From assembly GCA_947507155.1 (NCBI GenBank), contig CANNOC010000003.1:1-64000 (forward strand): DNA of 64,000 nt, given 5' to 3'. Position 1 is the stretch's first letter. Every line of letters begins with the position of its first letter. The position numbers and the translations under genes are program-made. The stretch is from an uncultured Collinsella sp. GTDB lineage: Bacteria; Actinomycetota; Coriobacteriia; Coriobacteriales; Coriobacteriaceae. The notes beneath the pieces were generated by a model, which did not search any database, was not told the origin of the DNA, and saw only the letters and a list, made by a program, of their open reading frames with translations. This document shows positions 1-64,000 of the stretch, one piece after another.

Positions 1-154
1 CCGCGCGGCAAGGAGATATATTGCCAGACCGGAGGGGCCCCGGGGGCGGGAATCTCGGCGCACACATTTCCTACACAACTATGCCTCTGACTGACGTTTG
101 CCAGTCGTTTGCTACCGCTCGCCGAGCACATCTTTATATAGAGAGACCCCTTGG
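1..154. other. Left edge, no gene recognised
   Basis: This stretch downstream of the phosphohexomutase stop holds a short inverted repeat near bases 7-25 (GGCAA and TTGCC arms) and a G/C-rich run near 30-50. I see no credible coding region or RNA gene. The open frames crossing it are shadows of the neighbouring gene. Confidence 0.5.
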
Positions 155-1555
155 CTACAGCCGATATGCACCCCTGGCCAAAGCGCAGCCGGCATCCAGC
201 AGCTCATCACGCTCCTCCACCGAAAAGCCCTCGGCGTACACGCGCACCACCGGTTCGGTCCCGCTGGGACGGATCAGCAGCCAGGTGTCATCTTCAAATG
301 CCAGACGCAAGCCATCCATATGGCTTACGCTCTGCGGCGCCTTGCCGCATATCGACTTGGGATTCACGCCGGGAAGCAGCGTGCGCAACGTCTCGGCATC
401 CTCGGCCTCAAGGCGCAAATCTCGACGTCCGTAACTCGTCTTGCCAAAGCTCGCCTCGAGCTGATCGATAAGCACGCCCAAGGGCGCGCCGGTCTTGGCC
501 ATGAGCTCGCACAAAATCAGGCAGGCAAGGATGCCGTCGCGCTCGGGCATGTGCGCGGCGATGCCGATACCACCGGCCTCCTCGCCTCCCATGAGGACGC
601 CGCCCTTCTTCATCTCTGCAGCTATATATTTGAAACCGACCGGCTTAACGGTCACACGACAGCCAAGCGCCTCAGCAATGCGGCGCACGAGTGTCGAGCA
701 CGAGAGATTGACGACGACACGCCCCTCCAAATTGCGGAATTGAACGAGGTCGCCCAAAACAAGCGCCATGATTTGATGCGGATGTATATATCTACCGCGT
801 TCGTCGACCGCGCCGATACGATCGGCATCGCCGTCGGTCACCAGGCCCGCGCACGCCCCGTCCTCGACAACCGCACGCTCGCAAGCGTCCACCCATGGCT
901 CAACAGGGTCGGGGCAAATGTCCTCTTGATCGGACGACTCTCCGGCATGAATCTCGTGCACCTCGACGCCCAGCTCCCGCAGCAGGTCGGCAAGATATCC
1001 CTGGGCCGCGCCGCCCATGGGGTCAACCACCACACGCAGGTGAGCGGCTCGAATGGCCTCGGCATCGACAAACGATGCCACCGCCTGCATATAGTCAGGA
1101 ATAATATCCGCGGTGCGATAGCTTTCCTCGATCCCCATCGGCTCGGGGGCCATGCTCTCTTCGAGCTCTTCGATGACGTCCTGATTGGCCGTCGAGCCAT
1201 CTCCCATGCGTAGTTTAAGGCACAGATACCCCTGAGGATGATGGGACCCCGTCACCATGAGCGCACCGCAGGCCTCGCCGTCATACGCCGCCGCCCACGT
1301 AAGGGCGGGGGTTGGGACGGGCCGAGATGCGAGCACTGCGTCCAATCCGTGAGCGGCAAGCACGCCTGCCGCAAGCTCAGCGAACTCGCGCGCCTGCGAC
1401 CGGGTGTCGAACCCTATATATACTGTTTTGCCGGGATTGATCTTTTGCCACAACTCGCCGACGGCATCGGCAATGCGGGCAACGTTGTCGGCGGTAAAGT
1501 CGTCGTCGACGCGGGCGCGCCAACCATCAGTTCCAAAATGAATTATCGCGCACAC
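155..1555 (-). CDS. Phosphoglucomutase/phosphomannomutase family protein
   Basis: This is an alpha-D-phosphohexomutase, about 466 residues, which moves phosphate between the C1 and C6 hydroxyls of a hexose. The N-terminal FGTDGWR motif, the metal-binding loop DGDADRIG (about residues 241-248), the sugar-binding GGEEAGG and the C-terminal phosphate loop RPSGTEP are all present in family order. The catalytic serine loop reads TGSHHP (Ser about 104) instead of the usual TASHNP, so it is a divergent member and the sugar cannot be assigned. I prefer the GTG start at 1555: it has GAGGTG 7 nt upstream and lies just before the conserved N-terminus. The frame stays open to 1639, but that extension shows no family similarity. 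The gene stands apart from mmuM, which ends in its own terminator. Confidence 0.9.
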   Translation of the reverse strand: MCAIIHFGTDGWRARVDDDFTADNVARIADAVGELWQKINPGKTVYIGFDTRSQAREFAELAAGVLAAHGLDAVLASRPVPTPALTWAAAYDGEACGALMVTGSHHPQGYLCLKLRMGDGSTANQDVIEELEESMAPEPMGIEESYRTADIIPDYMQAVASFVDAEAIRAAHLRVVVDPMGGAAQGYLADLLRELGVEVHEIHAGESSDQEDICPDPVEPWVDACERAVVEDGACAGLVTDGDADRIGAVDERGRYIHPHQIMALVLGDLVQFRNLEGRVVVNLSCSTLVRRIAEALGCRVTVKPVGFKYIAAEMKKGGVLMGGEEAGGIGIAAHMPERDGILACLILCELMAKTGAPLGVLIDQLEASFGKTSYGRRDLRLEAEDAETLRTLLPGVNPKSICGKAPQSVSHMDGLRLAFEDDTWLLIRPSGTEPVVRVYAEGFSVEERDELLDAGCALARGAYRL

Positions 1556-1677
1556 GCGCAGACACCTCACAGTGTTTGGATCATGGTACGCATTGGGTAT
1601 ACCCGCAACGCTTGCCCGGCAACCTACCAAAACCGGCATTCACCATTTGGGCAAATGCTACCGACGATGTGCAGGCA

Positions 1678-1707
1678 ATAAAAAAACCGCCCCGTATGGA
1701 GCGGTTT
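1678..1707 (-). terminator. Rho-independent terminator after the homocysteine methyltransferase
   Basis: On the minus strand the stem AAACCGCTCC / GGGGCGGTTT is followed by a run of T. It lies just after the stop codon of the homocysteine S-methyltransferase and separates it from the phosphohexomutase gene. Confidence 0.8.
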
Positions 1708-1713
1708 CGACCT

Positions 1714-2607
1714 TTATATATCGAGCGCCTCGGCCATCGCCGCCGTGGTGATCGCCGTGGTCCCACAGCAACTGCCCACCATTGCGGCACCGGCATGCCT
1801 CCATTCGATGCAAGCACGCGCGAAGGCTTCGGGATTCTCGCGCCACACAGGGCCATCCTGAGTTTGGACCGGATCGCCCACGTTGGGACGTACCGTGACG
1901 GGCGTAGTCGCCGATGCAACCATCCTGGGCACTGCCACGTTCGCGGCCGCAAGTGAACAGCAGTTAACGCCAACCGAGTTTGCGCCGTGCTTTTCGGCGT
2001 ACAAAACGGCAGCCTCGATGTTGAGGCCATCGCCTAGCAGGTCGCCTTTATCGTCAACGACAAAACTTACCAAAACAGGCATGCCGTCGGCGGCATCCTG
2101 GGCGCCGGCAAGTATGGGCTGCAAATTACGGATAGACGTCACCGTCTCGATCAGCAGACCGTCAACACCAGCATTGAGCAGGGCGTATGCCTGCTCTCGC
2201 GAAATGCCTCGGATTTCTCGATACTCGGCAGAGTCTTCGGCAAACCACTCAATGCCGATCGGGCCCATCGAGCCCAGCAGCAGCTGAGGGTGCGCCTGGC
2301 GTGCATCGTCGACGGCACCGCGATTGACCTCAGCCACGGACGGCGTAATCTGATCTTGCTTGAGGGCATAGCTTGATGCCTGAAAGGTATTGGTAATGAG
2401 CACCTGCGCACCGGCGGCGACATACAGGCGATGGATACGAGAAACAGTCTGCGGCTCGGCAAGGTTCCAAAACGCCGGTGGGATGTCGGCGGCATCGTAT
2501 TCACTCATCAGCACGCTGCCCATGGGGCCCTGCGTCAACAGGGTCTCGCTCGACATGCGGCGCATAAGTTCCTCGCCGCCGGGACGGTTGTAATAACTCG
2601 TATCCAT
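1714..2607 (-). CDS. Homocysteine S-methyltransferase family protein
   Basis: This 297-residue protein belongs to the zinc-dependent homocysteine S-methyltransferase (Pcf02574-type, MmuM/BHMT) family, which methylates homocysteine to methionine using S-methylmethionine or a similar donor. The three zinc cysteines are visible: one in GVNCCS (about residue 215) and a pair in VGSCCGT near residue 280. The N-terminal barrel strand (LLTQGPMGSVL) and the NTFQAS motif also fit. It starts 12 nt after the stop of the DtxR-type regulator, so the two are probably co-transcribed, which might link the gene to metal status. The donor substrate cannot be read from sequence. Confidence 0.88.
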   Translation of the reverse strand: MDTSYYNRPGGEELMRRMSSETLLTQGPMGSVLMSEYDAADIPPAFWNLAEPQTVSRIHRLYVAAGAQVLITNTFQASSYALKQDQITPSVAEVNRGAVDDARQAHPQLLLGSMGPIGIEWFAEDSAEYREIRGISREQAYALLNAGVDGLLIETVTSIRNLQPILAGAQDAADGMPVLVSFVVDDKGDLLGDGLNIEAAVLYAEKHGANSVGVNCCSLAAANVAVPRMVASATTPVTVRPNVGDPVQTQDGPVWRENPEAFARACIEWRHAGAAMVGSCCGTTAITTAAMAEALDI

Positions 2608-2619
2608 ATATGTGTTTCG

Positions 2620-3042
2620 CTATTCCTCGACGCTGATTCCCTGTTTTTCGAGATAGGCGAGCCAGCGGCTCATCGTGTCCTCGGAAAGCGCATGTTCCAT
2701 CATGCACGCCTCGGAATCGGCCCGCTCAAAATCGACGCCGAGCTCCTGGACCAAAAACGTGCGGATAAGGCGATGACGGTACCAGATTGCCGTGCCGACC
2801 TCGCGACCACGGTCGGTCAGGATGACCTTGCCGTAATGCGATTGCTCGACAAGCTCGGACGCCTTAAGCGCCGAAACCGCCTTATTGACCGATGCCTTGG
2901 AGACACCAAGACGCTGCGCGATGTCGACCGATCGCACGCCATTGGTCTCCCCTTCTTCGTTTTCGATGCGAACCATGCACTCCAAGTAGTCTTCGTTCGC
3001 CACCGTTAGGTGCAGCTCGCGCGAGCTATTTGTCGTATCCAT
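2620..3042 (-). CDS. DtxR/MntR-family metal-dependent transcriptional regulator
   Basis: This 140-residue regulator has an N-terminal winged helix (residues about 12-70, including DIAQRLGVSKASVNKAVSAL) followed by a DtxR-type metal-binding and dimerisation domain (RHRLIRTFLVQELGVD, then CMMEHALSEDT). There is no C-terminal SH3-like domain, so it resembles the short MntR form. Such proteins repress metal uptake or efflux genes when Mn(II) or Fe(II) is bound. Cys, Glu and His in the CMMEHALS segment match the usual ligand region. It is the first gene of a unit with mmuM and is divergent from pepT. No metal transporter is adjacent, so its targets are unknown. Confidence 0.88.
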   Translation of the reverse strand: MDTTNSSRELHLTVANEDYLECMVRIENEEGETNGVRSVDIAQRLGVSKASVNKAVSALKASELVEQSHYGKVILTDRGREVGTAIWYRHRLIRTFLVQELGVDFERADSEACMMEHALSEDTMSRWLAYLEKQGISVEE

Positions 3043-3162
3043 GACCTTCCGTCCCTTCTGCTTTCAAAGGCTGATTCTACCCCATCCGCCCGTCGCGGTA
3101 TGCTGTGGCATACCGTGCTAGAGTTCTTGTTGCACACGACGACCAAGATTGGAGCGGTCTTT

Positions 3163-4410
3163 ATGGAAAACAACACCACGAACCCCGACGTCCTTGAGCG
3201 CTTTTTGCGCTACGTCCAAATCAACACGCAATCCGAGGATGCAAACTGCGACCAGGTGCCTTCGAGCAACGTTCAGTTTGACCTTGCTAATGTGCTGGCC
3301 GAGGAGCTGCGCGAGCTCGGCGCGGCCGATGCCCATGTGACCGAGCATGCCTACGTCTGCGCGCATATTCCTGCGAGCGCGGGCGCGGAGGACAAGCCCG
3401 CCCTGGGTCTGATCGCACACCTCGACACCACCGAGGTTGCGCCGGGCGCCGGTGTGAAGCCACACATTGTGCACTACGAAGGCGGCGACCTGGTCTGCGG
3501 TACCGTTGACGGCAAGCCCGTGGCCATGAGCACCGCCAAGCTTCCTGCCCTCAACAACCTGGTGGGTGAGGACCTTGTCTGCACCGACGGAACCACGCTG
3601 CTGGGCGCCGACGACAAGGCGGGTGTCGCCGAAATCATGGCGCTTGTCGCACGCATCGCGCAGGATCCCTCCCTGCCCCATCCCGCGCTCGGCATTTGCT
3701 TCTGCCCGGACGAGGAAATCGGTCACGGTGCCGAGCTGTTGGATATCGAGGCCTTCGGCTGCAAGTACGCTTACACGGTCGACGGCGGTCCGGTTGGCGA
3801 GCTTGAGTGGGAGTGCTTCAACGCCGCCGAGGCAACCGTTCGCTTTGAGGGCCAGTCCATTCACCCCGGCGACGCCAAGGGGCGCATGGTCAACGCGGGC
3901 AACCTGTTCTGCGACTTCAACGCCCTGCTCCCCTACGAGCAGCGCCCGGAATACACCGAGGGCTACGAGGGCTTCTGTCACCTTGAGGGCGTCTCGGCAA
4001 CGGTCGACCATGCCACGGCGCGCTATATCGTCCGTGATCACGATGCCGCCAAGTTCCAGCAGAAACTCGAGCTGATGAATGCCGCCGCCGCACTGCTCAA
4101 CCAGCGACTGGGCGAGGAGCGCGTAACGGTCGAGATTAAGCAGCAGTATCGAAATATGGCCGAGATCGTTCGTGACTATCCCGAGCTTATTGATGTTGCC
4201 AAGGAAGCCTACCTTGCCTGCGGCGTTGAGCCCCAAGTACTGCCGATTCGCGGCGGCACCGACGGCGCACAGCTGTCGTTCCGCGGCCTGCCCTGCCCCA
4301 ACCTCTCGACAGGCGGCTACTGTTACCACGGCGTCAACGAGTTTGTCCCGGTCAACTCACTCGTCAAGATGACCGACGTCCTGCAGGAGCTCGTCGCCCG
4401 TTTCGCATAA
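3163..4410 (+). CDS. pepT: Peptidase T (tripeptide aminopeptidase)
   Basis: This 415-residue M20 metallopeptidase removes N-terminal residues from tripeptides in the cytoplasm. Its length matches E. coli PepT (408). Dinuclear-zinc residues are in place: His86 and Asp88 in AHLDTTEVAPG, bridging Asp150 in LLGADDKAG, catalytic Glu184 and ligand Glu185 in CPDEEIGHG, and the TVDGGPVGELEWE segment. The ATG at 3163 has GGAG 8 nt upstream and begins the conserved sequence. The frame upstream of it is open, but its translation resembles nothing. It is transcribed alone and ends at a strong terminator. Confidence 0.95.
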   Translation: MENNTTNPDVLERFLRYVQINTQSEDANCDQVPSSNVQFDLANVLAEELRELGAADAHVTEHAYVCAHIPASAGAEDKPALGLIAHLDTTEVAPGAGVKPHIVHYEGGDLVCGTVDGKPVAMSTAKLPALNNLVGEDLVCTDGTTLLGADDKAGVAEIMALVARIAQDPSLPHPALGICFCPDEEIGHGAELLDIEAFGCKYAYTVDGGPVGELEWECFNAAEATVRFEGQSIHPGDAKGRMVNAGNLFCDFNALLPYEQRPEYTEGYEGFCHLEGVSATVDHATARYIVRDHDAAKFQQKLELMNAAAALLNQRLGEERVTVEIKQQYRNMAEIVRDYPELIDVAKEAYLACGVEPQVLPIRGGTDGAQLSFRGLPCPNLSTGGYCYHGVNEFVPVNSLVKMTDVLQELVARFA

Positions 4411-4436
4411 GACTGGCTGCATAAGCCCAAAAGACG

Positions 4437-4475
4437 AATCGCCCCGTCCTCAACAGAGAACGGGGCGATTTTTGG
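4437..4475 (+). terminator. Rho-independent terminator after pepT
   Basis: The stem AATCGCCCCGT / ACGGGGCGATT with a 12-nt loop is followed by TTTTT on the plus strand, 27 nt after the pepT stop codon. Confidence 0.9.
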
Positions 4476-4504
4476 TGCAAGAAAAGTAGTCGGCATCGCA
4501 GGTT

Positions 4505-4661
4505 GAGCCAACGTCAGCGAGCGACGTCCAAGGCGAACAAGTTGGCATGAAAAAGGCAGGGCATTGACCTTCTGGTCATGCCCTGCCTTTTGAATGACAA
4601 ATTGTCGCCTTGGGCGGCGCGCAGCGTCGAGCCGTTACGCGGGCTGGTAAGCCCGCGTAAC
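4505..4661. repeat. Structured intergenic repeat, copy A of four
   Basis: This is one of four related elements in the window; the others are at 20163-20321, 26240-26357 (truncated) and 31960-32100. It has three parts. An outer helix pairs CCAAGGCGA with TCGCCTTGG. An apical hairpin has arms AAAAGGCAGGGCAT / ATGCCCTGCCTTTT. After the linker GCAGCGTCGAG comes a terminal hairpin with arms GTTACGCGGGC / GCCCGCGTAAC and loop TGGTAA. The helices differ in sequence between copies but remain paired. The copy ends 2 bases before the stop codon of the LCP gene, so it forms that gene's 3' untranslated region. The function is unknown. Confidence 0.75.
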
Positions 4662-4662
4662 T

Positions 4663-5889
4663 CTAATAGTTGGCTTCGTAGCCGTTGCCGTCACCGGTGG
4701 GCTCTTCGTAGTAATCGGAGCCGTCGCTCGAATCGTCGGAATCGTCCGAGCCACCCGACGAGGTCGCGGTGCCATATGCGTAGTCCTCGGACGTATTGTT
4801 GTTGAGGTCACCGATCGTGGAGCTGGAGCCGTCTGAAAGGCCCATGGTGTTGGGGCCCTTGGGATCCTCACCGGCGTCGACGTGGGCCATCATTTCCTTA
4901 AGCTCGTCTTCGTAGACAAAGACATAGCTCACGCCGTCGATCATAGTGCTGTCGTCGGCGTACGAAGGCAGGTTGGCCGAGTAGATGCCCTCGACATCCA
5001 TGCCGCGCATGGCATTGACCGTGGACACGATATCCTGAACGCTCATATCGGTTACGAGCATATCGGACAGCGAATTAACCAGGCCAAAGATCTTCGTGGC
5101 ATCGAAGTTATTGAGAATCTGGTTGGCAAGGGCGCCAAGCACCTGACGCTGATGGCGCATGCGCGTGTAATCGCCGTCGGCATAGGTGTAGCGGCAGCGG
5201 GCATAGGTAAGAGCGGTAGCGCCGTCCATATGCTGCTGACCAGCGGTAATCTTAATATCCAGGTGCTCGGGATCGTCGACGTCGTCGGTCGCGTTGATGT
5301 CGATACCGCCAACCGAATCAATAAGCGACTGCATGCCGTCAAAGCTGACCTCGGCATAGTGAGAAATCTGCACGCCGCACAGCTCGTTGACCGCCTGGAC
5401 CATGGCCTCGGCGCCGCCAACGGTGTGGCAGGCGTTGATCTTCATGGTCTCGCCCTTATACACGACCTTGGTGTCGCGCGGAACGGAAATGAGCGTCGCC
5501 TGCTTTTGCGTGGGGTCGATGCGTGCCAGGATAATCGAGTCGGCACGATACGTATCCTCGCCCGGACGACCGTCGGTACCAAGAAGCAACACGTAGAACG
5601 GATCTTTTGCCTCATCGGTATCGACCAGAATCTGGCGCAGGTTGTTGGTAATGACATTGGAGTCGCCAAGCTTGCCCATGATAGTGGCAAACCACAGACC
5701 CGCAGCAGTCGTGGCGCTCAGCAGCACGCCGAGTACGGCGATGAGAGCTACGCGGCGAACCGTGCGGCCGCGACGGCGCTGACGGGCGCGCTCGGAATAG
5801 CGTGCGACATTGTCGCGGCTGTAGATCTTGGCCTGCGCACCAGTCGAGGGTCTTCGGGTGTTATCCGCTAGGGGTTTCTTGTTAAACAT
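4663..5889 (-). CDS. LytR-CpsA-Psr (LCP) family protein
   Basis: This 408-residue membrane-anchored LCP protein is of the class that transfers undecaprenyl-linked glycopolymers to peptidoglycan or glycoproteins. It has a basic N-terminus, one transmembrane helix (about residues 47-70) and an extracytoplasmic LCP domain from about residue 98. That domain contains LLLGTDGR, the catalytic-site RAD triad region (residues 116-118) and SVPRDT (135-140). The last 70 residues form a low-complexity Ser/Asp/Gly tail rich in acidic residues. I chose ATG 5889, which has AGG 6 nt upstream, over an in-frame TTG two codons earlier. It follows murA by 12 nt, so it probably shares a cell-envelope unit. Confidence 0.92.
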   Translation of the reverse strand: MFNKKPLADNTRRPSTGAQAKIYSRDNVARYSERARQRRRGRTVRRVALIAVLGVLLSATTAAGLWFATIMGKLGDSNVITNNLRQILVDTDEAKDPFYVLLLGTDGRPGEDTYRADSIILARIDPTQKQATLISVPRDTKVVYKGETMKINACHTVGGAEAMVQAVNELCGVQISHYAEVSFDGMQSLIDSVGGIDINATDDVDDPEHLDIKITAGQQHMDGATALTYARCRYTYADGDYTRMRHQRQVLGALANQILNNFDATKIFGLVNSLSDMLVTDMSVQDIVSTVNAMRGMDVEGIYSANLPSYADDSTMIDGVSYVFVYEDELKEMMAHVDAGEDPKGPNTMGLSDGSSSTIGDLNNNTSEDYAYGTATSSGGSDDSDDSSDGSDYYEEPTGDGNGYEANY

Positions 5890-5901
5890 AGGCAACCTGC
5901 A

Positions 5902-7185
5902 TTAGTAGATGACGGGATCGGGAACGGTGGCATGTTCGACATGCGCGCCAAGCGCCTGCAGCTTTTCGACAAACTGCTCGTAGCCACGTTTGATGTGATG
6001 GATGGCCGAGACCTCGGTAACGCCATCGGCGATAAGACCGGCAACCACAAGCGCCGCGCCGCCACGCAGGTCGGGTGAGGTGACCTGTGCGCCCGAGAAG
6101 CCCTTGACGCCGTGAATCATGGCGTGATGGCTCTCGATACGAATATCGGCACCCATACGCACGAGCTCGGAGGCGAACATGAAGCGGTTCTCGAAGATGT
6201 TCTCGGTAATTACGGAGCTTCCGTCGGCAAGGGCCGAAAGCACCATGATCTGCGCCTGCATGTCGGTCGGGAAACCCGGGAACGGAAGCGTCTGGATATC
6301 GACCGGCCTGATGCGCTCGACGCGATTGACGTGGACGCCGTTCTCGATACGCTCGCACTCGATGCCCATAAGTTCCATCTTTTTGAGCACCATTCCCAGG
6401 TGGATGGGGCAGAAGCCCGTAACATCGACACCGCGCTCATCGGCCATGAGGGCGCCGGCGACGATAAAGGTGCCGGCCTCGATGCGGTCGCCCACCACGC
6501 AATGGGTAACGGGATGCAGCTCCTCCACGCCCTCGATGGTCACGACGGGCGTGCCTGCGCCGACGATCTTGGCACCCATCTCGTTGAGCATGTTGGCAAG
6601 GTCGACGATCTCGGGCTCGCGGGCAGCGTTGTCGATAACCGTGGTGCCCTGTGCGCGCACGGCAGCCATGATGAGGTTCTCGGTGGCGCCCACGCTCGCG
6701 AATTCGAGCGTGACGGTGGTGCCGTGCAGACCCTGGGGAGCACTGGCGTTGATGTAGCCGTGGGCGGTGTCGAACTCGACGCCCAGAGCCTCGAGACCCA
6801 AGATATGCATATCGATCTTGCGAGCACCCAGGTTGCAGCCGCCCGGCATGGCGATCTTGGCGCGATGGAAACGACCCAGCAGGGGGCCCATCACAGCCGT
6901 GGAGGCGCGCATCTTGGCGACAAGCTCGTAGGGCGCCTCCCAGGAATCGACCTGGGAGGTATCGATCTCGAGCGTGTGCTCGTCGAGAACATCGATCGTA
7001 GCGCCCATGCCCTTGAGCACCTTGCCCATCACGTGGACATCGGAAATATCGGGCACGTTCCGCAGCGTCGTCTTGCCCGGCGCCAGAAGCGTTGCCGCCA
7101 TAAGTTTGAGCGCGGAGTTCTTAGCACCCGAAACAGGCACGGAACCTCCGATGGCGTGGCCACCCTCAACGCGGATAATATCCAA
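5902..7185 (-). CDS. murA: UDP-N-acetylglucosamine 1-carboxyvinyltransferase
   Basis: MurA, 427 residues, catalyses the first committed step of peptidoglycan synthesis: transfer of enolpyruvate from PEP to UDP-GlcNAc in the cytosol. The catalytic cysteine is present as Cys117 in AMPGGCNLGARKID, so the enzyme should be fosfomycin-sensitive in principle. The substrate-binding Lys22-Asn23 pair (SGAKNSALK) is also present. The start is TTG at 7185, with GAAAGG about 7 nt upstream. The ATP synthase terminator lies immediately upstream, so a promoter must lie in or close to that short gap, or transcription reads through. The LCP gene follows directly. Confidence 0.95.
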   Translation of the reverse strand: MDIIRVEGGHAIGGSVPVSGAKNSALKLMAATLLAPGKTTLRNVPDISDVHVMGKVLKGMGATIDVLDEHTLEIDTSQVDSWEAPYELVAKMRASTAVMGPLLGRFHRAKIAMPGGCNLGARKIDMHILGLEALGVEFDTAHGYINASAPQGLHGTTVTLEFASVGATENLIMAAVRAQGTTVIDNAAREPEIVDLANMLNEMGAKIVGAGTPVVTIEGVEELHPVTHCVVGDRIEAGTFIVAGALMADERGVDVTGFCPIHLGMVLKKMELMGIECERIENGVHVNRVERIRPVDIQTLPFPGFPTDMQAQIMVLSALADGSSVITENIFENRFMFASELVRMGADIRIESHHAMIHGVKGFSGAQVTSPDLRGGAALVVAGLIADGVTEVSAIHHIKRGYEQFVEKLQALGAHVEHATVPDPVIY

Positions 7186-7198
7186 GGTCTACCCTTTC

Positions 7199-7237
7199 AA
7201 AAAGCATGCCCGGGGTGGCTGGGCCATCCCGGGCATG
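7199..7237 (-). terminator. Rho-independent terminator of the ATP synthase operon
   Basis: On the minus strand the stem CATGCCCGGG / CCCGGGCATG (imperfect in the middle, GATGGC / GCCACC) is followed by TTTTT. It lies between the atpC stop (7274) and the TTG start of murA (7185), only about 14 bases before murA. Confidence 0.8.
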
Positions 7238-7273
7238 ATGTGTTCGCAAATGGTCGAACGCTAAAGCGTTTGA

Positions 7274-7666
7274 CTATTGGGCAAGCTTGAGCTTACACCA
7301 TGCGATTTCATTATAGAGGTAGGCGCGGCGTGCATCATCCTCCGACAAATTACCCAGCTTCTCTTCAAAACCTTGAATATCAGCTTTAACCTTGTCGGCG
7401 TCGACGGTCGCCAAATCGCAAGCGCGCTCGGCGAGGACGGTCACGACATCTTCCGCAACCTGGGCGTAGCCGCCGACCACGGCAAACGTGTGGTCGACAG
7501 TGCCCATGGCCTTATCGGAAACGCGAACGTAACCGCGGTCGATCGTGCAGATTTCGCTGGAGTGAGCAGGTAAAACGCCAAACTCGCCATCCGTAGACGG
7601 AATCGACACAAACGCAGCGTCACCCTCATAGGCGAGGCTCACGGGGCACACGATGCGGATACGCAT
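7274..7666 (-). CDS. atpC: ATP synthase F1 subunit epsilon
   Basis: Epsilon subunit, 130 residues, part of the rotor stalk and an intrinsic inhibitor of ATP hydrolysis. The N-terminal beta-sandwich is recognisable (CPVSLAYEGDAAFVSIPSTDGEFGVLPAHS) and so is the C-terminal helical hairpin (DDARRAYLYNEIAWCKLKLAQ). It is the last gene of the atp operon, 3 nt after atpD, and is followed by a terminator. Confidence 0.95.
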   Translation of the reverse strand: MRIRIVCPVSLAYEGDAAFVSIPSTDGEFGVLPAHSSEICTIDRGYVRVSDKAMGTVDHTFAVVGGYAQVAEDVVTVLAERACDLATVDADKVKADIQGFEEKLGNLSEDDARRAYLYNEIAWCKLKLAQ

Positions 7667-7669
7667 AAC

Positions 7670-10032
<2,363 letters not shown>

Positions 10033-10037
10033 AGGGC

Positions 10038-11636
10038 TTAGTTCTCCTCTGATCCAGTCGTATCGGCATGGTGCTTGGCCATGAACTGCTGCTTGAAGTC
10101 ACCGATAACGCGCAGAAGCTCAGCCTTGGTGTCATCGTCGATCTTCTTGGCGCGAACCTTATCGAGCAGCGAGCCAAAGCCGTTGTCCAGGTACTCGATA
10201 AGCTCAGCGCGGAAAGGCAGCACGTCGGCGATCTCCAGGTCGTCCAGGAAGCCCTCGTTGCCTGCAAACAGAACTGCAATCTGCTCGCCAACCTCAAACG
10301 GCTTGTAGCGCGGCTGCTTAAGGAGCTCAGTCATGCGAGCGCCGTGGGTAAGCTGCTTTTGCGTGGCCTCGTCGAGGTCGGAGCCGAACTGCGTAAAGCC
10401 CGCGAGCTCCTGGTACGAAGCAAGGTCCAGACGGAGGTTGCCGGCGACCTGCTTCATAGCCTTGGTCTGCGCGTCGCCACCGACGCGGGACACGGAGATG
10501 CCCACGTCGACTGCCGGGCGCTGACCCTGGAAGAAGAGCTCGGACTGCAGGTAGATCTGACCATCGGTAATGGAAATGACGTTGGTCGGAATGTAGGCCG
10601 AGACGTCGCCGTCCTGGGTCTCGATGATCGGCAGGGCCGTCATGGAGCCGTAACCGTTCTTCTTGGACATCTTGACGGCACGCTCGAGCAGACGAGAGTG
10701 CAGGTAGAAGATGTCGCCAGGATAGGCCTCGCGTCCGGGCGGACGATGCAGCGTCAACGACATCTGACGGTATGCCACAGCCTGCTTGGACAGGTCGTCG
10801 TAGATGACGAGCACGTGGCCGCCGGGGTTGGTCTCGCTGGCGGGCTTACCGTCCTCGCCGTTGTACATGAAGAACTCGCCGATAGCGGCACCGGCCATAG
10901 GCGCGATGTACTGCATAGGGGCGGAATCGGCAGCGGTGGCCGAAACGATGATGGTGTATTCGAGCGCACCGTGCTGAGCGAGGGTCTCGCGGATGTTGGC
11001 AACCGTGGAAGCCTTCTGGCCGATGGCGACATAGATGCAGACCATGCCCTTGCCGCGCTGATTGAGGATAGCGTCGATGGCAATGGCGGTCTTACCGGTC
11101 TTACGGTCGCCGATGATAAGCTCGCGCTGGCCGCGGCCGATAGGCACCATGGAGTCGATGGCCAACAGACCCGTCTGAACCGGCTCGCACACCGGGGTAC
11201 GGTCGATGACGCCGGGGGCCTTGAACTCGATAGGACGACGGTGCGTGGCGACAATGTCACCCAAACCGTCGATAGGCTGGCCGAGCGGATTGACGACGCG
11301 GCCGAGCATGGCACGGCTCACGGGGATATCCATAATGCGGCCAGTGGTGCGGCACTCGTCGCCTTCCTTGATGGAGTCGACGGCACCAAACAGAACGGCG
11401 CCGACCTCGTCACGGTCAAGGTTCTGGGCAAGGCCGAAGACGGTCTCACCGGTATCGGAGCTCTTGAACTCCAGAAGCTCGCCTGCCATGGCGCTCTTGA
11501 GGCCGGTGACGCGCGCGATGCCGTCGCCTACCTCGTCGACCGTTGAAACCTCATGCGTATCGACCGTCGCGGAGAGGCTCGTGAGCTGCTCCTGCAGTTT
11601 CTTGGCGATATCCTGGGCATTGAGGGTTTCGGACAT
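10038..11636 (-). CDS. atpA: ATP synthase F1 subunit alpha
   Basis: Alpha subunit, 532 residues, forming the non-catalytic nucleotide sites. The P-loop [13 protein letters not shown] and the signature [14 protein letters not shown] are present. A C-terminal acidic tail with several Asp/Glu follows the helical domain. The start has GGAGGTG 7 nt upstream, and the ATG overlaps the atpH stop (TAATG). Length and motifs are normal for the family. Confidence 0.97.
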
Positions 11637-12112
11637 TAGGCTTCACCTCCGTACGAATTAGCAGAGTTTGCGAGGGTCTCCTGCGCGATGCGCAGCTGCG
11701 TCTTGACGGAGATGTCACGACGCTCGCCGCGGGCCTCGAGCACCAGGCCGCCCACGATAGACGGGTCGACCTGCTCGATAAGGAATACCTTGCGGCCGAA
11801 GTCCTGCTCGCATTTCTTAGTGATGGTTTGACGCAGCTCGTCGTCGAGCGGGATCGCCGTGGTGACGGTCACGCCCACTACATCCTCGTCTTCCTCGGCA
11901 ACATACTTAAAGGCAGCTGCCACCTTGGGAAGAAGGTCGAGCTGGTCGCGCTTGGACATGGTGTCGAGCACGGCGATGATCTCGGGGCTGGCGGAAGCCA
12001 GGCGCTCAATCATCTCGAGGTCCTCGAACACATGGTTCTCGGCCTTAGCGGCTTCCAGAAGGGAGCGCGCGTAAGTCTCGAGCACCTTGTCCTGATAGCG
12101 GCTAGTCGGCAT
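11636..12112 (-). CDS. atpH: ATP synthase F1 subunit delta
   Basis: Delta subunit, 158 residues, which links the peripheral stalk to the top of F1. The family C-terminal segment [26 protein letters not shown] is clear. It is somewhat shorter than the 170-180 residues typical of the family, mainly in the N-terminal helical part. The 5' end overlaps atpF by 11 nt, indicating coupled translation. Confidence 0.94.
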
Positions 12113-12704
12113 TCAGGCTACCTGCTTCCTGGATGTAGCGCTCGATGAGCTTCTTCTGCTCGGTCTCGTCCTCGAGTGCCTCGCCCACGATCTTGGTGGC
12201 GACGGCAACGGACAGGTCGGCGATGGAGCTCGCGGCACCGGCGTAGATGAACTTGCGCTCGTCCTCGACGGTCGTATGGGCCTTGGCGATGATCTCCTCG
12301 GCCTCCTTGTGAGCAGCCTCGATGATACGGGCGCGCTCGGACTCGGCGTCCTTACGGGCCTCGAGAACGATGTCGGCAGCCTGACGACGGGCGTCGGTGA
12401 CGATCGAGTCGGACTCAGCGCGCTTGGCGATAGCCTCCTGCTTGGTCTTCTCGGCCTCGTCGAGGCTCTCCTCGATCTTCTTGCCGCGCTCCTCCATGGT
12501 TTTCATGATGCCCGGCAGGGCGACCTTGGCCAGCACGATCCAGATAATCAGGAAGGCGATAAGCGCCGGGATGAACTCCGCCATCTTAGGGATGAGGATG
12601 TCCGCACCGGCAGCGCCGTCCTCGGCGAACGCGGAAACCGGCATGAGCAGCGCGGCCGCGGACGCGGAGAGTGCGATCGCGCTCTTCTGGGATGAAAGAT
12701 TCAT
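12102..12704 (-). CDS. atpF: ATP synthase F0 subunit b with a signal-peptide-like N-terminus
   Basis: Peripheral-stalk b subunit, 200 residues. After a membrane helix at about residues 45-65 (FIPALIAFLIIWIVLAKVAL) comes the long charged Ala/Glu/Lys coiled coil typical of b, ending with the segment that binds delta. It differs from the textbook b subunit by starting with a separate hydrophobic stretch (residues about 9-27) ending in a signal-peptidase-like SAFA-E site. That part may be cleaved or act as a second helix. It sits between atpE and atpH in the normal F0-F1 order. Confidence 0.94.
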   Translation of the reverse strand: MNLSSQKSAIALSASAAALLMPVSAFAEDGAAGADILIPKMAEFIPALIAFLIIWIVLAKVALPGIMKTMEERGKKIEESLDEAEKTKQEAIAKRAESDSIVTDARRQAADIVLEARKDAESERARIIEAAHKEAEEIIAKAHTTVEDERKFIYAGAASSIADLSVAVATKIVGEALEDETEQKKLIERYIQEAGSLNAD

Positions 12705-12719
12705 ACTTGACGCTCCGTG

Positions 12720-12914
12720 CTATTTAACGATCAGCGCGACAACGAAGCCGATCAGAGCCAGAGCCTCGCCGAAGGCGGAGCCCATGATGAAGACGGTGAA
12801 CACGCGGCCCTGGACCTCAGGCTGACGGGCCATAGCACCCGTAGCACCCAGAGCAGACAGGCCGATAGCAAGACCAGCGCCGATAACACCGAGACCGTAA
12901 CCGATAACTCCCAC
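12720..12914 (-). CDS. atpE: ATP synthase F0 subunit c
   Basis: Ring-forming c subunit, 64 residues and two membrane helices joined by the polar loop ARQPE. The ion-binding carboxylate is the Glu in SAFGEALAL of helix 2. The polar residues that accompany it in sodium-type rings (Gln in helix 1, Ser-Thr after the Glu) are absent, so proton coupling is more likely; that is an inference. The start is GTG at 12914 with AAGGAGG just upstream. This makes the protein about 10-15 residues shorter at the N-terminus than most c subunits. A 125-nt gap precedes it, unlike the tight spacing elsewhere in the operon. Confidence 0.93.
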   Translation of the reverse strand: MGVIGYGLGVIGAGLAIGLSALGATGAMARQPEVQGRVFTVFIMGSAFGEALALIGFVVALIVK

Positions 12915-13039
12915 GATTCCTCCTTTGTCGTGCGTGTCTTATTTCACGCAGGATAACCTTATTTATAACTGCCGGGCTCCATGGGTACGGGCACCGGCGG
13001 TTTAACGAATTGCCTTACCTTTAAGGCGCGAACGGAAGA

Positions 13040-13843
13040 CTACTCCTCCTCCGCGACCTCCTCTGCCTCGGAGACATACACGGCGGTAAGGACCGTGAAG
13101 ACGTAAGCCTGGATGGCGCCGACCACAAGCTCAATCGTATAAATCAGGATGAGGATGGCAAGCCAGGCCAGCGAAGGTAGGGCGCCGACGGCGTGGGCCG
13201 CGGAAACCTGCTGAAGCAGCGGCTGCATGAACATGCTCGCCATGATGGCGAACGAGCCCATGACCACGTGTCCTGCGAACATGTTGCAGAACAGACGGAC
13301 GGCGAGCGTGATGAGGCGCAGGAAGGTCGAGAAAAGCTCGACGACCCACACAAGCACGTTCATCGGGAAGCTCACGCCCTGCGGGGCGAGGCTCTTGATG
13401 TAGCCGATCACGCCGTGAGCCTTGCATCCGTAGTAGATGAAGTACACGAAGGCGAAGATGGCGAGCGCGGCGGTGGAGCCGATTGCGCCGGTGCCGGGCT
13501 TCATTCCCGGGATCAGGCCGATCATGTTATTGATCAGGATGAACAGGAAAAGCGAGCACAGGAACGGGAAGTGCTTCTTCCAGTTCTCACCCACGACGCC
13601 CTTGCCGATATCGTTCTCGACGTACTCGATGATGTACTCGAAACCGTTGACGAAGAAGCCCTTGGGAACCAGGGTCTGCTTCTTCTTGAACACGGCCAGG
13701 ACGATCAGGAGCACGATCGTGGAGACGATCAGCCAAAACGAGTACTGCGTGATGCCGCAGCTCAGATCGCCCACGACGGGGGTGGAGCTGAACTCGCTGA
13801 CCAGATGATTAATCTCATCAGGCAGCTTTTCAAAAATTTCCAC
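13040..13843 (-). CDS. atpB: ATP synthase F0 subunit a
   Basis: Membrane subunit a, 267 residues, which forms the ion half-channels against the c ring. The essential arginine is visible in LAVRLFCNMFAGHVVM, and five to six hydrophobic helices follow the family pattern. The C-terminus ends in a run of Glu. It lies 3 nt after the AtpI-like gene and upstream of atpE. Confidence 0.95.
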   Translation of the reverse strand: MEIFEKLPDEINHLVSEFSSTPVVGDLSCGITQYSFWLIVSTIVLLIVLAVFKKKQTLVPKGFFVNGFEYIIEYVENDIGKGVVGENWKKHFPFLCSLFLFILINNMIGLIPGMKPGTGAIGSTAALAIFAFVYFIYYGCKAHGVIGYIKSLAPQGVSFPMNVLVWVVELFSTFLRLITLAVRLFCNMFAGHVVMGSFAIMASMFMQPLLQQVSAAHAVGALPSLAWLAILILIYTIELVVGAIQAYVFTVLTAVYVSEAEEVAEEE

Positions 13844-13846
13844 GAC

Positions 13847-14233
13847 TTACCTTTCGACCTCATGAGGATCTCGCAGCGCCTTGGCGACGCGAACCGTGCA
13901 GGCGGCCATAAAGGCCACGAAGCCGATCGCCTCGCCCAGGAGGAACATGCGAAATGCCTCTCCGAACAACGCAAACACAACCAAGGTAAAGACGAGCAGG
14001 GCGACCGCCGAGACCGCCAGACTCACCATGCCCTTGAGCATGTCCGCATTCTGCTTATCGTCAAGAACCGGCTTGAGCGTAAAAACAAAGGGAAGAAAGG
14101 CGACCGCGCCCGCGATGGCGCCCGCAACGATAGCGAGCAGATCGGCTATCTGAAACACTGGCGTCCCCACTTTCCTTTTTAACGCTTCACAGAACAGTTC
14201 CCGCCAAACATTGGTGACTATTGTACGAGCCAA
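13847..14233 (-). CDS. AtpI-like membrane protein, first gene of the atp operon
   Basis: This small membrane protein (up to 128 residues) has four predicted hydrophobic segments (about 29-50, 68-90, 92-102 and 104-118). By position directly before atpB it corresponds to ATP synthase subunit I, which helps assemble the c ring. Sequence similarity to AtpI is weak, so the assignment rests mostly on context. The TTG at 14233 lacks a good ribosome-binding site. The GTG codons at 14170 or 14158, just after AAAAAGGAAAG, are plausible alternatives and would drop the charged N-terminal 21-25 residues. Confidence 0.7.
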   Translation of the reverse strand: MARTIVTNVWRELFCEALKRKVGTPVFQIADLLAIVAGAIAGAVAFLPFVFTLKPVLDDKQNADMLKGMVSLAVSAVALLVFTLVVFALFGEAFRMFLLGEAIGFVAFMAACTVRVAKALRDPHEVER

Positions 14234-14439
14234 TCGCTAAAGTACAACCGAAAAAGCATCGGTTAATACGCACCTGTTCGTTTTCTTAAGACCTTCTTTA
14301 TGCCGCAGGTACGGTAATACGTTTTTCTCGAACCCTGCAGGGCAAAACGTCCGTTAACAGGGGTGAGCGCGGTCGCCTTTTATTAGTCCGCGCGCACCGT
14401 TTCTTCGTATTTTCGACGTTAGCCGGTTTGGCCCAGAAA

Positions 14440-15087
14440 CTACAGCGTGCCGTAGATGCGGTCGCCGGCATCGCCCAGGCCGGGGACGATGTAGGCGGCC
14501 TCGTTGAGGTGGTCGTCAATGGCGCAGGTATAGATATGCACGTCGGGGTCTTTCTCGGTCAGCGACTTGAGGCCCTCGGGGGCCGCGACGATGCACAGCA
14601 TGCGGATGTCCTTGACACCGCGCTCGCGCAGATAGCTGATAGCCATCTCGGCAGAACCGCCCGTGGCGAGCATGGGATCGACGACCAGGCAGATACGCTG
14701 GTCGATATCCTTGGGCATCTTGCAGTAATACTCATGCGGCTCGTGGGTGACCTCGTCGCGCTCCATGCCAATGTGGCCCACGCGGGCAGAGGGCACCAGG
14801 TCGAGGATGCCATCGACCATTCCAAGGCCCGCGCGCAAAATGGGGACGATGGCGAGCTTCTTGCCGGCAAGCTGCTTAAACGTGGCAGTGGTGATGGGAG
14901 TCTCGACTTCGACATCCTCCATGGGCAGGTCGCGCATGGCCTCGTAGCCGTCAAAAAGCGCGAGCTCGCGTACGAGTTGGCGGAACTGGTTGGTGCCGGT
15001 CGACTTATCGCGCAGGATCGACAACTTGTGCTGGACGAGCGGATGGTCGACAAGCGTCACGCGGGACGCATCGTAGGTAACGGTCAT
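14440..15087 (-). CDS. upp: Uracil phosphoribosyltransferase
   Basis: Upp, 215 residues, makes UMP from uracil and PRPP in pyrimidine salvage. The PRPP-binding loop [12 protein letters not shown], the family start [13 protein letters not shown] and the uracil-binding [16 protein letters not shown] at the C-terminus are present. The ATG at 15087 has AAAGGGG about 10 nt upstream and begins at the conserved N-terminus; the longer open frame to 15165 is not supported. A 206-nt gap with no clear element separates it from the atp operon. Confidence 0.95.
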
Positions 15088-15209
15088 GGGTTGATGCCCC
15101 TTTCGTTGCGGCCGCAAAACGACCTTGCTGACATGACGCACAGCGATGTTGCCGCCGCCCGCCATGCATAAGTTTAGCGGTTTGTTGTATCGAACGCTCC
15201 GTCACAACC

Positions 15210-16751
15210 CTACTGAGTGGTGCTGAGCGAACGCTTGACGGCATCACGCCAACCAGCGAGGTTGCTCTCACGGCGCTCGGCGGACATGTGAGGATGGAAG
15301 ACTTTGACGATCTGAGCGTTTTGCTCCAGCTCCTCCAAATCCTCCCAATAGCCGACAGCAAGGCCCGCCAAGTACGCGGCGCCAATCGCCGTGGTCTCCA
15401 CCGTCTCGCACTGCAGCACGGGGATATCCAGCAGATCAGCCTGGAATTGCATGATGAACTCGTTGCGCGAGGCACCGCCATCGACGGACAGGCGCTCAAT
15501 CGAAAGTCCCACGTCCTGCTCCATGGCGCGTAGTACGTCATAACTCTGGTAGGCCATGGACTCGCAGGCCGCACGCACAATGGTCGCGCGACTCGAGGCG
15601 CCGGTCAGGCCGCACACGATACCGCGAGCATGCGGGTCCCACCAGGGAGCGCCCAGGCCTGCGAAGGCGGGGACGAAGTAGCAGCCCTCGTTGTCGCTGA
15701 TCGAAGTGGCGAGTTGCGCGGACTCGCTCACGCTCGAGATGATGCCCATGTTGTTGCGCAGCCAATTCATGGTTGAGCCGGCGGCAAAGATAGAGCCCTC
15801 GAGCGCATAGCTGATCTTGCCGTCCGCGGCGATACCGATCGTGGAGACCAGACCGTTCTTGGATTCGACGATCTCGTCGCCGGTGTTCATGAGCATAAAG
15901 CAACCCGTGCCATAGGTGTTTTTGGTCTGGCCGGGATGGAAGCAGCAGTGGCCGAACAGCGACGCCTGCTGGTCGCCCGCCACGCCCATGATGGGTGGCA
16001 TGTTGGTCATGATGTCGCTCGCGACGCGGCCGTAGTCGCCCGAGCTCCAACGAACCTCGGGCATCATGGAACGTGGAACGTCAAAGAGCGCCAGCAGATC
16101 GTCGTCCCAATCGAGCGTATGGATATTAAAGAGCGCGGTGCGGCTGGCATTGGTGTAGTCGGTGGCAAAGACCTGACCGCCGGTGAGGTTGTAGATGAGC
16201 CAGGTGTCGATGGTGCCGAACATGAGGTCGCCCGCCACCGCGCTCTCACGCGCACCGTCAACGTTGTCGAGGATCCACTGCACCTTGGAAGCCGAGAAAT
16301 ACGGATCGAGTGTGAGTCCCGTGCGGGAGCGCACCAGTTCTTCTGCGCCCTGCTCGACCAGCTCGTCGATCAGAGGTGCGGTGCGACGGCATTGCCACAC
16401 GATGGCGTTATAGATGGGTTGGCCGCTTATGCGGTCCCACACCACCGTGGTCTCGCGCTGGTTGGAGATACCGATGGCGGCAATGCGGTCAGAATGGATG
16501 CCGCTCTTAAACTGGACCTCCATCATCACGCCGATCTGGCTGGCAAGCACCTCCGTGGGATCCTGCTCCACCCAGCCGGGGCGCGGGAAGCTGGTTTTGA
16601 CGCTACGGCGCGCCTGGGCGACGATGCAGCCGTACTCGTCGACGATGGTCGCGAGTACCGAGGTAGTGCCGCAGTCGAGCGCCATGATGTAGGAACCGCC
16701 AAAGCTAAACGAGGCGTCTTCCATGCCCAGGCTGCCTAGATTCAACGACAT
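15210..16751 (-). CDS. glpK: Glycerol kinase
   Basis: Glycerol kinase, 513 residues, FGGY family: ATP-dependent phosphorylation of glycerol to glycerol 3-phosphate. The phosphate-binding motif MALDCGTTSV follows an unusual 22-residue N-terminal extension. The glycerol-binding NQRETTVVWD and the FGGY signatures (GVAGDQQASLFG, LSVDGGASRN) are intact. The ATG at 16751 has GAAAGG 8 nt upstream. It starts 13 nt after the tsaC-like gene, so the two may be co-transcribed. No glpF or glpD is in view. Confidence 0.93.
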   Translation of the reverse strand: MSLNLGSLGMEDASFSFGGSYIMALDCGTTSVLATIVDEYGCIVAQARRSVKTSFPRPGWVEQDPTEVLASQIGVMMEVQFKSGIHSDRIAAIGISNQRETTVVWDRISGQPIYNAIVWQCRRTAPLIDELVEQGAEELVRSRTGLTLDPYFSASKVQWILDNVDGARESAVAGDLMFGTIDTWLIYNLTGGQVFATDYTNASRTALFNIHTLDWDDDLLALFDVPRSMMPEVRWSSGDYGRVASDIMTNMPPIMGVAGDQQASLFGHCCFHPGQTKNTYGTGCFMLMNTGDEIVESKNGLVSTIGIAADGKISYALEGSIFAAGSTMNWLRNNMGIISSVSESAQLATSISDNEGCYFVPAFAGLGAPWWDPHARGIVCGLTGASSRATIVRAACESMAYQSYDVLRAMEQDVGLSIERLSVDGGASRNEFIMQFQADLLDIPVLQCETVETTAIGAAYLAGLAVGYWEDLEELEQNAQIVKVFHPHMSAERRESNLAGWRDAVKRSLSTTQ

Positions 16752-16764
16752 CGCTTACACCTTT

Positions 16765-17508
16765 CTATTGCATCGGGTCGGACAGGACCCGTTCGATCTC
16801 TGATGCGGGAAGCGCGCCTTGGCGCAGGATCTGGAGCTCGCCGTGCTGAAACGACACGATGGTTGAGGCGTCGCGACACGGGGTCTCACCGGCGTCGACG
16901 GCCACATCGACCCCCTCCAGGATGCGCTCCTCCACCGTGACAAAACTTGCCGGCGCGGACGTGCCATGCGTGTTGGCGCTGGTGCAGGCAAGAGGGCTGC
17001 CGCAGGCGCGGATGAGCGCCTGCACCACGGGCGAGGCCGAAGCGCGAAGTGCCACCGTGTCGTCGGCGGCGCGCATAAAGGTCGGCACGCAGGGAGCCGC
17101 CTTAACCACGATAGTCAGGGCGCCCGGCCAGCATCGTCGGGCGAGCACGCGGGCCTCGTTAGGGATATCCACGCCATAGCGGTCGAGTGCCTCGGCATCA
17201 TCGACCAGCCAGGCAACCGTTTGGGTGAGCTCGCGCTGCTTGAGGGTAAAGATGCGACGATATCCGGTACCGAGGGCGGGGGCCGCGGCGCCGTTGACGG
17301 TGGCCTGCGGATCGCGCGGCCACGGCAGAGGTTCACTTGTATCTTGTGGAACGGCATCCGAGAAGGCGTTGACCGCCACGGCGACACCGTAGACCGTCTC
17401 GGTTGGAATAAGCGCCAGGCCACCGCGACCGAGTAGCTCGGCCGTGCGCTCGACTGCAAGCCGATGCGGCTCGCGCGCTCCCTCGTATACCCGATAGACC
17501 GTCTGCAT
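16765..17508 (-). CDS. TsaC/Sua5/YrdC-family L-threonylcarbamoyladenylate synthase
   Basis: This 247-residue YrdC-like protein is predicted to make threonylcarbamoyl-AMP for the t6A modification of ANN-decoding tRNAs. Family hallmarks are GGLALIPTETVYGVAVAV, the KQRE element in FTLKQRELTQTVAW, PGALTIVVKA and SPLACTSANTHG. It is longer than minimal TsaC (about 190) but lacks the Sua5 C-terminal domain. An insert near residues 50-75 (TSEPLPWPRD and following) separates the conserved parts. It lies directly upstream of glpK. Confidence 0.88.
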   Translation of the reverse strand: MQTVYRVYEGAREPHRLAVERTAELLGRGGLALIPTETVYGVAVAVNAFSDAVPQDTSEPLPWPRDPQATVNGAAAPALGTGYRRIFTLKQRELTQTVAWLVDDAEALDRYGVDIPNEARVLARRCWPGALTIVVKAAPCVPTFMRAADDTVALRASASPVVQALIRACGSPLACTSANTHGTSAPASFVTVEERILEGVDVAVDAGETPCRDASTIVSFQHGELQILRQGALPASEIERVLSDPMQ

Positions 17509-17642
17509 GTGTATGCCAGCCCCTTACGCTCTGGTGCAAGTTTGTTTACTGTGGGGCATTCTCGCACGAAACGTTCAACCTATTTGCCCAGAGCGCATGT
17601 TGGTTTGGTGAGCGGCTCTAGTAGTCGGTGAAAGTGAGGGGG

Positions 17643-18089
17643 TTATTGGACAGCTACGAACTTCTTTGGTCTTCCGGCGTGACGTTCTTGGGCGGCGTAA
17701 CGTTCGATGCTGTCTATCGTTATCATCCGACGACCGTCGACGAGTTCAACATCGAGCTTTCCGGCTTTGACCAGCGCGGTGATCCGCGGAGCAGAGACTT
17801 TGAGGTCCAGTGCTGCGTCTTTAAATGTGCGGCACGCCGCTTCCCGAGCGCCCTCGTGGTCGATTTCGACTGAAAGGGCCACGACCTCGGCCGAGCGTTC
17901 GTACCCTGCCGGAGTCAAACCGTTGTTGAGATCGTCGGCCAAAAACGCCATCAGCGCCTCGGTGGCATGGGCAATCGCTTCTTCGCGCGTATCGCCATCG
18001 GCAAAGGCGCCGGGAATCTGCGGGAAGCTGGCGCAGTAACCGTCGTCTTCTTTTATGAGAACGCAGTCATAGGTAAATCGCTGCCTCAT
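17643..18089 (-). CDS. hicB: HicB-family antitoxin
   Basis: This 148-residue HicB-like antitoxin has an N-terminal partial RNase-H fold, typical of the family (YDCVLIKEDDGYCASFPQIPGAFADGDTREEAIAHATEAL, about residues 5-45). A C-terminal helix-turn-helix-like part follows (LKVSAPRITALVKAGKLDVELVDG) that probably binds its own promoter. The ATG at 18089 has GGAGG 4-5 nt upstream; the longer frame to 18134 would overlap hicA. It follows hicA by 11 nt, forming a toxin-first type II module. Confidence 0.87.
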   Translation of the reverse strand: MRQRFTYDCVLIKEDDGYCASFPQIPGAFADGDTREEAIAHATEALMAFLADDLNNGLTPAGYERSAEVVALSVEIDHEGAREAACRTFKDAALDLKVSAPRITALVKAGKLDVELVDGRRMITIDSIERYAAQERHAGRPKKFVAVQ

Positions 18090-18100
18090 TTTGCCTCCAA

Positions 18101-18286
18101 CTACCATCCAGCTTGGCGACGAATACTTGCCCACGTGCCCTTCTTTGGTCGATCACCACCAGAGCCGTTCACGGTGACAGCACGGTCACCAGAAACATAC
18201 TTAGCATGACTACCGACTTGCGCGACCTTCACGAATCCATCGTGCTTGAGTAGGGCAATGATTTCCCGAAAGGTAGGAGGTTGCAT
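18101..18286 (-). CDS. hicA: HicA-family mRNA interferase toxin
   Basis: This 61-residue HicA-like toxin has a double-stranded-RNA-binding-domain fold that cleaves mRNA during stress. The expected pattern is there: a helix with FREIIALLKHDGF, then the catalytic-His segment GSHAKYVSGD, a beta strand AVTVNG, and the closing KKGTWASIRRQAG. The His of GSH is the presumed active-site residue. Paired with hicB immediately downstream. Confidence 0.85.
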   Translation of the reverse strand: MQPPTFREIIALLKHDGFVKVAQVGSHAKYVSGDRAVTVNGSGGDRPKKGTWASIRRQAGW

Positions 18287-18354
18287 GGGCCGACCTCTTT
18301 CAGCCGTCCTAATTATAAACTACTTTATAATTTTTGCTAACCAGTTAATAAATA

Positions 18355-19602
18355 TTACTGGCGCTGTTTGGGCTCGGTGACGATGGCTCGGACGATGCGG
18401 GGGCGATCGGTGAGGTCGTGGACGATGCGCACGTCCGACAGACCCGCTTGACGACAGAGCTCGGCCGCAGCGTCGAGCGCGCCCTCGTAGAGCTCGCAGG
18501 CAAACAGGCCGCCGGCGCGCAGCATGTAGGGCGCCGCGTTGAGCAGACGGCGGAAGATATCGAGGCCGTCGGCGCCGCCCTCGAGCGCCAGGTCGGGCTC
18601 AAAGTCCTTGACCTCGCGCGGCAGTGAGCGCATGACATCGGTGGGGATGTAGGGCGGGTTGGAGACGAGTACGTCAAAGGTGCCCCACTCTTCGCGGGGA
18701 ATGGAGCTCACCAGGTTCGTGAGGCTAAAGGCGACCTCGTCGGACGTGAGGCCAAGCGCATCGCGGTTTTTGGTAGCAAGGTCGATGGCGCGCGGCTCGA
18801 TATCGGTAGCAGTGCAGGTGACGTGGCCGCGACGCTCCCAGGCAAGCGAGAGCGAGATGCAGCCCGTGCCGCAGCCGACCTCGAGAACGCGGGCAGTGCG
18901 GGGCTCGGCTGGGGCGGGTGCAGCAGCATCCTGAGCCGAAGCCGTCTCCTGGTCGGCGCCCTCAATGGCGATGCCGTATTCGTCGAGCTCGGGCTCGGCG
19001 GCTTCCGCGGCTTCGGCTTCTGCTGCCTGCGCGGCTTCCTCGGCCTCGCGATCGGCTAGCTCCTCGGCATAGGCGCGGCTACCGAGCACGTCGCTACCCA
19101 GCGCAGCCTCATCGGCGGCCGTCAGGTTGGCGGCACGGCGCTCGGCGGTCGCGCGTTCGCCTGCCAGCGCGGCCTCGGCTTTGCGAGCCTGCTCGACCTC
19201 ATCGTTCCAAGGCAGCTCCACGCGCTGGCGGGCGGCGGCCTCGGGGCTCAGCACCTCGGCATCCAGATAGTTCAGGACCTCTTCGACGAGCATCTCGGTC
19301 TCGGGGCGCGGAATGAGCACACCGGGGGCGCACGCGACGTCGATCATGCGAAACTGCGTGCTACCGGTGATGTATTGCAGCGGCTCGCCCTTCGCGCGAC
19401 GGACGACCGCCGCGTGCATGGTCTCGAGCTGCGCTGCGTCAAGTGTCTCGTCCATGCGCATATACAAGTCGATACGCGCCAGGCCCGTTGCCGCACACAG
19501 CAGCCACTCGGCAGAAAGACGGGGATGCTCCTCACCGCGCTCGGCCAGGTACTCCTTGGTCCACTCGAGACAACGCTTGATGGTCCAGATCTCGTTTGCC
19601 AT
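18355..19602 (-). CDS. prmC: Release factor glutamine methyltransferase with a large Ala/Glu-rich insertion
   Basis: PrmC/HemK methylates the GGQ glutamine of class I release factors. The N-terminal helical domain (1-85), the GVLIPRPETEMLVEE segment (95-108), the SAM-binding LEVGCGTGCISLSLA (about 240-254) and the catalytic NPPYIP (315-320) are all intact. At 415 residues it is about 140 longer than E. coli PrmC. The excess is a low-complexity Ala/Glu/Arg-rich insertion at about 115-235, exactly between the PRPETE loop and the SAM motif. The ATG at 19602 has GGAGG 5 nt upstream. Its substrate gene prfA lies upstream on the same strand, separated by 722 bp of repeat-rich DNA. Confidence 0.93.
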   Translation of the reverse strand: MANEIWTIKRCLEWTKEYLAERGEEHPRLSAEWLLCAATGLARIDLYMRMDETLDAAQLETMHAAVVRRAKGEPLQYITGSTQFRMIDVACAPGVLIPRPETEMLVEEVLNYLDAEVLSPEAAARQRVELPWNDEVEQARKAEAALAGERATAERRAANLTAADEAALGSDVLGSRAYAEELADREAEEAAQAAEAEAAEAAEPELDEYGIAIEGADQETASAQDAAAPAPAEPRTARVLEVGCGTGCISLSLAWERRGHVTCTATDIEPRAIDLATKNRDALGLTSDEVAFSLTNLVSSIPREEWGTFDVLVSNPPYIPTDVMRSLPREVKDFEPDLALEGGADGLDIFRRLLNAAPYMLRAGGLFACELYEGALDAAAELCRQAGLSDVRIVHDLTDRPRIVRAIVTEPKQRQ

Positions 19603-20162
19603 GGGGTCCTCCCCTCTTAAGCGCCGAGCGGCGCGCGAATGTCGGAGCAGATTGTACGCGAGGGTGGCACGCAGCAAGGGACGATTGGAAGCGATTATCG
19701 AGAATCAGCCCAGAATTTTGCTTGGATTGCAATCGAAGCGTTCATTCGCCGACGTCTAAATCTGCATCCGTCAAGCTTTTGGTAAGGTTGCCCCAAAACT
19801 GACCAATATCTAACCAAGAACTTGCCAAATCACTTGACGCGCGACGCATCAAAAATCGCCCCGCGACTTCTTGAACGATTTTTCGAGCATTATTTTTAAA
19901 AATGATAAGTAAATTTAAGCAGGTAAACAACTTAATTGCTATTAAAGAAGATTGAATAAACTCACAAAGCAATGTGCCTGACCTAGTCATTGGGGACGTT
20001 CTTAAACGACTAGCTGTCAGGGACAGTCTTCGCAGCCAGCCACAAAGAACCGTCCCCATCTGTCGGCACAAAAGGGGCGTCCCCAACTGCCAAGTGCCGC
20101 AAGAATGTCCCTTTTGACTAGTCATTTAAGAACGTCCCAAATGACTACCTCTAAGGCCCGCG
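19603..20162. other. Non-coding, repeat-bearing, AT-rich stretch between prfA and prmC
   Basis: Apart from the elements listed separately, this gap contains an AT-rich segment (about 19770-19985) that stands out from the GC-rich surroundings. One minus-strand frame (19742-20125) is open through it, but its first half is translated repeat sequence and it has no recognisable domain. It may be a decayed gene or foreign insertion; I do not call a gene. Confidence 0.5.
19986..20145. repeat. Nested REP-like inverted repeat
   Basis: Arms at 19986-20013 and 20118-20145 are inverted copies sharing the core GGACGTTCTTAAACGAC; the right arm carries a few substitutions. The 104 bases between them contain further short GGGACAG and CGTCCCC pieces, as if one repeat had landed inside another. 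The same core makes the palindromes at 21601-21656 and 26184-26239. Confidence 0.75.
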
Positions 20163-20321
20163 GGTTGAGCATAAGTCAGCGAAAACGCCCCTAAGCGAGC
20201 AAGGTGACGTGAAAGAGGAGGGAAGCGTACTTCGGTACGCGACCGACGATTGAACGTCAGATTGCCGCTTAGGGGCGTTTGCAGCGTCGAGCCGTTACGC
20301 GGTTTGGCAAAACCGCGTAAC
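20163..20321. repeat. Structured intergenic repeat, copy B of four
   Basis: Related to 4505-4661. The outer helix pairs AAACGCCCCTAAGCG with CGCTTAGGGGCGTTT. A second helix pairs TGACGT with ACGTCA. The apical hairpin GCGTAC-TTCG-GTACGC has a TTCG tetraloop. The linker GCAGCGTCGAG leads to a terminal hairpin GTTACGCGGTTT / AAACCGCGTAAC (loop TGGC). It ends 3 bases before the prfA stop codon. Confidence 0.75.
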
Positions 20322-20324
20322 CCG

Positions 20325-21392
20325 CTACACGGCCTGTGCCAGCTTCTCGGCTCGCTCGGCGGCGGCAAGTGCCTCGATGACGGTGCCGAGCTGATCGCCC
20401 AGAAGGACGCCGTTGTAGGTGGAGTTGAAGCCGATACGATGATCGGTCACGCGGTCCTGGGGCTGGTTGTAGGTACGGATCTTCTCGGAACGGTTGCCGT
20501 GACCGATCTGGCTCTGGCGCTCGGCGCCGAGCTCGGCCTGCTGCTTCTCGAGTTCCATCTCGTACAGACGGGCACGCAGCATCTGCATGCAGACCTCGCG
20601 GTTCTGGATCTGGGAACGCTGCTCCTGCGACTGCACCACGGTATTGGTGGGCAGGTGGGTGATGCGCACGGCGGAGTAGGTGGTGTTAACGCACTGACCG
20701 CCAGGGCCGGAGGCGCAGTAGGTGTCGATGCGCAGGTCGGACTGGTTGATCTGAACGTCGATCTCCTCGGCCTCGGGAAGCACGGCGACGGTTGCCGTGG
20801 AGGTCTGGATGCGGCCCTGGGACTCGGTCTTGGGGACGCGCTGGACACGGTGCACGCCGGACTCGAACTTCATAACGGAGTAGACGCGGTCGCCCTCGAC
20901 CTTGAACTCGATGGACTTAAAGCCGCCGGCCTCGCTGGGGCTGGAGTCGAGCACGGTGGTCTTCCAGCCGCGCGACTCGCAGAAGCGCTGGTACATCTTG
21001 TACAGATCGCCGGCAAAGATGGCCGCCTCGTCGCCACCGGCGGCGGAGCGGATCTCGACGATGGTATTCTTGTCGTCGTTGGGGTCGCTCGGGATGAGCA
21101 TGTACTTGATATCTTCCTCGAGCTGGGGGAGCTTGGCCTCGTTCTCGGAGATGTCCATCTGGAGCATCTCCTTCTCGTCCGCGTCGGTCGTGTCGCGGAG
21201 CATTTCCTTGGCGGCCTCGATGTCATCGAGCGCGCCGATGTACTCGCGCGAGGCCGCGATGAGGTCGGACTGGTGCGCGTACTCCTTGTTGAGACGCGTG
21301 AACTCCTTAATATCGGAGGCGACGGCCGGGTCGGAGAGCTTCTTCTCGAGCTCCTCGTAGGCCTTGATGATCTTTTCGAGCTTGTCGCGCAT
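20325..21392 (-). CDS. prfA: Peptide chain release factor 1
   Basis: RF1, 355 residues, terminates translation at UAA and UAG. The stop-codon-recognition tripeptide region reads PKT (187-189) within HRVQRVPKTESQGR. The peptidyl-hydrolysis motif GGQ is at 231-233 in SGPGGQCVNTT, where the residue after GGQ is Cys rather than the usual His. ATG 21392 has AAAGGAG 7 nt upstream. PrmC, which methylates this GGQ, is the next gene on the strand. Confidence 0.96.
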   Translation of the reverse strand: MRDKLEKIIKAYEELEKKLSDPAVASDIKEFTRLNKEYAHQSDLIAASREYIGALDDIEAAKEMLRDTTDADEKEMLQMDISENEAKLPQLEEDIKYMLIPSDPNDDKNTIVEIRSAAGGDEAAIFAGDLYKMYQRFCESRGWKTTVLDSSPSEAGGFKSIEFKVEGDRVYSVMKFESGVHRVQRVPKTESQGRIQTSTATVAVLPEAEEIDVQINQSDLRIDTYCASGPGGQCVNTTYSAVRITHLPTNTVVQSQEQRSQIQNREVCMQMLRARLYEMELEKQQAELGAERQSQIGHGNRSEKIRTYNQPQDRVTDHRIGFNSTYNGVLLGDQLGTVIEALAAAERAEKLAQAV

Positions 21393-21600
21393 GGCGGGAC
21401 TCCTTTATATGCGTGAAGGTGAAAATCGGCAGAGTTGATGGGGCGCGCGGCGCCACTGCGGGGGTAAGCCCGGCTAGAACATGTCGATCTTCAGATACAT
21501 GCGCATCCCTTCGCGTATGGGGTACATAGTTGCGGTCTAACCCATACATGATAGCGTGCGCAGGCAAACCTGCATATAACCCGCACGGAATGAGTGGACG

Positions 21601-21656
21601 TAGCCGTTGGGGACGTTCCTTAACGACTAGTCGTTTAAGAACGTCCCCAACGGCTA
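21601..21656. repeat. 56-bp REP-like palindrome
   Basis: This near-perfect palindrome is centred on CTAG, with arms beginning TAGCCGTTGGGGACGTTC and one mismatch. It matches the palindrome at 26184-26239 in length and most of its sequence. It lies between the M20 peptidase stop and the prfA start. The rest of this gap (21393-21600) shows no clear gene or element. Confidence 0.85.
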
Positions 21657-21683
21657 GCAAAGGGACTGTCGCTTTTTCGCATT

Positions 21684-23099
21684 CTAGAGCGTCTGAAGCA
21701 GAGCGACGAGGAAGCGGATGCCCTGGAGGTAGGCGCGGCGGGTGATGCGCTCGTTGGTGCCGTGGACGCCGCGATCACACTCGTCGTCATCAACCACAAA
21801 GGCCGAGAAGCGAATGCACTCAGGGCAAATGTGCTGGTAGTTGGCAGCGTCGGTCGCACCGATCACGGTCGAGGGCACAATTGCCACTGGCTCGAATGAT
21901 CCATTTTCCTCCGTCCCCTTTGGATCACGGAAATAGCGGGCAGCGATGGAGCGAACCGCCTCGAGGCCGGGACCACCGATGCGCGGGGACGGCGAGGGTT
22001 CGGAGCTGCCGGGGCCTAGCTCCACTTCGACACGACCGGCAAGGTCCGCCCCGGCAACCGCCTCACGGCAGCGCGCCACAACGTCGGCCACGCTCGTGCC
22101 CTCGAGCATGCGGAAGTTGATGTTGGCCCACATATCCTGCGGCATTACGTTGGCGCCGGTGCTGCCACCCTCGATCTGCGTGGGCGCGCAGGTGGTCGTC
22201 ACCAGCGGATAGAGCTTCTTGCTGGCGAGGCAATCGCGGACAATAGCATCCCCGTTTGCGGCAATTTCATCGGCCGTGTAGAGCCCCAACTCGACGAGCT
22301 GGGCGGCAAGCAAGTCGGTCACGCGCGTCGGCCACTCGATATCGCAGATTGCGGTGATGGCACGGCTGAGCACCTCAAGCGACGTGCCGCCGTAGGGGTT
22401 GGAAGAATGTCCACCCACACTCTTTGTCTTGAGCACAATGTCGGCATAGCCCTTCTCCGCGAGGTCGGCGTGCATGAGCCAACCCTCGCCCGCGCTGTAC
22501 TCGGCAGCCGGAACGATGCGGTAGTCGCCCTCGTCGATCAGGTACTCAAGCTCAATGCCGCGCTCCTCGAGCACGCGGCCGATGGCGCCTGCGCCGTACT
22601 GCGTCGTCTCCTCGTCCTGGCCAAAGGCCAGGAGCAGCGTGCGCTCGTGCTGCCAACCGTGCGCCAGCGCATACTCGACAGCCTCGAGAATGCCTGCGAC
22701 CTGGTCCTTCATGTCGATCGCGCCGCGGCCCCAGATGTAGGTGTCGTCCACGTGCCCGCTAAAGGGGGCGTGCGTCCAGTCGGCCTCGGTACCCGGCACC
22801 ACGGGAACCACATCCATGTGACCCATGAGCATAACGGGTTTGAGTGCGGGGTCGGAGCCGGAAAGCGTCACCAGCAACGAATGGTCGATAAGCTCGACCT
22901 CGCCCGCCGCAAATACATGCGGCCAGGCCTGCTGCATATAGGCGCGCAGGTCGTCGAAGGGCCGCCAGTCCACCGCCTCGGCATCCATGCTCGAGATAGT
23001 CGGAAACGACAGCACACGGCCCAAGCGCTCGCACGCGCCTGCCTCGTCTATATCGGCAAAATCGTCCTCATGCGCAAAGAAGCGCCAAACCTCGGCCAT
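21684..23099 (-). CDS. M20 family metallopeptidase (carboxypeptidase S / PM20D1-like)
   Basis: This 471-residue M20 zinc hydrolase cleaves or forms amide bonds of N-acyl amino acids or small peptides. Metal-site motifs are MLMGHMDVVPV (His and Asp), WGRGAIDMKDQ (bridging Asp), and FGQDEETTQYGA (catalytic Glu-Glu); the lid domain carries VGGHSSNPYGGTS. The GHMDVVPV and WGRGA wording is closest to the CPS1/PM20D1 branch. There is no signal peptide, so it is probably cytosolic. ATG 23099 follows AAAGGA. It lies directly downstream of an amino-acid importer (72 nt), so it may process the imported substrate; that link is an inference. Confidence 0.88.
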   Translation of the reverse strand: MAEVWRFFAHEDDFADIDEAGACERLGRVLSFPTISSMDAEAVDWRPFDDLRAYMQQAWPHVFAAGEVELIDHSLLVTLSGSDPALKPVMLMGHMDVVPVVPGTEADWTHAPFSGHVDDTYIWGRGAIDMKDQVAGILEAVEYALAHGWQHERTLLLAFGQDEETTQYGAGAIGRVLEERGIELEYLIDEGDYRIVPAAEYSAGEGWLMHADLAEKGYADIVLKTKSVGGHSSNPYGGTSLEVLSRAITAICDIEWPTRVTDLLAAQLVELGLYTADEIAANGDAIVRDCLASKKLYPLVTTTCAPTQIEGGSTGANVMPQDMWANINFRMLEGTSVADVVARCREAVAGADLAGRVEVELGPGSSEPSPSPRIGGPGLEAVRSIAARYFRDPKGTEENGSFEPVAIVPSTVIGATDAANYQHICPECIRFSAFVVDDDECDRGVHGTNERITRRAYLQGIRFLVALLQTL

Positions 23100-23171
23100 G
23101 ACATCCTTTCGATTGTGATGACGAGGGCCGCCCCACCGGAGCGGCCCTGCCACATAAGCGTTTGCGGTCGG

Positions 23172-23957
23172 TTATTTGTCCTCGAGATAACGCGAGAGGA
23201 ACTCGCGGGTGCGCTGGTGCTTGGGGTTGCCGAAGAGCTCGGCCGGCGCGGCGTCCTCGAGGACCACGCCCTTATCCATAAAGACCACGCGGTCGGACAC
23301 CGTACGGGCAAAGGCCATCTCATGCGTGACGACGACCATGGTCATGCCGTCGGCCGCGAGCTTGCGCATGACCTCGAGCACCTCGCCCACGATCTCGGGG
23401 TCGAGTGCGGAGGTCGGCTCGTCGAACAGCATGATCTGCGGATTCATGCATAGGGCGCGCGCGATGGCCACGCGCTGCTTTTGGCCACCGGACAGGCGAC
23501 CCACAGCGGCGTGCGCGAACTTTTCGAGCCCCACACTCGTCAGATGCTCCATCGCGACCTTTTCAGCCTCGGCCTTGCTCATCTTTTTGAGCGTGACGGG
23601 CGCAAGCGTGCAGTTGTCGAGCACGTCCATGTTGTTGAACAGGTTAAAGCCCTGGAACACCATGCCAATGTCCTCGCGGAGTTTATTGATATTGCAGCGC
23701 TCGGCCGTAAGGTCCTGGCCGTGGAACCAGATGTGGCCCGCGTCCGGGGTCTCGAGCAGGTTGAGGCAGCGCAGGAAGGTCGACTTGCCCGAGCCCGAGG
23801 CGCCGATAATGGTAACGACCTCGCCGGGGTTAACGGACAGGTCGATGCCCTTGAGCACCTCGAGCGAGCCAAAGCTCTTGCGCAGGCCCTCGACGCGGAT
23901 GAGCGGCTCATTGGTCTGTACGGCGGCCGCGGTGCCGGTAGTGGCGGTATCTGCCAT
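23172..23957 (-). CDS. Polar amino-acid ABC transporter, ATP-binding protein
   Basis: This 261-residue GlnQ-type ATPase has Walker [11 protein letters not shown]-loop [10 protein letters not shown], signature LSGGQKQR, Walker [13 protein letters not shown] and the H-loop VVTHEM, all canonical. The family-typical [14 protein letters not shown] is also present. The ATG at 23957 has GAGGAG 7 nt upstream; earlier in-frame codons would overlap the permease gene. It is the third gene of the SBP-permease-ATPase operon. Confidence 0.94.
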
Positions 23958-23979
23958 GATGATTCTCCTCGTCTTGAGC

Positions 23980-25128
23980 CTAGTTGGAGCTGGGCAGCGT
24001 TGCCGGGGCCTCGGCGCCGAGCTTTTTGCCAAAGGCCTCGAGCAGGCGGCTCGCCACGAGCGTCAGGATCAGGTAAACCACGAGCGCCACGCAGTAGACC
24101 TCCATCTGGCGGTAGTACACGCCGGCGACGGTGGTGGTGGCGTACATTAGGTCGAACACGCCGATGACCGAAAGCACCGACGAGTCCTTGATGTTGATGA
24201 TGAGCTCGTTGGTGAGTGCGGGGATCGCGTTTTTAATACCCTGGGGGAACACGACCTTGCGCATGGCCTGCCACTGCGACAGACCCAGCGAGCGCGCCGC
24301 CTCGGCCTGGCCGGGATCGATGGACTCGATGCCGCCGCGCAGGACCTCCATCATGTAGGCGGTGGAGTTGAGCGAGATGGTGACGAGGCCGGCGGTGAAG
24401 GTACTCCAGATCTGGTTGGCCTGGGCGGTCTCGAAGCCCATGCCGCGCAAAACGGTAAAGCCCGCGTAATAGATGAGCAGGCCCTGGACCATCATGGGCG
24501 TGCCGCGCACGATGGTAGAGTAGACGGTCGCAAAGCCGCGGCCGATGCTCTTAAAGAAGCGCGTGAGATCGTTATCCACGCGATCGAACGTCTGAATACG
24601 CAGGAACACAAAGAGCAGCGCCAGGAAAAAGGCAATGACGGTACCAAGGGTCGCAAGCGCAATGGTGATTTCGATGCCGCGAATAAAGAAGTCGCCGCTC
24701 TTATAGGTCATGTAGACCAGGCTCGGCAAAAAGTCGCTGGGATTGGAGTCCGAGACAATGCTCACCTGCACCAGGTCGATAAACGACATGACACAGCGGT
24801 CGACAAAGAAGATCGCCGCGATGGCGACCACGACGTAGCTGCCTAAGCGCGCGCCGCGACGGAAGCGCTCGGATGCGAACGGCGACTTTTCGCGATAGTC
24901 GTTCCAGTGCATGAGTTTGGTGACGAGCGCCGCCGCCGACACGACGAGCCAGGCCCAAAGAATCGCCCAAAGGCAATCCTGGAAGATACCGGTGGGGGCC
25001 AAGAAGCTCAGCGGCGTGGGGTTGCGCTGACTAAACGCCAGGCCGAGCGCCGCGATAACGCTCGTGCCCAGGTACACGTAACGGTGGTCGGCCTTGATAA
25101 AGGAGGCCAGGCGATTGATGGTTTTCAT
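23980..25128 (-). CDS. Polar amino-acid ABC transporter, permease
   Basis: This 382-residue His/Glu/Gln/Arg/opine-family permease has the coupling EAA loop [24 protein letters not shown] near residue 285, followed by the [17 protein letters not shown] pattern typical of GlnP/HisQM. It is longer than usual (about 220): about 150 extra N-terminal residues carry three further hydrophobic segments before the transport core. One permease gene is present, so a homodimeric channel is likely. Confidence 0.92.
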
Positions 25129-25137
25129 GCTACCTCC

Positions 25138-26064
25138 CTATGCCGGCTGACGGTCGAGGCACGCGTCCCACATTTGGTCGCGCTCCTCTTGGCTAATGCC
25201 CTTGAGTGTCTTGTCGATGAGCTTAAGCAGTTTGTCCGAGCCCTTGCGGCAACCGACATTTGCCGCGACCTCCTGCTTAAAGCCCTCGCCCTCGGCAAAA
25301 TGGATGGGGACGATACCGGGATTTTGGGCCATATAGCCCTTCTCGTTCTCGGTGTTGTAGGTCACGGCGTCGCACGTGCCCTGCAGCAGATTCGAGAACA
25401 CCGTGGGGACCGAATCGACCGGGTTCTTGTGGACGACGCCCGGGATCTCGTCGATGACGGTATCGAGCATAGTGTCCTTTTGCCCGAGCACCGTGGCGCC
25501 GCTAAAGTCGCTGAGCTTGGTCGCATTCTGGTAGGGCGAGCCCTCTTTTACGAACAGGCCAAAGTAGCCAATGAAGTACGGGTCGGAAAAACCGACGGAC
25601 TCTTCGCGCTCGGGCGTAGCGCTCATGCCGGCGATGATGAGGTCGATCTGGCCGTTGTTGAGCGAATCGATAAGGCCCGAGAAGCTCTGCTTGACGGCAA
25701 CGGGCTCGCCACCGAGGGCCTTGCAGACGATCTTGGCGATCTGCACGTCGTAGCCATCGGCATAGGCGCCCTGCACGTTGTCGATGGGGATGGTGTACTC
25801 ACTGGCTTCGGAAACCTGCCAGTTGTACGGGGCGTAGGCTGCCTCCATACCGATGCGGATCTTATCCTTGCCGATCACGGAATCGGACAGGTCGTCGCGA
25901 CCGCCGCCCGTCGTGGGCTGAACCACCTTGAGCGTGGACGGACGCTGACAGCCGGCGAGCGCGCCGGCGACGACGGAAGCGCTCGCAGCGAGAGCGCTTC
26001 CCAAAAAGATGCGACGGCTGCATACCGGCTGGGTCTGCATGCCGCGCTGTTGGGGAGAATGCAT
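25138..26064 (-). CDS. Amino-acid ABC transporter substrate-binding lipoprotein
   Basis: This 308-residue SBP family 3 protein has an N-terminus with twin arginines and a hydrophobic core ending in the lipobox AGALAGC (Cys about 39), so it should be lipid-anchored outside the membrane. The binding fold shows the family signature in GYDVQIAKIVCKALGG and the GLIDSLNNGQIDLIIAGMSATPERE stretch. The ATG has GGAAGG 6 nt upstream. First gene of the importer operon; the ligand is unknown. Confidence 0.92.
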   Translation of the reverse strand: MHSPQQRGMQTQPVCSRRIFLGSALAASASVVAGALAGCQRPSTLKVVQPTTGGGRDDLSDSVIGKDKIRIGMEAAYAPYNWQVSEASEYTIPIDNVQGAYADGYDVQIAKIVCKALGGEPVAVKQSFSGLIDSLNNGQIDLIIAGMSATPEREESVGFSDPYFIGYFGLFVKEGSPYQNATKLSDFSGATVLGQKDTMLDTVIDEIPGVVHKNPVDSVPTVFSNLLQGTCDAVTYNTENEKGYMAQNPGIVPIHFAEGEGFKQEVAANVGCRKGSDKLLKLIDKTLKGISQEERDQMWDACLDRQPA

Positions 26065-26183
26065 AATCTGCCTTCCCTGTTGAATCGTACGCTAACGACT
26101 TAACAGGATACCGCTCAGCGTTACTTCCAGCAGATGCATATATAAGATGCATATATACAAGTTTACGAACTGAAAACGATTGG

Positions 26184-26239
26184 TAGTCGTTGGGGACGTT
26201 CTTAAACGACTAGTCAAACAAGAACGTCCCCAACGACTA
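26184..26239. repeat. 56-bp REP-like palindrome abutting a truncated repeat
   Basis: Inverted arms of TAGTCGTTGGGGACGTTC type surround a CTAG-containing centre; the right arm differs at three central bases. It sits upstream of the importer operon and directly touches copy C of the structured repeat family, whose 5' part is missing. Upstream of it, around 26133-26158, is an AT-rich ATGCATATATA tract written twice. Confidence 0.85.
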
Positions 26240-26357
26240 GGCATGAAAAAGGCAAGGCATAAACCTTCTGGTCATGCCTTGCCTTTTGAATGACAAATTG
26301 TCGCTCTGGGTGGCGCGCAGCGTCAACCGGTCCGCCGTTCGTTAGAACGGCGGAACC
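26240..26357. repeat. Structured intergenic repeat, copy C (5'-truncated)
   Basis: It begins at GCATGAAAAAGGCA, where copy A has the same sequence internally. It keeps the apical hairpin, the 3' strand of the outer helix, the linker GCAGCGTC and the terminal hairpin (CCGCCGTTC / GAACGGCGG). The 5' strand of the outer helix is absent, replaced by the REP-like palindrome. It ends one base before the aldose epimerase stop codon. Confidence 0.75.
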
Positions 26358-26358
26358 T

Positions 26359-27252
26359 CTAGAGTAAGGTGACGCTAAAGCTGCGTTTATCGGTAGCGCC
26401 GGGAGCCAAGGTGATGGTGTTGACCTTACGCTCAAAAATGTCGTCCTCGGTGTCCATGGTGGTGTGGCCGGTCCAGGGCTCGAGCGCCACAAACGGAGCG
26501 TCGTTAGCGGCAGACCACACGCCGATGTACTTAAAGCCCTCAAAGTCGATCTTGACGCCGTGGCCCGACTTGCGGCCGCGCAGCGTAAGCGTGGAGCCCG
26601 GGGTATCGGTGAACATGATGGCGTCGTTATCGAAGCTGCGGTGCGTGATGGGCAGCACGTCCGAGTTATCGGGAGCCTTGTAGCTACCCTCGAACGTCAT
26701 AAGGCCATCGGGCGTGATGACAGGGGCCTCGTTAGTCCAAGCCTCGGTAAACGCCAGCTCGTAATCCTCGAATGCCTCGTCCTCGGCACCGGGAGCCGGT
26801 ACGTTAAACGCGGGGTGGCCGCCCACCGAGAACGGCAGGTCCACGTCGCCGGTGTTAGTGACGGCAAAGGTCTGCGTGAGGGTGGCGTCGCCGGTCAGGG
26901 CATAGGTCATGTTGAGCTTAAAGTGGAACGGGAACGCCTTGAGCGACTCGGGCGTGTCGGTGAGCTCGTAGGTAACGGACGAACCGTCCTCCGACACCTC
27001 GACGATCTTGTGCTCGACAATGCGCGCGATGCCGTGGCGCGCCATCTCGCAGGTGCCGGCGGCAGACGTCGCCGTGTTGTTGCGCAGCGATCCCACGATA
27101 GGGAACAGGATGGGCGCGTGCTTGCCCCAAAAGGCCGGGTCGCCCTGCCACAGATACTCATTGCCGTTGAGGGCAAGGCTCGTGAGCTGGGCGCCCATGG
27201 AATCGATGGCCGCGGTGAGGCCGCCGCGCTTGATGGTAGTGACGGTGGACAT
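26359..27252 (-). CDS. Aldose 1-epimerase family protein (LacX-like)
   Basis: This 297-residue galactose-mutarotase-fold protein interconverts alpha and beta anomers of sugars. Typical segments are LFPIVGSLRNN, ARHGIAR (catalytic His region), SVGGHPAFNVP with the second conserved His, and the late WTGHT. The start at 27252 has GGAGG 7 nt upstream. It is a single gene, and the sugar specificity is unknown. Confidence 0.88.
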   Translation of the reverse strand: MSTVTTIKRGGLTAAIDSMGAQLTSLALNGNEYLWQGDPAFWGKHAPILFPIVGSLRNNTATSAAGTCEMARHGIARIVEHKIVEVSEDGSSVTYELTDTPESLKAFPFHFKLNMTYALTGDATLTQTFAVTNTGDVDLPFSVGGHPAFNVPAPGAEDEAFEDYELAFTEAWTNEAPVITPDGLMTFEGSYKAPDNSDVLPITHRSFDNDAIMFTDTPGSTLTLRGRKSGHGVKIDFEGFKYIGVWSAANDAPFVALEPWTGHTTMDTEDDIFERKVNTITLAPGATDKRSFSVTLL

Positions 27253-27331
27253 GCTACTTCCTCCAAAAGTAAACAACAGTGTCGAGGGTTATTGTCCCAC
27301 TCTTGGCAGCAGGGCTGAGCGGCAGGCGCAG

Positions 27332-28198
27332 TTATTGAGCAATAGCATAAAGGTCAAACCCACCCTGCGGCGCGCTATCGACCGTATCGGGTGCTTGCGA
27401 ATTAAAACTCACCGGGACCATGCGCTTTGAGGCGCGGTAACGCGTGCCGTCGGTGGCGACGGGCGGCTCATCGACCGTGAGCTCGTAGTCGCCGGGCTTG
27501 AGCTCGATACCGTCACCTTCGGAATTGACGTATTGGTACTCGTCGATTGCTTGTCCCCTGAGCGTGCGGCCCACGATATGGACGAGCATTTGGCTGTCGC
27601 CGCGCGCGGTATCCCACGTCGCGCCGTCCTTAACCTCGACCGACACATGCACCGAGCGCGTGCGGCTGAGCGATTGCTCGACGGACATCTCGACCTTGGC
27701 GGCGTCTTGGCGCTGCTGCTCAACATGGCCCCAGATGCTGCCGATTGCCGAGCAGGCGATAACGCCGGCCATGAAGGCAATGAGGATGGGGCCGAGCGGA
27801 GAGCGGCGACCCGCGTCTTCCTCATGAGCCAGGTCGGGACGATGCGTTGGCGCAGGCGCCTGAGCACCCTGCGCGGGCACGTCGAGAATGCTGAAAGATG
27901 CCGTACTGCCGGGGTCGATGGTGTGGCGCGGCTGCGGGGTCTTGGCCGGCGAGATGGACATGTCGGCTGGCTCACCCAGCGTGGCCGTGGCATCGGCCTT
28001 TGCCTCGTCGGCCTCGGCCTGAGCCCAGGCCCGTTCAAAAGTCAGGGGCTCGGCGGCATCGGGGGCGGCGTCCGTCTCGACGGCATCGTTACTGGTCTCG
28101 TCCTCGTCGCTCGACACGTCACGCGGCGCGGGCTCGTCCCACTCCTCGTCCGGAGCCTCGCCCTCGCTATACCACCATTCAAAATTATCGATATCCAT
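27332..28198 (-). CDS. Hypothetical single-pass membrane protein with acidic N-terminus
   Basis: This 288-residue protein of unknown function has a strongly acidic, Asp/Glu/Ala-rich first 90 residues, presumably cytoplasmic. A basic stop (HEEDAGRRS) is followed by one transmembrane helix at about 137-157 (LGPILIAFMAGVIACSAIGSI). The outer part of about 125 residues is beta-rich, with VHVSVEVKDGATWD and GDYELTVDEPP resembling an Ig-like or carbohydrate-binding sandwich. I recognise no named family. It is probably transcribed alone or with the aldose epimerase, 79 nt away. Confidence 0.7.
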   Translation of the reverse strand: MDIDNFEWWYSEGEAPDEEWDEPAPRDVSSDEDETSNDAVETDAAPDAAEPLTFERAWAQAEADEAKADATATLGEPADMSISPAKTPQPRHTIDPGSTASFSILDVPAQGAQAPAPTHRPDLAHEEDAGRRSPLGPILIAFMAGVIACSAIGSIWGHVEQQRQDAAKVEMSVEQSLSRTRSVHVSVEVKDGATWDTARGDSQMLVHIVGRTLRGQAIDEYQYVNSEGDGIELKPGDYELTVDEPPVATDGTRYRASKRMVPVSFNSQAPDTVDSAPQGGFDLYAIAQ

Positions 28199-28290
28199 AC
28201 GGGGCGCCCCTTAGGCCTCGCAAATAAACACTTGCTAGCCTTATACCCGCAGACGGCGCCGGAGCTCGCCGACACAGACAGGAAAAGCGT

Positions 28291-28341
28291 CACAACATTC
28301 GCCGCTTTTCCTCGTTTTCGAGATTTTCGCCGAATGTTGTG
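28291..28341. repeat. Intergenic hairpin
   Basis: Arms CACAACATTCG (28291-28301) and CGAATGTTGTG (28331-28341) enclose 29 bases that themselves pair partly (CGAAAA, TTTTCG). It lies between two divergent genes, so it is not a terminator for either. Confidence 0.6.
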
Positions 28342-28368
28342 ATGGTTTGGGCGACTGGCTGGCAGCGC

Positions 28369-28401
28369 AATGTGACAAAGGGACTGCCCCTTTGTCACAT
28401 T
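28369..28401. repeat. 33-bp palindrome (GTGACAAAGGGAC family)
   Basis: Arms AATGTGACAAAGGGAC and its complement surround one central base with a single mismatch. It is almost identical to the element at 54358-54390. It lies 57 bases upstream of the MFS transporter start, so it could affect its 5' untranslated region, or be a passive repeat. Confidence 0.8.
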
Positions 28402-28458
28402 CTGTTAGAGTTGCAGGGATTGAATCCCGCTTATTCATGCGACATTGGAGTGACAACC

Positions 28459-29694
28459 TTGACCGCCGCAACCACGCCTAAAAGCAAGTCAACCGCCGCC
28501 GTGCTCTCCCCTGCGCGCACTAAGCTCTGCTTGGCGCTGCTCGTGCTGTTGGGATTCTCGCTCGGCTGCTCCGAGTTCGTGGTCATCGGTATCGAGAGCG
28601 ACCTGGCGACGGAACTCGACGTATCACTTGCTACTGCGGGCCAACTCATCAGCGTGTTCGCGCTGGTCTACGCCATCGCCACGCCGGTGCTTGCGCTCAG
28701 CACGGGGCGATTCCGCCGCTACCAGCTGCTCGTGTGCTACAGCATCGTCTTTGTGCTCGGCAACTTGGTCATGGCTCTGGCGCCCAACTTCCAGGTGCTG
28801 TTTATCTCGCGTATCATCCTGGGCTCCGTCTCGGGCGCACTGCTCGCCGTGGGCGTGACATACATCCCCGAGCTGCTGTCCCCGCAGCAAACTTCGCTTG
28901 CCATCTCGGTGGTATATGGTGCGTTTTCCGTGGCAATGGTCTTTGTGACCTCGATTGGCAAATTTGTGGCCGACACGCTCGACTGGCACGTGGCCATGTA
29001 CGGCACGCTGGCCTTTGCCGTTTTGATCTGCGGAGCGCTCGTAGCGTTTATGCCCCGCGCCGGTCAGACCGATGAGCCCGCCACCTTCCGCGAGCAGGCG
29101 GGGCTGCTACGCGAGCCGAGCATTATCACCGGTATGCTCATCTTCTTGTTTGGCGTGGGGTCGGTCTATGTGTTCTACGGCTACGTGACGCCTTATCTTG
29201 AGCAAGTGCTGGGCATGGGCACGGTCGAAGCCAGCACCACGCTCATGGCCTATGGCGTGTTCTGCCTGATCTCGAACATCCTGGGCGGATGGATCGATGC
29301 TCGCTTTGGCATGAAGGCACTGCTTGTGACGTTTGTGCTGCAGGCTGCGGCGTTACTCGGACTGTTTGCTGTGGGCGGCACCATGCCGCTCGCGCTGGTC
29401 TTTATCTTTAGTTTGGCGTTGCTCATGTACCTGTTCTCGGTGTCGTGCATCACGCACTTTATGGACGTGGCACGCAGCCGCCATCCCAAGTCGATGGTAC
29501 TCGCAAGTTCGGTTGAGCCCATGGCGTTTAACGTCGGCATTTCGTTTGGCACCGCGGTAGGCGGCGCCGTGGTAAGCAGCGTTGGCATTGCGTACGTGGG
29601 CGCAGTGGGTGCCGCGTTCTCGCTTGTGGCCTGGGCCCTCACACTGGTGACGATTAAGCTGGCTCGCTGGGAGCGCAAGCGGGCGAGGGCGTAG
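28459..29694 (+). CDS. MFS transporter (DHA1 drug/sugar efflux type)
   Basis: This 411-residue permease has twelve predicted membrane segments. The loop 2-3 region LSTGRFRRYQLLVCY, SRIILGSVSGALLAVG and PQQTSLAISVVYGAF match the DHA1/AraJ-like exporters that use the proton gradient. The substrate is unknown. The frame is open upstream to 28339, through a palindrome; I chose the TTG at 28459, which has GGAG 8 nt upstream. It is followed within 52 nt by a phosphatase gene. Confidence 0.88.
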   Translation: MTAATTPKSKSTAAVLSPARTKLCLALLVLLGFSLGCSEFVVIGIESDLATELDVSLATAGQLISVFALVYAIATPVLALSTGRFRRYQLLVCYSIVFVLGNLVMALAPNFQVLFISRIILGSVSGALLAVGVTYIPELLSPQQTSLAISVVYGAFSVAMVFVTSIGKFVADTLDWHVAMYGTLAFAVLICGALVAFMPRAGQTDEPATFREQAGLLREPSIITGMLIFLFGVGSVYVFYGYVTPYLEQVLGMGTVEASTTLMAYGVFCLISNILGGWIDARFGMKALLVTFVLQAAALLGLFAVGGTMPLALVFIFSLALLMYLFSVSCITHFMDVARSRHPKSMVLASSVEPMAFNVGISFGTAVGGAVVSSVGIAYVGAVGAAFSLVAWALTLVTIKLARWERKRARA

Positions 29695-29745
29695 GCGTAG
29701 ATGCGATACTCGAGCTCGATGATGACGATTGAAAGAAAACCGCAT

Positions 29746-30192
29746 ATGCAACGCGTACTGTTTATCTGCCATGGGAACATCTGCCGCTCGACGATGGCCG
29801 AGTCGGTGTTTACCGAGCTGGTGCACCGCGCCGGGCGCGCGGGCGAGTTTGTCATTGATTCCGCTGCGACCTCGACCGAGGAGATCGGCAACCCGCCACA
29901 CCACGGTACCGTTGCCAAGCTGCGTGAGGTCGGGATTCCCGTCGTTGAGCACCGTGCCCGCCAGGTGCGTCGCGCAGAGTATGGCAACTGGGATCACATT
30001 GTCTATATGGATGCTGAGAACGCGCGTGGCCTACGCCGCATCTTTGGCGACGACCCCGACGGCAAGATCTCGCGCCTGCTCGATTGGACCGATCGCCCCG
30101 GCGACGTAGCCGACCCCTGGTACACCGGTAATTTCGATGCCACCTACCGCGATGTACTCGCCGGTTGCACCGCTATGCTCGAGCAGCTGTAG
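29746..30192 (+). CDS. Low-molecular-weight protein tyrosine phosphatase
   Basis: This 148-residue LMW-PTP has the catalytic P-loop CHGNICRS with the nucleophilic Cys about 9 and Arg about 15. The general-acid Asp is in VADPWYTGNFDATY. Such enzymes remove phosphate from tyrosine or arginine in the cytosol, often acting on capsule kinases; no kinase partner is adjacent. ATG 29746 begins the conserved MQRVLFICHGN, although its ribosome-binding site is weak (GAAAG). It probably shares a transcript with the MFS gene. Confidence 0.9.
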   Translation: MQRVLFICHGNICRSTMAESVFTELVHRAGRAGEFVIDSAATSTEEIGNPPHHGTVAKLREVGIPVVEHRARQVRRAEYGNWDHIVYMDAENARGLRRIFGDDPDGKISRLLDWTDRPGDVADPWYTGNFDATYRDVLAGCTAMLEQL

Positions 30193-30238
30193 GCGCTCGG
30201 GCGGCGCGGATATACGGGCCACGCCATCGGTATAAAAC

Positions 30239-30360
30239 GAGCGTGGATTTTCTCCCGCATACAAATTGAGCGTGGAAAATCTCCCACTTTGAGCGTTCAA
30301 GGGCGCCCTAAACGGGAGATTATCCACGCTCATTATCTCGGTGGGAGATTATCCACGCTC
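30239..30360. repeat. Double inverted repeat between convergent genes
   Basis: Two forward arms (30239-30257 and 30268-30286, GAGCGTGGA-N4-TCTCCC) are mirrored by two reverse arms (30313-30331 and 30342-30360, GGGAGATTATCCACGCTC). They can form one long two-part hairpin or alternate pairs. It fills the convergent gap and ends two bases before the stop codon of the Cys-rich gene. Confidence 0.8.
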
Positions 30361-30362
30361 GG

Positions 30363-30692
30363 TTACTCGTCGACGACCTCGGCAAGCCAAACGTTCAGCG
30401 TATCGACCTCGGGGCAGCAGAACTTTGCCGTACCGGGCTCGTTGCCAGGCACGGTTCCGCCGTAGCGCAGGATATCGATATAGGGAAAGCCCACATGGCA
30501 GGCCATGGCGCACATCTTGCCGCGGTCTCGGTCGAAGTCAAAGACATCGCCCGGCTTATGACCATGGTGGCAGCGACACGCACCCAGCTGGTCCACGCAG
30601 CTCACGCGGATACGCGGACGCTTGCCCCGCGGCGCACCGAACGGCTTGCTCTCGCCCGCAGGCTTGACGCCGCCCTCGCCGGCGTTACTCAT
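30363..30692 (-). CDS. Cys-rich TIGR04076-like protein of unknown function
   Basis: This 109-residue protein has a 33-residue polar leader followed by a small domain with Cys and His pairs: VSCVDQLGACRCHHGHKPGD, GKMCAMACHVGFPYIDILRYGG and a late FCCPEVD. The order C...GHKxGD...C...P...LRYGG...CP resembles the TIGR04076 family, which has no known role; metal binding is a reasonable guess. The ATG at 30692 overlaps the stop of the pyridoxal-kinase-like gene (ATGAGTAA), indicating coupled translation. A TTG two codons earlier is an alternative start. Confidence 0.72.
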   Translation of the reverse strand: MSNAGEGGVKPAGESKPFGAPRGKRPRIRVSCVDQLGACRCHHGHKPGDVFDFDRDRGKMCAMACHVGFPYIDILRYGGTVPGNEPGTAKFCCPEVDTLNVWLAEVVDE

Positions 30693-31509
30693 GGTCAATC
30701 ACATCCAGGCAGGCCTCGATGGGAAGGCCGGCCGACTTGTCCTCTTGGTCGGCATTGCGCTCGATAAGCTCGGCCACCACACGCATAGCGTCGGTCGTCG
30801 CACGTTGCAGGCTCCAGCCGGCCATAACGCGACCCACAAGCACCGACGAGAACGTATCGCCCGTGCCCGGGAAATACGCCGGAATCAGCTCAAAGGGAAT
30901 CGTAAAGTACTCTCCCGCCACATGGTCGTAGCCGATAACGGCACTCGCCCCGTCGACCTTTGCGCTCGTGATGACCACCGACTTGGCGCCCAGCGCGAGC
31001 ATGGCATCCACGAGCGTACGAGCCTCGTCGGCCGTAATCTGCTCGGCCATAGGCGTATCGGTGAGCAGACACGCCTCGGTATAGTTGGGCACCGCGTAGT
31101 CGGCGCACTCGACCAGGCTGTGCATAAGGCCGATGGTCGACTCGGGCACGCCAGCGTAGAGCCTGCCGTTGTCGGCCATGATGGGGTCGACGAACACTTT
31201 GGTGCCCTTTTGCGCGCGGCGGTGGCAAAAGTCCGAGATGATGCGCGCCTCTTCTTCGGTCACGATAAAGCCGGTCGAGATGGCGTCGAATTCAAAGCCG
31301 AGTTCCTCCCAGATGGCGAGGCTCTGGCGGACATACTCCGTGGTGTCGTGGATGTAGAACTTGGGGTAGTTGAGCGTATCGGACACAAGTGCCGTCGGCA
31401 GGTTGTGGATGCGATAGCCCATGTGCGACAGCACCGGCAGCATGGCAGAAAGCGCGACCTTGCCGTAGCCGCACATATCGTTAATCAGCAGCAGCTGAGT
31501 GTTCTTCAT
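30685..31509 (-). CDS. Pyridoxal/pyridoxamine kinase (PdxY-like)
   Basis: This 274-residue ribokinase-superfamily kinase is predicted to phosphorylate B6 vitamers to PLP. Family features are the N-terminal NDMCGYGKVALSAMLPVLS, the metal/anion region FVDPIMADNGRLY with PNYTEACLLT, and the catalytic GTGD in FPGTGDTFSSV. ATG 31509 has AGGGGG 6 nt upstream; the open frame to 31674 gives no homology. It is translationally coupled to the downstream Cys-rich gene. Confidence 0.88.
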   Translation of the reverse strand: MKNTQLLLINDMCGYGKVALSAMLPVLSHMGYRIHNLPTALVSDTLNYPKFYIHDTTEYVRQSLAIWEELGFEFDAISTGFIVTEEEARIISDFCHRRAQKGTKVFVDPIMADNGRLYAGVPESTIGLMHSLVECADYAVPNYTEACLLTDTPMAEQITADEARTLVDAMLALGAKSVVITSAKVDGASAVIGYDHVAGEYFTIPFELIPAYFPGTGDTFSSVLVGRVMAGWSLQRATTDAMRVVAELIERNADQEDKSAGLPIEACLDVIDHE

Positions 31510-31689
31510 GAGTGTCCCCCTTGGTTCGGGCGCGGCGCGACGGCGCCATAGTGCGACTAAGTGTAGCGCAGAGGGCGTTGCGAGCGGAGGCGAGCGGTAC
31601 GAAGCGCAAATTGTTGCGGAAAGGTTACGGAAATGGGAGGCAAATCGCGGCGGTAGCGGCACAGTATCTGCCATCTAGTTGCTACCATT
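31510..31689. other. Intergenic stretch without a recognised gene
   Basis: This is the first part of the 692-bp divergent gap before the MarR operon. I see no gene or clear regulatory site in it; the rest of the gap is described in the repeat and promoter entries. Confidence 0.5.
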
Positions 31690-31845
31690 CCAAAACTATG
31701 CCGGATTACTACGATAAACCGCCAGTCTCCAACCACAACGAATTGCACTCCAGCAAAACCGCAGGTAGACAGCTTGTGATTTTCCGAAAAACAATGCCGA
31801 GGTCTGATATTTCGAATTCATCGTAGTAATCCGGCATAGTTTTGG
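31690..31845. repeat. Long hairpin with 26-bp perfect arms
   Basis: Arms at 31690-31715 and 31820-31845 are perfectly complementary over 26 bp (CCAAAACTATGCCGGATT and on). The 104 bases between them are AT-richer than the genome and contain no open frame of note. It resembles a non-autonomous mobile element or a very stable RNA hairpin. Confidence 0.8.
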
Positions 31846-31959
31846 ACAAAGCAACTTCGAAAGGGTGTCACCGCAGCCCAAAATGATTCGTTTTCCTCCG
31901 TCCCCCACGGATCACTCAAATGCCAACCGAGGCAGCGCTGCAGATTGAGGACGGACAGC

Positions 31960-32100
31960 GAAAGCGTTCCTAGGCGAGCAAGGTGGCGTGAAAGAGGAGG
32001 GCATAGGCCTTGTGGCCATGCCCGACGATTGAACGCCAGATTGCCGCTTAGGAACGTTTGCAGCGTCGAGCAGTTACGGCGTTTGGTAAAACGCCGTAAC
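31960..32100. repeat. Structured intergenic repeat, copy D of four
   Basis: Related to copies A-C. The outer helix pairs AGCGTTCCTAGGCG with CGCTTAGGAACGTT. The second helix pairs TGGCGT with ACGCCA, where copy B has TGACGT / ACGTCA. The apical hairpin is GGGCAT...ATGCCC. The linker GCAGCGTCGAGC leads to the terminal hairpin GTTACGGCGTTT / AAACGCCGTAAC. Unlike the other copies it does not abut a minus-strand stop codon; it precedes the marR promoter. Confidence 0.75.
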
Positions 32101-32117
32101 TTAATAAGTTTGGTACC

Positions 32118-32146
32118 TTGACATTGATTTCTCATGCTCCTAGATT
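32118..32146 (+). promoter_or_regulatory. Sigma-70-type promoter of the marR-ABC operon
   Basis: TTGACA at 32118-32123 and TAGATT at 32141-32146 are separated by 17 bp. This is one of the few consensus-like promoters in the window, 56 bp upstream of the MarR start codon. Confidence 0.75.
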
Positions 32147-32180
32147 AGTTAGGCACAAAACAATCCCTCTACCTAACTAA
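32145..32180 (+). promoter_or_regulatory. Putative MarR operator (inverted repeat)
   Basis: TTAGTTAGG (32145-32153) and CCTAACTAA (32172-32180) are perfect inverted 9-mers separated by 18 bp. They overlap the -10 box and the predicted transcription start. Position directly before a MarR gene suggests autoregulation. The spacing is wide for one MarR dimer, so two sites or an RNA hairpin are alternatives. Confidence 0.6.
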
Positions 32181-32201
32181 AGAAAGGAGCGAAGCTTAGA
32201 T

Positions 32202-32705
32202 ATGTGTGTTGAACCACTCGTCCTTCCGCATGAGCCCGGCGGTGACCCGTCGCAACCGGTAGACATACCCGAAGCGGTCAGCGCCGAGGACAAACTCGCC
32301 AAGCGCATCCTGAGCGGCTTGGGATTTTGCGGCCATTACATGCACTTTCATGGCGGAGGCGTGTCCGGCAAGGCGCCCATCGTCTGCCTGCTCGCTAAGC
32401 AGCCCACCGGCGAGCTTTCCCAACAGGAACTCGGCATGCACTTCGACCTCAAGCCGGGGTCCCTTTCCGAGATCCTATCCAAGCTCGAAATGGGCGGCAT
32501 CATCGAACGCAGTCGCAATCCCAAAGACCGCCGGCAACTCACCATACGCCTAACCGAAGCGGGATGGGAAAAGGCCCGCGTTGAGCAGGCCGCCCGCATT
32601 CGCTTTAGAGAGCAGGCCTTTAGCGCGCTCACCCACGACGAGCGCGAGGACCTCGCCGAAATGCTCGAGAAAATCCGTGTAACCTGGGAGGAACTGGATG
32701 ATTAA
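32202..32705 (+). CDS. MarR-family transcriptional regulator
   Basis: This 167-residue winged-helix regulator's core reads LSQQELGMHFDLKPGSLSEILSKLEMGGIIERSRNPKDRRQLTIRLTEAG (about residues 72-121), with the recognition helix and the wing containing DRRQ. An unusual 28-residue Pro/Glu leader precedes the first dimerisation helix. AAGGAG lies about 12 nt before the ATG, a long spacing. It overlaps the first ABC exporter gene by 8 bp, so it probably controls that exporter in response to a transported ligand. Confidence 0.9.
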   Translation: MCVEPLVLPHEPGGDPSQPVDIPEAVSAEDKLAKRILSGLGFCGHYMHFHGGGVSGKAPIVCLLAKQPTGELSQQELGMHFDLKPGSLSEILSKLEMGGIIERSRNPKDRRQLTIRLTEAGWEKARVEQAARIRFREQAFSALTHDEREDLAEMLEKIRVTWEELDD

Positions 32706-34512
32706 AACCCTCATGGGCAGCATCCGTGACTATATGAAAGCCACCGTTGCCACGCCATTGCTCGTGCTTGGCGAGGTGCTCTGCGAGATGCTGATTCCAT
32801 TTATCACCGCCAACCTGATCGACGCCATCAAAGACGGCGCCACCGTAGCCGAGATGCTTCCCACCGCGGGCTTTTTGGTGCTCATCGCACTGACGTCGCT
32901 TGCTTTTGGTGCCGCCGCCGGCGTCACCTGCAGCCATGCGAGCTGCGGCTTCGCCAAGAACCTGCGTCACGACCTGTTCTACAAGATCCAGACGTTCAGC
33001 TTTGCCAACATCGATGAGTTCTCGAGCTCCTCGCTCGTCACGCGCCTGACCACCGATATCAACAACGTGCAGCAGGCCTTTATGATGATCATCCGCATCG
33101 CCGTGCGCGCGCCGCTGGTATTGATCTTCGCCTTTACTATGGCGTTTATCATGGGCGGCAGCGTCGCCATGGTCTACCTGGTCATCATTCCGCTGCTGGG
33201 CTTTGGACTGTTCTTTATCATCTTTAAGGTGCGCCCCATCTTCTCGCGCGTGTTCCACAAATACGATGCCCTTAACGAGTCCGTCGAGGAAAACGTCACC
33301 GGCATGCGCGTGGTCAAGAGCTATGTGCGCGAAGACTTTGAGAAGGAGAAGTTCGCGACCGCTGCACGCGACGTCCAGATGGACTTCACCCGCGCCGAGA
33401 AGCTGCTCGCCTTTAACAACCCCATGATGAACATCTGCGTCAACGGCGCATTTGTCGTCATCATCTACCTGGGCTCCAAGCTCATCATCACGAGCCAGGG
33501 AACGCTGTTCGACGTGGGCCAGCTCTCCTCGATCTTTACTTATGGCTTCCAGATCCTCATGAGCCTGATGCAGCTGTCGATGATCTTTGTCATGGTGACC
33601 ATGGCCGACGAATCGGCGCACCGCATTACCGAGGTGCTGGCCGCCGAGCCCACGATCGCCGATCCCGCCGAGCCCGTGCTCGAGGTTGCCGACGGTTCCA
33701 TCGACTTTGACCACGTGAGCTTTAAGTATTCCGCGCATGCAAAGCGCCAGGCGCTCGACGATATCGACCTGCACATTAAGAGCGGCGAAACCATCGGCAT
33801 CATCGGCGGTACCGGCTCGGCCAAGTCCACGCTCGTTAACCTCATCGCCCGCCTGTACGACGCCACCGAGGGCACCGTGCGCGTGGGCGGCATGGACGTG
33901 CGCGACTACGACTTGGACGCCCTGCGCCACCAGGTGGCCATGGTGCTGCAGAAAAACGTACTGTTTAGCGGCACCATTGCCGAAAACCTGCGCTGGGGCG
34001 ACCCGAACGCCACCGACGAGGAAGTCCGCGAGGCGGCACATCTGGCCTGCGCCGATGAGTTTGTCGATGGCTTCCCCAAGGGCTATGACACCTGGATCGA
34101 ACAGGGCGGCTCCAATGTTTCCGGCGGTCAGAAGCAGCGCCTGTGCATTGCGCGCGCCCTGCTGCGTCGCCCCAAGATCTTGATCCTGGACGACTCCACC
34201 AGCGCCGTCGACACCAAGACCGACGCCAAGATTCGCGCAGGGTTGGCAAGCTATCTGCCCAACACGACCAAGCTCATCATCGCCCAGCGCATCAGCTCCG
34301 TGCAGGACGCAGACCGCATCATCGTCATGGAGGGCGGCCGCATCGCGCAGATCGGTAACCACGACGAGCTGCTTAAGACGAGCGAGATCTACCGCGAGAC
34401 TTTTACCTCGCAAAACAAGATGTCTGCCGAGGGCGAAGGGGCCGTCGAGGCCGACACCGAGGCATCCGTAACGCAAGCTCAGACCCAGGAAGGAGGCGAG
34501 GCACATGAGTAA
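32698..34512 (+). CDS. ABC exporter half-transporter with a degenerate ATPase site
   Basis: This 604-residue membrane-ATPase fusion has six transmembrane helices (about 1-330) and a nucleotide-binding domain from about 340. Walker A reads GGTGSAKST (Ala before Lys), the signature is VSGGQKQR, and Walker B is ILILDDSTSAVD. Asp therefore replaces the catalytic Glu, as in the non-catalytic half of heterodimeric exporters such as TM287/288. The C-terminal 35 residues are Glu/Ala/Thr-rich. The partner gene overlaps by 8 bp. Confidence 0.93.
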   Translation: MIKTLMGSIRDYMKATVATPLLVLGEVLCEMLIPFITANLIDAIKDGATVAEMLPTAGFLVLIALTSLAFGAAAGVTCSHASCGFAKNLRHDLFYKIQTFSFANIDEFSSSSLVTRLTTDINNVQQAFMMIIRIAVRAPLVLIFAFTMAFIMGGSVAMVYLVIIPLLGFGLFFIIFKVRPIFSRVFHKYDALNESVEENVTGMRVVKSYVREDFEKEKFATAARDVQMDFTRAEKLLAFNNPMMNICVNGAFVVIIYLGSKLIITSQGTLFDVGQLSSIFTYGFQILMSLMQLSMIFVMVTMADESAHRITEVLAAEPTIADPAEPVLEVADGSIDFDHVSFKYSAHAKRQALDDIDLHIKSGETIGIIGGTGSAKSTLVNLIARLYDATEGTVRVGGMDVRDYDLDALRHQVAMVLQKNVLFSGTIAENLRWGDPNATDEEVREAAHLACADEFVDGFPKGYDTWIEQGGSNVSGGQKQRLCIARALLRRPKILILDDSTSAVDTKTDAKIRAGLASYLPNTTKLIIAQRISSVQDADRIIVMEGGRIAQIGNHDELLKTSEIYRETFTSQNKMSAEGEGAVEADTEASVTQAQTQEGGEAHE

Positions 34513-36424
34513 GGCAACGACCGCTGAGCGCGCGCTCAACCGCAAGGGTGGCACCATGTCGCGCCTCATCAAGACGCTCTTTGGCTTCTACCCCGTGCTT
34601 TTGCCCCTCGTCGTCGTCGGCGTGGTACTCTGCGCCATCATCAACTCCATCGGCGCGACCTTCCTTCAGAGCGCTCTGCAGATTATTAGCGAATCGTGGC
34701 AGTCGGGCGATTGGGAAGCCGCACAGCCCAAGATCGCACAGCTCGTGACCACCCTCGCCTGCATCTACGGCGTCGGCATCCTGTCCTCGCTGTTCTGGAA
34801 CCGCGCCATGGCCATCGTCACGCAGGGCTCGCTCGAGAAGCTGCGCGAGAAGATGTTCAACCGCATGCAGGACCTGCCAATTCGCTACTTCGACACGCAC
34901 CAGCGCGGCGACATCATGAGCCACTACACCAACGACATCGACACGCTGCGCCAGATGATCAGTCAGTCGCTGCCCAACCTGCTCATGACGACCATCGTCA
35001 TCGTCACGGTGTTCTTTATCATGCTGTACTACAGCGTGTGGATGTGCCTGGTCATTGTGGCCGGCGTCGCCTTTATGACCTTTATGACCAAGCTGCTCGG
35101 CTCCAACTCCGCGCGTTTCTTTATTGCGCAGCAGACCGAGCTCGGCGTGGTCGAGGGCCATATCGAGGAAGTCATGAACGGCCAGAAGGTCGTCAAGGCA
35201 TTCTGCCACGAGTCTGCCGCCGAGGCCGATTTTGACGAGCGCAACGAAAAGCTCTTCGAGGTTTCCCAGAAGGCCAACATGTACGCCAACATCCTCATGC
35301 CCATCCTTATGAACCTGGGCAACCTGCTCTATGTGCTGGTCGCACTGGCCGGCGGCATTTTCCTGGCGCTGGGCGTGCCTAACCTGAGCATCTCGGGCAT
35401 GGCGTTGTCCATCGCCGTCGTGGTGCCGTTCCTCAACATGACCAAGCAGTTCTGCGGACAGATCGGCCAGATCTCGCAGCAGATCAACGCCGTGGTCATG
35501 GGCCTCGCCGGCGCCGACCGTATCTTTGAGCTCATCGACGAGAAGCCCGAGGCCGACGAAGGCTACGTGACGCTCGTCAACGCGCAAGTGAACCCCGAGA
35601 CCTGGGAGTTCGAGGAGGCCGACCACCACACCGGCATGTGGGCATGGAAACATCCGCACCGCGCAACCGGCGAGATCGAGTATGTACCGCTGCGCGGCGA
35701 CCTGGTCATGGACAACGTCGACTTTGGCTACACGCCCGACCACGAGGTGTTGCACGGCGTGTCCGTGTTTGCCAAGCCGGGCCAGAAGGTCGCGTTTGTC
35801 GGCGCCACCGGTGCCGGTAAGACGACCATCACCAACCTCATCAACCGCTTCTACGACATCGCCGACGGCAAGATCCGCTACGACGGCATCAACGTCAACA
35901 AGATCCGCAAGGCCGACCTGCGCCGCTCGCTGGGCGTCGTGCTACAGGACGTGAACCTGTTCACCGGCACTGTGATGGATAACATCCGCTACGGCAACCT
36001 GGACGCTACCGACGAGGAGTGCATCGCGGCGGCCAAGCTCGCGGGCGCGGACGACTTTATCACCCGCCTGCCCGACGGCTACGACACGATGCTCACCGGC
36101 AACGGCGCACAGCTGTCGCAGGGCCAGCGCCAGCTGATCTCGATCGCACGCGCCGCCGTCGCCGATCCGCCGGCAATGATTCTGGACGAGGCCACGAGCT
36201 CCATCGACACCCGCACCGAGGCCATCGTGCAGGCAGGCATGGACAAGCTCATGGAGGGCCGCACGACGTTTGTCATCGCGCACCGCCTGTCCACCGTGCG
36301 CAACTCCGACGCGATCATCTGCCTGGACCACGGCCGCATCATTGAGCGCGGCAACCACGACGAGTTGATCGCCAAGCGCGGGTACTACTATCAGCTCTAT
36401 ACCGGAGCATTTGAGCTGGAGTAG
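34505..36424 (+). CDS. ABC exporter half-transporter with a consensus ATPase site
   Basis: This 639-residue partner has six transmembrane helices (about 25-335) and a nucleotide-binding domain. Walker A is GATGAGKTT, Walker B is AMILDEATSSID with the catalytic Glu, and the signature is LSQGQRQ, with Gln in place of the usual second Gly. Between the membrane domain and the ATPase an extra segment of about 40 residues (about 355-395, ending YVPLRGDLV) is longer than usual. With the preceding protein it should form one asymmetric drug or lipid exporter. Confidence 0.93.
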   Translation: MSKATTAERALNRKGGTMSRLIKTLFGFYPVLLPLVVVGVVLCAIINSIGATFLQSALQIISESWQSGDWEAAQPKIAQLVTTLACIYGVGILSSLFWNRAMAIVTQGSLEKLREKMFNRMQDLPIRYFDTHQRGDIMSHYTNDIDTLRQMISQSLPNLLMTTIVIVTVFFIMLYYSVWMCLVIVAGVAFMTFMTKLLGSNSARFFIAQQTELGVVEGHIEEVMNGQKVVKAFCHESAAEADFDERNEKLFEVSQKANMYANILMPILMNLGNLLYVLVALAGGIFLALGVPNLSISGMALSIAVVVPFLNMTKQFCGQIGQISQQINAVVMGLAGADRIFELIDEKPEADEGYVTLVNAQVNPETWEFEEADHHTGMWAWKHPHRATGEIEYVPLRGDLVMDNVDFGYTPDHEVLHGVSVFAKPGQKVAFVGATGAGKTTITNLINRFYDIADGKIRYDGINVNKIRKADLRRSLGVVLQDVNLFTGTVMDNIRYGNLDATDEECIAAAKLAGADDFITRLPDGYDTMLTGNGAQLSQGQRQLISIARAAVADPPAMILDEATSSIDTRTEAIVQAGMDKLMEGRTTFVIAHRLSTVRNSDAIICLDHGRIIERGNHDELIAKRGYYYQLYTGAFELE

Positions 36425-36551
36425 TTCAGCCCGCCGAGAAGGCCGATTTGTCGCTCATTCGTCGGGCATGACCCTAAGGTCAATGCCCTCCTCTTTCGGG
36501 GCAAATCGACTCATCTCAACGACCCAAACACAATGCGCCGCAACGAATAAA

Positions 36552-36584
36552 GCCTCCGCAGCCACACGAGCTGCGGAGGCTTTT
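36552..36584. terminator. Terminator between the ABC exporter and the GGDEF gene
   Basis: The perfect 10-bp stem GCCTCCGCAG / CTGCGGAGGC with a 9-nt loop is followed by TTTT on the plus strand. It also has A-rich sequence on the left, so it could terminate both convergent units. Confidence 0.88.
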
Positions 36585-36604
36585 CTATACCCTCTGCTAC
36601 AGGC

Positions 36605-37753
36605 TTACCGTTCCTCGTGTTGCGGCCCGGCTGCCTCGGCTGTCTTTACGCGGTTCTTGTCGATGTACATGTTTTTGTCGGCCTGGGAAAAGAGCTCGCG
36701 CATCGTAGGCGGTTCATCAAAATCACTGGAAAGCGCGTAGCCCACCGCATAGCTGATAGGCATGTCGGGGTGGGCCCCGGAATACTCGTTCACGTTCGCA
36801 CGAACCCGAGCGAGACAGGACTCCACGGCAGCCCGATCGGCATCCCACAGCACCGCGATAAACTCATCGCCGCCGTCGCGGCCCACAAAGCAAGTCTCGG
36901 ACGCCACGCGCCCCAGCTGCCGGGCAAAAGAACGGATGTATTCATCACCCTTCTCGTGGCCAAAGGTGTTATTGACCATATGCAGATTGTTAAGATCGAA
37001 GACGCACAGCGCAACGGGCGCCTCCGCGGAGACAGGCTGCTCCTGCCCCAAGATCTCCTCGCACTTGTTCTTATTGGGCAGTCCCGTGGCTTCGTCGAGA
37101 TAAACTTTGCTCTGCAGCTCGCGATTGAGCGCGGCAGTTCGCACCGCGCGAACAAGTTCGACCGCAAAGGTCGCTACCAAGCCCACGATGTCGATGATCA
37201 CCAAGCCCTCGAGATAGTTGAGCGCCGACGCCTTCTCCTGGGAATAGTCCTCCGCGAGTCGCGTAGCATCGTCGCAAATGCCAAAGAACTCCTCGCTCAT
37301 CGCGATGATATCGGTGTTCTCGTAGCCAACTTCGCGCACGCGGGTGATCTCGGCGCAAAGCTCATCAAAATAATTTGCAAGCTCGGTCATCTTTGCCTGA
37401 TATTCGTCATCATCGAGACGGACGAGGTTGAGGTCGTCACTTCCGTAACGCAAACCGTTGATGTATGAATCCACGGCTTTGAGCAGGTCATCTTGAGGCT
37501 GGCCCGCGTCCTCGAGCTTAACGATTCGCTGCGTGGTACCGCGCACCAGACCGGCGTAGTTGACTACGCGCGCCGTGCCCTGGATATCGGAGACGAGCAG
37601 CATAACATTGATGAAGAAGAAGATGAGAACTGCCGTGAGCACCATCATGAGCAGGCGCACCGCCTGGCTGGCCTTCTTGGCGACAGAAGTATTCAAAAGT
37701 TCAATCCCCCAAATGGCAAAAGAGTAGGTGGCGCATAGCGTCTTGTAAATCAT
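36605..37753 (-). CDS. Membrane-bound GGDEF protein (putative diguanylate cyclase)
   Basis: This 382-residue protein has a first membrane helix at about 32-54 and a helical extracytoplasmic sensor of about 130 residues with a PilJ/NarX-like start (YAGLVRGTTQRIVKLE). A second membrane helix lies at about 184-206, followed by a GGDEF domain. The active loop is intact (GRDGGDEFIAVL), with the metal Asp in CVFDLNNLHMVN. The usual RxxD inhibitory site five residues before GGDEF is absent, so product feedback is not predicted. It is probably a c-di-GMP synthase that responds to an external signal; no effector gene is nearby. Confidence 0.88.
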   Translation of the reverse strand: MIYKTLCATYSFAIWGIELLNTSVAKKASQAVRLLMMVLTAVLIFFFINVMLLVSDIQGTARVVNYAGLVRGTTQRIVKLEDAGQPQDDLLKAVDSYINGLRYGSDDLNLVRLDDDEYQAKMTELANYFDELCAEITRVREVGYENTDIIAMSEEFFGICDDATRLAEDYSQEKASALNYLEGLVIIDIVGLVATFAVELVRAVRTAALNRELQSKVYLDEATGLPNKNKCEEILGQEQPVSAEAPVALCVFDLNNLHMVNNTFGHEKGDEYIRSFARQLGRVASETCFVGRDGGDEFIAVLWDADRAAVESCLARVRANVNEYSGAHPDMPISYAVGYALSSDFDEPPTMRELFSQADKNMYIDKNRVKTAEAAGPQHEER

Positions 37754-37816
37754 GCGGGGTCAACTCTACCAGATGATTTTTCTAGGACGGGGATTAAAGA
37801 ATCATCGACACGATAG

Positions 37817-38695
37817 CTATTTGAGAAGCTGAGCCATTGCGTTGACGAATTTTTGGACTTGGAGGATGGGCTCGAGCGGGTAGTGCAGAAAGACCGGCAC
37901 CTCGCGGCCGCACAGGAACGGCACGCCCACAAAGGCCGGGTGCACCCCCGACCACGCGCCGCAGGTGAGCACCGCGTCGCCCTTTTCCTCCGCCTCGTTA
38001 AAGAGCGCAAAGTCAAAGCTGTCCACGTCGATCACGTCCACGCCGCCGTCGGCCAACAGGTCGATGCGCAGGCTGTCCATGGCGTCGTTGCCGTGACGGA
38101 GCACGCGCAGGCGCATGCCCTCCAGGTCGGCAACCGTGATGCGCGTCTTGCGCGCCAGCGGGCTCGTGCGCGGCACGTCGATATAAAACGGCACGTTGAC
38201 GATGCGGAGCTTTTGGCAGGTGTCGCCCCAGCGTGGGGTAGAAAAACTCGACTGCACCACATCGACCTCGCGGCCCAAGCTACGCATGACTGTCTCGCGC
38301 TCGTCGTAGAGGTCGCTTACCGGCACGATCTCAAATCGCAGCGACGGCTCCAGATCGTGGATGCCCGTCCACATCGACAGCGTTTGGCGCCCCGGGCACA
38401 TCATCGACACGCCCAGGCGCACGGCACCGCCGTCACCCGCCGCACGTCGAGCACGGCGCAGGGCGTCCTCGGACTGGCGCATGATCGAGCGTGCGTCGTC
38501 CACCAGCAGAGCACCCGCCGGCGTCACCTTGACGCCCGAATGCGAGCGCTCAAACAGCGTAATACCGAACTCCGCCTCGAAGCCCGATACCTGCTTGACG
38601 AGCGCCGGAGTCGACACGCGCAATTTTGCCGCCGCACGCGAGAAGCTTCCCAGCTCCGCGGCGGCCGATATGGCCTCAAGTCGTCGATCGTACAC
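37817..38695 (-). CDS. LysR-family transcriptional regulator
   Basis: This 292-residue LysR-type regulator has an N-terminal helix-turn-helix (about 5-60: AAAELGSFSRAAAKLRVSTPALVKQVSGFEAEFG) and a periplasmic-binding-like effector domain from about 85. I chose GTG 38695, which has GGGAG 6 nt upstream, over the ATG at 38728, which has no ribosome-binding site. It is divergent from the SDR/MFS/oxidoreductase operon, the usual arrangement for a regulator of that operon; the inducer is unknown. Confidence 0.9.
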   Translation of the reverse strand: MYDRRLEAISAAAELGSFSRAAAKLRVSTPALVKQVSGFEAEFGITLFERSHSGVKVTPAGALLVDDARSIMRQSEDALRRARRAAGDGGAVRLGVSMMCPGRQTLSMWTGIHDLEPSLRFEIVPVSDLYDERETVMRSLGREVDVVQSSFSTPRWGDTCQKLRIVNVPFYIDVPRTSPLARKTRITVADLEGMRLRVLRHGNDAMDSLRIDLLADGGVDVIDVDSFDFALFNEAEEKGDAVLTCGAWSGVHPAFVGVPFLCGREVPVFLHYPLEPILQVQKFVNAMAQLLK

Positions 38696-38928
38696 GTCAA
38701 TCTCCCGTTTTCGCACCCGTGACCGCATGGTGCCACAGGGGGTTGTTTTCGCAGGTCACGCGCTCAATTGAGAATAGCCTGCATCGCACAGTATAAACCT
38801 ACAGTTAACGCCATTCTAACAAATATGCAATTCACCTGCGCAAATGCAAAGCATACGATAACCAGCAGAAACCACGTGGGTCGGTTAATGGGAGCGGCCC
38901 ACCGGGAGGCACAAGAAGGGAAGTTCCT

Positions 38929-39810
38929 ATGAGCAATTGGCTTAAGCTCGAGGGCGATGTCTGCGCCGTGACTGGCGCGCTCGGCGGTATGGGCGCCGAG
39001 ATTTGCCGCGAGTTCGCCCGCAATGGCGCCAACGTCGTCATGCTCGACCTGGACGAGGAGAAGGTCAAGGCCGCTGCCGCCGACCTAGCTGCCGAGTTTG
39101 GCATCCACGCCGAGGGTTACAAGATGAACGCCACCGACGAGGCCGAGGTTCAGGCTGCTGTCGACGCCACCATCGCCAACTTCGGCCGCGTCGACGTCCT
39201 CGTCAACACCGCCGGCATCCTGCGCTTCGCCGCCATGGAGGACCTGCCGCTGAGCGACTGGGAGCAGGTGCTCAACGTCAACCTCACCGGCTACTTCATC
39301 ACCTCGCAGCGCTTTGGTCGCGAGATGATCAAGGCCGGCCAGGGTCGCCTGGTGCACATCTCGACCGTCGCCAGCCACTCCCCTGAGACGTTCTCGGGCG
39401 TGTACAGCTCCACCAAGGCCGGCGTCAACATGATGTCCAAGATGCTCGCCGCCGAGTGGGGCCCCTACAGCGTCCGCTCCAACTGCGTCGAGCCCTGCTT
39501 CGTTAAGACCCCGATGTCGGCCAACTTCTACGCCGACCCCGAGGTCGAAAAGAGCCGCAGCCGTCTGATCGCCACGCGCCGCATCGGCGAGGTCAGCGAT
39601 ATCGCCAACGCCGTCATGTTCCTGGCGTCCACGCGCTCGGACTTTACCACCGGCGACGCCATCAAGGTCGACGGCGGCTTCTCCAACATGATGGGCGACC
39701 TCACCGCCAAGCCCGGCGGCCGTCGCGCCTATGCCGACAACTACCTTAAGAACAAGGGTGTCGAGCTCTGGTCCGATGAGTCCGGCGTCGCCAAGCCGAC
39801 TGACCAGTAA
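38929..39810 (+). CDS. Short-chain dehydrogenase/reductase
   Basis: This 293-residue classical SDR has the NAD(P)-binding TGALGGMG (15-22) and NTAG (93-96), and catalytic residues Asn118, Ser145, Tyr159 and Lys163 (VYSSTKAG). Asp40 at the end of beta strand 2 (VVMLDLD) favours NAD over NADP. The C-terminal 35 residues after the fold (GRRAYADNYLKNKGVELW) extend beyond typical members. First gene of an apparent operon for a polyol or sugar-acid pathway. Confidence 0.9.
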   Translation: MSNWLKLEGDVCAVTGALGGMGAEICREFARNGANVVMLDLDEEKVKAAAADLAAEFGIHAEGYKMNATDEAEVQAAVDATIANFGRVDVLVNTAGILRFAAMEDLPLSDWEQVLNVNLTGYFITSQRFGREMIKAGQGRLVHISTVASHSPETFSGVYSSTKAGVNMMSKMLAAEWGPYSVRSNCVEPCFVKTPMSANFYADPEVEKSRSRLIATRRIGEVSDIANAVMFLASTRSDFTTGDAIKVDGGFSNMMGDLTAKPGGRRAYADNYLKNKGVELWSDESGVAKPTDQ

Positions 39811-39876
39811 ACCAACCTGACAGGGAGGCCCCGCGGACACGCCCGCTCCTCCCCCGTATCGATTAGAAAGAGTCCA

Positions 39877-41133
39877 ATGGCTTCCACCAACTCCAACAAG
39901 GGTCGCGCCGTCGTGCTTTCCGCCGCGTGCGTCACCATGTTCTTCATCAGCTCCATCGCGCTGTATTCCGTCGTGAGCAAGAACCTGCTCGCCGTCTACC
40001 CCGAGTGGTCGAGCGCCCTTACCTGGGCTTTCCCGGTCTTTCAGACCATCATGGCCGTGACGGGCATCTTCGCCGGCCGTATCTCCGATAAGATCGGTCC
40101 GCGCAACGTCGTGATCGCCGCTGCCGTGTGCTACGGCCTGGGCTGGTTCATGTCCGGCACCGTCACCGAGCCGTGGCAGTTCTACCTGTGGTTCTCGCTC
40201 GTCGCCGCCATCGGCAACGGCCTGGGCTACAACCCGGCGCTCACCACCGGCCAAAAGTGGTTCATCGACAAGAAGGGTCTCGCCTCCGGCATCACCCTGG
40301 CCGCTTCGACCGCCGGCCCCGCCGTGCTGTCCCCGGTGCTCGCCTCGCTGCTCATCCCGAGCCTGGGCATCTTTGGCGCCCTCAAGGCGCTCGGCGTCAT
40401 CTTCTTTGTGACGATTGCCGCCTCCGCCCTGTTCCTGAAGGCCCCGGAGGCCGGCTGGCTGCCCGAGGGCTTCGAGGCCCCCAAGGGCGGCGCGCATGCC
40501 GGCACCTTCGGTGACCTCACCCCGGGCGAGATGGTCAAGACCCCGCGCTTCTGGGTCCTCATCGTCACCTTCGCCTTTGCCGCCACCGCGGGCACCCTGC
40601 TCGTGGGCAAGGTTGCCTCCATCGCCGCCGTTCAGCTCTTCGCCGACCCCACGAGCGCCGCGGCCGTCGCCCTCGGCGGTGTGGTAGTCTCCGTCAACAC
40701 CTGCGCCAACCTGGTCGGTCGTCTGTCCTTTGGCCAGATCATCGACAAGCTCGGCGCCTATAAGTCGCTGCTCATCAGCCTTGTCGTCACCATCGTCGCG
40801 CTCGTCATCATGTCGATGAGCTTTACGCAGAGCATGTTCTTTGTGGCGCTCGCCCTGCTCGGCTTTAGCTTTGGCGCCCTGCTCGTCATCTACCCGCCGC
40901 TCACCGGTGGCGCCTTTGGTACCAGCAACATCGGCGTCAACTACGGCATCATGTTTTTGGGCTACGCCGCTTCCACCTGGATCAGCCAGCCCATCACCGC
41001 CGTGCTGTATCACGCCGAGGCCGGCAGCGCCGCCTACCAGCAGTCCTTCTACGGTGCCATCGTAATCGCCGCAATCGCCGTCGTGCTCACCGTCTACATG
41101 ATGGTCTCCGACAGCAAGAAGAAGTCCGCCTAG
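39877..41133 (+). CDS. MFS transporter, OFA (oxalate/formate antiporter-like) family
   Basis: This 418-residue permease has twelve membrane segments. The OFA-type signatures GLGYNPALTTGQKWFIDKKGLASG and GRISDKIGPRNV are visible. Members carry small organic anions or sugar acids. It lies between two NAD-dependent oxidoreductase genes, so it is probably the uptake step of that pathway. AAAGAG precedes the ATG. Confidence 0.9.
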   Translation: MASTNSNKGRAVVLSAACVTMFFISSIALYSVVSKNLLAVYPEWSSALTWAFPVFQTIMAVTGIFAGRISDKIGPRNVVIAAAVCYGLGWFMSGTVTEPWQFYLWFSLVAAIGNGLGYNPALTTGQKWFIDKKGLASGITLAASTAGPAVLSPVLASLLIPSLGIFGALKALGVIFFVTIAASALFLKAPEAGWLPEGFEAPKGGAHAGTFGDLTPGEMVKTPRFWVLIVTFAFAATAGTLLVGKVASIAAVQLFADPTSAAAVALGGVVVSVNTCANLVGRLSFGQIIDKLGAYKSLLISLVVTIVALVIMSMSFTQSMFFVALALLGFSFGALLVIYPPLTGGAFGTSNIGVNYGIMFLGYAASTWISQPITAVLYHAEAGSAAYQQSFYGAIVIAAIAVVLTVYMMVSDSKKKSA

Positions 41134-41142
41134 TTTTGCTTG

Positions 41143-41171
41143 ATGCGGCAAGGACCGCCCCCTTGCCGCAT
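41143..41171. repeat. Short palindrome inside the SDR-MFS-oxidoreductase operon
   Basis: ATGCGGCAAGG and CCTTGCCGCAT surround ACCGCCC, starting 9 bases after the MFS stop codon. The shape and GGAC-like centre resemble the 33-bp palindromes at 28369 and 54358. It could attenuate or stabilise the upstream mRNA. Confidence 0.65.
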
Positions 41172-41200
41172 TCCACCGCCACCAGTATTAAGGAGTCGAA

Positions 41201-42241
41201 ATGTCTGAGCTCAACCCCGTCCGCATTGCCGTTATCGGCGCCGGCGCCATGGGCCGCAACCACATCCGCTTTGTCACCGAGGAGCCCGAGGCCGAGCTCG
41301 TCGCCATCGCCGACGCCTTTGAGGGCGCCCGCGCCACGGCCGAGGCCGCCGGCGTGCCGTTTTATACCGATCCCGCCCAGATGATGGACGAGGTCAAGCC
41401 CGAGGCCGTCATCATCGCCACGCCCAACGACCTACACCTGGGCGTTGCCCGCGAGGCTGTGAAGCGCAACATCGTGCCGTTGGTCGAAAAGCCGATCTCC
41501 AACGACCTGGAGGATGCCCAGGCCTTCGCCGCCGAGGCCGAGACCGCTGGCGTGCCCGTGCTCGTGGGTCAGCACCGTCGCCACAATCCCTTCGTCAACA
41601 AGGCCAAGGAGATCATCGAGTCCGGCGAGCTGGGCAAGCTCACCGTGTCGAGCTTCCACTACATGATCTATAAGAATGACGAGTACTTCGATGTCGAGTG
41701 GCGCCGCAAGAAGGGTGCCGGTCCGATCCTGGTCAACCTGGTGCACGACGTCGACCTGCTCCGCTACCTGCTGGGCGAGCCCGTTGCCGTCCAGGGCATG
41801 CAGTCCAGCGCCGCCCGCGGTTTTGAGACCGAGGACTCCGCCGTGGTCAACGTCCGTTTTGCCGATGGCGCGCTCGCAAGCATGACCATCTCTGACGCCA
41901 CCGCCAGCCCCTGGAACTGGGAGGCAACCGCTCGCGAGGACCCGCAGTATCGTCCCTTCGACGCCGACGCCTACTTTATCGGCGGCACTAAGGGCGCCCT
42001 TTCGCTGCCCCGCCTGCACCAGTTCTCCTACGACGGCGCCTCCAACTGGCACAAGCCGCTGCAGATGGAGATCCCGGCCGTCGACCCGGCGCTGCCGCAC
42101 AAGATGCAGCTCAAGCACTTTGTGAAGGTCGTTCGCCGCGAGGTCGAGCCCGTCGTGACCCCCGCCGATAATGTCAAGACGCTCACGCTTCTCAACGCCA
42201 TCAAGGAGGCCGCCGAGACCGGCCAGCTCGTCGAGCTGTAA
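41201..42241 (+). CDS. Gfo/Idh/MocA-family oxidoreductase
   Basis: This 346-residue NAD(P)-dependent dehydrogenase acts on sugars, inositols or their acids. It has the Rossmann motif VIGAGAMGRNH (11-21), the catalytic EKP (96-98), and the substrate-side LVHDVDLLRYLLG with the usual catalytic His and Asp nearby. AAGGAG lies 6 nt before the ATG. Third gene of the operon with the SDR and OFA-type transporter. Confidence 0.92.
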   Translation: MSELNPVRIAVIGAGAMGRNHIRFVTEEPEAELVAIADAFEGARATAEAAGVPFYTDPAQMMDEVKPEAVIIATPNDLHLGVAREAVKRNIVPLVEKPISNDLEDAQAFAAEAETAGVPVLVGQHRRHNPFVNKAKEIIESGELGKLTVSSFHYMIYKNDEYFDVEWRRKKGAGPILVNLVHDVDLLRYLLGEPVAVQGMQSSAARGFETEDSAVVNVRFADGALASMTISDATASPWNWEATAREDPQYRPFDADAYFIGGTKGALSLPRLHQFSYDGASNWHKPLQMEIPAVDPALPHKMQLKHFVKVVRREVEPVVTPADNVKTLTLLNAIKEAAETGQLVEL

Positions 42242-42313
42242 TGCCTTAAGAGCGGCCGCGGCAGCAACCCCATGCCGAACCCTTCGGTCCGCCACCAACA
42301 AGCCCCTCTTCTT

Positions 42314-42349
42314 TGCCCCGCGAGCAGCCTCCTACCCGCGGGGCATTTT
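42314..42349 (+). terminator. Rho-independent terminator after the Gfo/Idh/MocA gene
   Basis: The stem TGCCCCGCG / CGCGGGGCA is followed by TTTT, 73 nt after the stop codon. Confidence 0.85.
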
Positions 42350-42409
42350 GCTACCTTGCCGACGATTTTTCTGGGGCGGGGGCTATTATGCACCTCGGCT
42401 TGATTCGTT

Positions 42410-42434
42410 CGTCCCAAAACAGTCTTTTGGGACG
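42410..42434 (+). other. Hairpin upstream of tex
   Basis: CGTCCCAAAA and TTTTGGGACG with a 5-nt loop, about 55 nt before the tex start codon. There is no T-run, so it is not a terminator. It may lie in the tex 5' untranslated region. Confidence 0.5.
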
Positions 42435-42489
42435 GGTGGTATCCTTGGTAGCCCTGTGCTGCAAACGCACCTTAAACGCAAGGAGTCCC

Positions 42490-44637
42490 ATGGATCTTAT
42501 CGCCCAGCTCGCCCGCGAGCTCAACCTTAAGGCCGCCAACGTCGAGGCTGCCGTCAAGCTCATCGATGAGGGCAACACCATCCCCTTTATCTCGCGCTAC
42601 CGCAAGGAAGCAACGGACGGCATGGACGACGTCGCCCTGCGCGCGCTCGACGAGCGCCTGTCCTACCTACGCAATCTTGAGCAGCGTAAAGAGGACGTCG
42701 TTCTGCTCATCGACGCCCAGGGCAAACTCACGCCCGAACTCGAGCAGCAGATTCGCGAGGCCACGCAGCTCCAGCGTGTCGAGGACCTCTACAAGCCCTA
42801 CCGCAAAAAGCGCATGACCCGCGCGCAGAAGGCCCGCGAGGCGGGCTTGGAGCCGCTCGCCAACATGATCATCATGCAGGCCTCGGCCAAGGGCAGCGCG
42901 CTCGACGCCGCCGCGACATACGTCAACGAGGAGGCCGGCTTTGACACACCCGAGAAGGCGCTTGCCGGCGCCGCCGACATCGTGGCCGAGACGGTAGCCG
43001 AGGACCCCGAAAACGTCGCCGACCTGCGCGCCTTTACGCAAAACACCGCCGATATCGTCGTCGAGGCCACCGACCCCGCCGAAAAAACTCCCTACGAGCC
43101 GTACTACAGCTATGATGAGCCACTGCGCCGTATACCCAACCACCGCGTGCTGGCTATCGACCGCGGTGAGCGCGAGGGCAAGCTCCGCGTGCGCGTGAAC
43201 GTCGATGGCGCTGCCGCCACGGCACGCCTCGGCAGCCGTTGGCCCCGACGCCAGGGCGTCTTCGCGCCCGTCTTTGACGCCGCCATCGCTGACGGTTACA
43301 AGCGCCTCATGGCCCCCTCGCTGGAGCGCGAGGCCCGCGCCAAACTCACCGTTCGCGCTCAGACCGAGGCCATCAACGTCTTTGCCAAGAATCTCGAGGG
43401 CTTGCTCTCGGCGCGCCCCGTGCGCGGCGCCCGCGTACTCGCGCTCGACCCGGGCTACCGCACCGGCTGCAAGGTCGCCGTCATGGACGAGACCGGCAAG
43501 CTGCTCGACCACGGCGTGGTCTACCCCACCAAGCCGCGCCACGACGTCGCCGGCACCAAGCGCGAGCTCGCCCGCCTCGTCAAGAAGGACGGCGTCAACA
43601 CCATCGTCATCGGCAACGGCACCGCCAGCCGCGAGACCGAGGAAGTCGTCTCGGAGTTCATCGCCGAGCAGGCGCCTGGGCTGCGATACACCATTGTTAA
43701 CGAGGCCGGCGCGTCGGTGTACTCCGCCTCCGAGCTCGCCAGCCAGGAATATCCCGACCTGGACGTCACCGTGCGCGGCGCCATGAGCCTGGGCCGCCGC
43801 CTGCAGGACCCGCTGGCAGAGCTCGTCAAGATTCCACCCCAGTCCATCGGCGTGGGCCAATACCAGCACGACCTTGACCAGGCCGAGCTTTCGCGCACCC
43901 TGGGCCACGTGGTGGAGGACGTCGTCAACCGCGTGGGCGTCGACGTGAACACCGCGAGCGCGAGCCTGCTGGGATACGTATCGGGCATCACGCCGAGCGT
44001 GGCCAAAAACATCGTGGCCTACCGCGAGGAAAACGGCGCCTTTACCGATCGTCGCCAGCTCAAGAAGGTCCCCAAGCTGGGACCCAAGGCATATCTCAAC
44101 GCCGCGGGCTTCCTGCGCATCAGCGGTGGCAAGAACCCGCTCGACGCGACAAGCGTCCACCCCGAGAGCTACGAGGTGGCCACGGCCGTCCTGGAGCGCG
44201 CAGGCGTTAAAGCCAGCGAGCTCAGCCGCGGCGGCGTGCCCGACATCGAGCGCCGTCTGGGCAGCATCTCGGCGCTGGCAAGCGACCTGGACTGCGGCAC
44301 CCTCACGCTCATCGACATTGTCAACGAGCTCAAGAAGCCCGGTCGCGACCCGCGCGACGACGCGCCCGAGGTGGTCTTTAGCCGCTCAGCGCTTTCCATC
44401 GACGACCTGGAACCCGGCATGGAGCTCAAGGGCACGGTGCGCAACGTTGTGGACTTTGGCGCCTTCGTCGACGTGGGCGTGCACCAGGACGGCCTCGTGC
44501 ACATCTCCAAGCTGGCCAACCGCTTTGTCAAGCACCCGAGCGACGTGGTGCGCGTCGGCGACACGGTCAAGGTGTGGGTCGAGAAGGTCGATCGCGACCG
44601 AAAGAAGATCTCGCTCACCATGGTGCAGGGGAAGTAG
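42490..44637 (+). CDS. tex: Tex-family S1 RNA-binding transcription accessory protein
   Basis: Tex, 715 residues, is a cytosolic nucleic-acid-binding protein that affects transcription. Modules in order are the N-terminal helical Tex domain (NTIPFISRYRKEATDGMDD), the YqgF-like RNase H fold (LALDPGYRTGCKVAVMDETG), a helix-hairpin-helix pair (NTASASLLGYVSGITPSVAKNIV and FTDRRQLKKVPKLGPK) and a C-terminal S1 domain (GMELKGTVRNVVDFGAFVDVGVHQDGLVHIS). The ATG at 42490 follows AGGAG by 4-5 nt, and the protein begins at the conserved N-terminus. Monocistronic. Confidence 0.95.
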   Translation: MDLIAQLARELNLKAANVEAAVKLIDEGNTIPFISRYRKEATDGMDDVALRALDERLSYLRNLEQRKEDVVLLIDAQGKLTPELEQQIREATQLQRVEDLYKPYRKKRMTRAQKAREAGLEPLANMIIMQASAKGSALDAAATYVNEEAGFDTPEKALAGAADIVAETVAEDPENVADLRAFTQNTADIVVEATDPAEKTPYEPYYSYDEPLRRIPNHRVLAIDRGEREGKLRVRVNVDGAAATARLGSRWPRRQGVFAPVFDAAIADGYKRLMAPSLEREARAKLTVRAQTEAINVFAKNLEGLLSARPVRGARVLALDPGYRTGCKVAVMDETGKLLDHGVVYPTKPRHDVAGTKRELARLVKKDGVNTIVIGNGTASRETEEVVSEFIAEQAPGLRYTIVNEAGASVYSASELASQEYPDLDVTVRGAMSLGRRLQDPLAELVKIPPQSIGVGQYQHDLDQAELSRTLGHVVEDVVNRVGVDVNTASASLLGYVSGITPSVAKNIVAYREENGAFTDRRQLKKVPKLGPKAYLNAAGFLRISGGKNPLDATSVHPESYEVATAVLERAGVKASELSRGGVPDIERRLGSISALASDLDCGTLTLIDIVNELKKPGRDPRDDAPEVVFSRSALSIDDLEPGMELKGTVRNVVDFGAFVDVGVHQDGLVHISKLANRFVKHPSDVVRVGDTVKVWVEKVDRDRKKISLTMVQGK

Positions 44638-44668
44638 ACCGCCAAAGCAAGGGTCCCCCCTCTCGCGA

Positions 44669-44840
44669 CGTGCAAAATCGCGAGTATTCTGCAAATTCCA
44701 CCGTTCCGGATGCCCCTCAGAGACGAAAAAGCAAAAAACAGCCCCCGTTTTGGCGTTTTTAGAGCCAAAGCGGGGACTGTTCCGTGCTTCGATTAACTGG
44801 TAAAAGCCTTTACCTTGCTGAATACTCTCGATTTTGCACG
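44669..44840. repeat. Long inverted repeat with an inner hairpin
   Basis: Outer arms at 44669-44691 and 44818-44840 (CGTGCAAAATCG and on) are complementary over 23 bases with two mismatches. Inside, 44737-44781 is a second hairpin (AACAGCCCC-type arms pairing with GGGGACTGTT). It lies in the convergent gap between tex and the transaldolase. Confidence 0.75.
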
Positions 44841-44914
44841 GCGCAGGCGGGGGTGCCTTTGTCCACGGCATAATATGGAAGCCAATCACCAACCTACCGG
44901 CAAGCTCGTGTCGG

Positions 44915-44982
44915 CAGCCCCGGCCTTTCCTTTGCCTAGCGCGACCCTCGCGAAGCGCGTGAGCGATAGGGATAGGAAAGGC
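44915..44982. repeat. GC-rich hairpin near the transaldolase 3' end
   Basis: GCCCCGGCCTTTCC and its complement GGAAAGGCCGGGGC enclose about 40 bases that include a second CGCG-rich pairing (CTCGCG / CGCGTGAG). No T-run follows on either strand. It may still end the minus-strand transaldolase transcript. Confidence 0.6.
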
Positions 44983-45018
44983 CGGGGCGAACAACCCGCG
45001 GCGCAGCCAGTGTTCGCA

Positions 45019-45723
45019 TTACGGCAGAATATGGAAGCCGAGCGAGGCGATATCTTTGGCAAAACCGCGCACGGTATCGAGCGAGACCTCGTACGGGTCG
45101 CGGCCGATGTTCTTGCGCTTGGCCAGGATGCTGTTGGGCACCGTGATGATCTGGCAACCGCAGGCCTCGGCCTGGTAAATGTTGATGAGCTCGCGCGTGG
45201 ACGCCCATAGGACCTCGCAATTGGGCTTGGCGGCGGCCTTCTTGACCGACTCCGTCATAAATGGAATGGGGTCGACGCCGGTGTCGGCAATGCGGCCGGC
45301 AAAGAGCGAGATGATGGACGGCGTCTCAGCGTCAACGGCCTCGACCATCTCGTCGACCTGCTTAGGCGTAAAGATGGTAGTGACGTTGACCTTGATGCCG
45401 TCGGCCGAAAGCTTGCGGACCAGCTCGGCGGTGGACTCGCCCTTGGTGGTCACGCACGGGATCTTGACGTAGACGTTCTCGGCCCAGGTAGCGATCTCGC
45501 GAGCCTCAACCTCCATGGTCTCGACGTCGTCGGCAAAGACCTCAAACGAGACGGAAACGTCGGTGATGTGGGCCAGGACCTCCTTGGCAAACGCGCGGTA
45601 ATCCGTCACGCCGCCCTTCTTCATAAGGGACGGGTTGGTCGTGAAACCCTGAACGTTGCCGTTCTCGTACATGTCGAGCATGCCCTCGAGGTTTGCACCG
45701 TCAGCGAACACCTTGATTGCCAT
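45019..45723 (-). CDS. Transaldolase (fructose-6-phosphate-aldolase-like small form)
   Basis: This 234-residue small transaldolase catalyses Schiff-base aldol transfer in the pentose phosphate pathway or cleavage of fructose 6-phosphate. The Schiff-base Lys is in VYVKIPC (about residue 85), the N-terminus has FADGANLEGM and FTTNPSLMKKGG, and the phosphate-binding ASTREL is in place. The ATG at 45723 with AAAGGA upstream is preferred to 45747. Whether it is TalC- or FSA-like cannot be told from these motifs alone. Confidence 0.9.
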   Translation of the reverse strand: MAIKVFADGANLEGMLDMYENGNVQGFTTNPSLMKKGGVTDYRAFAKEVLAHITDVSVSFEVFADDVETMEVEAREIATWAENVYVKIPCVTTKGESTAELVRKLSADGIKVNVTTIFTPKQVDEMVEAVDAETPSIISLFAGRIADTGVDPIPFMTESVKKAAAKPNCEVLWASTRELINIYQAEACGCQIITVPNSILAKRKNIGRDPYEVSLDTVRGFAKDIASLGFHILP

Positions 45724-45916
45724 CTGCCTGATTCCTTTCGCTTGCACATGGGCGTTGCACTGCTAAACACTTTACCTACGTTTATCAAGGCGTGAGCTGC
45801 GGGTTTTTATCTTCTCGGCGAACGGTATAAACACCTCAGTGTTTGGATTGATAAATCGATTGAGCATGCAAAAGCAAAGAGTCGCAGTTTGAGCAAACGT
45901 CAGAACGCGGGATTCA

Positions 45917-46744
45917 TTAGATGAGGCCGAAATGCTGCATCGCCGTGACGGTGCCGTCGTGTTCGACATCGTCGGTCACGTAGTCGGCGACCGCCTTGAC
46001 CTCGGGCATGGCGTTGCCCATGGCGACAGCCGTCTCGACCGCAGCGAGCATGCCCAGGTCGTTGCCCGAATCGCCAAAGCCAAAAGTGCGCGCATTTCCC
46101 TCGCGGCCCAGATACGCCAGCGCTCGCGCCACGCCCACGCCCTTGTCAATACCCTTGGGACTCAGCTCGCGGTTCTGACCACCGGTGTTGCACAGCTCAA
46201 AGTTGCGATTGATAAAGCCGTCATCGTTGGCTACACGAGCCAAACTGGGCACACTGAGGCATACCTTGCCCACGCGCAGACTGCCGTCGACGCGCATCTC
46301 CTCGGCGCTGTGCACCACAGAAGTGCCGATCAGAGACGACTGCTCAACGCCCACAGGCTCCAGCGCAAAGGTCGCAGCATTGGACTCGAAAAAAACCTCG
46401 ATGCCGGCATCCACAACGCGACGCGCGAGCTCCGCGATAACGTCTTCGTCAAAGCAGTCCTCGTGTACCACACGGCCCTCGACCTCGAGCGTGGCACCCG
46501 CCATGGCAACGATGCCCGCGGGGTCAAGCGCACGCAGGCTATCGGCGATAAGCCACAGGGGGCGGCCCGTGCAGATAAATGCCTTGTGCCCCGCATCACG
46601 CAGTGCATGAAACGCCTCAACCACCGTCTGCGAGGGGCGAACCGCCGAAAAGTCCTTATCGGTCATATCGTCGGGATCGAACGACGTCAGCGTGCCGTCC
46701 ACGTCAAAAAAGAGCACAGCGGAATCGGGGCACGCATCAATCAT
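45917..46744 (-). CDS. HAD-superfamily hydrolase, Cof subfamily
   Basis: This 275-residue HAD phosphatase is of the Cof-type IIB class. Motif I is FFDVDGTLTSFD with two catalytic Asp, motif II is FICTGRP, motif III Lys is in SPKGIDKGVGV and motif IV is GFGDSGNDLGML. The cap domain sits between motifs II and III. Such enzymes dephosphorylate sugar phosphates or cofactors such as FMN; the substrate is not deducible. AAAGGA lies 6 nt before the ATG at 46744. Confidence 0.92.
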   Translation of the reverse strand: MIDACPDSAVLFFDVDGTLTSFDPDDMTDKDFSAVRPSQTVVEAFHALRDAGHKAFICTGRPLWLIADSLRALDPAGIVAMAGATLEVEGRVVHEDCFDEDVIAELARRVVDAGIEVFFESNAATFALEPVGVEQSSLIGTSVVHSAEEMRVDGSLRVGKVCLSVPSLARVANDDGFINRNFELCNTGGQNRELSPKGIDKGVGVARALAYLGREGNARTFGFGDSGNDLGMLAAVETAVAMGNAMPEVKAVADYVTDDVEHDGTVTAMQHFGLI

Positions 46745-46819
46745 ATGGGTTCCTTTCGAGGATAAGGGCAAACGGAGCATCCATCATATAATGGAGCGAC
46801 GCAACCAGAGAGGTCACCC

Positions 46820-49390
46820 ATGGAATTTTACGCAAGCTGCCCCGAGGGCTTTGAGTCCGCACTCGCCGATGAGCTTAAACGCCTCGGGCTTTCGCATGTC
46901 CGCCGCCTGAAGGGCCGCGCCACGTTTGAGGGCGAGCTTGAAGAAGGCTACCGCGCCTGTCTGTGGTCACGCTTGGCGAGCCGCGTGTTTGTGGTGCTTG
47001 GGCGCTTTGAGGCGCAGGATGCCGACGAGCTGTACGACGGCGTTTACGACATCGCTTGGGAGACCATCATCCGCCCCGGCGCCACCATCGCCATTACCGC
47101 CCGCGGCGTGACCGAGCAGCTGCGCAACACGCACTTCTCTGCCCTGCGCGCCAAAGACGCGCTGTGCGACCGCCTGGCCGAGACCACGGGCCGTCGCGCC
47201 GATGTCGATGCCGCCGACCCCGACGTTCACCTGCTGCTTTCGTTGCGCCAGCGCCGCGCGAGCATAAGCCTGGACCTTTCGGGCGACCCGCTGTTCAAAC
47301 GCCTGCCGCCTGCCGCGACCCGCGCCGGCGAGGGCACACACGTGCTGCGCCCCGACTACGCTGCCCTAGTGCTGGCGCAGGTCGGCTGGACCGCACTGTG
47401 CGAGCGCGAGCTGACGGCCGACGATTACGAGAACGAAGCCCTGCCCACGCTGGTCGACGCCTCGTGCGCCGGTGGCGGTCTGCTGTTGGAGGCCGTGAAC
47501 ATTCTGACCGACCGCGCCCCGGGCGCTGCACGCGAGCGCTGGGGTTTTGAGGGCTGGCAGCTGCACGACGCCGCTCTGTGGGAGCAGTTGCTTGCCGAGG
47601 CACGCGAGCGCGAGGCGGCAGCACGTGAGCGCCAGGCACGCATCGTGGCCGTAGACATCGACCCCGCCGCCCGCAAGACCGCTGAGCGCATGGTCAAGTG
47701 TGCCGGCTACAAGCGCTTTGTCGATTTTTGCGCCGCCAAGTCCGTCACCGTGCTGGACCATGTGGGCGCTGTCGCCGGTGCCGCCGTGGTCGCGGATACG
47801 ACCGAGACCCCGCTTTCGCTCATGCACGACGCCATGACGCTCATCGGCGAGCTGCGCCGCGCGCCCGAGCTTGCCGCGGCGCCGGTCGCCGCGCTCACCC
47901 GCGATGGATTGTTGGCCCGCGCGCTCCACGCCGAGCCCGAGCGCTCGATCGCCGTCATGCCCAACAACGAGGAGGCGACCGTCGAAGTCTGGCCTTCGCT
48001 CGACCACGCCGCCGCAGCGTTTGAGGCTGCGACTAGTGCGGATGCCGAGGCCGAGGTCACGGATGCCGACGAAGTCAACGACAACGACAACGCCGGCACC
48101 CCCATGCCCGAGCCTGCCGCCATGCTCGACCTGGGCGACGGCAAGCCGCTGCCCGTGCTCATCCCGGAGTCCGAGCAGTTCGCCAACCGCCTGCGCAAGA
48201 ATGCCCGTCTGCGCCGCAAGTGGGCCAAGCGCGAGGGCGTGAGCTGCTACCGCGTCTACGATGCCGACCTGCCCGATTACTCCGCCGCCATCGACCTGTA
48301 CGAGGGTTGCCCGCAGACGCCGGGCCGCTGGCTCGTCATCGCCGAATACGCCGCGCCCAAGACCATCGATCCCACGCTGGCCCAGGCCCGCATGCTCGAC
48401 ATCTTGACCATCGCGCCGCGCATCCTAGATGTTCCCGCCGAGCATGTGCACGCCAAGGCCCGCATGCGTTCGCGCGGCGGCTCGCAGTACGGCAAGCAGG
48501 GCGCCGGCAAGGGCGGATCGGGCGAGCGCGCCAACATCGCGCGCCGTCGCCTGCCGCTCATCGAAGAGGGTGGACTCACCTTTGCCGTCAACTTTGACGA
48601 CTATTTGGATGTGGGCATCTTCCTGGACCACCGCGTCACCCGCAACCTGGTGCGCGAGCACGCCAAACAGGCGCGCCGCTTCCTCAACCTGTTTGCCTAC
48701 ACCGGCACCGCCACCTGCTATGCGGCAGACGGCGGCGTCGAGGAGACCGTGACGGTCGACCTTTCCAACACCTACCTGGACTGGGCCGAGCGCAACATGC
48801 GCCAGAACGGCTTTGTTGGCCCGCAGCATCACTTTGTGCGCGATGACGTGCTCGCCTGGATTCGCGACCAGCGCCAGACGCGCAACCGCTGGGACCTGAT
48901 TTTTGTCGACCCGCCCACGTTTTCGAACTCGTCCAAGATGGGCCGCCGCACCTGGGATGTCCAGCGCGACCATGTTGAGCTTTTGGCCGGCGTATCTCGC
49001 CTGCTCGCACAGGGCGGACATGCCATCTTTAGCTGCAACCTGCGCGGCTTTCGCCCCGAAACGCGCAAGCTCGCACGCGCGGGCGTCGTGCTGGAGAACA
49101 TTTCGGCGCAGACCATCCCCGAGGATTTCGCACGCAACCAGAAGGTGCATCATTGCTATATCGTGCGCCGACTGCCCATCGAGGACGCCATGGCCGAGGT
49201 CGGTTTTAGCGCCGAGGAGATTGCCGAGCGAACCGAGGAGCTGCGCAACCCCGAGGCGCGCAAGCCTCGTGCAGCAGCGCCCGCGCACGCGCAGGCCGGC
49301 GACCGAGGACCGCGCGGCGACGGCAAGCCCGCCTGCGCAGGCAAGCCCAAAAAGAAGAAGTTCTACGCCAGCAAGCCCAAGGGCAAATAA
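46820..49390 (+). CDS. rlmKL: RlmKL-type 23S rRNA methyltransferase with a degenerate RlmL half
   Basis: This 856-residue protein is collinear with E. coli RlmKL (702), which modifies G2445 (RlmL, N2) and G2069 (RlmK, N7). It has an N-terminal ferredoxin-like/THUMP region (1-160), then the RlmL fold, then RlmK. The RlmK half is intact: LNLFAYTGTATCYAA, SNTYLDWAERN and DPPTFSNSSKMG. In the RlmL half the SAM loop reads DASCAGGG where DPxCGSG is expected (about 213). The catalytic NPPYGER is missing, its place being taken by VADTTETPL (about 325). An acidic Ala-rich insertion lies at about 395-440. The C-terminal 45 residues form a Lys/Ala-rich tail. Probably an active RlmK fused to an inactive RlmL scaffold. 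Confidence 0.9.
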   Translation: MEFYASCPEGFESALADELKRLGLSHVRRLKGRATFEGELEEGYRACLWSRLASRVFVVLGRFEAQDADELYDGVYDIAWETIIRPGATIAITARGVTEQLRNTHFSALRAKDALCDRLAETTGRRADVDAADPDVHLLLSLRQRRASISLDLSGDPLFKRLPPAATRAGEGTHVLRPDYAALVLAQVGWTALCERELTADDYENEALPTLVDASCAGGGLLLEAVNILTDRAPGAARERWGFEGWQLHDAALWEQLLAEAREREAAARERQARIVAVDIDPAARKTAERMVKCAGYKRFVDFCAAKSVTVLDHVGAVAGAAVVADTTETPLSLMHDAMTLIGELRRAPELAAAPVAALTRDGLLARALHAEPERSIAVMPNNEEATVEVWPSLDHAAAAFEAATSADAEAEVTDADEVNDNDNAGTPMPEPAAMLDLGDGKPLPVLIPESEQFANRLRKNARLRRKWAKREGVSCYRVYDADLPDYSAAIDLYEGCPQTPGRWLVIAEYAAPKTIDPTLAQARMLDILTIAPRILDVPAEHVHAKARMRSRGGSQYGKQGAGKGGSGERANIARRRLPLIEEGGLTFAVNFDDYLDVGIFLDHRVTRNLVREHAKQARRFLNLFAYTGTATCYAADGGVEETVTVDLSNTYLDWAERNMRQNGFVGPQHHFVRDDVLAWIRDQRQTRNRWDLIFVDPPTFSNSSKMGRRTWDVQRDHVELLAGVSRLLAQGGHAIFSCNLRGFRPETRKLARAGVVLENISAQTIPEDFARNQKVHHCYIVRRLPIEDAMAEVGFSAEEIAERTEELRNPEARKPRAAAPAHAQAGDRGPRGDGKPACAGKPKKKKFYASKPKGK

Positions 49391-49393
49391 CAA

Positions 49394-49460
49394 AGTTGCG
49401 GTGGAATAGTTCCTAAAAAAGCCTGGTAAAGGCCCAAACAGGAACTATTTCACCGCAACT
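49394..49460. repeat. Long hairpin directly after rlmKL
   Basis: Arms 49394-49414 and 49440-49460 (AGTTGCGGTGGAATAGTTCC and its complement, one mismatch) enclose a small GCCTGGTAAAGGC hairpin. It starts 3 bases after the rlmKL stop codon and lies before the convergent kdpE-like gene. It may act as a bidirectional transcript end although no T-run is present. Confidence 0.75.
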
Positions 49461-49484
49461 CATAGTGGAATGGTGGTTGGCGAT

Positions 49485-50198
49485 CTAGCCTTGGGTGACC
49501 AATCGGTAACCGATACCCACGTGCGTTTGGATATAGCGCGGATGCGCGGGATCAGACTCGATCTTCTTGCGTAGCGTGCCCATAAAGACACGCAGGCTCG
49601 CCAGGTCGCTCTTGGTTGCCGTGCCCCAAATCTCGTGCAGGATAAACTGATGCGTCAGCACCTTGTCGGCGTTATGCGCTAGCAGACACAGGAGCTTGTA
49701 CTCGATCGGCGTCAAATGCAGCTCCTCGCCATCCATCGTGGCGATGCCAGCATCAAAATCGATATGCAGCTCGCCGGTATCGAACGAACCCTCGGAGACA
49801 ACGCCGCCTGTCTGTGCATACGAAAGACGCCTGAGCGTCGTGCGAATGCGCGCGAGCAGCTCCTCGACCGAAAACGGCTTGGTCAGGTAGTCGTCAGCAC
49901 CGGCATCGAGTGCGCGAATCTTGTCCGCATCCTCGCTGCGCGCCGAGACCACAATGATCGGCATGCCCGACCATGCGCGCACCGACTCCACTACCTTGAC
50001 GCCGTCCATATCGGGCAGGCCCAGATCGAGCAGCACAATGCTCGGCGCCTGCGATGAGGCGGCGGCGATGGCGGCGTGGGCGGTCTCCACGGCCATATGG
50101 CGCAAGCCGTGCGCCTCGAGCGCGGCAACGATAAGGTTGCGAACAGCTGGGTCGTCCTCAACGACCAAGATGAGCGGTTTTACGGCAGAGTTCGACAC
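49485..50198 (-). CDS. KdpE-like OmpR-family response regulator
   Basis: This 237-residue response regulator has a receiver domain with acidic pair EDD (15-17), phospho-acceptor Asp in VLLDLGLPDMDG (about 60) and Lys in YLTKPF. The DNA-binding winged helix spans about 140-237 (HLTPIEYKLLCLLAHNADKVLTHQFIL, LRKKIESDPAHPRYIQTHVGIGYRL). It is closest in style to KdpE. The start is GTG 50198 with AAGGAG 7 nt upstream, which lies within the end of the kinase gene. Paired with the kinase 4 nt upstream. Confidence 0.92.
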   Translation of the reverse strand: MSNSAVKPLILVVEDDPAVRNLIVAALEAHGLRHMAVETAHAAIAAASSQAPSIVLLDLGLPDMDGVKVVESVRAWSGMPIIVVSARSEDADKIRALDAGADDYLTKPFSVEELLARIRTTLRRLSYAQTGGVVSEGSFDTGELHIDFDAGIATMDGEELHLTPIEYKLLCLLAHNADKVLTHQFILHEIWGTATKSDLASLRVFMGTLRKKIESDPAHPRYIQTHVGIGYRLVTQG

Positions 50199-50202
50199 AG
50201 TG

Positions 50203-51828
50203 CTACTCCTTATCAAACGAAACGTCGGCGGCGGGAAGTTCAATCGTAAAGACCGAACCGTGCGGGTCCGCCGCGGCAACCTCTATGCTACCGCCATGCG
50301 CCAACGCAATGGAACGGCAGAGTGAAAGACCCAGGCCCACGCTGCGGTGGCTGTCGGCCAGACCATGGTTGGCGGTATAGAACGACTCAAAGATCCGCTC
50401 GCGGTCCTCGGGTGCGATGCCCGGACCATCATCGGCCACCGAGCACGCCACGCGTCCATCGTCGACGCTAATCGAAATCACGATATGCGAGCCTGCGGGC
50501 GTATAGGTGATGGCGTTGTTCACCAGATTGACCACCAGCTGCACCATCAGGCGCGCATCGACGTTGACGAGCGCCGGCTCATCGCACGCCACCACCTTAA
50601 GGTCGTGCTCGCGCACGGCCGGATTTACGTGGCGCAGTGCCTCCTCGACGATATCATCCATGAGCTCGAGTGTAGTCGACAGATGCATGCCCCCGCCCTC
50701 GAGCTTGGTGATGGCGAGCAGGTTCTCGACGGTAGCGTTGAGCCATTGCGCATCCGAGCGAATGGACAGGAGCAGGCCGCGGCGCGTCTGGCTATCGAGC
50801 ACGGCCGTGCCGGTCGAGCCCTGGTCGAGCAGCACGTCGGCATTGCCCGAAATACTGGTGAGTGGCGTGCGCAGGTCGTGCGAGATGGAGCGCAGCAGGT
50901 TGGCGCGCAGCTGCTCGTTTTTGGCGAGCACCGCCGCCTCCTCGCGGGCCTCCATGGCGCGGGCGCGATCGAGTGCCAGCTCGCCTTCGCTCACGATGGC
51001 ATCGGCAAGTGTCCGCTCCTCGTGCGTCAGCACGTCGGGCTCGGCAACGATAGCCAGCACGCCCACCACCGAGGCGGGGTCGCCCGAGCGCACGAAGCCG
51101 TCACCTGTGCGGACCGTCAGGTAGATGCCATAAAACGCCGAGCCGCCAAACGTGGCGTCGAGCGGGGTTCCCACGTAAGCCGACGCCGAGAGTCGCGGTG
51201 GCATCTGGGGCGTCAGCTGGTGCACCGGCGCGGCATCGCCCACAGCCGTGTACGTCGCACGCGGCAGCAGGTCATCATCGTCGGCGTCGGCGCTGTACCA
51301 CACGACCGGACAGCCCGAAAGACGAGCCAGCTGCGTTGCCATGGCATGGATAATTTGCTGCTGGTCGGCACACCGCTGTAGCATGCGGTTAGTCTCGAGC
51401 ACCATATGCGTGCGGCGGTCGCTGGCGGCAGCCTGTGCCAAGGCGCGGCGCAGGGCCAACGCAATCGAGCTCGACACAAGCGAGACCACGAACATGATGA
51501 AGAACATGCCGGGATAGCCGCGGTCGATAAGCGACAGCGAGTAGCGCGGGTCGACAAACAAGAAGTTGTAGAGCGCCACGGCGGCAGCCGAGCTCAGCAA
51601 GCAATACAGGCGACTCCAGGTAAAGAATGCGCACAGCTGAACGGCGAACACATAGACAATCATGATGCTCGGCGCGAGACCCGGATGGTCGAGCAGCGCG
51701 CCTACAATCGTCGCTGCGACCAGCAGCCCCGCCGATACGCAGGCGTCATACAGAGGAGTGCGGCGCGTCAGCGTTGTGCGCCGCCACCAAAAGCTATCGG
51801 CAATATCGCCGTCCGCACGGACGTCCAT
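50203..51828 (-). CDS. KdpD-like sensor histidine kinase lacking the KdpD/USP input domains
   Basis: This 541-residue kinase begins almost at once with the four KdpD-type membrane helices (about 27-125, including YNFLFVDPRYSL), then a GAF-like region (about 145-285). The HisKA box SISHDLRTPLTSISG and an HATPase with N-box NLVNNAITY and DDGPGIAPEDRERIFESFY follow. Canonical KdpD (about 890) has a KdpD P-loop domain and a universal-stress domain before the membrane part; both are absent. It should autophosphorylate and signal to the adjacent KdpE-like regulator. The locus contains Kup instead of KdpFABC. Confidence 0.9.
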   Translation of the reverse strand: MDVRADGDIADSFWWRRTTLTRRTPLYDACVSAGLLVAATIVGALLDHPGLAPSIMIVYVFAVQLCAFFTWSRLYCLLSSAAAVALYNFLFVDPRYSLSLIDRGYPGMFFIMFVVSLVSSSIALALRRALAQAAASDRRTHMVLETNRMLQRCADQQQIIHAMATQLARLSGCPVVWYSADADDDDLLPRATYTAVGDAAPVHQLTPQMPPRLSASAYVGTPLDATFGGSAFYGIYLTVRTGDGFVRSGDPASVVGVLAIVAEPDVLTHEERTLADAIVSEGELALDRARAMEAREEAAVLAKNEQLRANLLRSISHDLRTPLTSISGNADVLLDQGSTGTAVLDSQTRRGLLLSIRSDAQWLNATVENLLAITKLEGGGMHLSTTLELMDDIVEEALRHVNPAVREHDLKVVACDEPALVNVDARLMVQLVVNLVNNAITYTPAGSHIVISISVDDGRVACSVADDGPGIAPEDRERIFESFYTANHGLADSHRSVGLGLSLCRSIALAHGGSIEVAAADPHGSVFTIELPAADVSFDKE

Positions 51829-51860
51829 CAGCGCCCCGCCCCTCTCTCAAAAACAAAAAC

Positions 51861-51892
51861 CACCACAAAGGGACAGACACCTTTGTGGTGGC
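51861..51892 (-). terminator. Terminator between the small membrane gene and the KdpD-like kinase
   Basis: On the minus strand the stem CCACCACAAAGG / CCTTTGTGGTGG is followed by TTTTTGTTTTT. It ends the kup unit ahead of the kinase-regulator pair. Its core (ACAAAGGGACAG) resembles the 33-bp palindromes at 28369 and 54358, so a repeat may have been adopted as terminator. Confidence 0.85.
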
Positions 51893-51941
51893 TTTCCCTC
51901 GTGGTGGTTCTAAGTGTAAAGCCTTCTACGACCGGCAGCCG

Positions 51942-52136
51942 CTAGACAAACAGCACGTGCGCGAGCAGTGCGCACACGCACACCGCTCCAAATACCAGTG
52001 CCACGATCGAAATCACGCGATCGGCCATGTCCATGTTGGCGCGATTCGTAAAGAACCGATCTTCGGCGGCGTCGACGCGCGCCTCACGCACCATCTCGGC
52101 CGCAAGATCGCGACCATCAAGTACCTTTGCATCCAT
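51942..52136 (-). CDS. Small single-pass membrane protein next to Kup
   Basis: This 64-residue protein of unknown function has a charged N-terminal half rich in Asp, Glu and Arg (residues 1-38). One transmembrane helix follows (about 41-63, ISIVALVFGAVCVCALLAHV). ATG 52136 has GGGAGG 6 nt upstream; the frame upstream of it is not supported. It follows kup by 69 nt and precedes a terminator, so it is probably co-transcribed with kup. A role as a transporter accessory or regulatory peptide is a guess from position. Confidence 0.7.
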   Translation of the reverse strand: MDAKVLDGRDLAAEMVREARVDAAEDRFFTNRANMDMADRVISIVALVFGAVCVCALLAHVLFV

Positions 52137-52205
52137 GGTTTCCTCCCAGGACTCAATCCCTGTCATTGCAAGCCTGCCCGTTCGCAGCCAAACCTTAAGC
52201 GGCGC

Positions 52206-54233
52206 CTACGGACGCTCGTTGGGGGCCAGGCGCTGCATCTTGTTCACAGCCTTGAACTTGGTAAACAGCGGCACATACTCAAAGCTCACGTTGGAGTTCT
52301 CCAGGCCGTACCAGCGCGCAGGCGTACCGGCAAAGCGGCGGATAATGTACTTGAGCGTGATGGCCGTACGCTCGCTCGGCTCCACGTCACTCTCGGGCGC
52401 CAGGAGCTTGCGGATCATGACGAACTTGAACGTACCGATGTTGCCCGGATCCTTGTAGACCGAGTAGTCATGCATCTGCGGCGGCAGCTCGCCAGTGGCG
52501 GCAAGATCCTGAACAACCTGGCGCAGGTAGGCGTTCACGCGCTGGTTAACCTTGTAGCCCAGGTACAGATGCACGCGGAACACGTAGTCGGTGCCGAATG
52601 TCTCGACCGAATAGGCAAAGGTGTGCGGCTCATCCATGGTCTCGACATTCACGAACCACCAGGCGCGAGCGCGCTTGGGATGCTTGTCCAGAATCGAGTA
52701 GACGATATCGCGGTCGATATAGTCGGTATGGGTGTCCTTGGTCAGGTACACGATGTTGTCGCTCAGGCGCTCGTAGCGATCGTCGTCGCGCAGGCGCTTG
52801 AGCTGCGGCAGGTAGCTGCGCAGCGGCAGCAGCGTAAACTGGCGCTGCTCGACCGCCGTGCCATTGTACCAGCACACCATGATGCCCATGATGAGCATGG
52901 CCATCAGAATGGTGAAATAGCCACCGTGGAAGAACTTGGTGAGCGAACTCACGAAGAAGAAGCCCTCGAGCAAAAGGAAGAAGGCCGCGAAAATCCACGG
53001 AGCAACCTTGAGCTTGCGCTCCTCGTGCAGGTAGAAGAAGAGCAGCAGCGTGGTGCACATCATAGTCAGCGTAATGGCAAGGCCATACGCGGCTTCCATA
53101 TGCGCCGAGTTCTGGAACAGCAGCACCACGATGACGCAGCCCACAAGCATGACGTTATTGACCATGGGAATATAGAGCTGGCCCTTGGTCTCGGCAGGAT
53201 AGAAAACCTGCATGTGCGGCATGAGGTCCAGGCGGCTGGCCTCGGACACCAGCGAGAATGCGCCGGTAATGAGCGCCTGCGAGGCAATGATGGCCGCGAC
53301 GGTGGAAAGGCCGACGGCAAACGGGCGCAGGCCCGGGGCGAGCATCTGGTAGAACGGGTTGAGGTCGGCAATGCCCATGAGCTCGGGGTTGGCAGCGTTG
53401 TTCATAAGCCAAGCGCCCTGGCCCATATAGGAAAGCAGCAGGCAGCACTTAACGAACGGCCAGGTGGCATAAATGTTACCGCGGCCAACGTGGCCCATGT
53501 CGGAGTAGAGCGCCTCGGCACCGGTGGTGGCAAGGAAGCAGCTGCCCAGAATCATGATGCCCGCGTGGTTGTTGGGGCTCAGCAAAAAGGCGATGCCGCG
53601 CACCGGGTTGAGGCACAGCAGCACGGCGGGATGCTGGAAGACAAAGAACAGACCCGTGCCGCCCAGGAACAGGAACCACAGCGTCATGATGGGGCCAAAG
53701 GCGTGACCGATCTTGGCCGTACCGATGCGCTGTACCAAGAAGAGCACGATGATGATGGCGAGCGTAATGGCGACGACGCGGCCCTGGTCATCGCCCAGCA
53801 CGGCATGGACCGCCGGGATGGTGCGCAGGCCCTCGATGGCCGTAGTCACGGTAACGGCAGGCGTGAGGATGCCGTCGGCGAGCAGCGCGGCGCCACCCAG
53901 CATGGCAGGGATAATAAGCCACTTTCCGCAGCGCTTGACCAGGCTGTACAGGGCAAAGATGCCGCCCTCACCATGGTTATCGGCGCGCAGCGAGATGAGC
54001 ACATACTTGATGGTGGTCAGCAGCGTGACCGTCCACACGACAAGGGAGAGCGCGCCGAGCACGAACTCCTCCGTGACGCTTCCGATGCCGCCGTTGCCGG
54101 CAACGAGCGCCTTGGTTACATACATAGGACTGGTGCCGATATCGCCGTACACCACGCCCAGCGTGACGAGCATCGCCGAGATGCTCACAGGAATCGCAGC
54201 GTGCGAGGCTGCCTCCTTGGCCTTTTGTTCCAT
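52206..54233 (-). CDS. kup: Kup-family potassium uptake permease
   Basis: This 675-residue KUP/HAK/KT proton-potassium symporter has the family start LVTLGVVYGDIGTSPMYV with the conserved YGDIGTSP. ADNHGEGGIFALYSL follows, then about twelve membrane segments to about residue 440 and a cytoplasmic C-terminal domain of about 230 residues. The ATG at 54233 is preferred over a TTG six codons upstream; GGAGG lies 10 nt before it. It lies with a KdpD/KdpE-like pair that may regulate it in response to potassium or turgor. Confidence 0.95.
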   Translation of the reverse strand: MEQKAKEAASHAAIPVSISAMLVTLGVVYGDIGTSPMYVTKALVAGNGGIGSVTEEFVLGALSLVVWTVTLLTTIKYVLISLRADNHGEGGIFALYSLVKRCGKWLIIPAMLGGAALLADGILTPAVTVTTAIEGLRTIPAVHAVLGDDQGRVVAITLAIIIVLFLVQRIGTAKIGHAFGPIMTLWFLFLGGTGLFFVFQHPAVLLCLNPVRGIAFLLSPNNHAGIMILGSCFLATTGAEALYSDMGHVGRGNIYATWPFVKCCLLLSYMGQGAWLMNNAANPELMGIADLNPFYQMLAPGLRPFAVGLSTVAAIIASQALITGAFSLVSEASRLDLMPHMQVFYPAETKGQLYIPMVNNVMLVGCVIVVLLFQNSAHMEAAYGLAITLTMMCTTLLLFFYLHEERKLKVAPWIFAAFFLLLEGFFFVSSLTKFFHGGYFTILMAMLIMGIMVCWYNGTAVEQRQFTLLPLRSYLPQLKRLRDDDRYERLSDNIVYLTKDTHTDYIDRDIVYSILDKHPKRARAWWFVNVETMDEPHTFAYSVETFGTDYVFRVHLYLGYKVNQRVNAYLRQVVQDLAATGELPPQMHDYSVYKDPGNIGTFKFVMIRKLLAPESDVEPSERTAITLKYIIRRFAGTPARWYGLENSNVSFEYVPLFTKFKAVNKMQRLAPNERP

Positions 54234-54357
54234 AAGCCGGTTTCCTCCCAACTTTAATGTTCGAAGGAATTATAGGTAATCGGCCCATGTTTGAATGGCA
54301 CTGTTTTCCCAGCTAGATAAACATTTATACGGCCTTTAAGCCATCTCGGCGATATGG

Positions 54358-54390
54358 AATGTGACAAAGGGACTGTCCCTTTGTCACATT
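54358..54390. repeat. 33-bp perfect palindrome (GTGACAAAGGGAC family)
   Basis: AATGTGACAAAGGGAC and its exact complement flank a single central T. It starts two bases after the end of the nitroreductase gene (minus strand) and is almost identical to 28369-28401. Confidence 0.88.
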
Positions 54391-54392
54391 CG

Positions 54393-55262
54393 TCATTTTC
54401 CGAGCCAGTTTTTGAACCACCACTCCATGGAGCGGCTCATCTCGGCCATAAAGGGACTGGTGTGTTTGCGGGCGTAGATATCCACCACGCGCTCGCCCAC
54501 CTCGCGGGCATGCGGGCGAAACATCGCATCCATCTCGGCCACCTGCGCATCCATGGTCGCGGCATCCGCACGGCAGTAGCGCTCCTCGTGCACCAGGTTC
54601 ACCACGGGGTGCGCGATCGCCGGGCGCTCCTTACGGGGCGTGCCGATGATGAGCATCGACAGCGGCATGGTATAGGGCGGCAGATCGAGCAGCTCGGCAA
54701 CTTCCTCGGCATTCTCGACGATATCACCGATATAGCAGCTCCCCAGGCCCAGGGCCTCGGCGGCAACCACGGCGTTTTGCGCGGCGATCACGGCATCCTG
54801 CGCCGCAATGGCAAAGTCGCCCAGACCCGGCGCACGACGGGGCGCCTTGCCCGTACGCTCTATAAACTCGGGCTCAAAGCAGCCCACATGCTCAAACAGA
54901 TCGATCCACTTGGCATAATCGACCACAAATATGAGTGCCCAGGGCGCCTTGGCGATCATGGGCTGGTGGTCGCACAGGTCGGCCAGACGGTCCAGCGTAG
55001 CCTGTTCGCGGATGCTCACGATGGAATACATCATCATGGCGCCTGCCGACGGCGCACGGCTCGCCGCGTGCAGAATCGCCGCACGCTGCTCGTCGGTCAC
55101 CGCCACGGGGCGACCGACGTCATCGCGCGCGAAGGCACGCGTAGACGAGCGATGCTCCAAGATGTCCAGCACTGCATTGCCCGTAGTCTCGACCGGATAG
55201 CCGCCCGCGTCCATGCCAGCGCCCACGTCGCCCGCACTCGTCATACAAACCCGCTCGTTCAT
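54393..55262 (-). CDS. Nitroreductase family protein
   Basis: This 289-residue FMN-dependent nitroreductase-fold protein has the N-terminal flavin contact EHRSSTRAF, SRAPSAGAMMMYS, and the later AALGLGSCYIGDI and SMLIIGTPRKERPA blocks of the family. A C-terminal extension of about 65 residues (after HPVVNLVHEE) carries many Met and charged residues. No ferredoxin domain or signal peptide. The substrate (nitro compound, quinone, enone) is unknown. The palindrome at 54358 abuts its 3' end. Confidence 0.9.
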   Translation of the reverse strand: MNERVCMTSAGDVGAGMDAGGYPVETTGNAVLDILEHRSSTRAFARDDVGRPVAVTDEQRAAILHAASRAPSAGAMMMYSIVSIREQATLDRLADLCDHQPMIAKAPWALIFVVDYAKWIDLFEHVGCFEPEFIERTGKAPRRAPGLGDFAIAAQDAVIAAQNAVVAAEALGLGSCYIGDIVENAEEVAELLDLPPYTMPLSMLIIGTPRKERPAIAHPVVNLVHEERYCRADAATMDAQVAEMDAMFRPHAREVGERVVDIYARKHTSPFMAEMSRSMEWWFKNWLGK

Positions 55263-55476
55263 CGCCCTACCCTCGCCATTTCTTTAAGAAGCCTTTACGT
55301 TTCCGTGTAATTCCCGTCCATTATCGCGCAGGTCGCCACTACATTGCGCCACACCGCCACACGTGCGCGTTAATATGGCTGGTTGTTGTGCGCAGTCACC
55401 AATTGCAGCGCATATCTTGGTAACAATCGGGTAAACCCCCGCTTTCGTAGGTTTTAAGTTTGTGAGGAGTCTGAGC

Positions 55477-57777
55477 ATGTTCGCAGCCGCTATCTCGCTC
55501 GTCGGTCTTGCGGCGACCGTCCACTTTGTGTTACGTGAGACCAAAACCGTCAAGGCGCAGTCGGGCACCGTTGCCAAGGGCGCCTTCGCCTGGAGCGTCG
55601 CCTTCGGTCTGTTCCAGGTCTTTTTGACCATTTGGGGCGCCGTGGGCCTCGTCGCCCAAAACGAGCCGCTCGCCTTTGTGATGCTCATCCTGACCAATGC
55701 CATTCTCACCGGTTGCGCCTGGGCCAGCATCGCCCGCGACCGCATCGCTCCGCGCGTCTTTGCATTCGCCGAGCCCGACGCCCCCGCCCCCACCGGCAAG
55801 CTCGCCCGCCTGCGCGGCGCCTTTGTGGGTAAACCGCTCGTCGCCGCCGTCCTGTGCCTGCTGCTCGCCGGCGTCTTTGCGCTGCTGGGCATGGAGGTCT
55901 CGTCCAACCACGACTTTACCTGGGTCTACCCCCTGTGCATCCTGCTCGAGTGGGCCATCATCACCACGCTCATGGTCGGCCTGTTCTTCCTGTTCCAGCG
56001 CCACGGCGCAGCCCCCGCGGTCTTGGCCTTTGCCCTCTTTGTCCTGGGCATTGCCGAGTTCTTCGTCATCACGTTTAAATCCATGCCCATCCAGCCGGGC
56101 GACCTTTCGGCCATCTCCACCGCCGCTGCGGTCGCCGGCACCGGCTACACCTTCTCGATCTCGCTGTTCTGCGTGCTGTCCATGGGCTTTACCGCCATCG
56201 CCATGCTGCTGTGCGAGTACGCCGGCCTGGTCGCACCGCACCGTCAGAAGGGCGCCGCCAACGCCAAGCGCATGCTGCTCACCAACCTGCTCGTCGCCGT
56301 GCTGTGCCTGGGCGGCGTGACCGCACACGTCACGCTCATCGACTACTACAACACCCTCGGCATCACCGTCTACACCTGGCGCCCGCTCGAGAGCTACTGG
56401 CGCGAGGGCTACCTGCCCGCTTTCATTAGCGCGGCGCAGTCCATCAAGCCGCCCAAACCCGCCGACTACTCCGTCGACGATGCCAAGGCCACGCTCAAAA
56501 AGTACGCCAAGGCCTACGACAAGTCCGACGCGGCCAAGAGCGACGAGCGCACCGCCGCAAAGGAGCAGTTCGATAGCGAGAAGCCCACGGTCATCGCCAT
56601 CATGAACGAGACCTTCTCGGATCTTTCGATCTACCAGAACATGCGCGCCGGCTACGAAGGCCCGCAGTACTTTAAGAACCTGTCCAACTGCCTCAGCCGC
56701 GGCAAGCTCTACGTGAGCGCCTACGGCGGCGGCACCGCCAATACCGAGTTTGAGTTTATGACCGGCAACTCCATGGCCAACCTGGGCTCGGGCGTGTACC
56801 CCTACACCATCTACAACATGGAAACGACCGGGAACCTGGCAGAGCAGTTCAAGTCGCTCGGCTATTCCACCACGGCTATGCACCCCAATCACGCAACCAA
56901 CTGGAACCGCGAGAACGTCTACAAGGACTTTGGCTTTGACCAGTTCCTGTCCATCAACGATTTCCAGGGCGCCGATACCCTGCGCGGCATGGTGACCGAC
57001 CAGGCTACCTACGACAAGATTCTTGAGCTGCTCGACCAGAACGCCGATCCGCAGTTTATCTTCGACGTGACCATGCAGAACCACTCGGGCTACGATACGG
57101 GCCTGCTGCCGGTCGACAAGCAGATGCACCTGAACATCGACACGACCGACCTGGACGCCAAGACCGTCGAGGACGGCACGCTATCCGATGTCGATGAGTA
57201 CGTCTCGTGCATCGAGCAGTCCGACCAGGCGCTGCGCTACTTCCTAAACGCCCTGAGCAAGCTCGACCGCAAGGTGGTCGTGGTGTTCTGGGGCGACCAC
57301 CAGCCGTTCTTCCCGTCCAAGTTCAACGACAAGTGGTTTACCGGCGAAGACGACGCCACGCACCAGGAGCGTCTGTGGCAGACCGACTACATCATCTGGG
57401 CCAACTACGACGTTGCCGGCTGCGACCAGACGAGCGAGGTCGACGACCTGTCCACCAACTACCTGTCTACCCAGCTCATGCAGCTGATCGGCGCACCGCT
57501 GACTGACTACCAGAAAGCGCACATGACGCTGCGCGAGTCGCTGCCCGCCATCAACTCCGTGGGCTACGAGGACGCCAGCCTGCGCTGGGCGCTTTCCTCC
57601 AACGTCACCGGTGACGACGCCGATGCCGCAGCCGCCACCAAGGCGCGCGAGGATTACGCCAAGATGCAGTACTACGAGATGTTCCGCGACGGCAAGAACG
57701 TGTACACCGAGCACTTCCAGACCGAGGCCAACGAGACCGACCCCAACCTGGCACCGGGTACGACCAAGATCAAATAA
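55477..57777 (+). CDS. LTA synthase family / sulfatase-domain membrane protein
   Basis: This 766-residue protein has about seven membrane helices over residues 1-300, followed by a large extracytoplasmic alkaline-phosphatase/sulfatase-type domain. Metal and nucleophile motifs are visible: the MNETFSDLS metal site, GGGTANTEFEFMTG with the presumed nucleophilic Thr, and VVFWGDHQPFF near the C-terminus. Such enzymes transfer glycerol-phosphate or related groups from phosphatidylglycerol to cell-envelope polymers. ATG 55477 has GAGGAG 7 nt upstream. Monocistronic. Confidence 0.92.
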   Translation: MFAAAISLVGLAATVHFVLRETKTVKAQSGTVAKGAFAWSVAFGLFQVFLTIWGAVGLVAQNEPLAFVMLILTNAILTGCAWASIARDRIAPRVFAFAEPDAPAPTGKLARLRGAFVGKPLVAAVLCLLLAGVFALLGMEVSSNHDFTWVYPLCILLEWAIITTLMVGLFFLFQRHGAAPAVLAFALFVLGIAEFFVITFKSMPIQPGDLSAISTAAAVAGTGYTFSISLFCVLSMGFTAIAMLLCEYAGLVAPHRQKGAANAKRMLLTNLLVAVLCLGGVTAHVTLIDYYNTLGITVYTWRPLESYWREGYLPAFISAAQSIKPPKPADYSVDDAKATLKKYAKAYDKSDAAKSDERTAAKEQFDSEKPTVIAIMNETFSDLSIYQNMRAGYEGPQYFKNLSNCLSRGKLYVSAYGGGTANTEFEFMTGNSMANLGSGVYPYTIYNMETTGNLAEQFKSLGYSTTAMHPNHATNWNRENVYKDFGFDQFLSINDFQGADTLRGMVTDQATYDKILELLDQNADPQFIFDVTMQNHSGYDTGLLPVDKQMHLNIDTTDLDAKTVEDGTLSDVDEYVSCIEQSDQALRYFLNALSKLDRKVVVVFWGDHQPFFPSKFNDKWFTGEDDATHQERLWQTDYIIWANYDVAGCDQTSEVDDLSTNYLSTQLMQLIGAPLTDYQKAHMTLRESLPAINSVGYEDASLRWALSSNVTGDDADAAAATKAREDYAKMQYYEMFRDGKNVYTEHFQTEANETDPNLAPGTTKIK

Positions 57778-57803
57778 CGACTAGCTGCGAGTTCATAACT
57801 GAA

Positions 57804-57936
57804 ACGCCTGTCCGGGCGGAGGTATGTAAGGTTCCCTGCTCGAACAGTCCTGCGCAAGACGGAGGCCACATTAAGTGGCCTCCTTTGCGTGCGGAACTCG
57901 CGATGAACCTTATATGCCTCCGCCTGGACAGACGCC
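57804..57936 (+). repeat. Structured 130-bp element, copy 1 (plus orientation)
   Basis: The outer arms 57804-57834 and 57905-57936 pair over about 28 bases (CTGTCCGGGCGGAGG with CCTCCGCCTGGACAG). Inside is a hairpin AGGCCACATTAAGTGGCCT followed by the conserved TTTGCGTGCGGAACTCGCG. Copy 2 at 63181-63312 has the same interior, inverted, with a different but equally self-pairing outer stem. It lies 26 bases after the LTA-synthase-family gene. Confidence 0.8.
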
Positions 57937-57983
57937 CTGATGTTGGGGCGTGGCTTGTCTTGGGTGTATCGCCGAACATATAT

Positions 57984-58019
57984 AAGTTGAAGGCCACGTT
58001 ATGTGGCCTTCTTTGTTTG
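57984..58019 (+). repeat. Partial copy of the structured element (inner hairpin only)
   Basis: AAGGCCAC...GTGGCCTT followed by CTTTGTTTGC matches the interior of the elements at 57804 and 63181. The outer stem is missing. It runs straight into the first unit of the tandem hairpin array. Confidence 0.6.
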
Positions 58020-58020
58020 C

Positions 58021-58374
58021 GGAAAGTGTGTCCCAGAATTCACGTCCGGAGTGGGATGCAGTTTCCGCTTGGGACCCGATTGGGAAAGTGTGTCCCACTA
58101 TTCAGCTGGATTCCGGGATGTATTTTCCGGTTGAGGCTCGTTGGGAAAGTGCGTCCCACTTTGGGGGCTGATTCTGGGACGTGGTTTCCGGTTGGCTCTC
58201 ATTGGGAAAGTTCATCCCATTTCTCGGCCTAATTATGGGACGCAGTTTCCCGTTGAGGACCCTTTGGGAAAGTGCGTCCCGGTCTGGGCGCTCAAACTGG
58301 GATGGATTTTCCGGATGAGGGCTTGACGGAAAATGTGTCCCGTTCCGGGCGCTAATTGTGGGATGCAGTTTCCG
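58021..58374. repeat. Tandem hairpin array 1, six units
   Basis: Six units start at 58021, 58083, 58144, 58205, 58267 and 58328, so the period is 61-62 bp. Each unit has a left arm (GGAAA-N-TG-N-GTCCC type) and a complementary right arm (GGGA-N-GCA-N-TTTCC type) about 18 bases apart, so each can form a hairpin. The spacers vary but show family likeness. It lies just past the 3' end of the surface-protein gene. Confidence 0.85.
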
Positions 58375-58396
58375 CTTGCGGAGTCTCCACTCAACA

Positions 58397-58436
58397 GAAA
58401 ACCCGGGTGGCCTGTTTTTTGGCTACCCGGGTTTTT
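58397..58436 (-). terminator. Terminator of the surface-protein gene
   Basis: The stem AAACCCGGGTGGCC / GGCTACCCGGGTTT (one mismatch) with an 8-nt loop has T-rich sequence on both sides. It lies 27 bases after the surface-protein stop codon on the minus strand. Confidence 0.8.
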
Positions 58437-58462
58437 GGGTTGTCGATATGTTCGACTGGCTA

Positions 58463-61051
58463 CTAGTGGGTCTTGCGGCGCTTGATCAGCATGATGAGGG
58501 CTATCACTACGAGCGTTGCTCCCGCTGCTGCTGCGGTGGCGACTAGGGCGAATGTTTGGTCGCCGGTGTTTGCGAGGTTCTTCGCTGTGGTCGTAGTCTT
58601 GACCTTGGTGTCGGTCTTAGCTCCGTTGTCGGGCTTGGGCTTGTCCGGGTTCGTCGGGGTCTCAGGAGTCTCGGGGTCCTTTGAGCCTTCGGAATCGGTT
58701 GGGCCGGCGGTGTTTACCAGCGTATGGTCCAGGAACTTCTTGGCGCCCGCACTTGCCTGTGAGAACAGGCGGCGCGTGCGGATCGGGGTGGCGTTCACCG
58801 TTGTGGGCGCCGTCTCCTCGGCCTCGATATTCACGAGCGTCGTGCCGGTGTCGAGGCCCACGTCGTTGTATCCCACGTGGCAGTAATACTGCGCACCGTC
58901 ATCGTCTGCGGTCAGGTCAATCTCGAGCTTTGAGGCCGTTCCAGCCGCGAGGTTGCCATCGGCACCCACGAGCTTAAACTCTGTCTCGCCGCGGCCCTTG
59001 CGGTACCACATATAGGTCGGTGCCAGCCCTGTTTCGCTATCGTCGGCACCGAGTTGCTTCACATGGCCAATCGCCGAGAGCGTCAGGTGGCTTCCCGCCG
59101 CGCGCTCAACCGAAGAGTCGTATCCAAGATCCGACCCCTCCGCAGCATCCGCCGCAGGTCCGCTCACGGTCATCGTCATGCCATCGGGCATGGTCTTGAC
59201 CGTGATGATTGCCGAGCGAATACCTGTTTCGGTCGTGGATCCATTCTTAACGGCGGCGATGGCGAATCGATACTCCGTATTGGGCTGCAGCCCATCCCAC
59301 TTGAGCGAGGTCTGCGTGTTGTCGGCAATCTTCCAGCTATTGACGACCGCATCCGCCGCATTGCTCTGCAGCATGCCCACGCCGTAGCTAAAGCCACTCT
59401 TGTTTGCGAGTACATCGTCCCAGCTAAACGTAACGCTGGTCGAATCGACGGCGTTTGCCGTAAAGCCCGTCACGGCCGGCGCGTCGGGCATCTCGACGTC
59501 CTTAACGTCATAGCCCACGATCCAGAACTGGTCGGTGTCCTTGGTGCCGAGCTTGTCGCCCGAGCCTGCCTCGAACTTGTCGACATCCACCGCGTTGACG
59601 CCCAGACGCCACACAAAACCGTACTTGCCCTGCGCGGCCTCGGGCAGGTTGTCGACGGTGCCGCCGTATTCGGTCGATTCACTCGAGGAGTTACCCGTAG
59701 TAAAGCCGGCGTTGGCACCAAAGCACAGGCCGCCAAACAACTCGTGCTTTGCGAGCTTCGCGCCCATGACAACGCTGCCGTTCAGCGTCAAGCCGAGCTC
59801 GAGCTCCTGCTCCTTGCCCTCCTCGACTTCGATGGTCTGCTCAATGCTCGCCCCCGACTGCGCGGCGGCGCCGTTAAACCCATCGTGCGTGTAGGCGCGC
59901 GTTACGCCAGGCTTGCCCAGGCCAAAGGAATCCCCAACGGGAGTCTCGCCGTTGAGCGTCGTTTGATAGGTTCCGGGTTCTCCCGACCGGTTGGTCAAAA
60001 AGTAGCTGAGCGGCGTCATATTGTGCTGTTTGGCAATGCGGTCATAGGCCTCGACATTAACGACCGAGGTCTGCGCGCCGAGCGACACGGGCGTCGCCAT
60101 CACGCCCTTGCCACCAGTTTCCTCATTTTCGATCTCATACTCGTAATAGACCATCGGAATCGTGTAGAGCACGGCCTTGTCACCCTCGCCGGCATGCGAC
60201 TCATAGCTTACGCTTGCGCTGACCGTGCGCTCGCTCCGGTAGTCATAGCATCCCTCGGCGGCAAAATCGACTGAAGCATTCATCGCGACCAGGGGCGGAC
60301 CGGTCTGCACCTCGACGGCAACGCCCAACTCGGCGCCAATGGTATAGCCCTGGGATGTCCCCGTGCCCTTTTCCTCTCCGTATGACGTGCCGCCCAACAC
60401 CAGATAGCCGTATGCCTGCTCCAGATCCTCAACATAGGGCGCATCCTGCAGCACGGCAAGCACGCGCGGGTTGGTATAGACCTTGTAGCGGTCCTTGTAC
60501 GTGATCTTGACGCTGTCGTTGTCGGCATCGGGCAGCGCGAGCGAGATAAATGTGCCGTAGGTAGTGCCGCGACGGTTGCTCTCGCTAATCACCTGCTCCT
60601 CGCCGCGGCGCACCTTTCCGTTCTCGTCGAGCGAAAAATGCGAGGCGGTCATCCAATAGTAGTCATCGTTCTTGCGCAGGTCCTCGTCGCGGTGCTTGCC
60701 CACCACGGCGATAAAGCTCTCGTTATAGCGGTCCGAACCCGAGACGCTGCCCGCCTTGACGTCGCTGATCCACACCTGCTCTATACCCTTGTGGTCATGC
60801 TTGTTGCTGCTGTTGTATTGCTGACCGCTCATGCTCATGGTTCCGACCATGGACCCCAAGCCCTGAGCCCCGCTCTGTGCCGTGTTGCAGGCAAAGTCGC
60901 GGAACACATCGCCGCCCACGAGCACCTCGTCAACCGCCAGCCGCTCGGACAGGCCGTCAAGGTTGGCAGTGGCAAGGGCAATAGGCGCCAAGGTGCACGG
61001 ATAGCGCTTATCCTGAGCGCTATCCTTCCATGCGCTGTTGGGCACATGCAT
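58463..61051 (-). CDS. Surface protein, C-terminal fragment (Fn3 and LANTG sorting signal)
   Basis: This 862-residue fragment is downstream of the frameshift; on its own it has no signal peptide and would not be exported. It begins in an FG-GAP-like region (LAPIALATANLDGLSERLAV). A fibronectin type III domain lies at about 535-640 (PDAPAVTGF, VTFSWDD, LQPNTEYRFAIAAVKNGS), followed by a possible Ig-like domain (YMWYRKGRGETEFKL, AQYYCHVGYNDVG). A Pro/Lys/Thr-rich wall-spanning stretch (about 785-825) and the sorting signal follow: LANTGD, a hydrophobic helix, then KRRKTH. LANTG replaces the more usual LPxTG. No sortase gene is in the window. Confidence 0.85.
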   Translation of the reverse strand: MHVPNSAWKDSAQDKRYPCTLAPIALATANLDGLSERLAVDEVLVGGDVFRDFACNTAQSGAQGLGSMVGTMSMSGQQYNSSNKHDHKGIEQVWISDVKAGSVSGSDRYNESFIAVVGKHRDEDLRKNDDYYWMTASHFSLDENGKVRRGEEQVISESNRRGTTYGTFISLALPDADNDSVKITYKDRYKVYTNPRVLAVLQDAPYVEDLEQAYGYLVLGGTSYGEEKGTGTSQGYTIGAELGVAVEVQTGPPLVAMNASVDFAAEGCYDYRSERTVSASVSYESHAGEGDKAVLYTIPMVYYEYEIENEETGGKGVMATPVSLGAQTSVVNVEAYDRIAKQHNMTPLSYFLTNRSGEPGTYQTTLNGETPVGDSFGLGKPGVTRAYTHDGFNGAAAQSGASIEQTIEVEEGKEQELELGLTLNGSVVMGAKLAKHELFGGLCFGANAGFTTGNSSSESTEYGGTVDNLPEAAQGKYGFVWRLGVNAVDVDKFEAGSGDKLGTKDTDQFWIVGYDVKDVEMPDAPAVTGFTANAVDSTSVTFSWDDVLANKSGFSYGVGMLQSNAADAVVNSWKIADNTQTSLKWDGLQPNTEYRFAIAAVKNGSTTETGIRSAIITVKTMPDGMTMTVSGPAADAAEGSDLGYDSSVERAAGSHLTLSAIGHVKQLGADDSETGLAPTYMWYRKGRGETEFKLVGADGNLAAGTASKLEIDLTADDDGAQYYCHVGYNDVGLDTGTTLVNIEAEETAPTTVNATPIRTRRLFSQASAGAKKFLDHTLVNTAGPTDSEGSKDPETPETPTNPDKPKPDNGAKTDTKVKTTTTAKNLANTGDQTFALVATAAAAGATLVVIALIMLIKRRKTH

Positions 61052-62553
61052 CAGCCCATAGGAGGCGAGGAGCCCGTCTCTGTATTCCTTACAATCGGAA
61101 AGCTTGAACTCGCCAGACTCCGAGTCAAAATACGCGTAGCGGTACAGCGCGCCGTACAGCCCCTTGCTGCCGTCAGAAGCGCCGTAATCAAAAGCGCTGC
61201 GTTGCCAGTCATAGCCCGCAAGAATAAGGCCCCCGTGACGGTTTCACCCGTCTTCTTTCCTTCTTCATCGTAGGCGGCAAACGTGCCGAACGTCGCATTC
61301 GCAGCGACCATGGTCTTGCCGTTCGCGGAGAGGGAGATTGCGCCCGCGTCGCCCAGAGCATCGACATGGACGAGCGCACCCTTGGATGCATCCCACGAAA
61401 ACAGCTCGCAATGCGTCGACTTATCAATATTCTTCTTGCCGTAGGGTGCCGAGACCACGATGGCGAGGTCATCGCAAAAATCGCGATCGAGGTCGCCGGC
61501 CGCTAGCGAAACGACAGGAGCTGACTGAAGCTGCGTCCAGGAGTCGTTCCCGCCCTTGTTGTGCGTGGTGTAGTCCGCGGCGTTACCGGCATCGATCTTG
61601 ACGACGCTTTGCTTCCAGTTGCCGCCCTCCAAGTCATACATGTCGACTACAGCCTTGCGCACGCCGTTCTCGTCGACATAGCAGCCCGCGTAGACAAAAA
61701 GCTCGTCGACGCCGTCGCCATCGACATCGCCCGCCTCGACATCAAAGACGGCGTCGTGCTCTTGCAGGTAACCGGCATCCAGGTACTTAAAACGGCCTTC
61801 GTACATCATATTAGTGTTGACCGTCACCGGCAGGTGTGTGTCGAGAGTGCGCGTACGCCCGTTGCTAAACGAGTAGAGGACCAGCTCAACCTTTCCGGCG
61901 TATGACTTGCCGTCAATCGTCGTGGAGGAACTGTCGCCGTAGGCACGGAGCTCGGCAACGCGGCTCTTTTTGCCCGTGCTGGCGTCGCTGCAGAACTCAA
62001 CACTCGTGGCGTGAATGCCCGAGAAACCGTTGTTGTCGTTGGCGAGTACTGTTGAGGACTCATTGTTGCTTAGGTACGACCAGGTGCCGCCACCGTAGTC
62101 GCTATGCTTGTAGAGATCGCTGTTCGTATCGAAGTTGTTGACGTTTTGCCAGAACTTTGCGGCGCCCCACACACTTCCATAGCCATCGGTGAGTTTGCTG
62201 CTGCCGCCAATGTCACCGCGCTCGACGTTCTCGAGCTTGTCGCGCAGAGTGTAGCGATTGCCATGGCTACCGTTAGCTGCCATATAGACCTCGCTGCGCG
62301 TGGCAAACGTCGTGGGGGTATCAGTGGAATAGGGGCCAACGGTATCGGCCGGAATGTCCTCGCTCGTGCCCAGACCCAGGGCTTGATAATCCTGCTCGGT
62401 CATATCGGTGATTGCGGGCGCGTCTGCCGCCTGGGCAACCTGGGGCGTGGCCGTGAAGCAGGCGACGCTCGTGGCGATCAACGCAGCAAGCGCCGCCGTC
62501 CCAACAAGCGGGATTTTCGACAGCCTACGGATACGGGGGTGTGGAACGTACAT
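61051..62553 (-). CDS. Surface protein, N-terminal fragment (signal peptide, FG-GAP)
   Basis: This fragment has about 500 residues. The signal peptide at 1-42 has RIRRLSK, a hydrophobic core and the cleavage site VAQA-AD. The rest carries FG-GAP/VCBS-like blades with Asp-rich calcium loops: VEAGDVDGDGVDELFVYAG and LAAGDLDRDFCDDLAIV. The last 45 residues after TVTGA are out of frame. ATG 62553 (GAGG 6 nt upstream) begins the signal peptide; the frame to 62589 is not needed. As it stands the product would be secreted without a wall anchor. Confidence 0.82.
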   Translation of the reverse strand: MYVPHPRIRRLSKIPLVGTAALAALIATSVACFTATPQVAQAADAPAITDMTEQDYQALGLGTSEDIPADTVGPYSTDTPTTFATRSEVYMAANGSHGNRYTLRDKLENVERGDIGGSSKLTDGYGSVWGAAKFWQNVNNFDTNSDLYKHSDYGGGTWSYLSNNESSTVLANDNNGFSGIHATSVEFCSDASTGKKSRVAELRAYGDSSSTTIDGKSYAGKVELVLYSFSNGRTRTLDTHLPVTVNTNMMYEGRFKYLDAGYLQEHDAVFDVEAGDVDGDGVDELFVYAGCYVDENGVRKAVVDMYDLEGGNWKQSVVKIDAGNAADYTTHNKGGNDSWTQLQSAPVVSLAAGDLDRDFCDDLAIVVSAPYGKKNIDKSTHCELFSWDASKGALVHVDALGDAGAISLSANGKTMVAANATFGTFAAYDEEGKKTGETVTGALFLRAMTGNAALLITALLTAARGCTARCTATRILTRSLASSSFPIVRNTETGSSPPMG

Positions 62554-62676
62554 GAGGGACCTCGCTTTATTCGAGTGGAGTGGACTCATTTTTGCAAATG
62601 ATACATCCGATGCCCGATATCACGTGTCTCATTTTCGCCAACGGCGTGTCTCATTTTTGAGAATCCGAGATGCCGC
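62554..62676. promoter_or_regulatory. Upstream region of the surface-protein gene
   Basis: This 120-bp stretch must hold the promoter of the surface-protein gene, but no consensus boxes stand out. The phrase GTGTCTCATTTT occurs twice (about 62623 and 62645), and the second sits in a small palindrome TCTCATTTTTGAGA. Confidence 0.35.
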
Positions 62677-63130
62677 GGAAATCTTATCCCAGCTCAAAGG
62701 CCATTTCTGGGATGTATTTTCCGTCGAGTGCCTCATCGGGAAACTGCATCCCATTCAAGCGTCGATTCTGGGACGCACTTTCCCCTTAGACCCTCAACCG
62801 GAAACCGCATCCCACTTTGAGCGCAAATTCCGGGATGCATTTTCCGCTTGAGCCTCATTGGGAAACGGCGTCCCACTTTGAGGGCTGATTGTGGGATGCA
62901 TTTTCCGGTTTTGCTCTCATTGGGAAAATGCATCCCGTTTCTTGACCGAATAATGGGACGCAATTTCCCGTTGGAGCGCCTTTGGGAAAGTGTGTCCCAC
63001 TTCGACCGCCCAGAGTGGGATGCACTTTCCGCAAAGCACCTCATCGGGAAACTGCATCCCATTCCAAAGGCAAATTCCGGGACGCATTTTTCGAAAGCCT
63101 GCCCATCCGGAAAGCCCGTCCCACTTTGGA
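62677..63130. repeat. Tandem hairpin array 2, seven units and a partial eighth
   Basis: Units start at 62677, 62739, 62800, 62861, 62923, 62985, 63047 and 63109, with a 61-62 bp period. Arms and much of the spacer match array 1 (for example CCCACTTTG and GGGCTGATT), in the same orientation. The last unit has only the left arm and part of the spacer. It lies upstream of the surface-protein gene. Confidence 0.85.
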
Positions 63131-63180
63131 CGCATCCGGGCACGGAACCATCGACCTATCAGGCCTCCCATCAATAAAGA

Positions 63181-63312
63181 GGCGTCCTCCCGGACGGCGG
63201 GGCACGAAGTTCATCGCGAGTTCCGCACGCAAAGAAGGCCACTTAATGTGGCCTTCGTCTTGCGCGGGACTGTAGAGCAGGGAACTTCGTGCCCCGACGC
63301 CCGGGAGGACGT
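63181..63312 (-). repeat. Structured 130-bp element, copy 2 (minus orientation)
   Basis: Outer arms 63182-63212 and 63282-63311 pair over about 28 bases (CCTCCCGGACGGCGGGGC with its near-complement). The interior, read on the minus strand, repeats copy 1: GCGCAAGACG, the hairpin AAGGCCACATTAAGTGGCCTT and TTTGCGTGCGGAACTCGCG. The outer stems of the two copies differ in sequence, yet both pair. Confidence 0.8.
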
Positions 63313-63353
63313 TTCATTTAGAAAGATGGACCGACCGCCGTCAGCGATGGGAG

Positions 63354-63905
63354 CTACTCCCCCAGCACGGCCTTTTTGGCGGCTGCAGCCATGTTATCCA
63401 GATCTTCCTTGGTGGGATGGTCCTTCGCGGCAACCCAGTTGTCGAGCAGCATCTTATAGCGAGCGTTGTCGGGATCTTGCTCGAGCATGGCCTCGTAGCG
63501 CTGCTTGACCGCAGGGCCCATCTTGCCCTGGCACATCGCCCAGCCCGCAAGCTCGGCATCCCCAGCCAAATTGGAAGTTACGCGATCAATAATCTGCTGG
63601 TAATAGCTCTGGTCGGCGCCAAAACCGCAGGTGCCAAACAGGAAGACGCGCTTGCCGTGCAAGGCGGAAAGCAACGTCGCGACCGAAGGCGTGCACGCGC
63701 CCTTGTCACACCAAAAACCGACGAGCACCGTGTCGGCCGCGCAGGCGCCCTGCGCCTCGAGCGCAACCTGATCTGCATCCGCATCGTCGCTCAACGCCGC
63801 GGCATGGACAAACTCAACACCCGCAGCCTGCAGAGCGCGCTTGATCGCGCCCGAAACCATCCTGGTATTACCGCTCTTGCTGTTAACCACCAAAGAGCAC
63901 GTCAT
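63354..63905 (-). CDS. Flavodoxin-family protein (possibly BilS-like)
   Basis: This 183-residue flavodoxin fold binds FMN. The phosphate loop is NSKSGNTRM near the N-terminus, followed by VLVGFWCDKGACTPSVATLL and VFLFGTCGFG, which fit short single-domain flavodoxins. The DKG...FLFGT...CQGKMGP arrangement resembles the flavodoxins called BilS in bilirubin-reduction loci. No BilR is in the window, so I do not assign that role. The ATG at 63905 has GAGG 10 nt upstream; a GTG two codons earlier with 4-nt spacing is an alternative. The last 95 bases of the window hold its upstream region and no other gene. Confidence 0.85.
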   Translation of the reverse strand: MTCSLVVNSKSGNTRMVSGAIKRALQAAGVEFVHAAALSDDADADQVALEAQGACAADTVLVGFWCDKGACTPSVATLLSALHGKRVFLFGTCGFGADQSYYQQIIDRVTSNLAGDAELAGWAMCQGKMGPAVKQRYEAMLEQDPDNARYKMLLDNWVAAKDHPTKEDLDNMAAAAKKAVLGE

Positions 63906-64000
63906 AGTCACGTTGCCTCGTTTCCCCCAAAACTAAAGCCACTAATGCAATTTATTAGATGAATATCTTAGTACTAACGTGACAGATGTAAACCACCGTC

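Follow-up and report, generated by a model that had tools for sequence, protein, structure and literature searches.

The 64-kb stretch of Collinsella DNA analyzed here (the window) contains, between its genes, several copies of a large hairpin that is usually followed by a smaller one, and it raises the question of what such a repeated structure is and what keeps it folded. An earlier note had described four copies sharing an outer helix, an inner helix with an apical hairpin, a linker and a terminal hairpin. This layout, including the helices and the linker, is found in copies A, B and D (Table 1), but copy C is a truncated A-type unit, and the terminal-hairpin loop TGG(T/C) that had been assigned to all copies is replaced in copy C by TTCGTTAGAA. 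Copies A and C are 87% identical over 100 nt and represent one cassette type, and B and D share 82% identity; A to D are therefore not four independent structures. Nor is their number complete: the four are real, yet a fifth, copy E on the minus strand, had been missed, and the 2.2-Mb Collinsella genome from which the window derives has about 45 copies. In a dinucleotide-shuffle test, single window copies fold at z -7.6 to -10.7. On its 5′ side, copy C joins another palindrome family at about position 26240. This second palindromic family (GTAGTCGTTGGGGACGTTCTTAAACGACTAGTC; window 19983-20148, 21600-21657 and 26183-26240) often borders or truncates the large hairpins, copy C included. Just upstream of copy D lies a 30-nt inverted repeat (31689-31718 / 31817-31846), the arms of which are 97% complementary and 98 nt apart.

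Table 1. Positions of the hairpin units and their parts in the 64-kb window (R1, score with the covariance model; z, fold z-score against shuffled sequence).
Feature	Position	Strand	Remarks
Copy A leader (AGGTTGAGCCAACGTCAGC)	4500-4518	+	same leader in many copies
Copy A GA-rod hairpin	4519-4623	+	R1 93.0 bits; z -10.2; apical hairpin terminator-like
Copy A linker GCAGCGTCGAG	4621-4631	+
Copy A terminal hairpin GTTACGCGGGCTGGTAAGCCCGCGTAAC	4634-4661	+	adjoins stop codon of minus-strand gene at 4663
Copy B leader (GGGTTGAGCATAAGTCAGC)	20162-20180	+
Copy B GA-rod hairpin	20181-20283	+	R1 105.8 bits; z -9.2
Copy B outer arms	~20183-20202 and 20263-20281
Copy B inner helix, 5′ arm	20205-20210		pairs with ACGTCA; tandem GA from 20211
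Copy B linker GCAGCGTCGAG	20281-20291	+
Copy B terminal hairpin	20294-20321	+	adjoins prfA stop codon (minus strand, 20325)
Copy C A-type rod, 5′-truncated	26240-26316	+	leader and outer 5′ arm lost; R1 35.7 bits over 26222-26319
Copy C linker GCAGCGTCAA	26317-26326	+
Copy C terminal hairpin, different type (GGTCCGCCG..CGGCGGAACC)	26329-26357	+
Copy D GA-rod hairpin	31960-32062	+	R1 96.1 bits; z -10.7
Copy D linker GCAGCGTCGAG	32060-32070	+
Copy D terminal hairpin GTTACGGCGTTTGGTAAAACGCCGTAAC	32073-32100	+
Copy E diverged GA-rod	36425-36527	-	R1 65.0 bits; directly behind stop of plus-strand ABC transporter gene 34505-36424

We refer to the large hairpin provisionally as the GA-rod. A full unit begins with a leader ending in CAGC(G), which leads into the rod hairpin of about 105 nt; the linker CAGCGTC(G/A)A comes next, and the unit closes with a REP-like terminal hairpin, in many cases adjoining a stop codon. 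CAGCGTC and a second hairpin often follow the rod. Across the family the rod spans 80-105 nt and comprises an outer helix, a GG/GA loop, an inner helix, repeated tandem GA/GA mismatches and an apical hairpin. In copy B the outer helix reads AAACGCCCCTAAGCG-(A)-GCAA/TTGC-CGCTTAGGGGCGTTT on the folded strand, and moving inward there are a 2x2 loop GG/GA, the inner helix TGACGT/ACGTCA, helices of 1-2 bp separated by GA/GA, and the apical hairpin. Seventeen rods of the window genome served to build the covariance model R1 and an alignment, A1, made by MAFFT without reference to structure, while a larger alignment, A3, holds 100 distinct rods, drawn from several relatives as well as the window genome, and was fitted to the model, so that it is biased towards the structure. 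Among these 100 rods, the loop that follows the inner helix has a 5′ GA in 92, a 3′ GA in 82 and both in 76, and the outer loop consists of GG/GA, the swapped arrangement or a close variant. Tandem G.A pairs stack well in RNA and DNA.

Pairing in the rod is maintained despite sequence change. In A3, 90.5% of the pair cells pair, and 919 cells have changed on both sides, as against 272 in shuffled alignments (sd 15). The covariation score is 0.717, compared with 0.203 after shuffling and at most 0.13 when partners are slid by 1-3 columns, and the structure-free alignment A1 agrees (0.656 vs 0.193). Covariation proposed from four copies is thus retained in a larger alignment, far above the shuffle null. 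Furthermore, at one locus that is orthologous in two genera (L070/L142), the outer helix differs by three C-G to T-A replacements, each affecting both sides, and every pair stays intact. Because of the covariation in A3 and these compensated changes, we conclude that the fold is maintained. The earlier reading of the base changes as selection on the fold holds to this extent, but the changes are not simply point-by-point compensation, since near-identical cores occur within different outer helices and whole cassettes are swapped at orthologous loci. Strong covariation is, moreover, by itself no proof of a functional RNA. The two strands are not equivalent: the stems of the folding strand have G.T pairs in 242 cases and A.C in 84, or 109 and 50 once two conserved wobble columns and two mis-registered columns are removed (p = 3e-6, a value that is only nominal because the copies are phylogenetically non-independent), and the GA strand has a lower minimum free energy than its complement in 92 of the 100 rods with RNA parameters and in 94 with DNA parameters. 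Relative to the abutting gene, the strand that folds is antisense in about 80% of copies.

The rods form a dispersed family. It is present in 23 of 60 Coriobacteriales genomes (up to 49 copies each; one genome per species, with rough E-values), and in a survey of 198 genomes across the phylum under strict filters only Coriobacteriales were positive (6 genomes). The matches listed for the exact core pattern include many from Collinsella together with Olsenella, Slackia isoflavoniconvertens, Thermophilibacter provencensis and an Atopobiaceae MAG; among viral contigs this pattern had no match. No Rfam family matches at the gathering score, and the literature RNA Collinsella-1 does not match the rods. 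With no prior description found in Rfam or the open-licence literature, the GA-rod family is, as far as these sources go, previously unreported.

Placement at gene 3′ ends, suggested by the window copies, is also seen genome-wide. As had been observed, copies A, B and C each adjoin the stop codon of a gene on the minus strand; these genes encode a LytR-CpsA-Psr protein (4663), PrfA (20325) and an aldose epimerase (26359). Copy D abuts no stop codon; a gene of the MarR type begins about 100 nt beyond it. Neighbors were identified for 95 copies, taken from genomes that include the window genome, G050 and G059, by calling genes in the surrounding stretches with a simple script based on codon usage. 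The next gene lies on the opposite strand in 78 of the 95, its stop codon usually 0-45 nt from the rod. The commonest arrangement is -E-, between two genes of the other strand (56/95), followed by +E- (20/95). At L036 a gap of 11 nt separates the end of the rod (1501-1604) from the RNase P RNA gene (RF00010, 1616-1977, minus strand), which argues that the landmark is the transcript end rather than the stop codon as such. Several copies lie between a stop codon and a separate terminator-like hairpin. In the closed genomes G061, G082 and G059, the gene that a copy abuts is co-directional with replication for 86 of 104 copies. A region of 363-530 kb around the terminus is free of copies (simulated P = 0.0008, 0.009 and 0.11, with the origin taken from dnaA). 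Some abutting open reading frames (L092, L140, L096 and L137) enter the linker and end in a common tail such as PVDAAAAS; the element may supply the C-terminal codons and the stop at these loci.

Such regular placement could mean that the rods are host elements of the 3′ UTR, that is, structured RNAs or processing or termination modules selected behind housekeeping genes. Besides the constant location after stop codons and after the RNase P RNA gene, this reading is favored by the occupancy of the same genes in different genera or families (prfA, pheS, purH, cysS and carA) and by the double-sided changes at L070/L142, which leave no pair broken at an orthologous locus. However, the strand selected to fold is antisense: because the next gene is on the opposite strand, it is that gene's template strand and not its mRNA strand. 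In the 56 copies of the -E- arrangement no obvious transcript would give the folded strand, and the one promoter scan made, around copy B, showed no promoter for it. Since presence is also polymorphic among congeners, we regard a host element as a rather unlikely general explanation.

Units are gained and lost, and their modules are swapped. In a group of about 20 Collinsella genomes, the same position at loci A and B is occupied by one of three unrelated rod types, freely combined with several terminal hairpins; Collinsella outside that group lack a rod at the prfA locus. Units present in G059 are missing from the orthologous sites of congeners (L134 and L096 in G282 and G051; L136 in G282). 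At L141/L355 only the leader, rod and linker are missing and the terminal hairpin stays, and at L046 the window genome has CAGCG-rod-CAGCG where a relative, G065, has a single CAGCG (L205). None of the empty sites compared shows a clean target-site duplication. CAGCG borders 51 of 95 rods, but this motif is itself conserved, and 36 rods have it on neither side.

Taken together, copy number, restriction to Coriobacteriales, covariation, strand bias, gene-end position, gain and loss, cassette swaps and the decoupling of cores from outer helices described below lead us to propose, with a probability of roughly 55%, that the GA-rod is a Coriobacteriales-specific, modular, non-autonomous mobile DNA element that is recognized by its structure and lives in 3′ UTRs. 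Units would insert behind the 3′ ends of transcription units in one orientation and later be lost again, exchanging rod and terminal-hairpin modules. The fold, as a single strand, would be the recognition signal for a putative trans-acting recombinase or transposase, as REP hairpins are for TnpA-REP, and copies would be retained because they are tolerated in the slot after a stop codon. Three observations count against this proposal: no mobilizing gene was found, no clean target-site duplication was seen, and the occupancy of orthologous genes across genera and families looks more like long residence or function. Recurrent targeting would equally produce such occupancy. Given the shared genes, some copies may nevertheless be long resident or have a host role, and some may have been kept for a role in the 3′ UTR.

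The boundaries of the putative mobile unit can be considered from pairs of related rods. In four comparisons (L138/L141, L038/L056, L096/L134 and L159/L161), the cores are 94-99% identical and the outer arms only 27-73%, yet 10 or 11 of the 11 pairs form. In G061 the empty L058 allele (from the L231/L224 comparison) is a bare hairpin, GCCTCCCGAG..CTCGGGAGGC, followed by TGTTCT; the window genome has a matching hairpin with the core placed inside its loop. Similarly, the G090 allele of L044 (compared with L222) holds a new core in the loop of a hairpin CCGCCC..GGGCGG, and the old core is mostly gone. We speculate that the mobile unit may be the GA-mismatch core alone, with the outer helix supplied or rebuilt at each site through insertion into a hairpin loop or through copying of the target into an inverted repeat, although this narrower version is unlikely. 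Insertion into hairpin loops cannot yet be taken as the rule, as there are two cases only and the empty sites of L134 and L096 show no such hairpin. If true, core-only mobility would target folded single strands and renew its own stem. In a comparison of L356 with L363, one arm of a terminal hairpin (GAGCAGCGAATAG) is similar to the gene end that the empty allele natively carries (AACAGCGAATAG), as would be expected had the opposite arm been copied, inverted, from the target.

The same observations can be read without any selection on the fold, if template switching between the arms during replication (quasi-palindrome correction) restores pairing by rewriting both arms together. This would account for outer helices that are replaced wholesale around cores up to 99% identical and for the arm at L356 that is like a native gene end. 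Template switching should, however, erase mismatched loops, and yet GA/GA is kept in 76 of 100 rods; an excess of G.T over A.C on one strand is likewise not predicted. We therefore consider this mechanism improbable as the source of the pairing.

We also compared the GA-rod element with known repeats. GTAG REPs, REPINs and BIMEs, which are associated with RAYT (PMC2817692, PMC3116915, PMC8266576), are likewise high-copy intergenic hairpins, mostly downstream of genes, with a composite arrangement and a structure more conserved than the sequence, and the free combination of rod and terminal-hairpin types at the A and B loci is a BIME-like mosaic feature. A GTAG REP is defined as a palindrome of 20-40 bp with GTAG at its 5′ foot; no conserved GTAG was found beside the rod of 80-105 nt, which also differs in its size (about 100 nt), its series of tandem GA mismatches, its fixed orientation to genes, its lack of linkage to RAYT and an outer helix that varies independently of the core. 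CGTC REPs (PMC3733652) resemble the unit in having a CGTC motif near a hairpin and no dedicated transposase known. They are defined by CGTC directly at the foot of an 8-9-bp stem starting with AT, a loop of 4-5 and a CCA tail (PMC3733652), whereas the unit reads CGTC-GAGCC-GTTACGCGG, with CGTC several nucleotides from the hairpin, a stem of about 12 bp starting with GTT, no CCA tail and a large rod in front of the hairpin. A word search of the CGTC REP paper (PMC3733652) found no Coriobacteria. MITE-type repeats such as ERIC/RU, BOX and RUP (PMC2229807, PMC3049150) are also short, modular, non-coding, intergenic and probably non-autonomous; in contrast to them, the GA-rod folds strand-specifically, and neither terminal inverted repeats of a known IS nor a simple target duplication was identified. 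Intrinsic terminators are similar in that they are hairpins at gene ends, the apical hairpin of A-type rods is terminator-like, and the L058 outer helix coincides with a terminator stem. Termination as a general function was rejected: although two loci involve terminator hairpins, there is no consistent U tract, with runs of at least four T beside the rod in 1 (plus) and 2 (minus) of 95 copies, a count that underestimates runs within the outer arm. Copy B has one weak minus-strand terminator site. Since the defining features of GTAG REPs, CGTC REPs and terminators fail and no Rfam family matches, we describe the element as REP/BIME-like but not as a REP. Integron attC-like sites, suggested by the covarying hairpins and GTTA.../...TAAC ends, were also considered and set aside, as no cassette genes were seen and copies abut resident genes.

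That the rods are nevertheless a classical REP family mobilized by a RAYT (Y1) transposase is very improbable. Their copy number, intergenic placement and hairpins are REP-like and the window genome has two Y1_Tnp genes, but no rod lies within 1.5 kb of either, and, going by the listed coordinates, rods flank none of the Y1 genes that were checked in five further genomes. Rods occur without Y1_Tnp in G059 (closed, 27 copies), G051, G019, G047 and G037, and G002 has six Y1_Tnp genes and zero rods. The Y1_Tnp gene at L031 is itself bordered by AACCTGCCAAAAAGGGACAGGTTTATTTTGGCAGGTTTTATC repeats (~150-200, 930-970 and 2175-2215), a candidate RAYT-REP pair unrelated to the rod.

Abundant gut Actinomycetota thus hold dozens of cassettes behind prfA, pheS, cysS, purH, carA and the RNase P RNA gene. 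GA-rods unite extreme covariation, conserved mismatches, strand specificity and, on the reading preferred here, mobility, and they would offer a testable system for how structure-recognized repeats lacking a known transposase spread, which is an open problem of CGTC REPs as well. The window contains further palindromic repeats. Thirteen units GGAAAnTGcgTCCCA..TGGGATGCAnTTTCC, spaced 61-62 nt apart, occupy 58021-58377 and 62677-63096, flanking, in part as inverted arms, two minus-strand genes (58463-62589) that match FN3 and FG-GAP repeats, and a third palindromic repeat, AATGTGACAAAGGGACTGTCCCTTTGTCACATTC, is present at 28369-28402 and 54357-54391.
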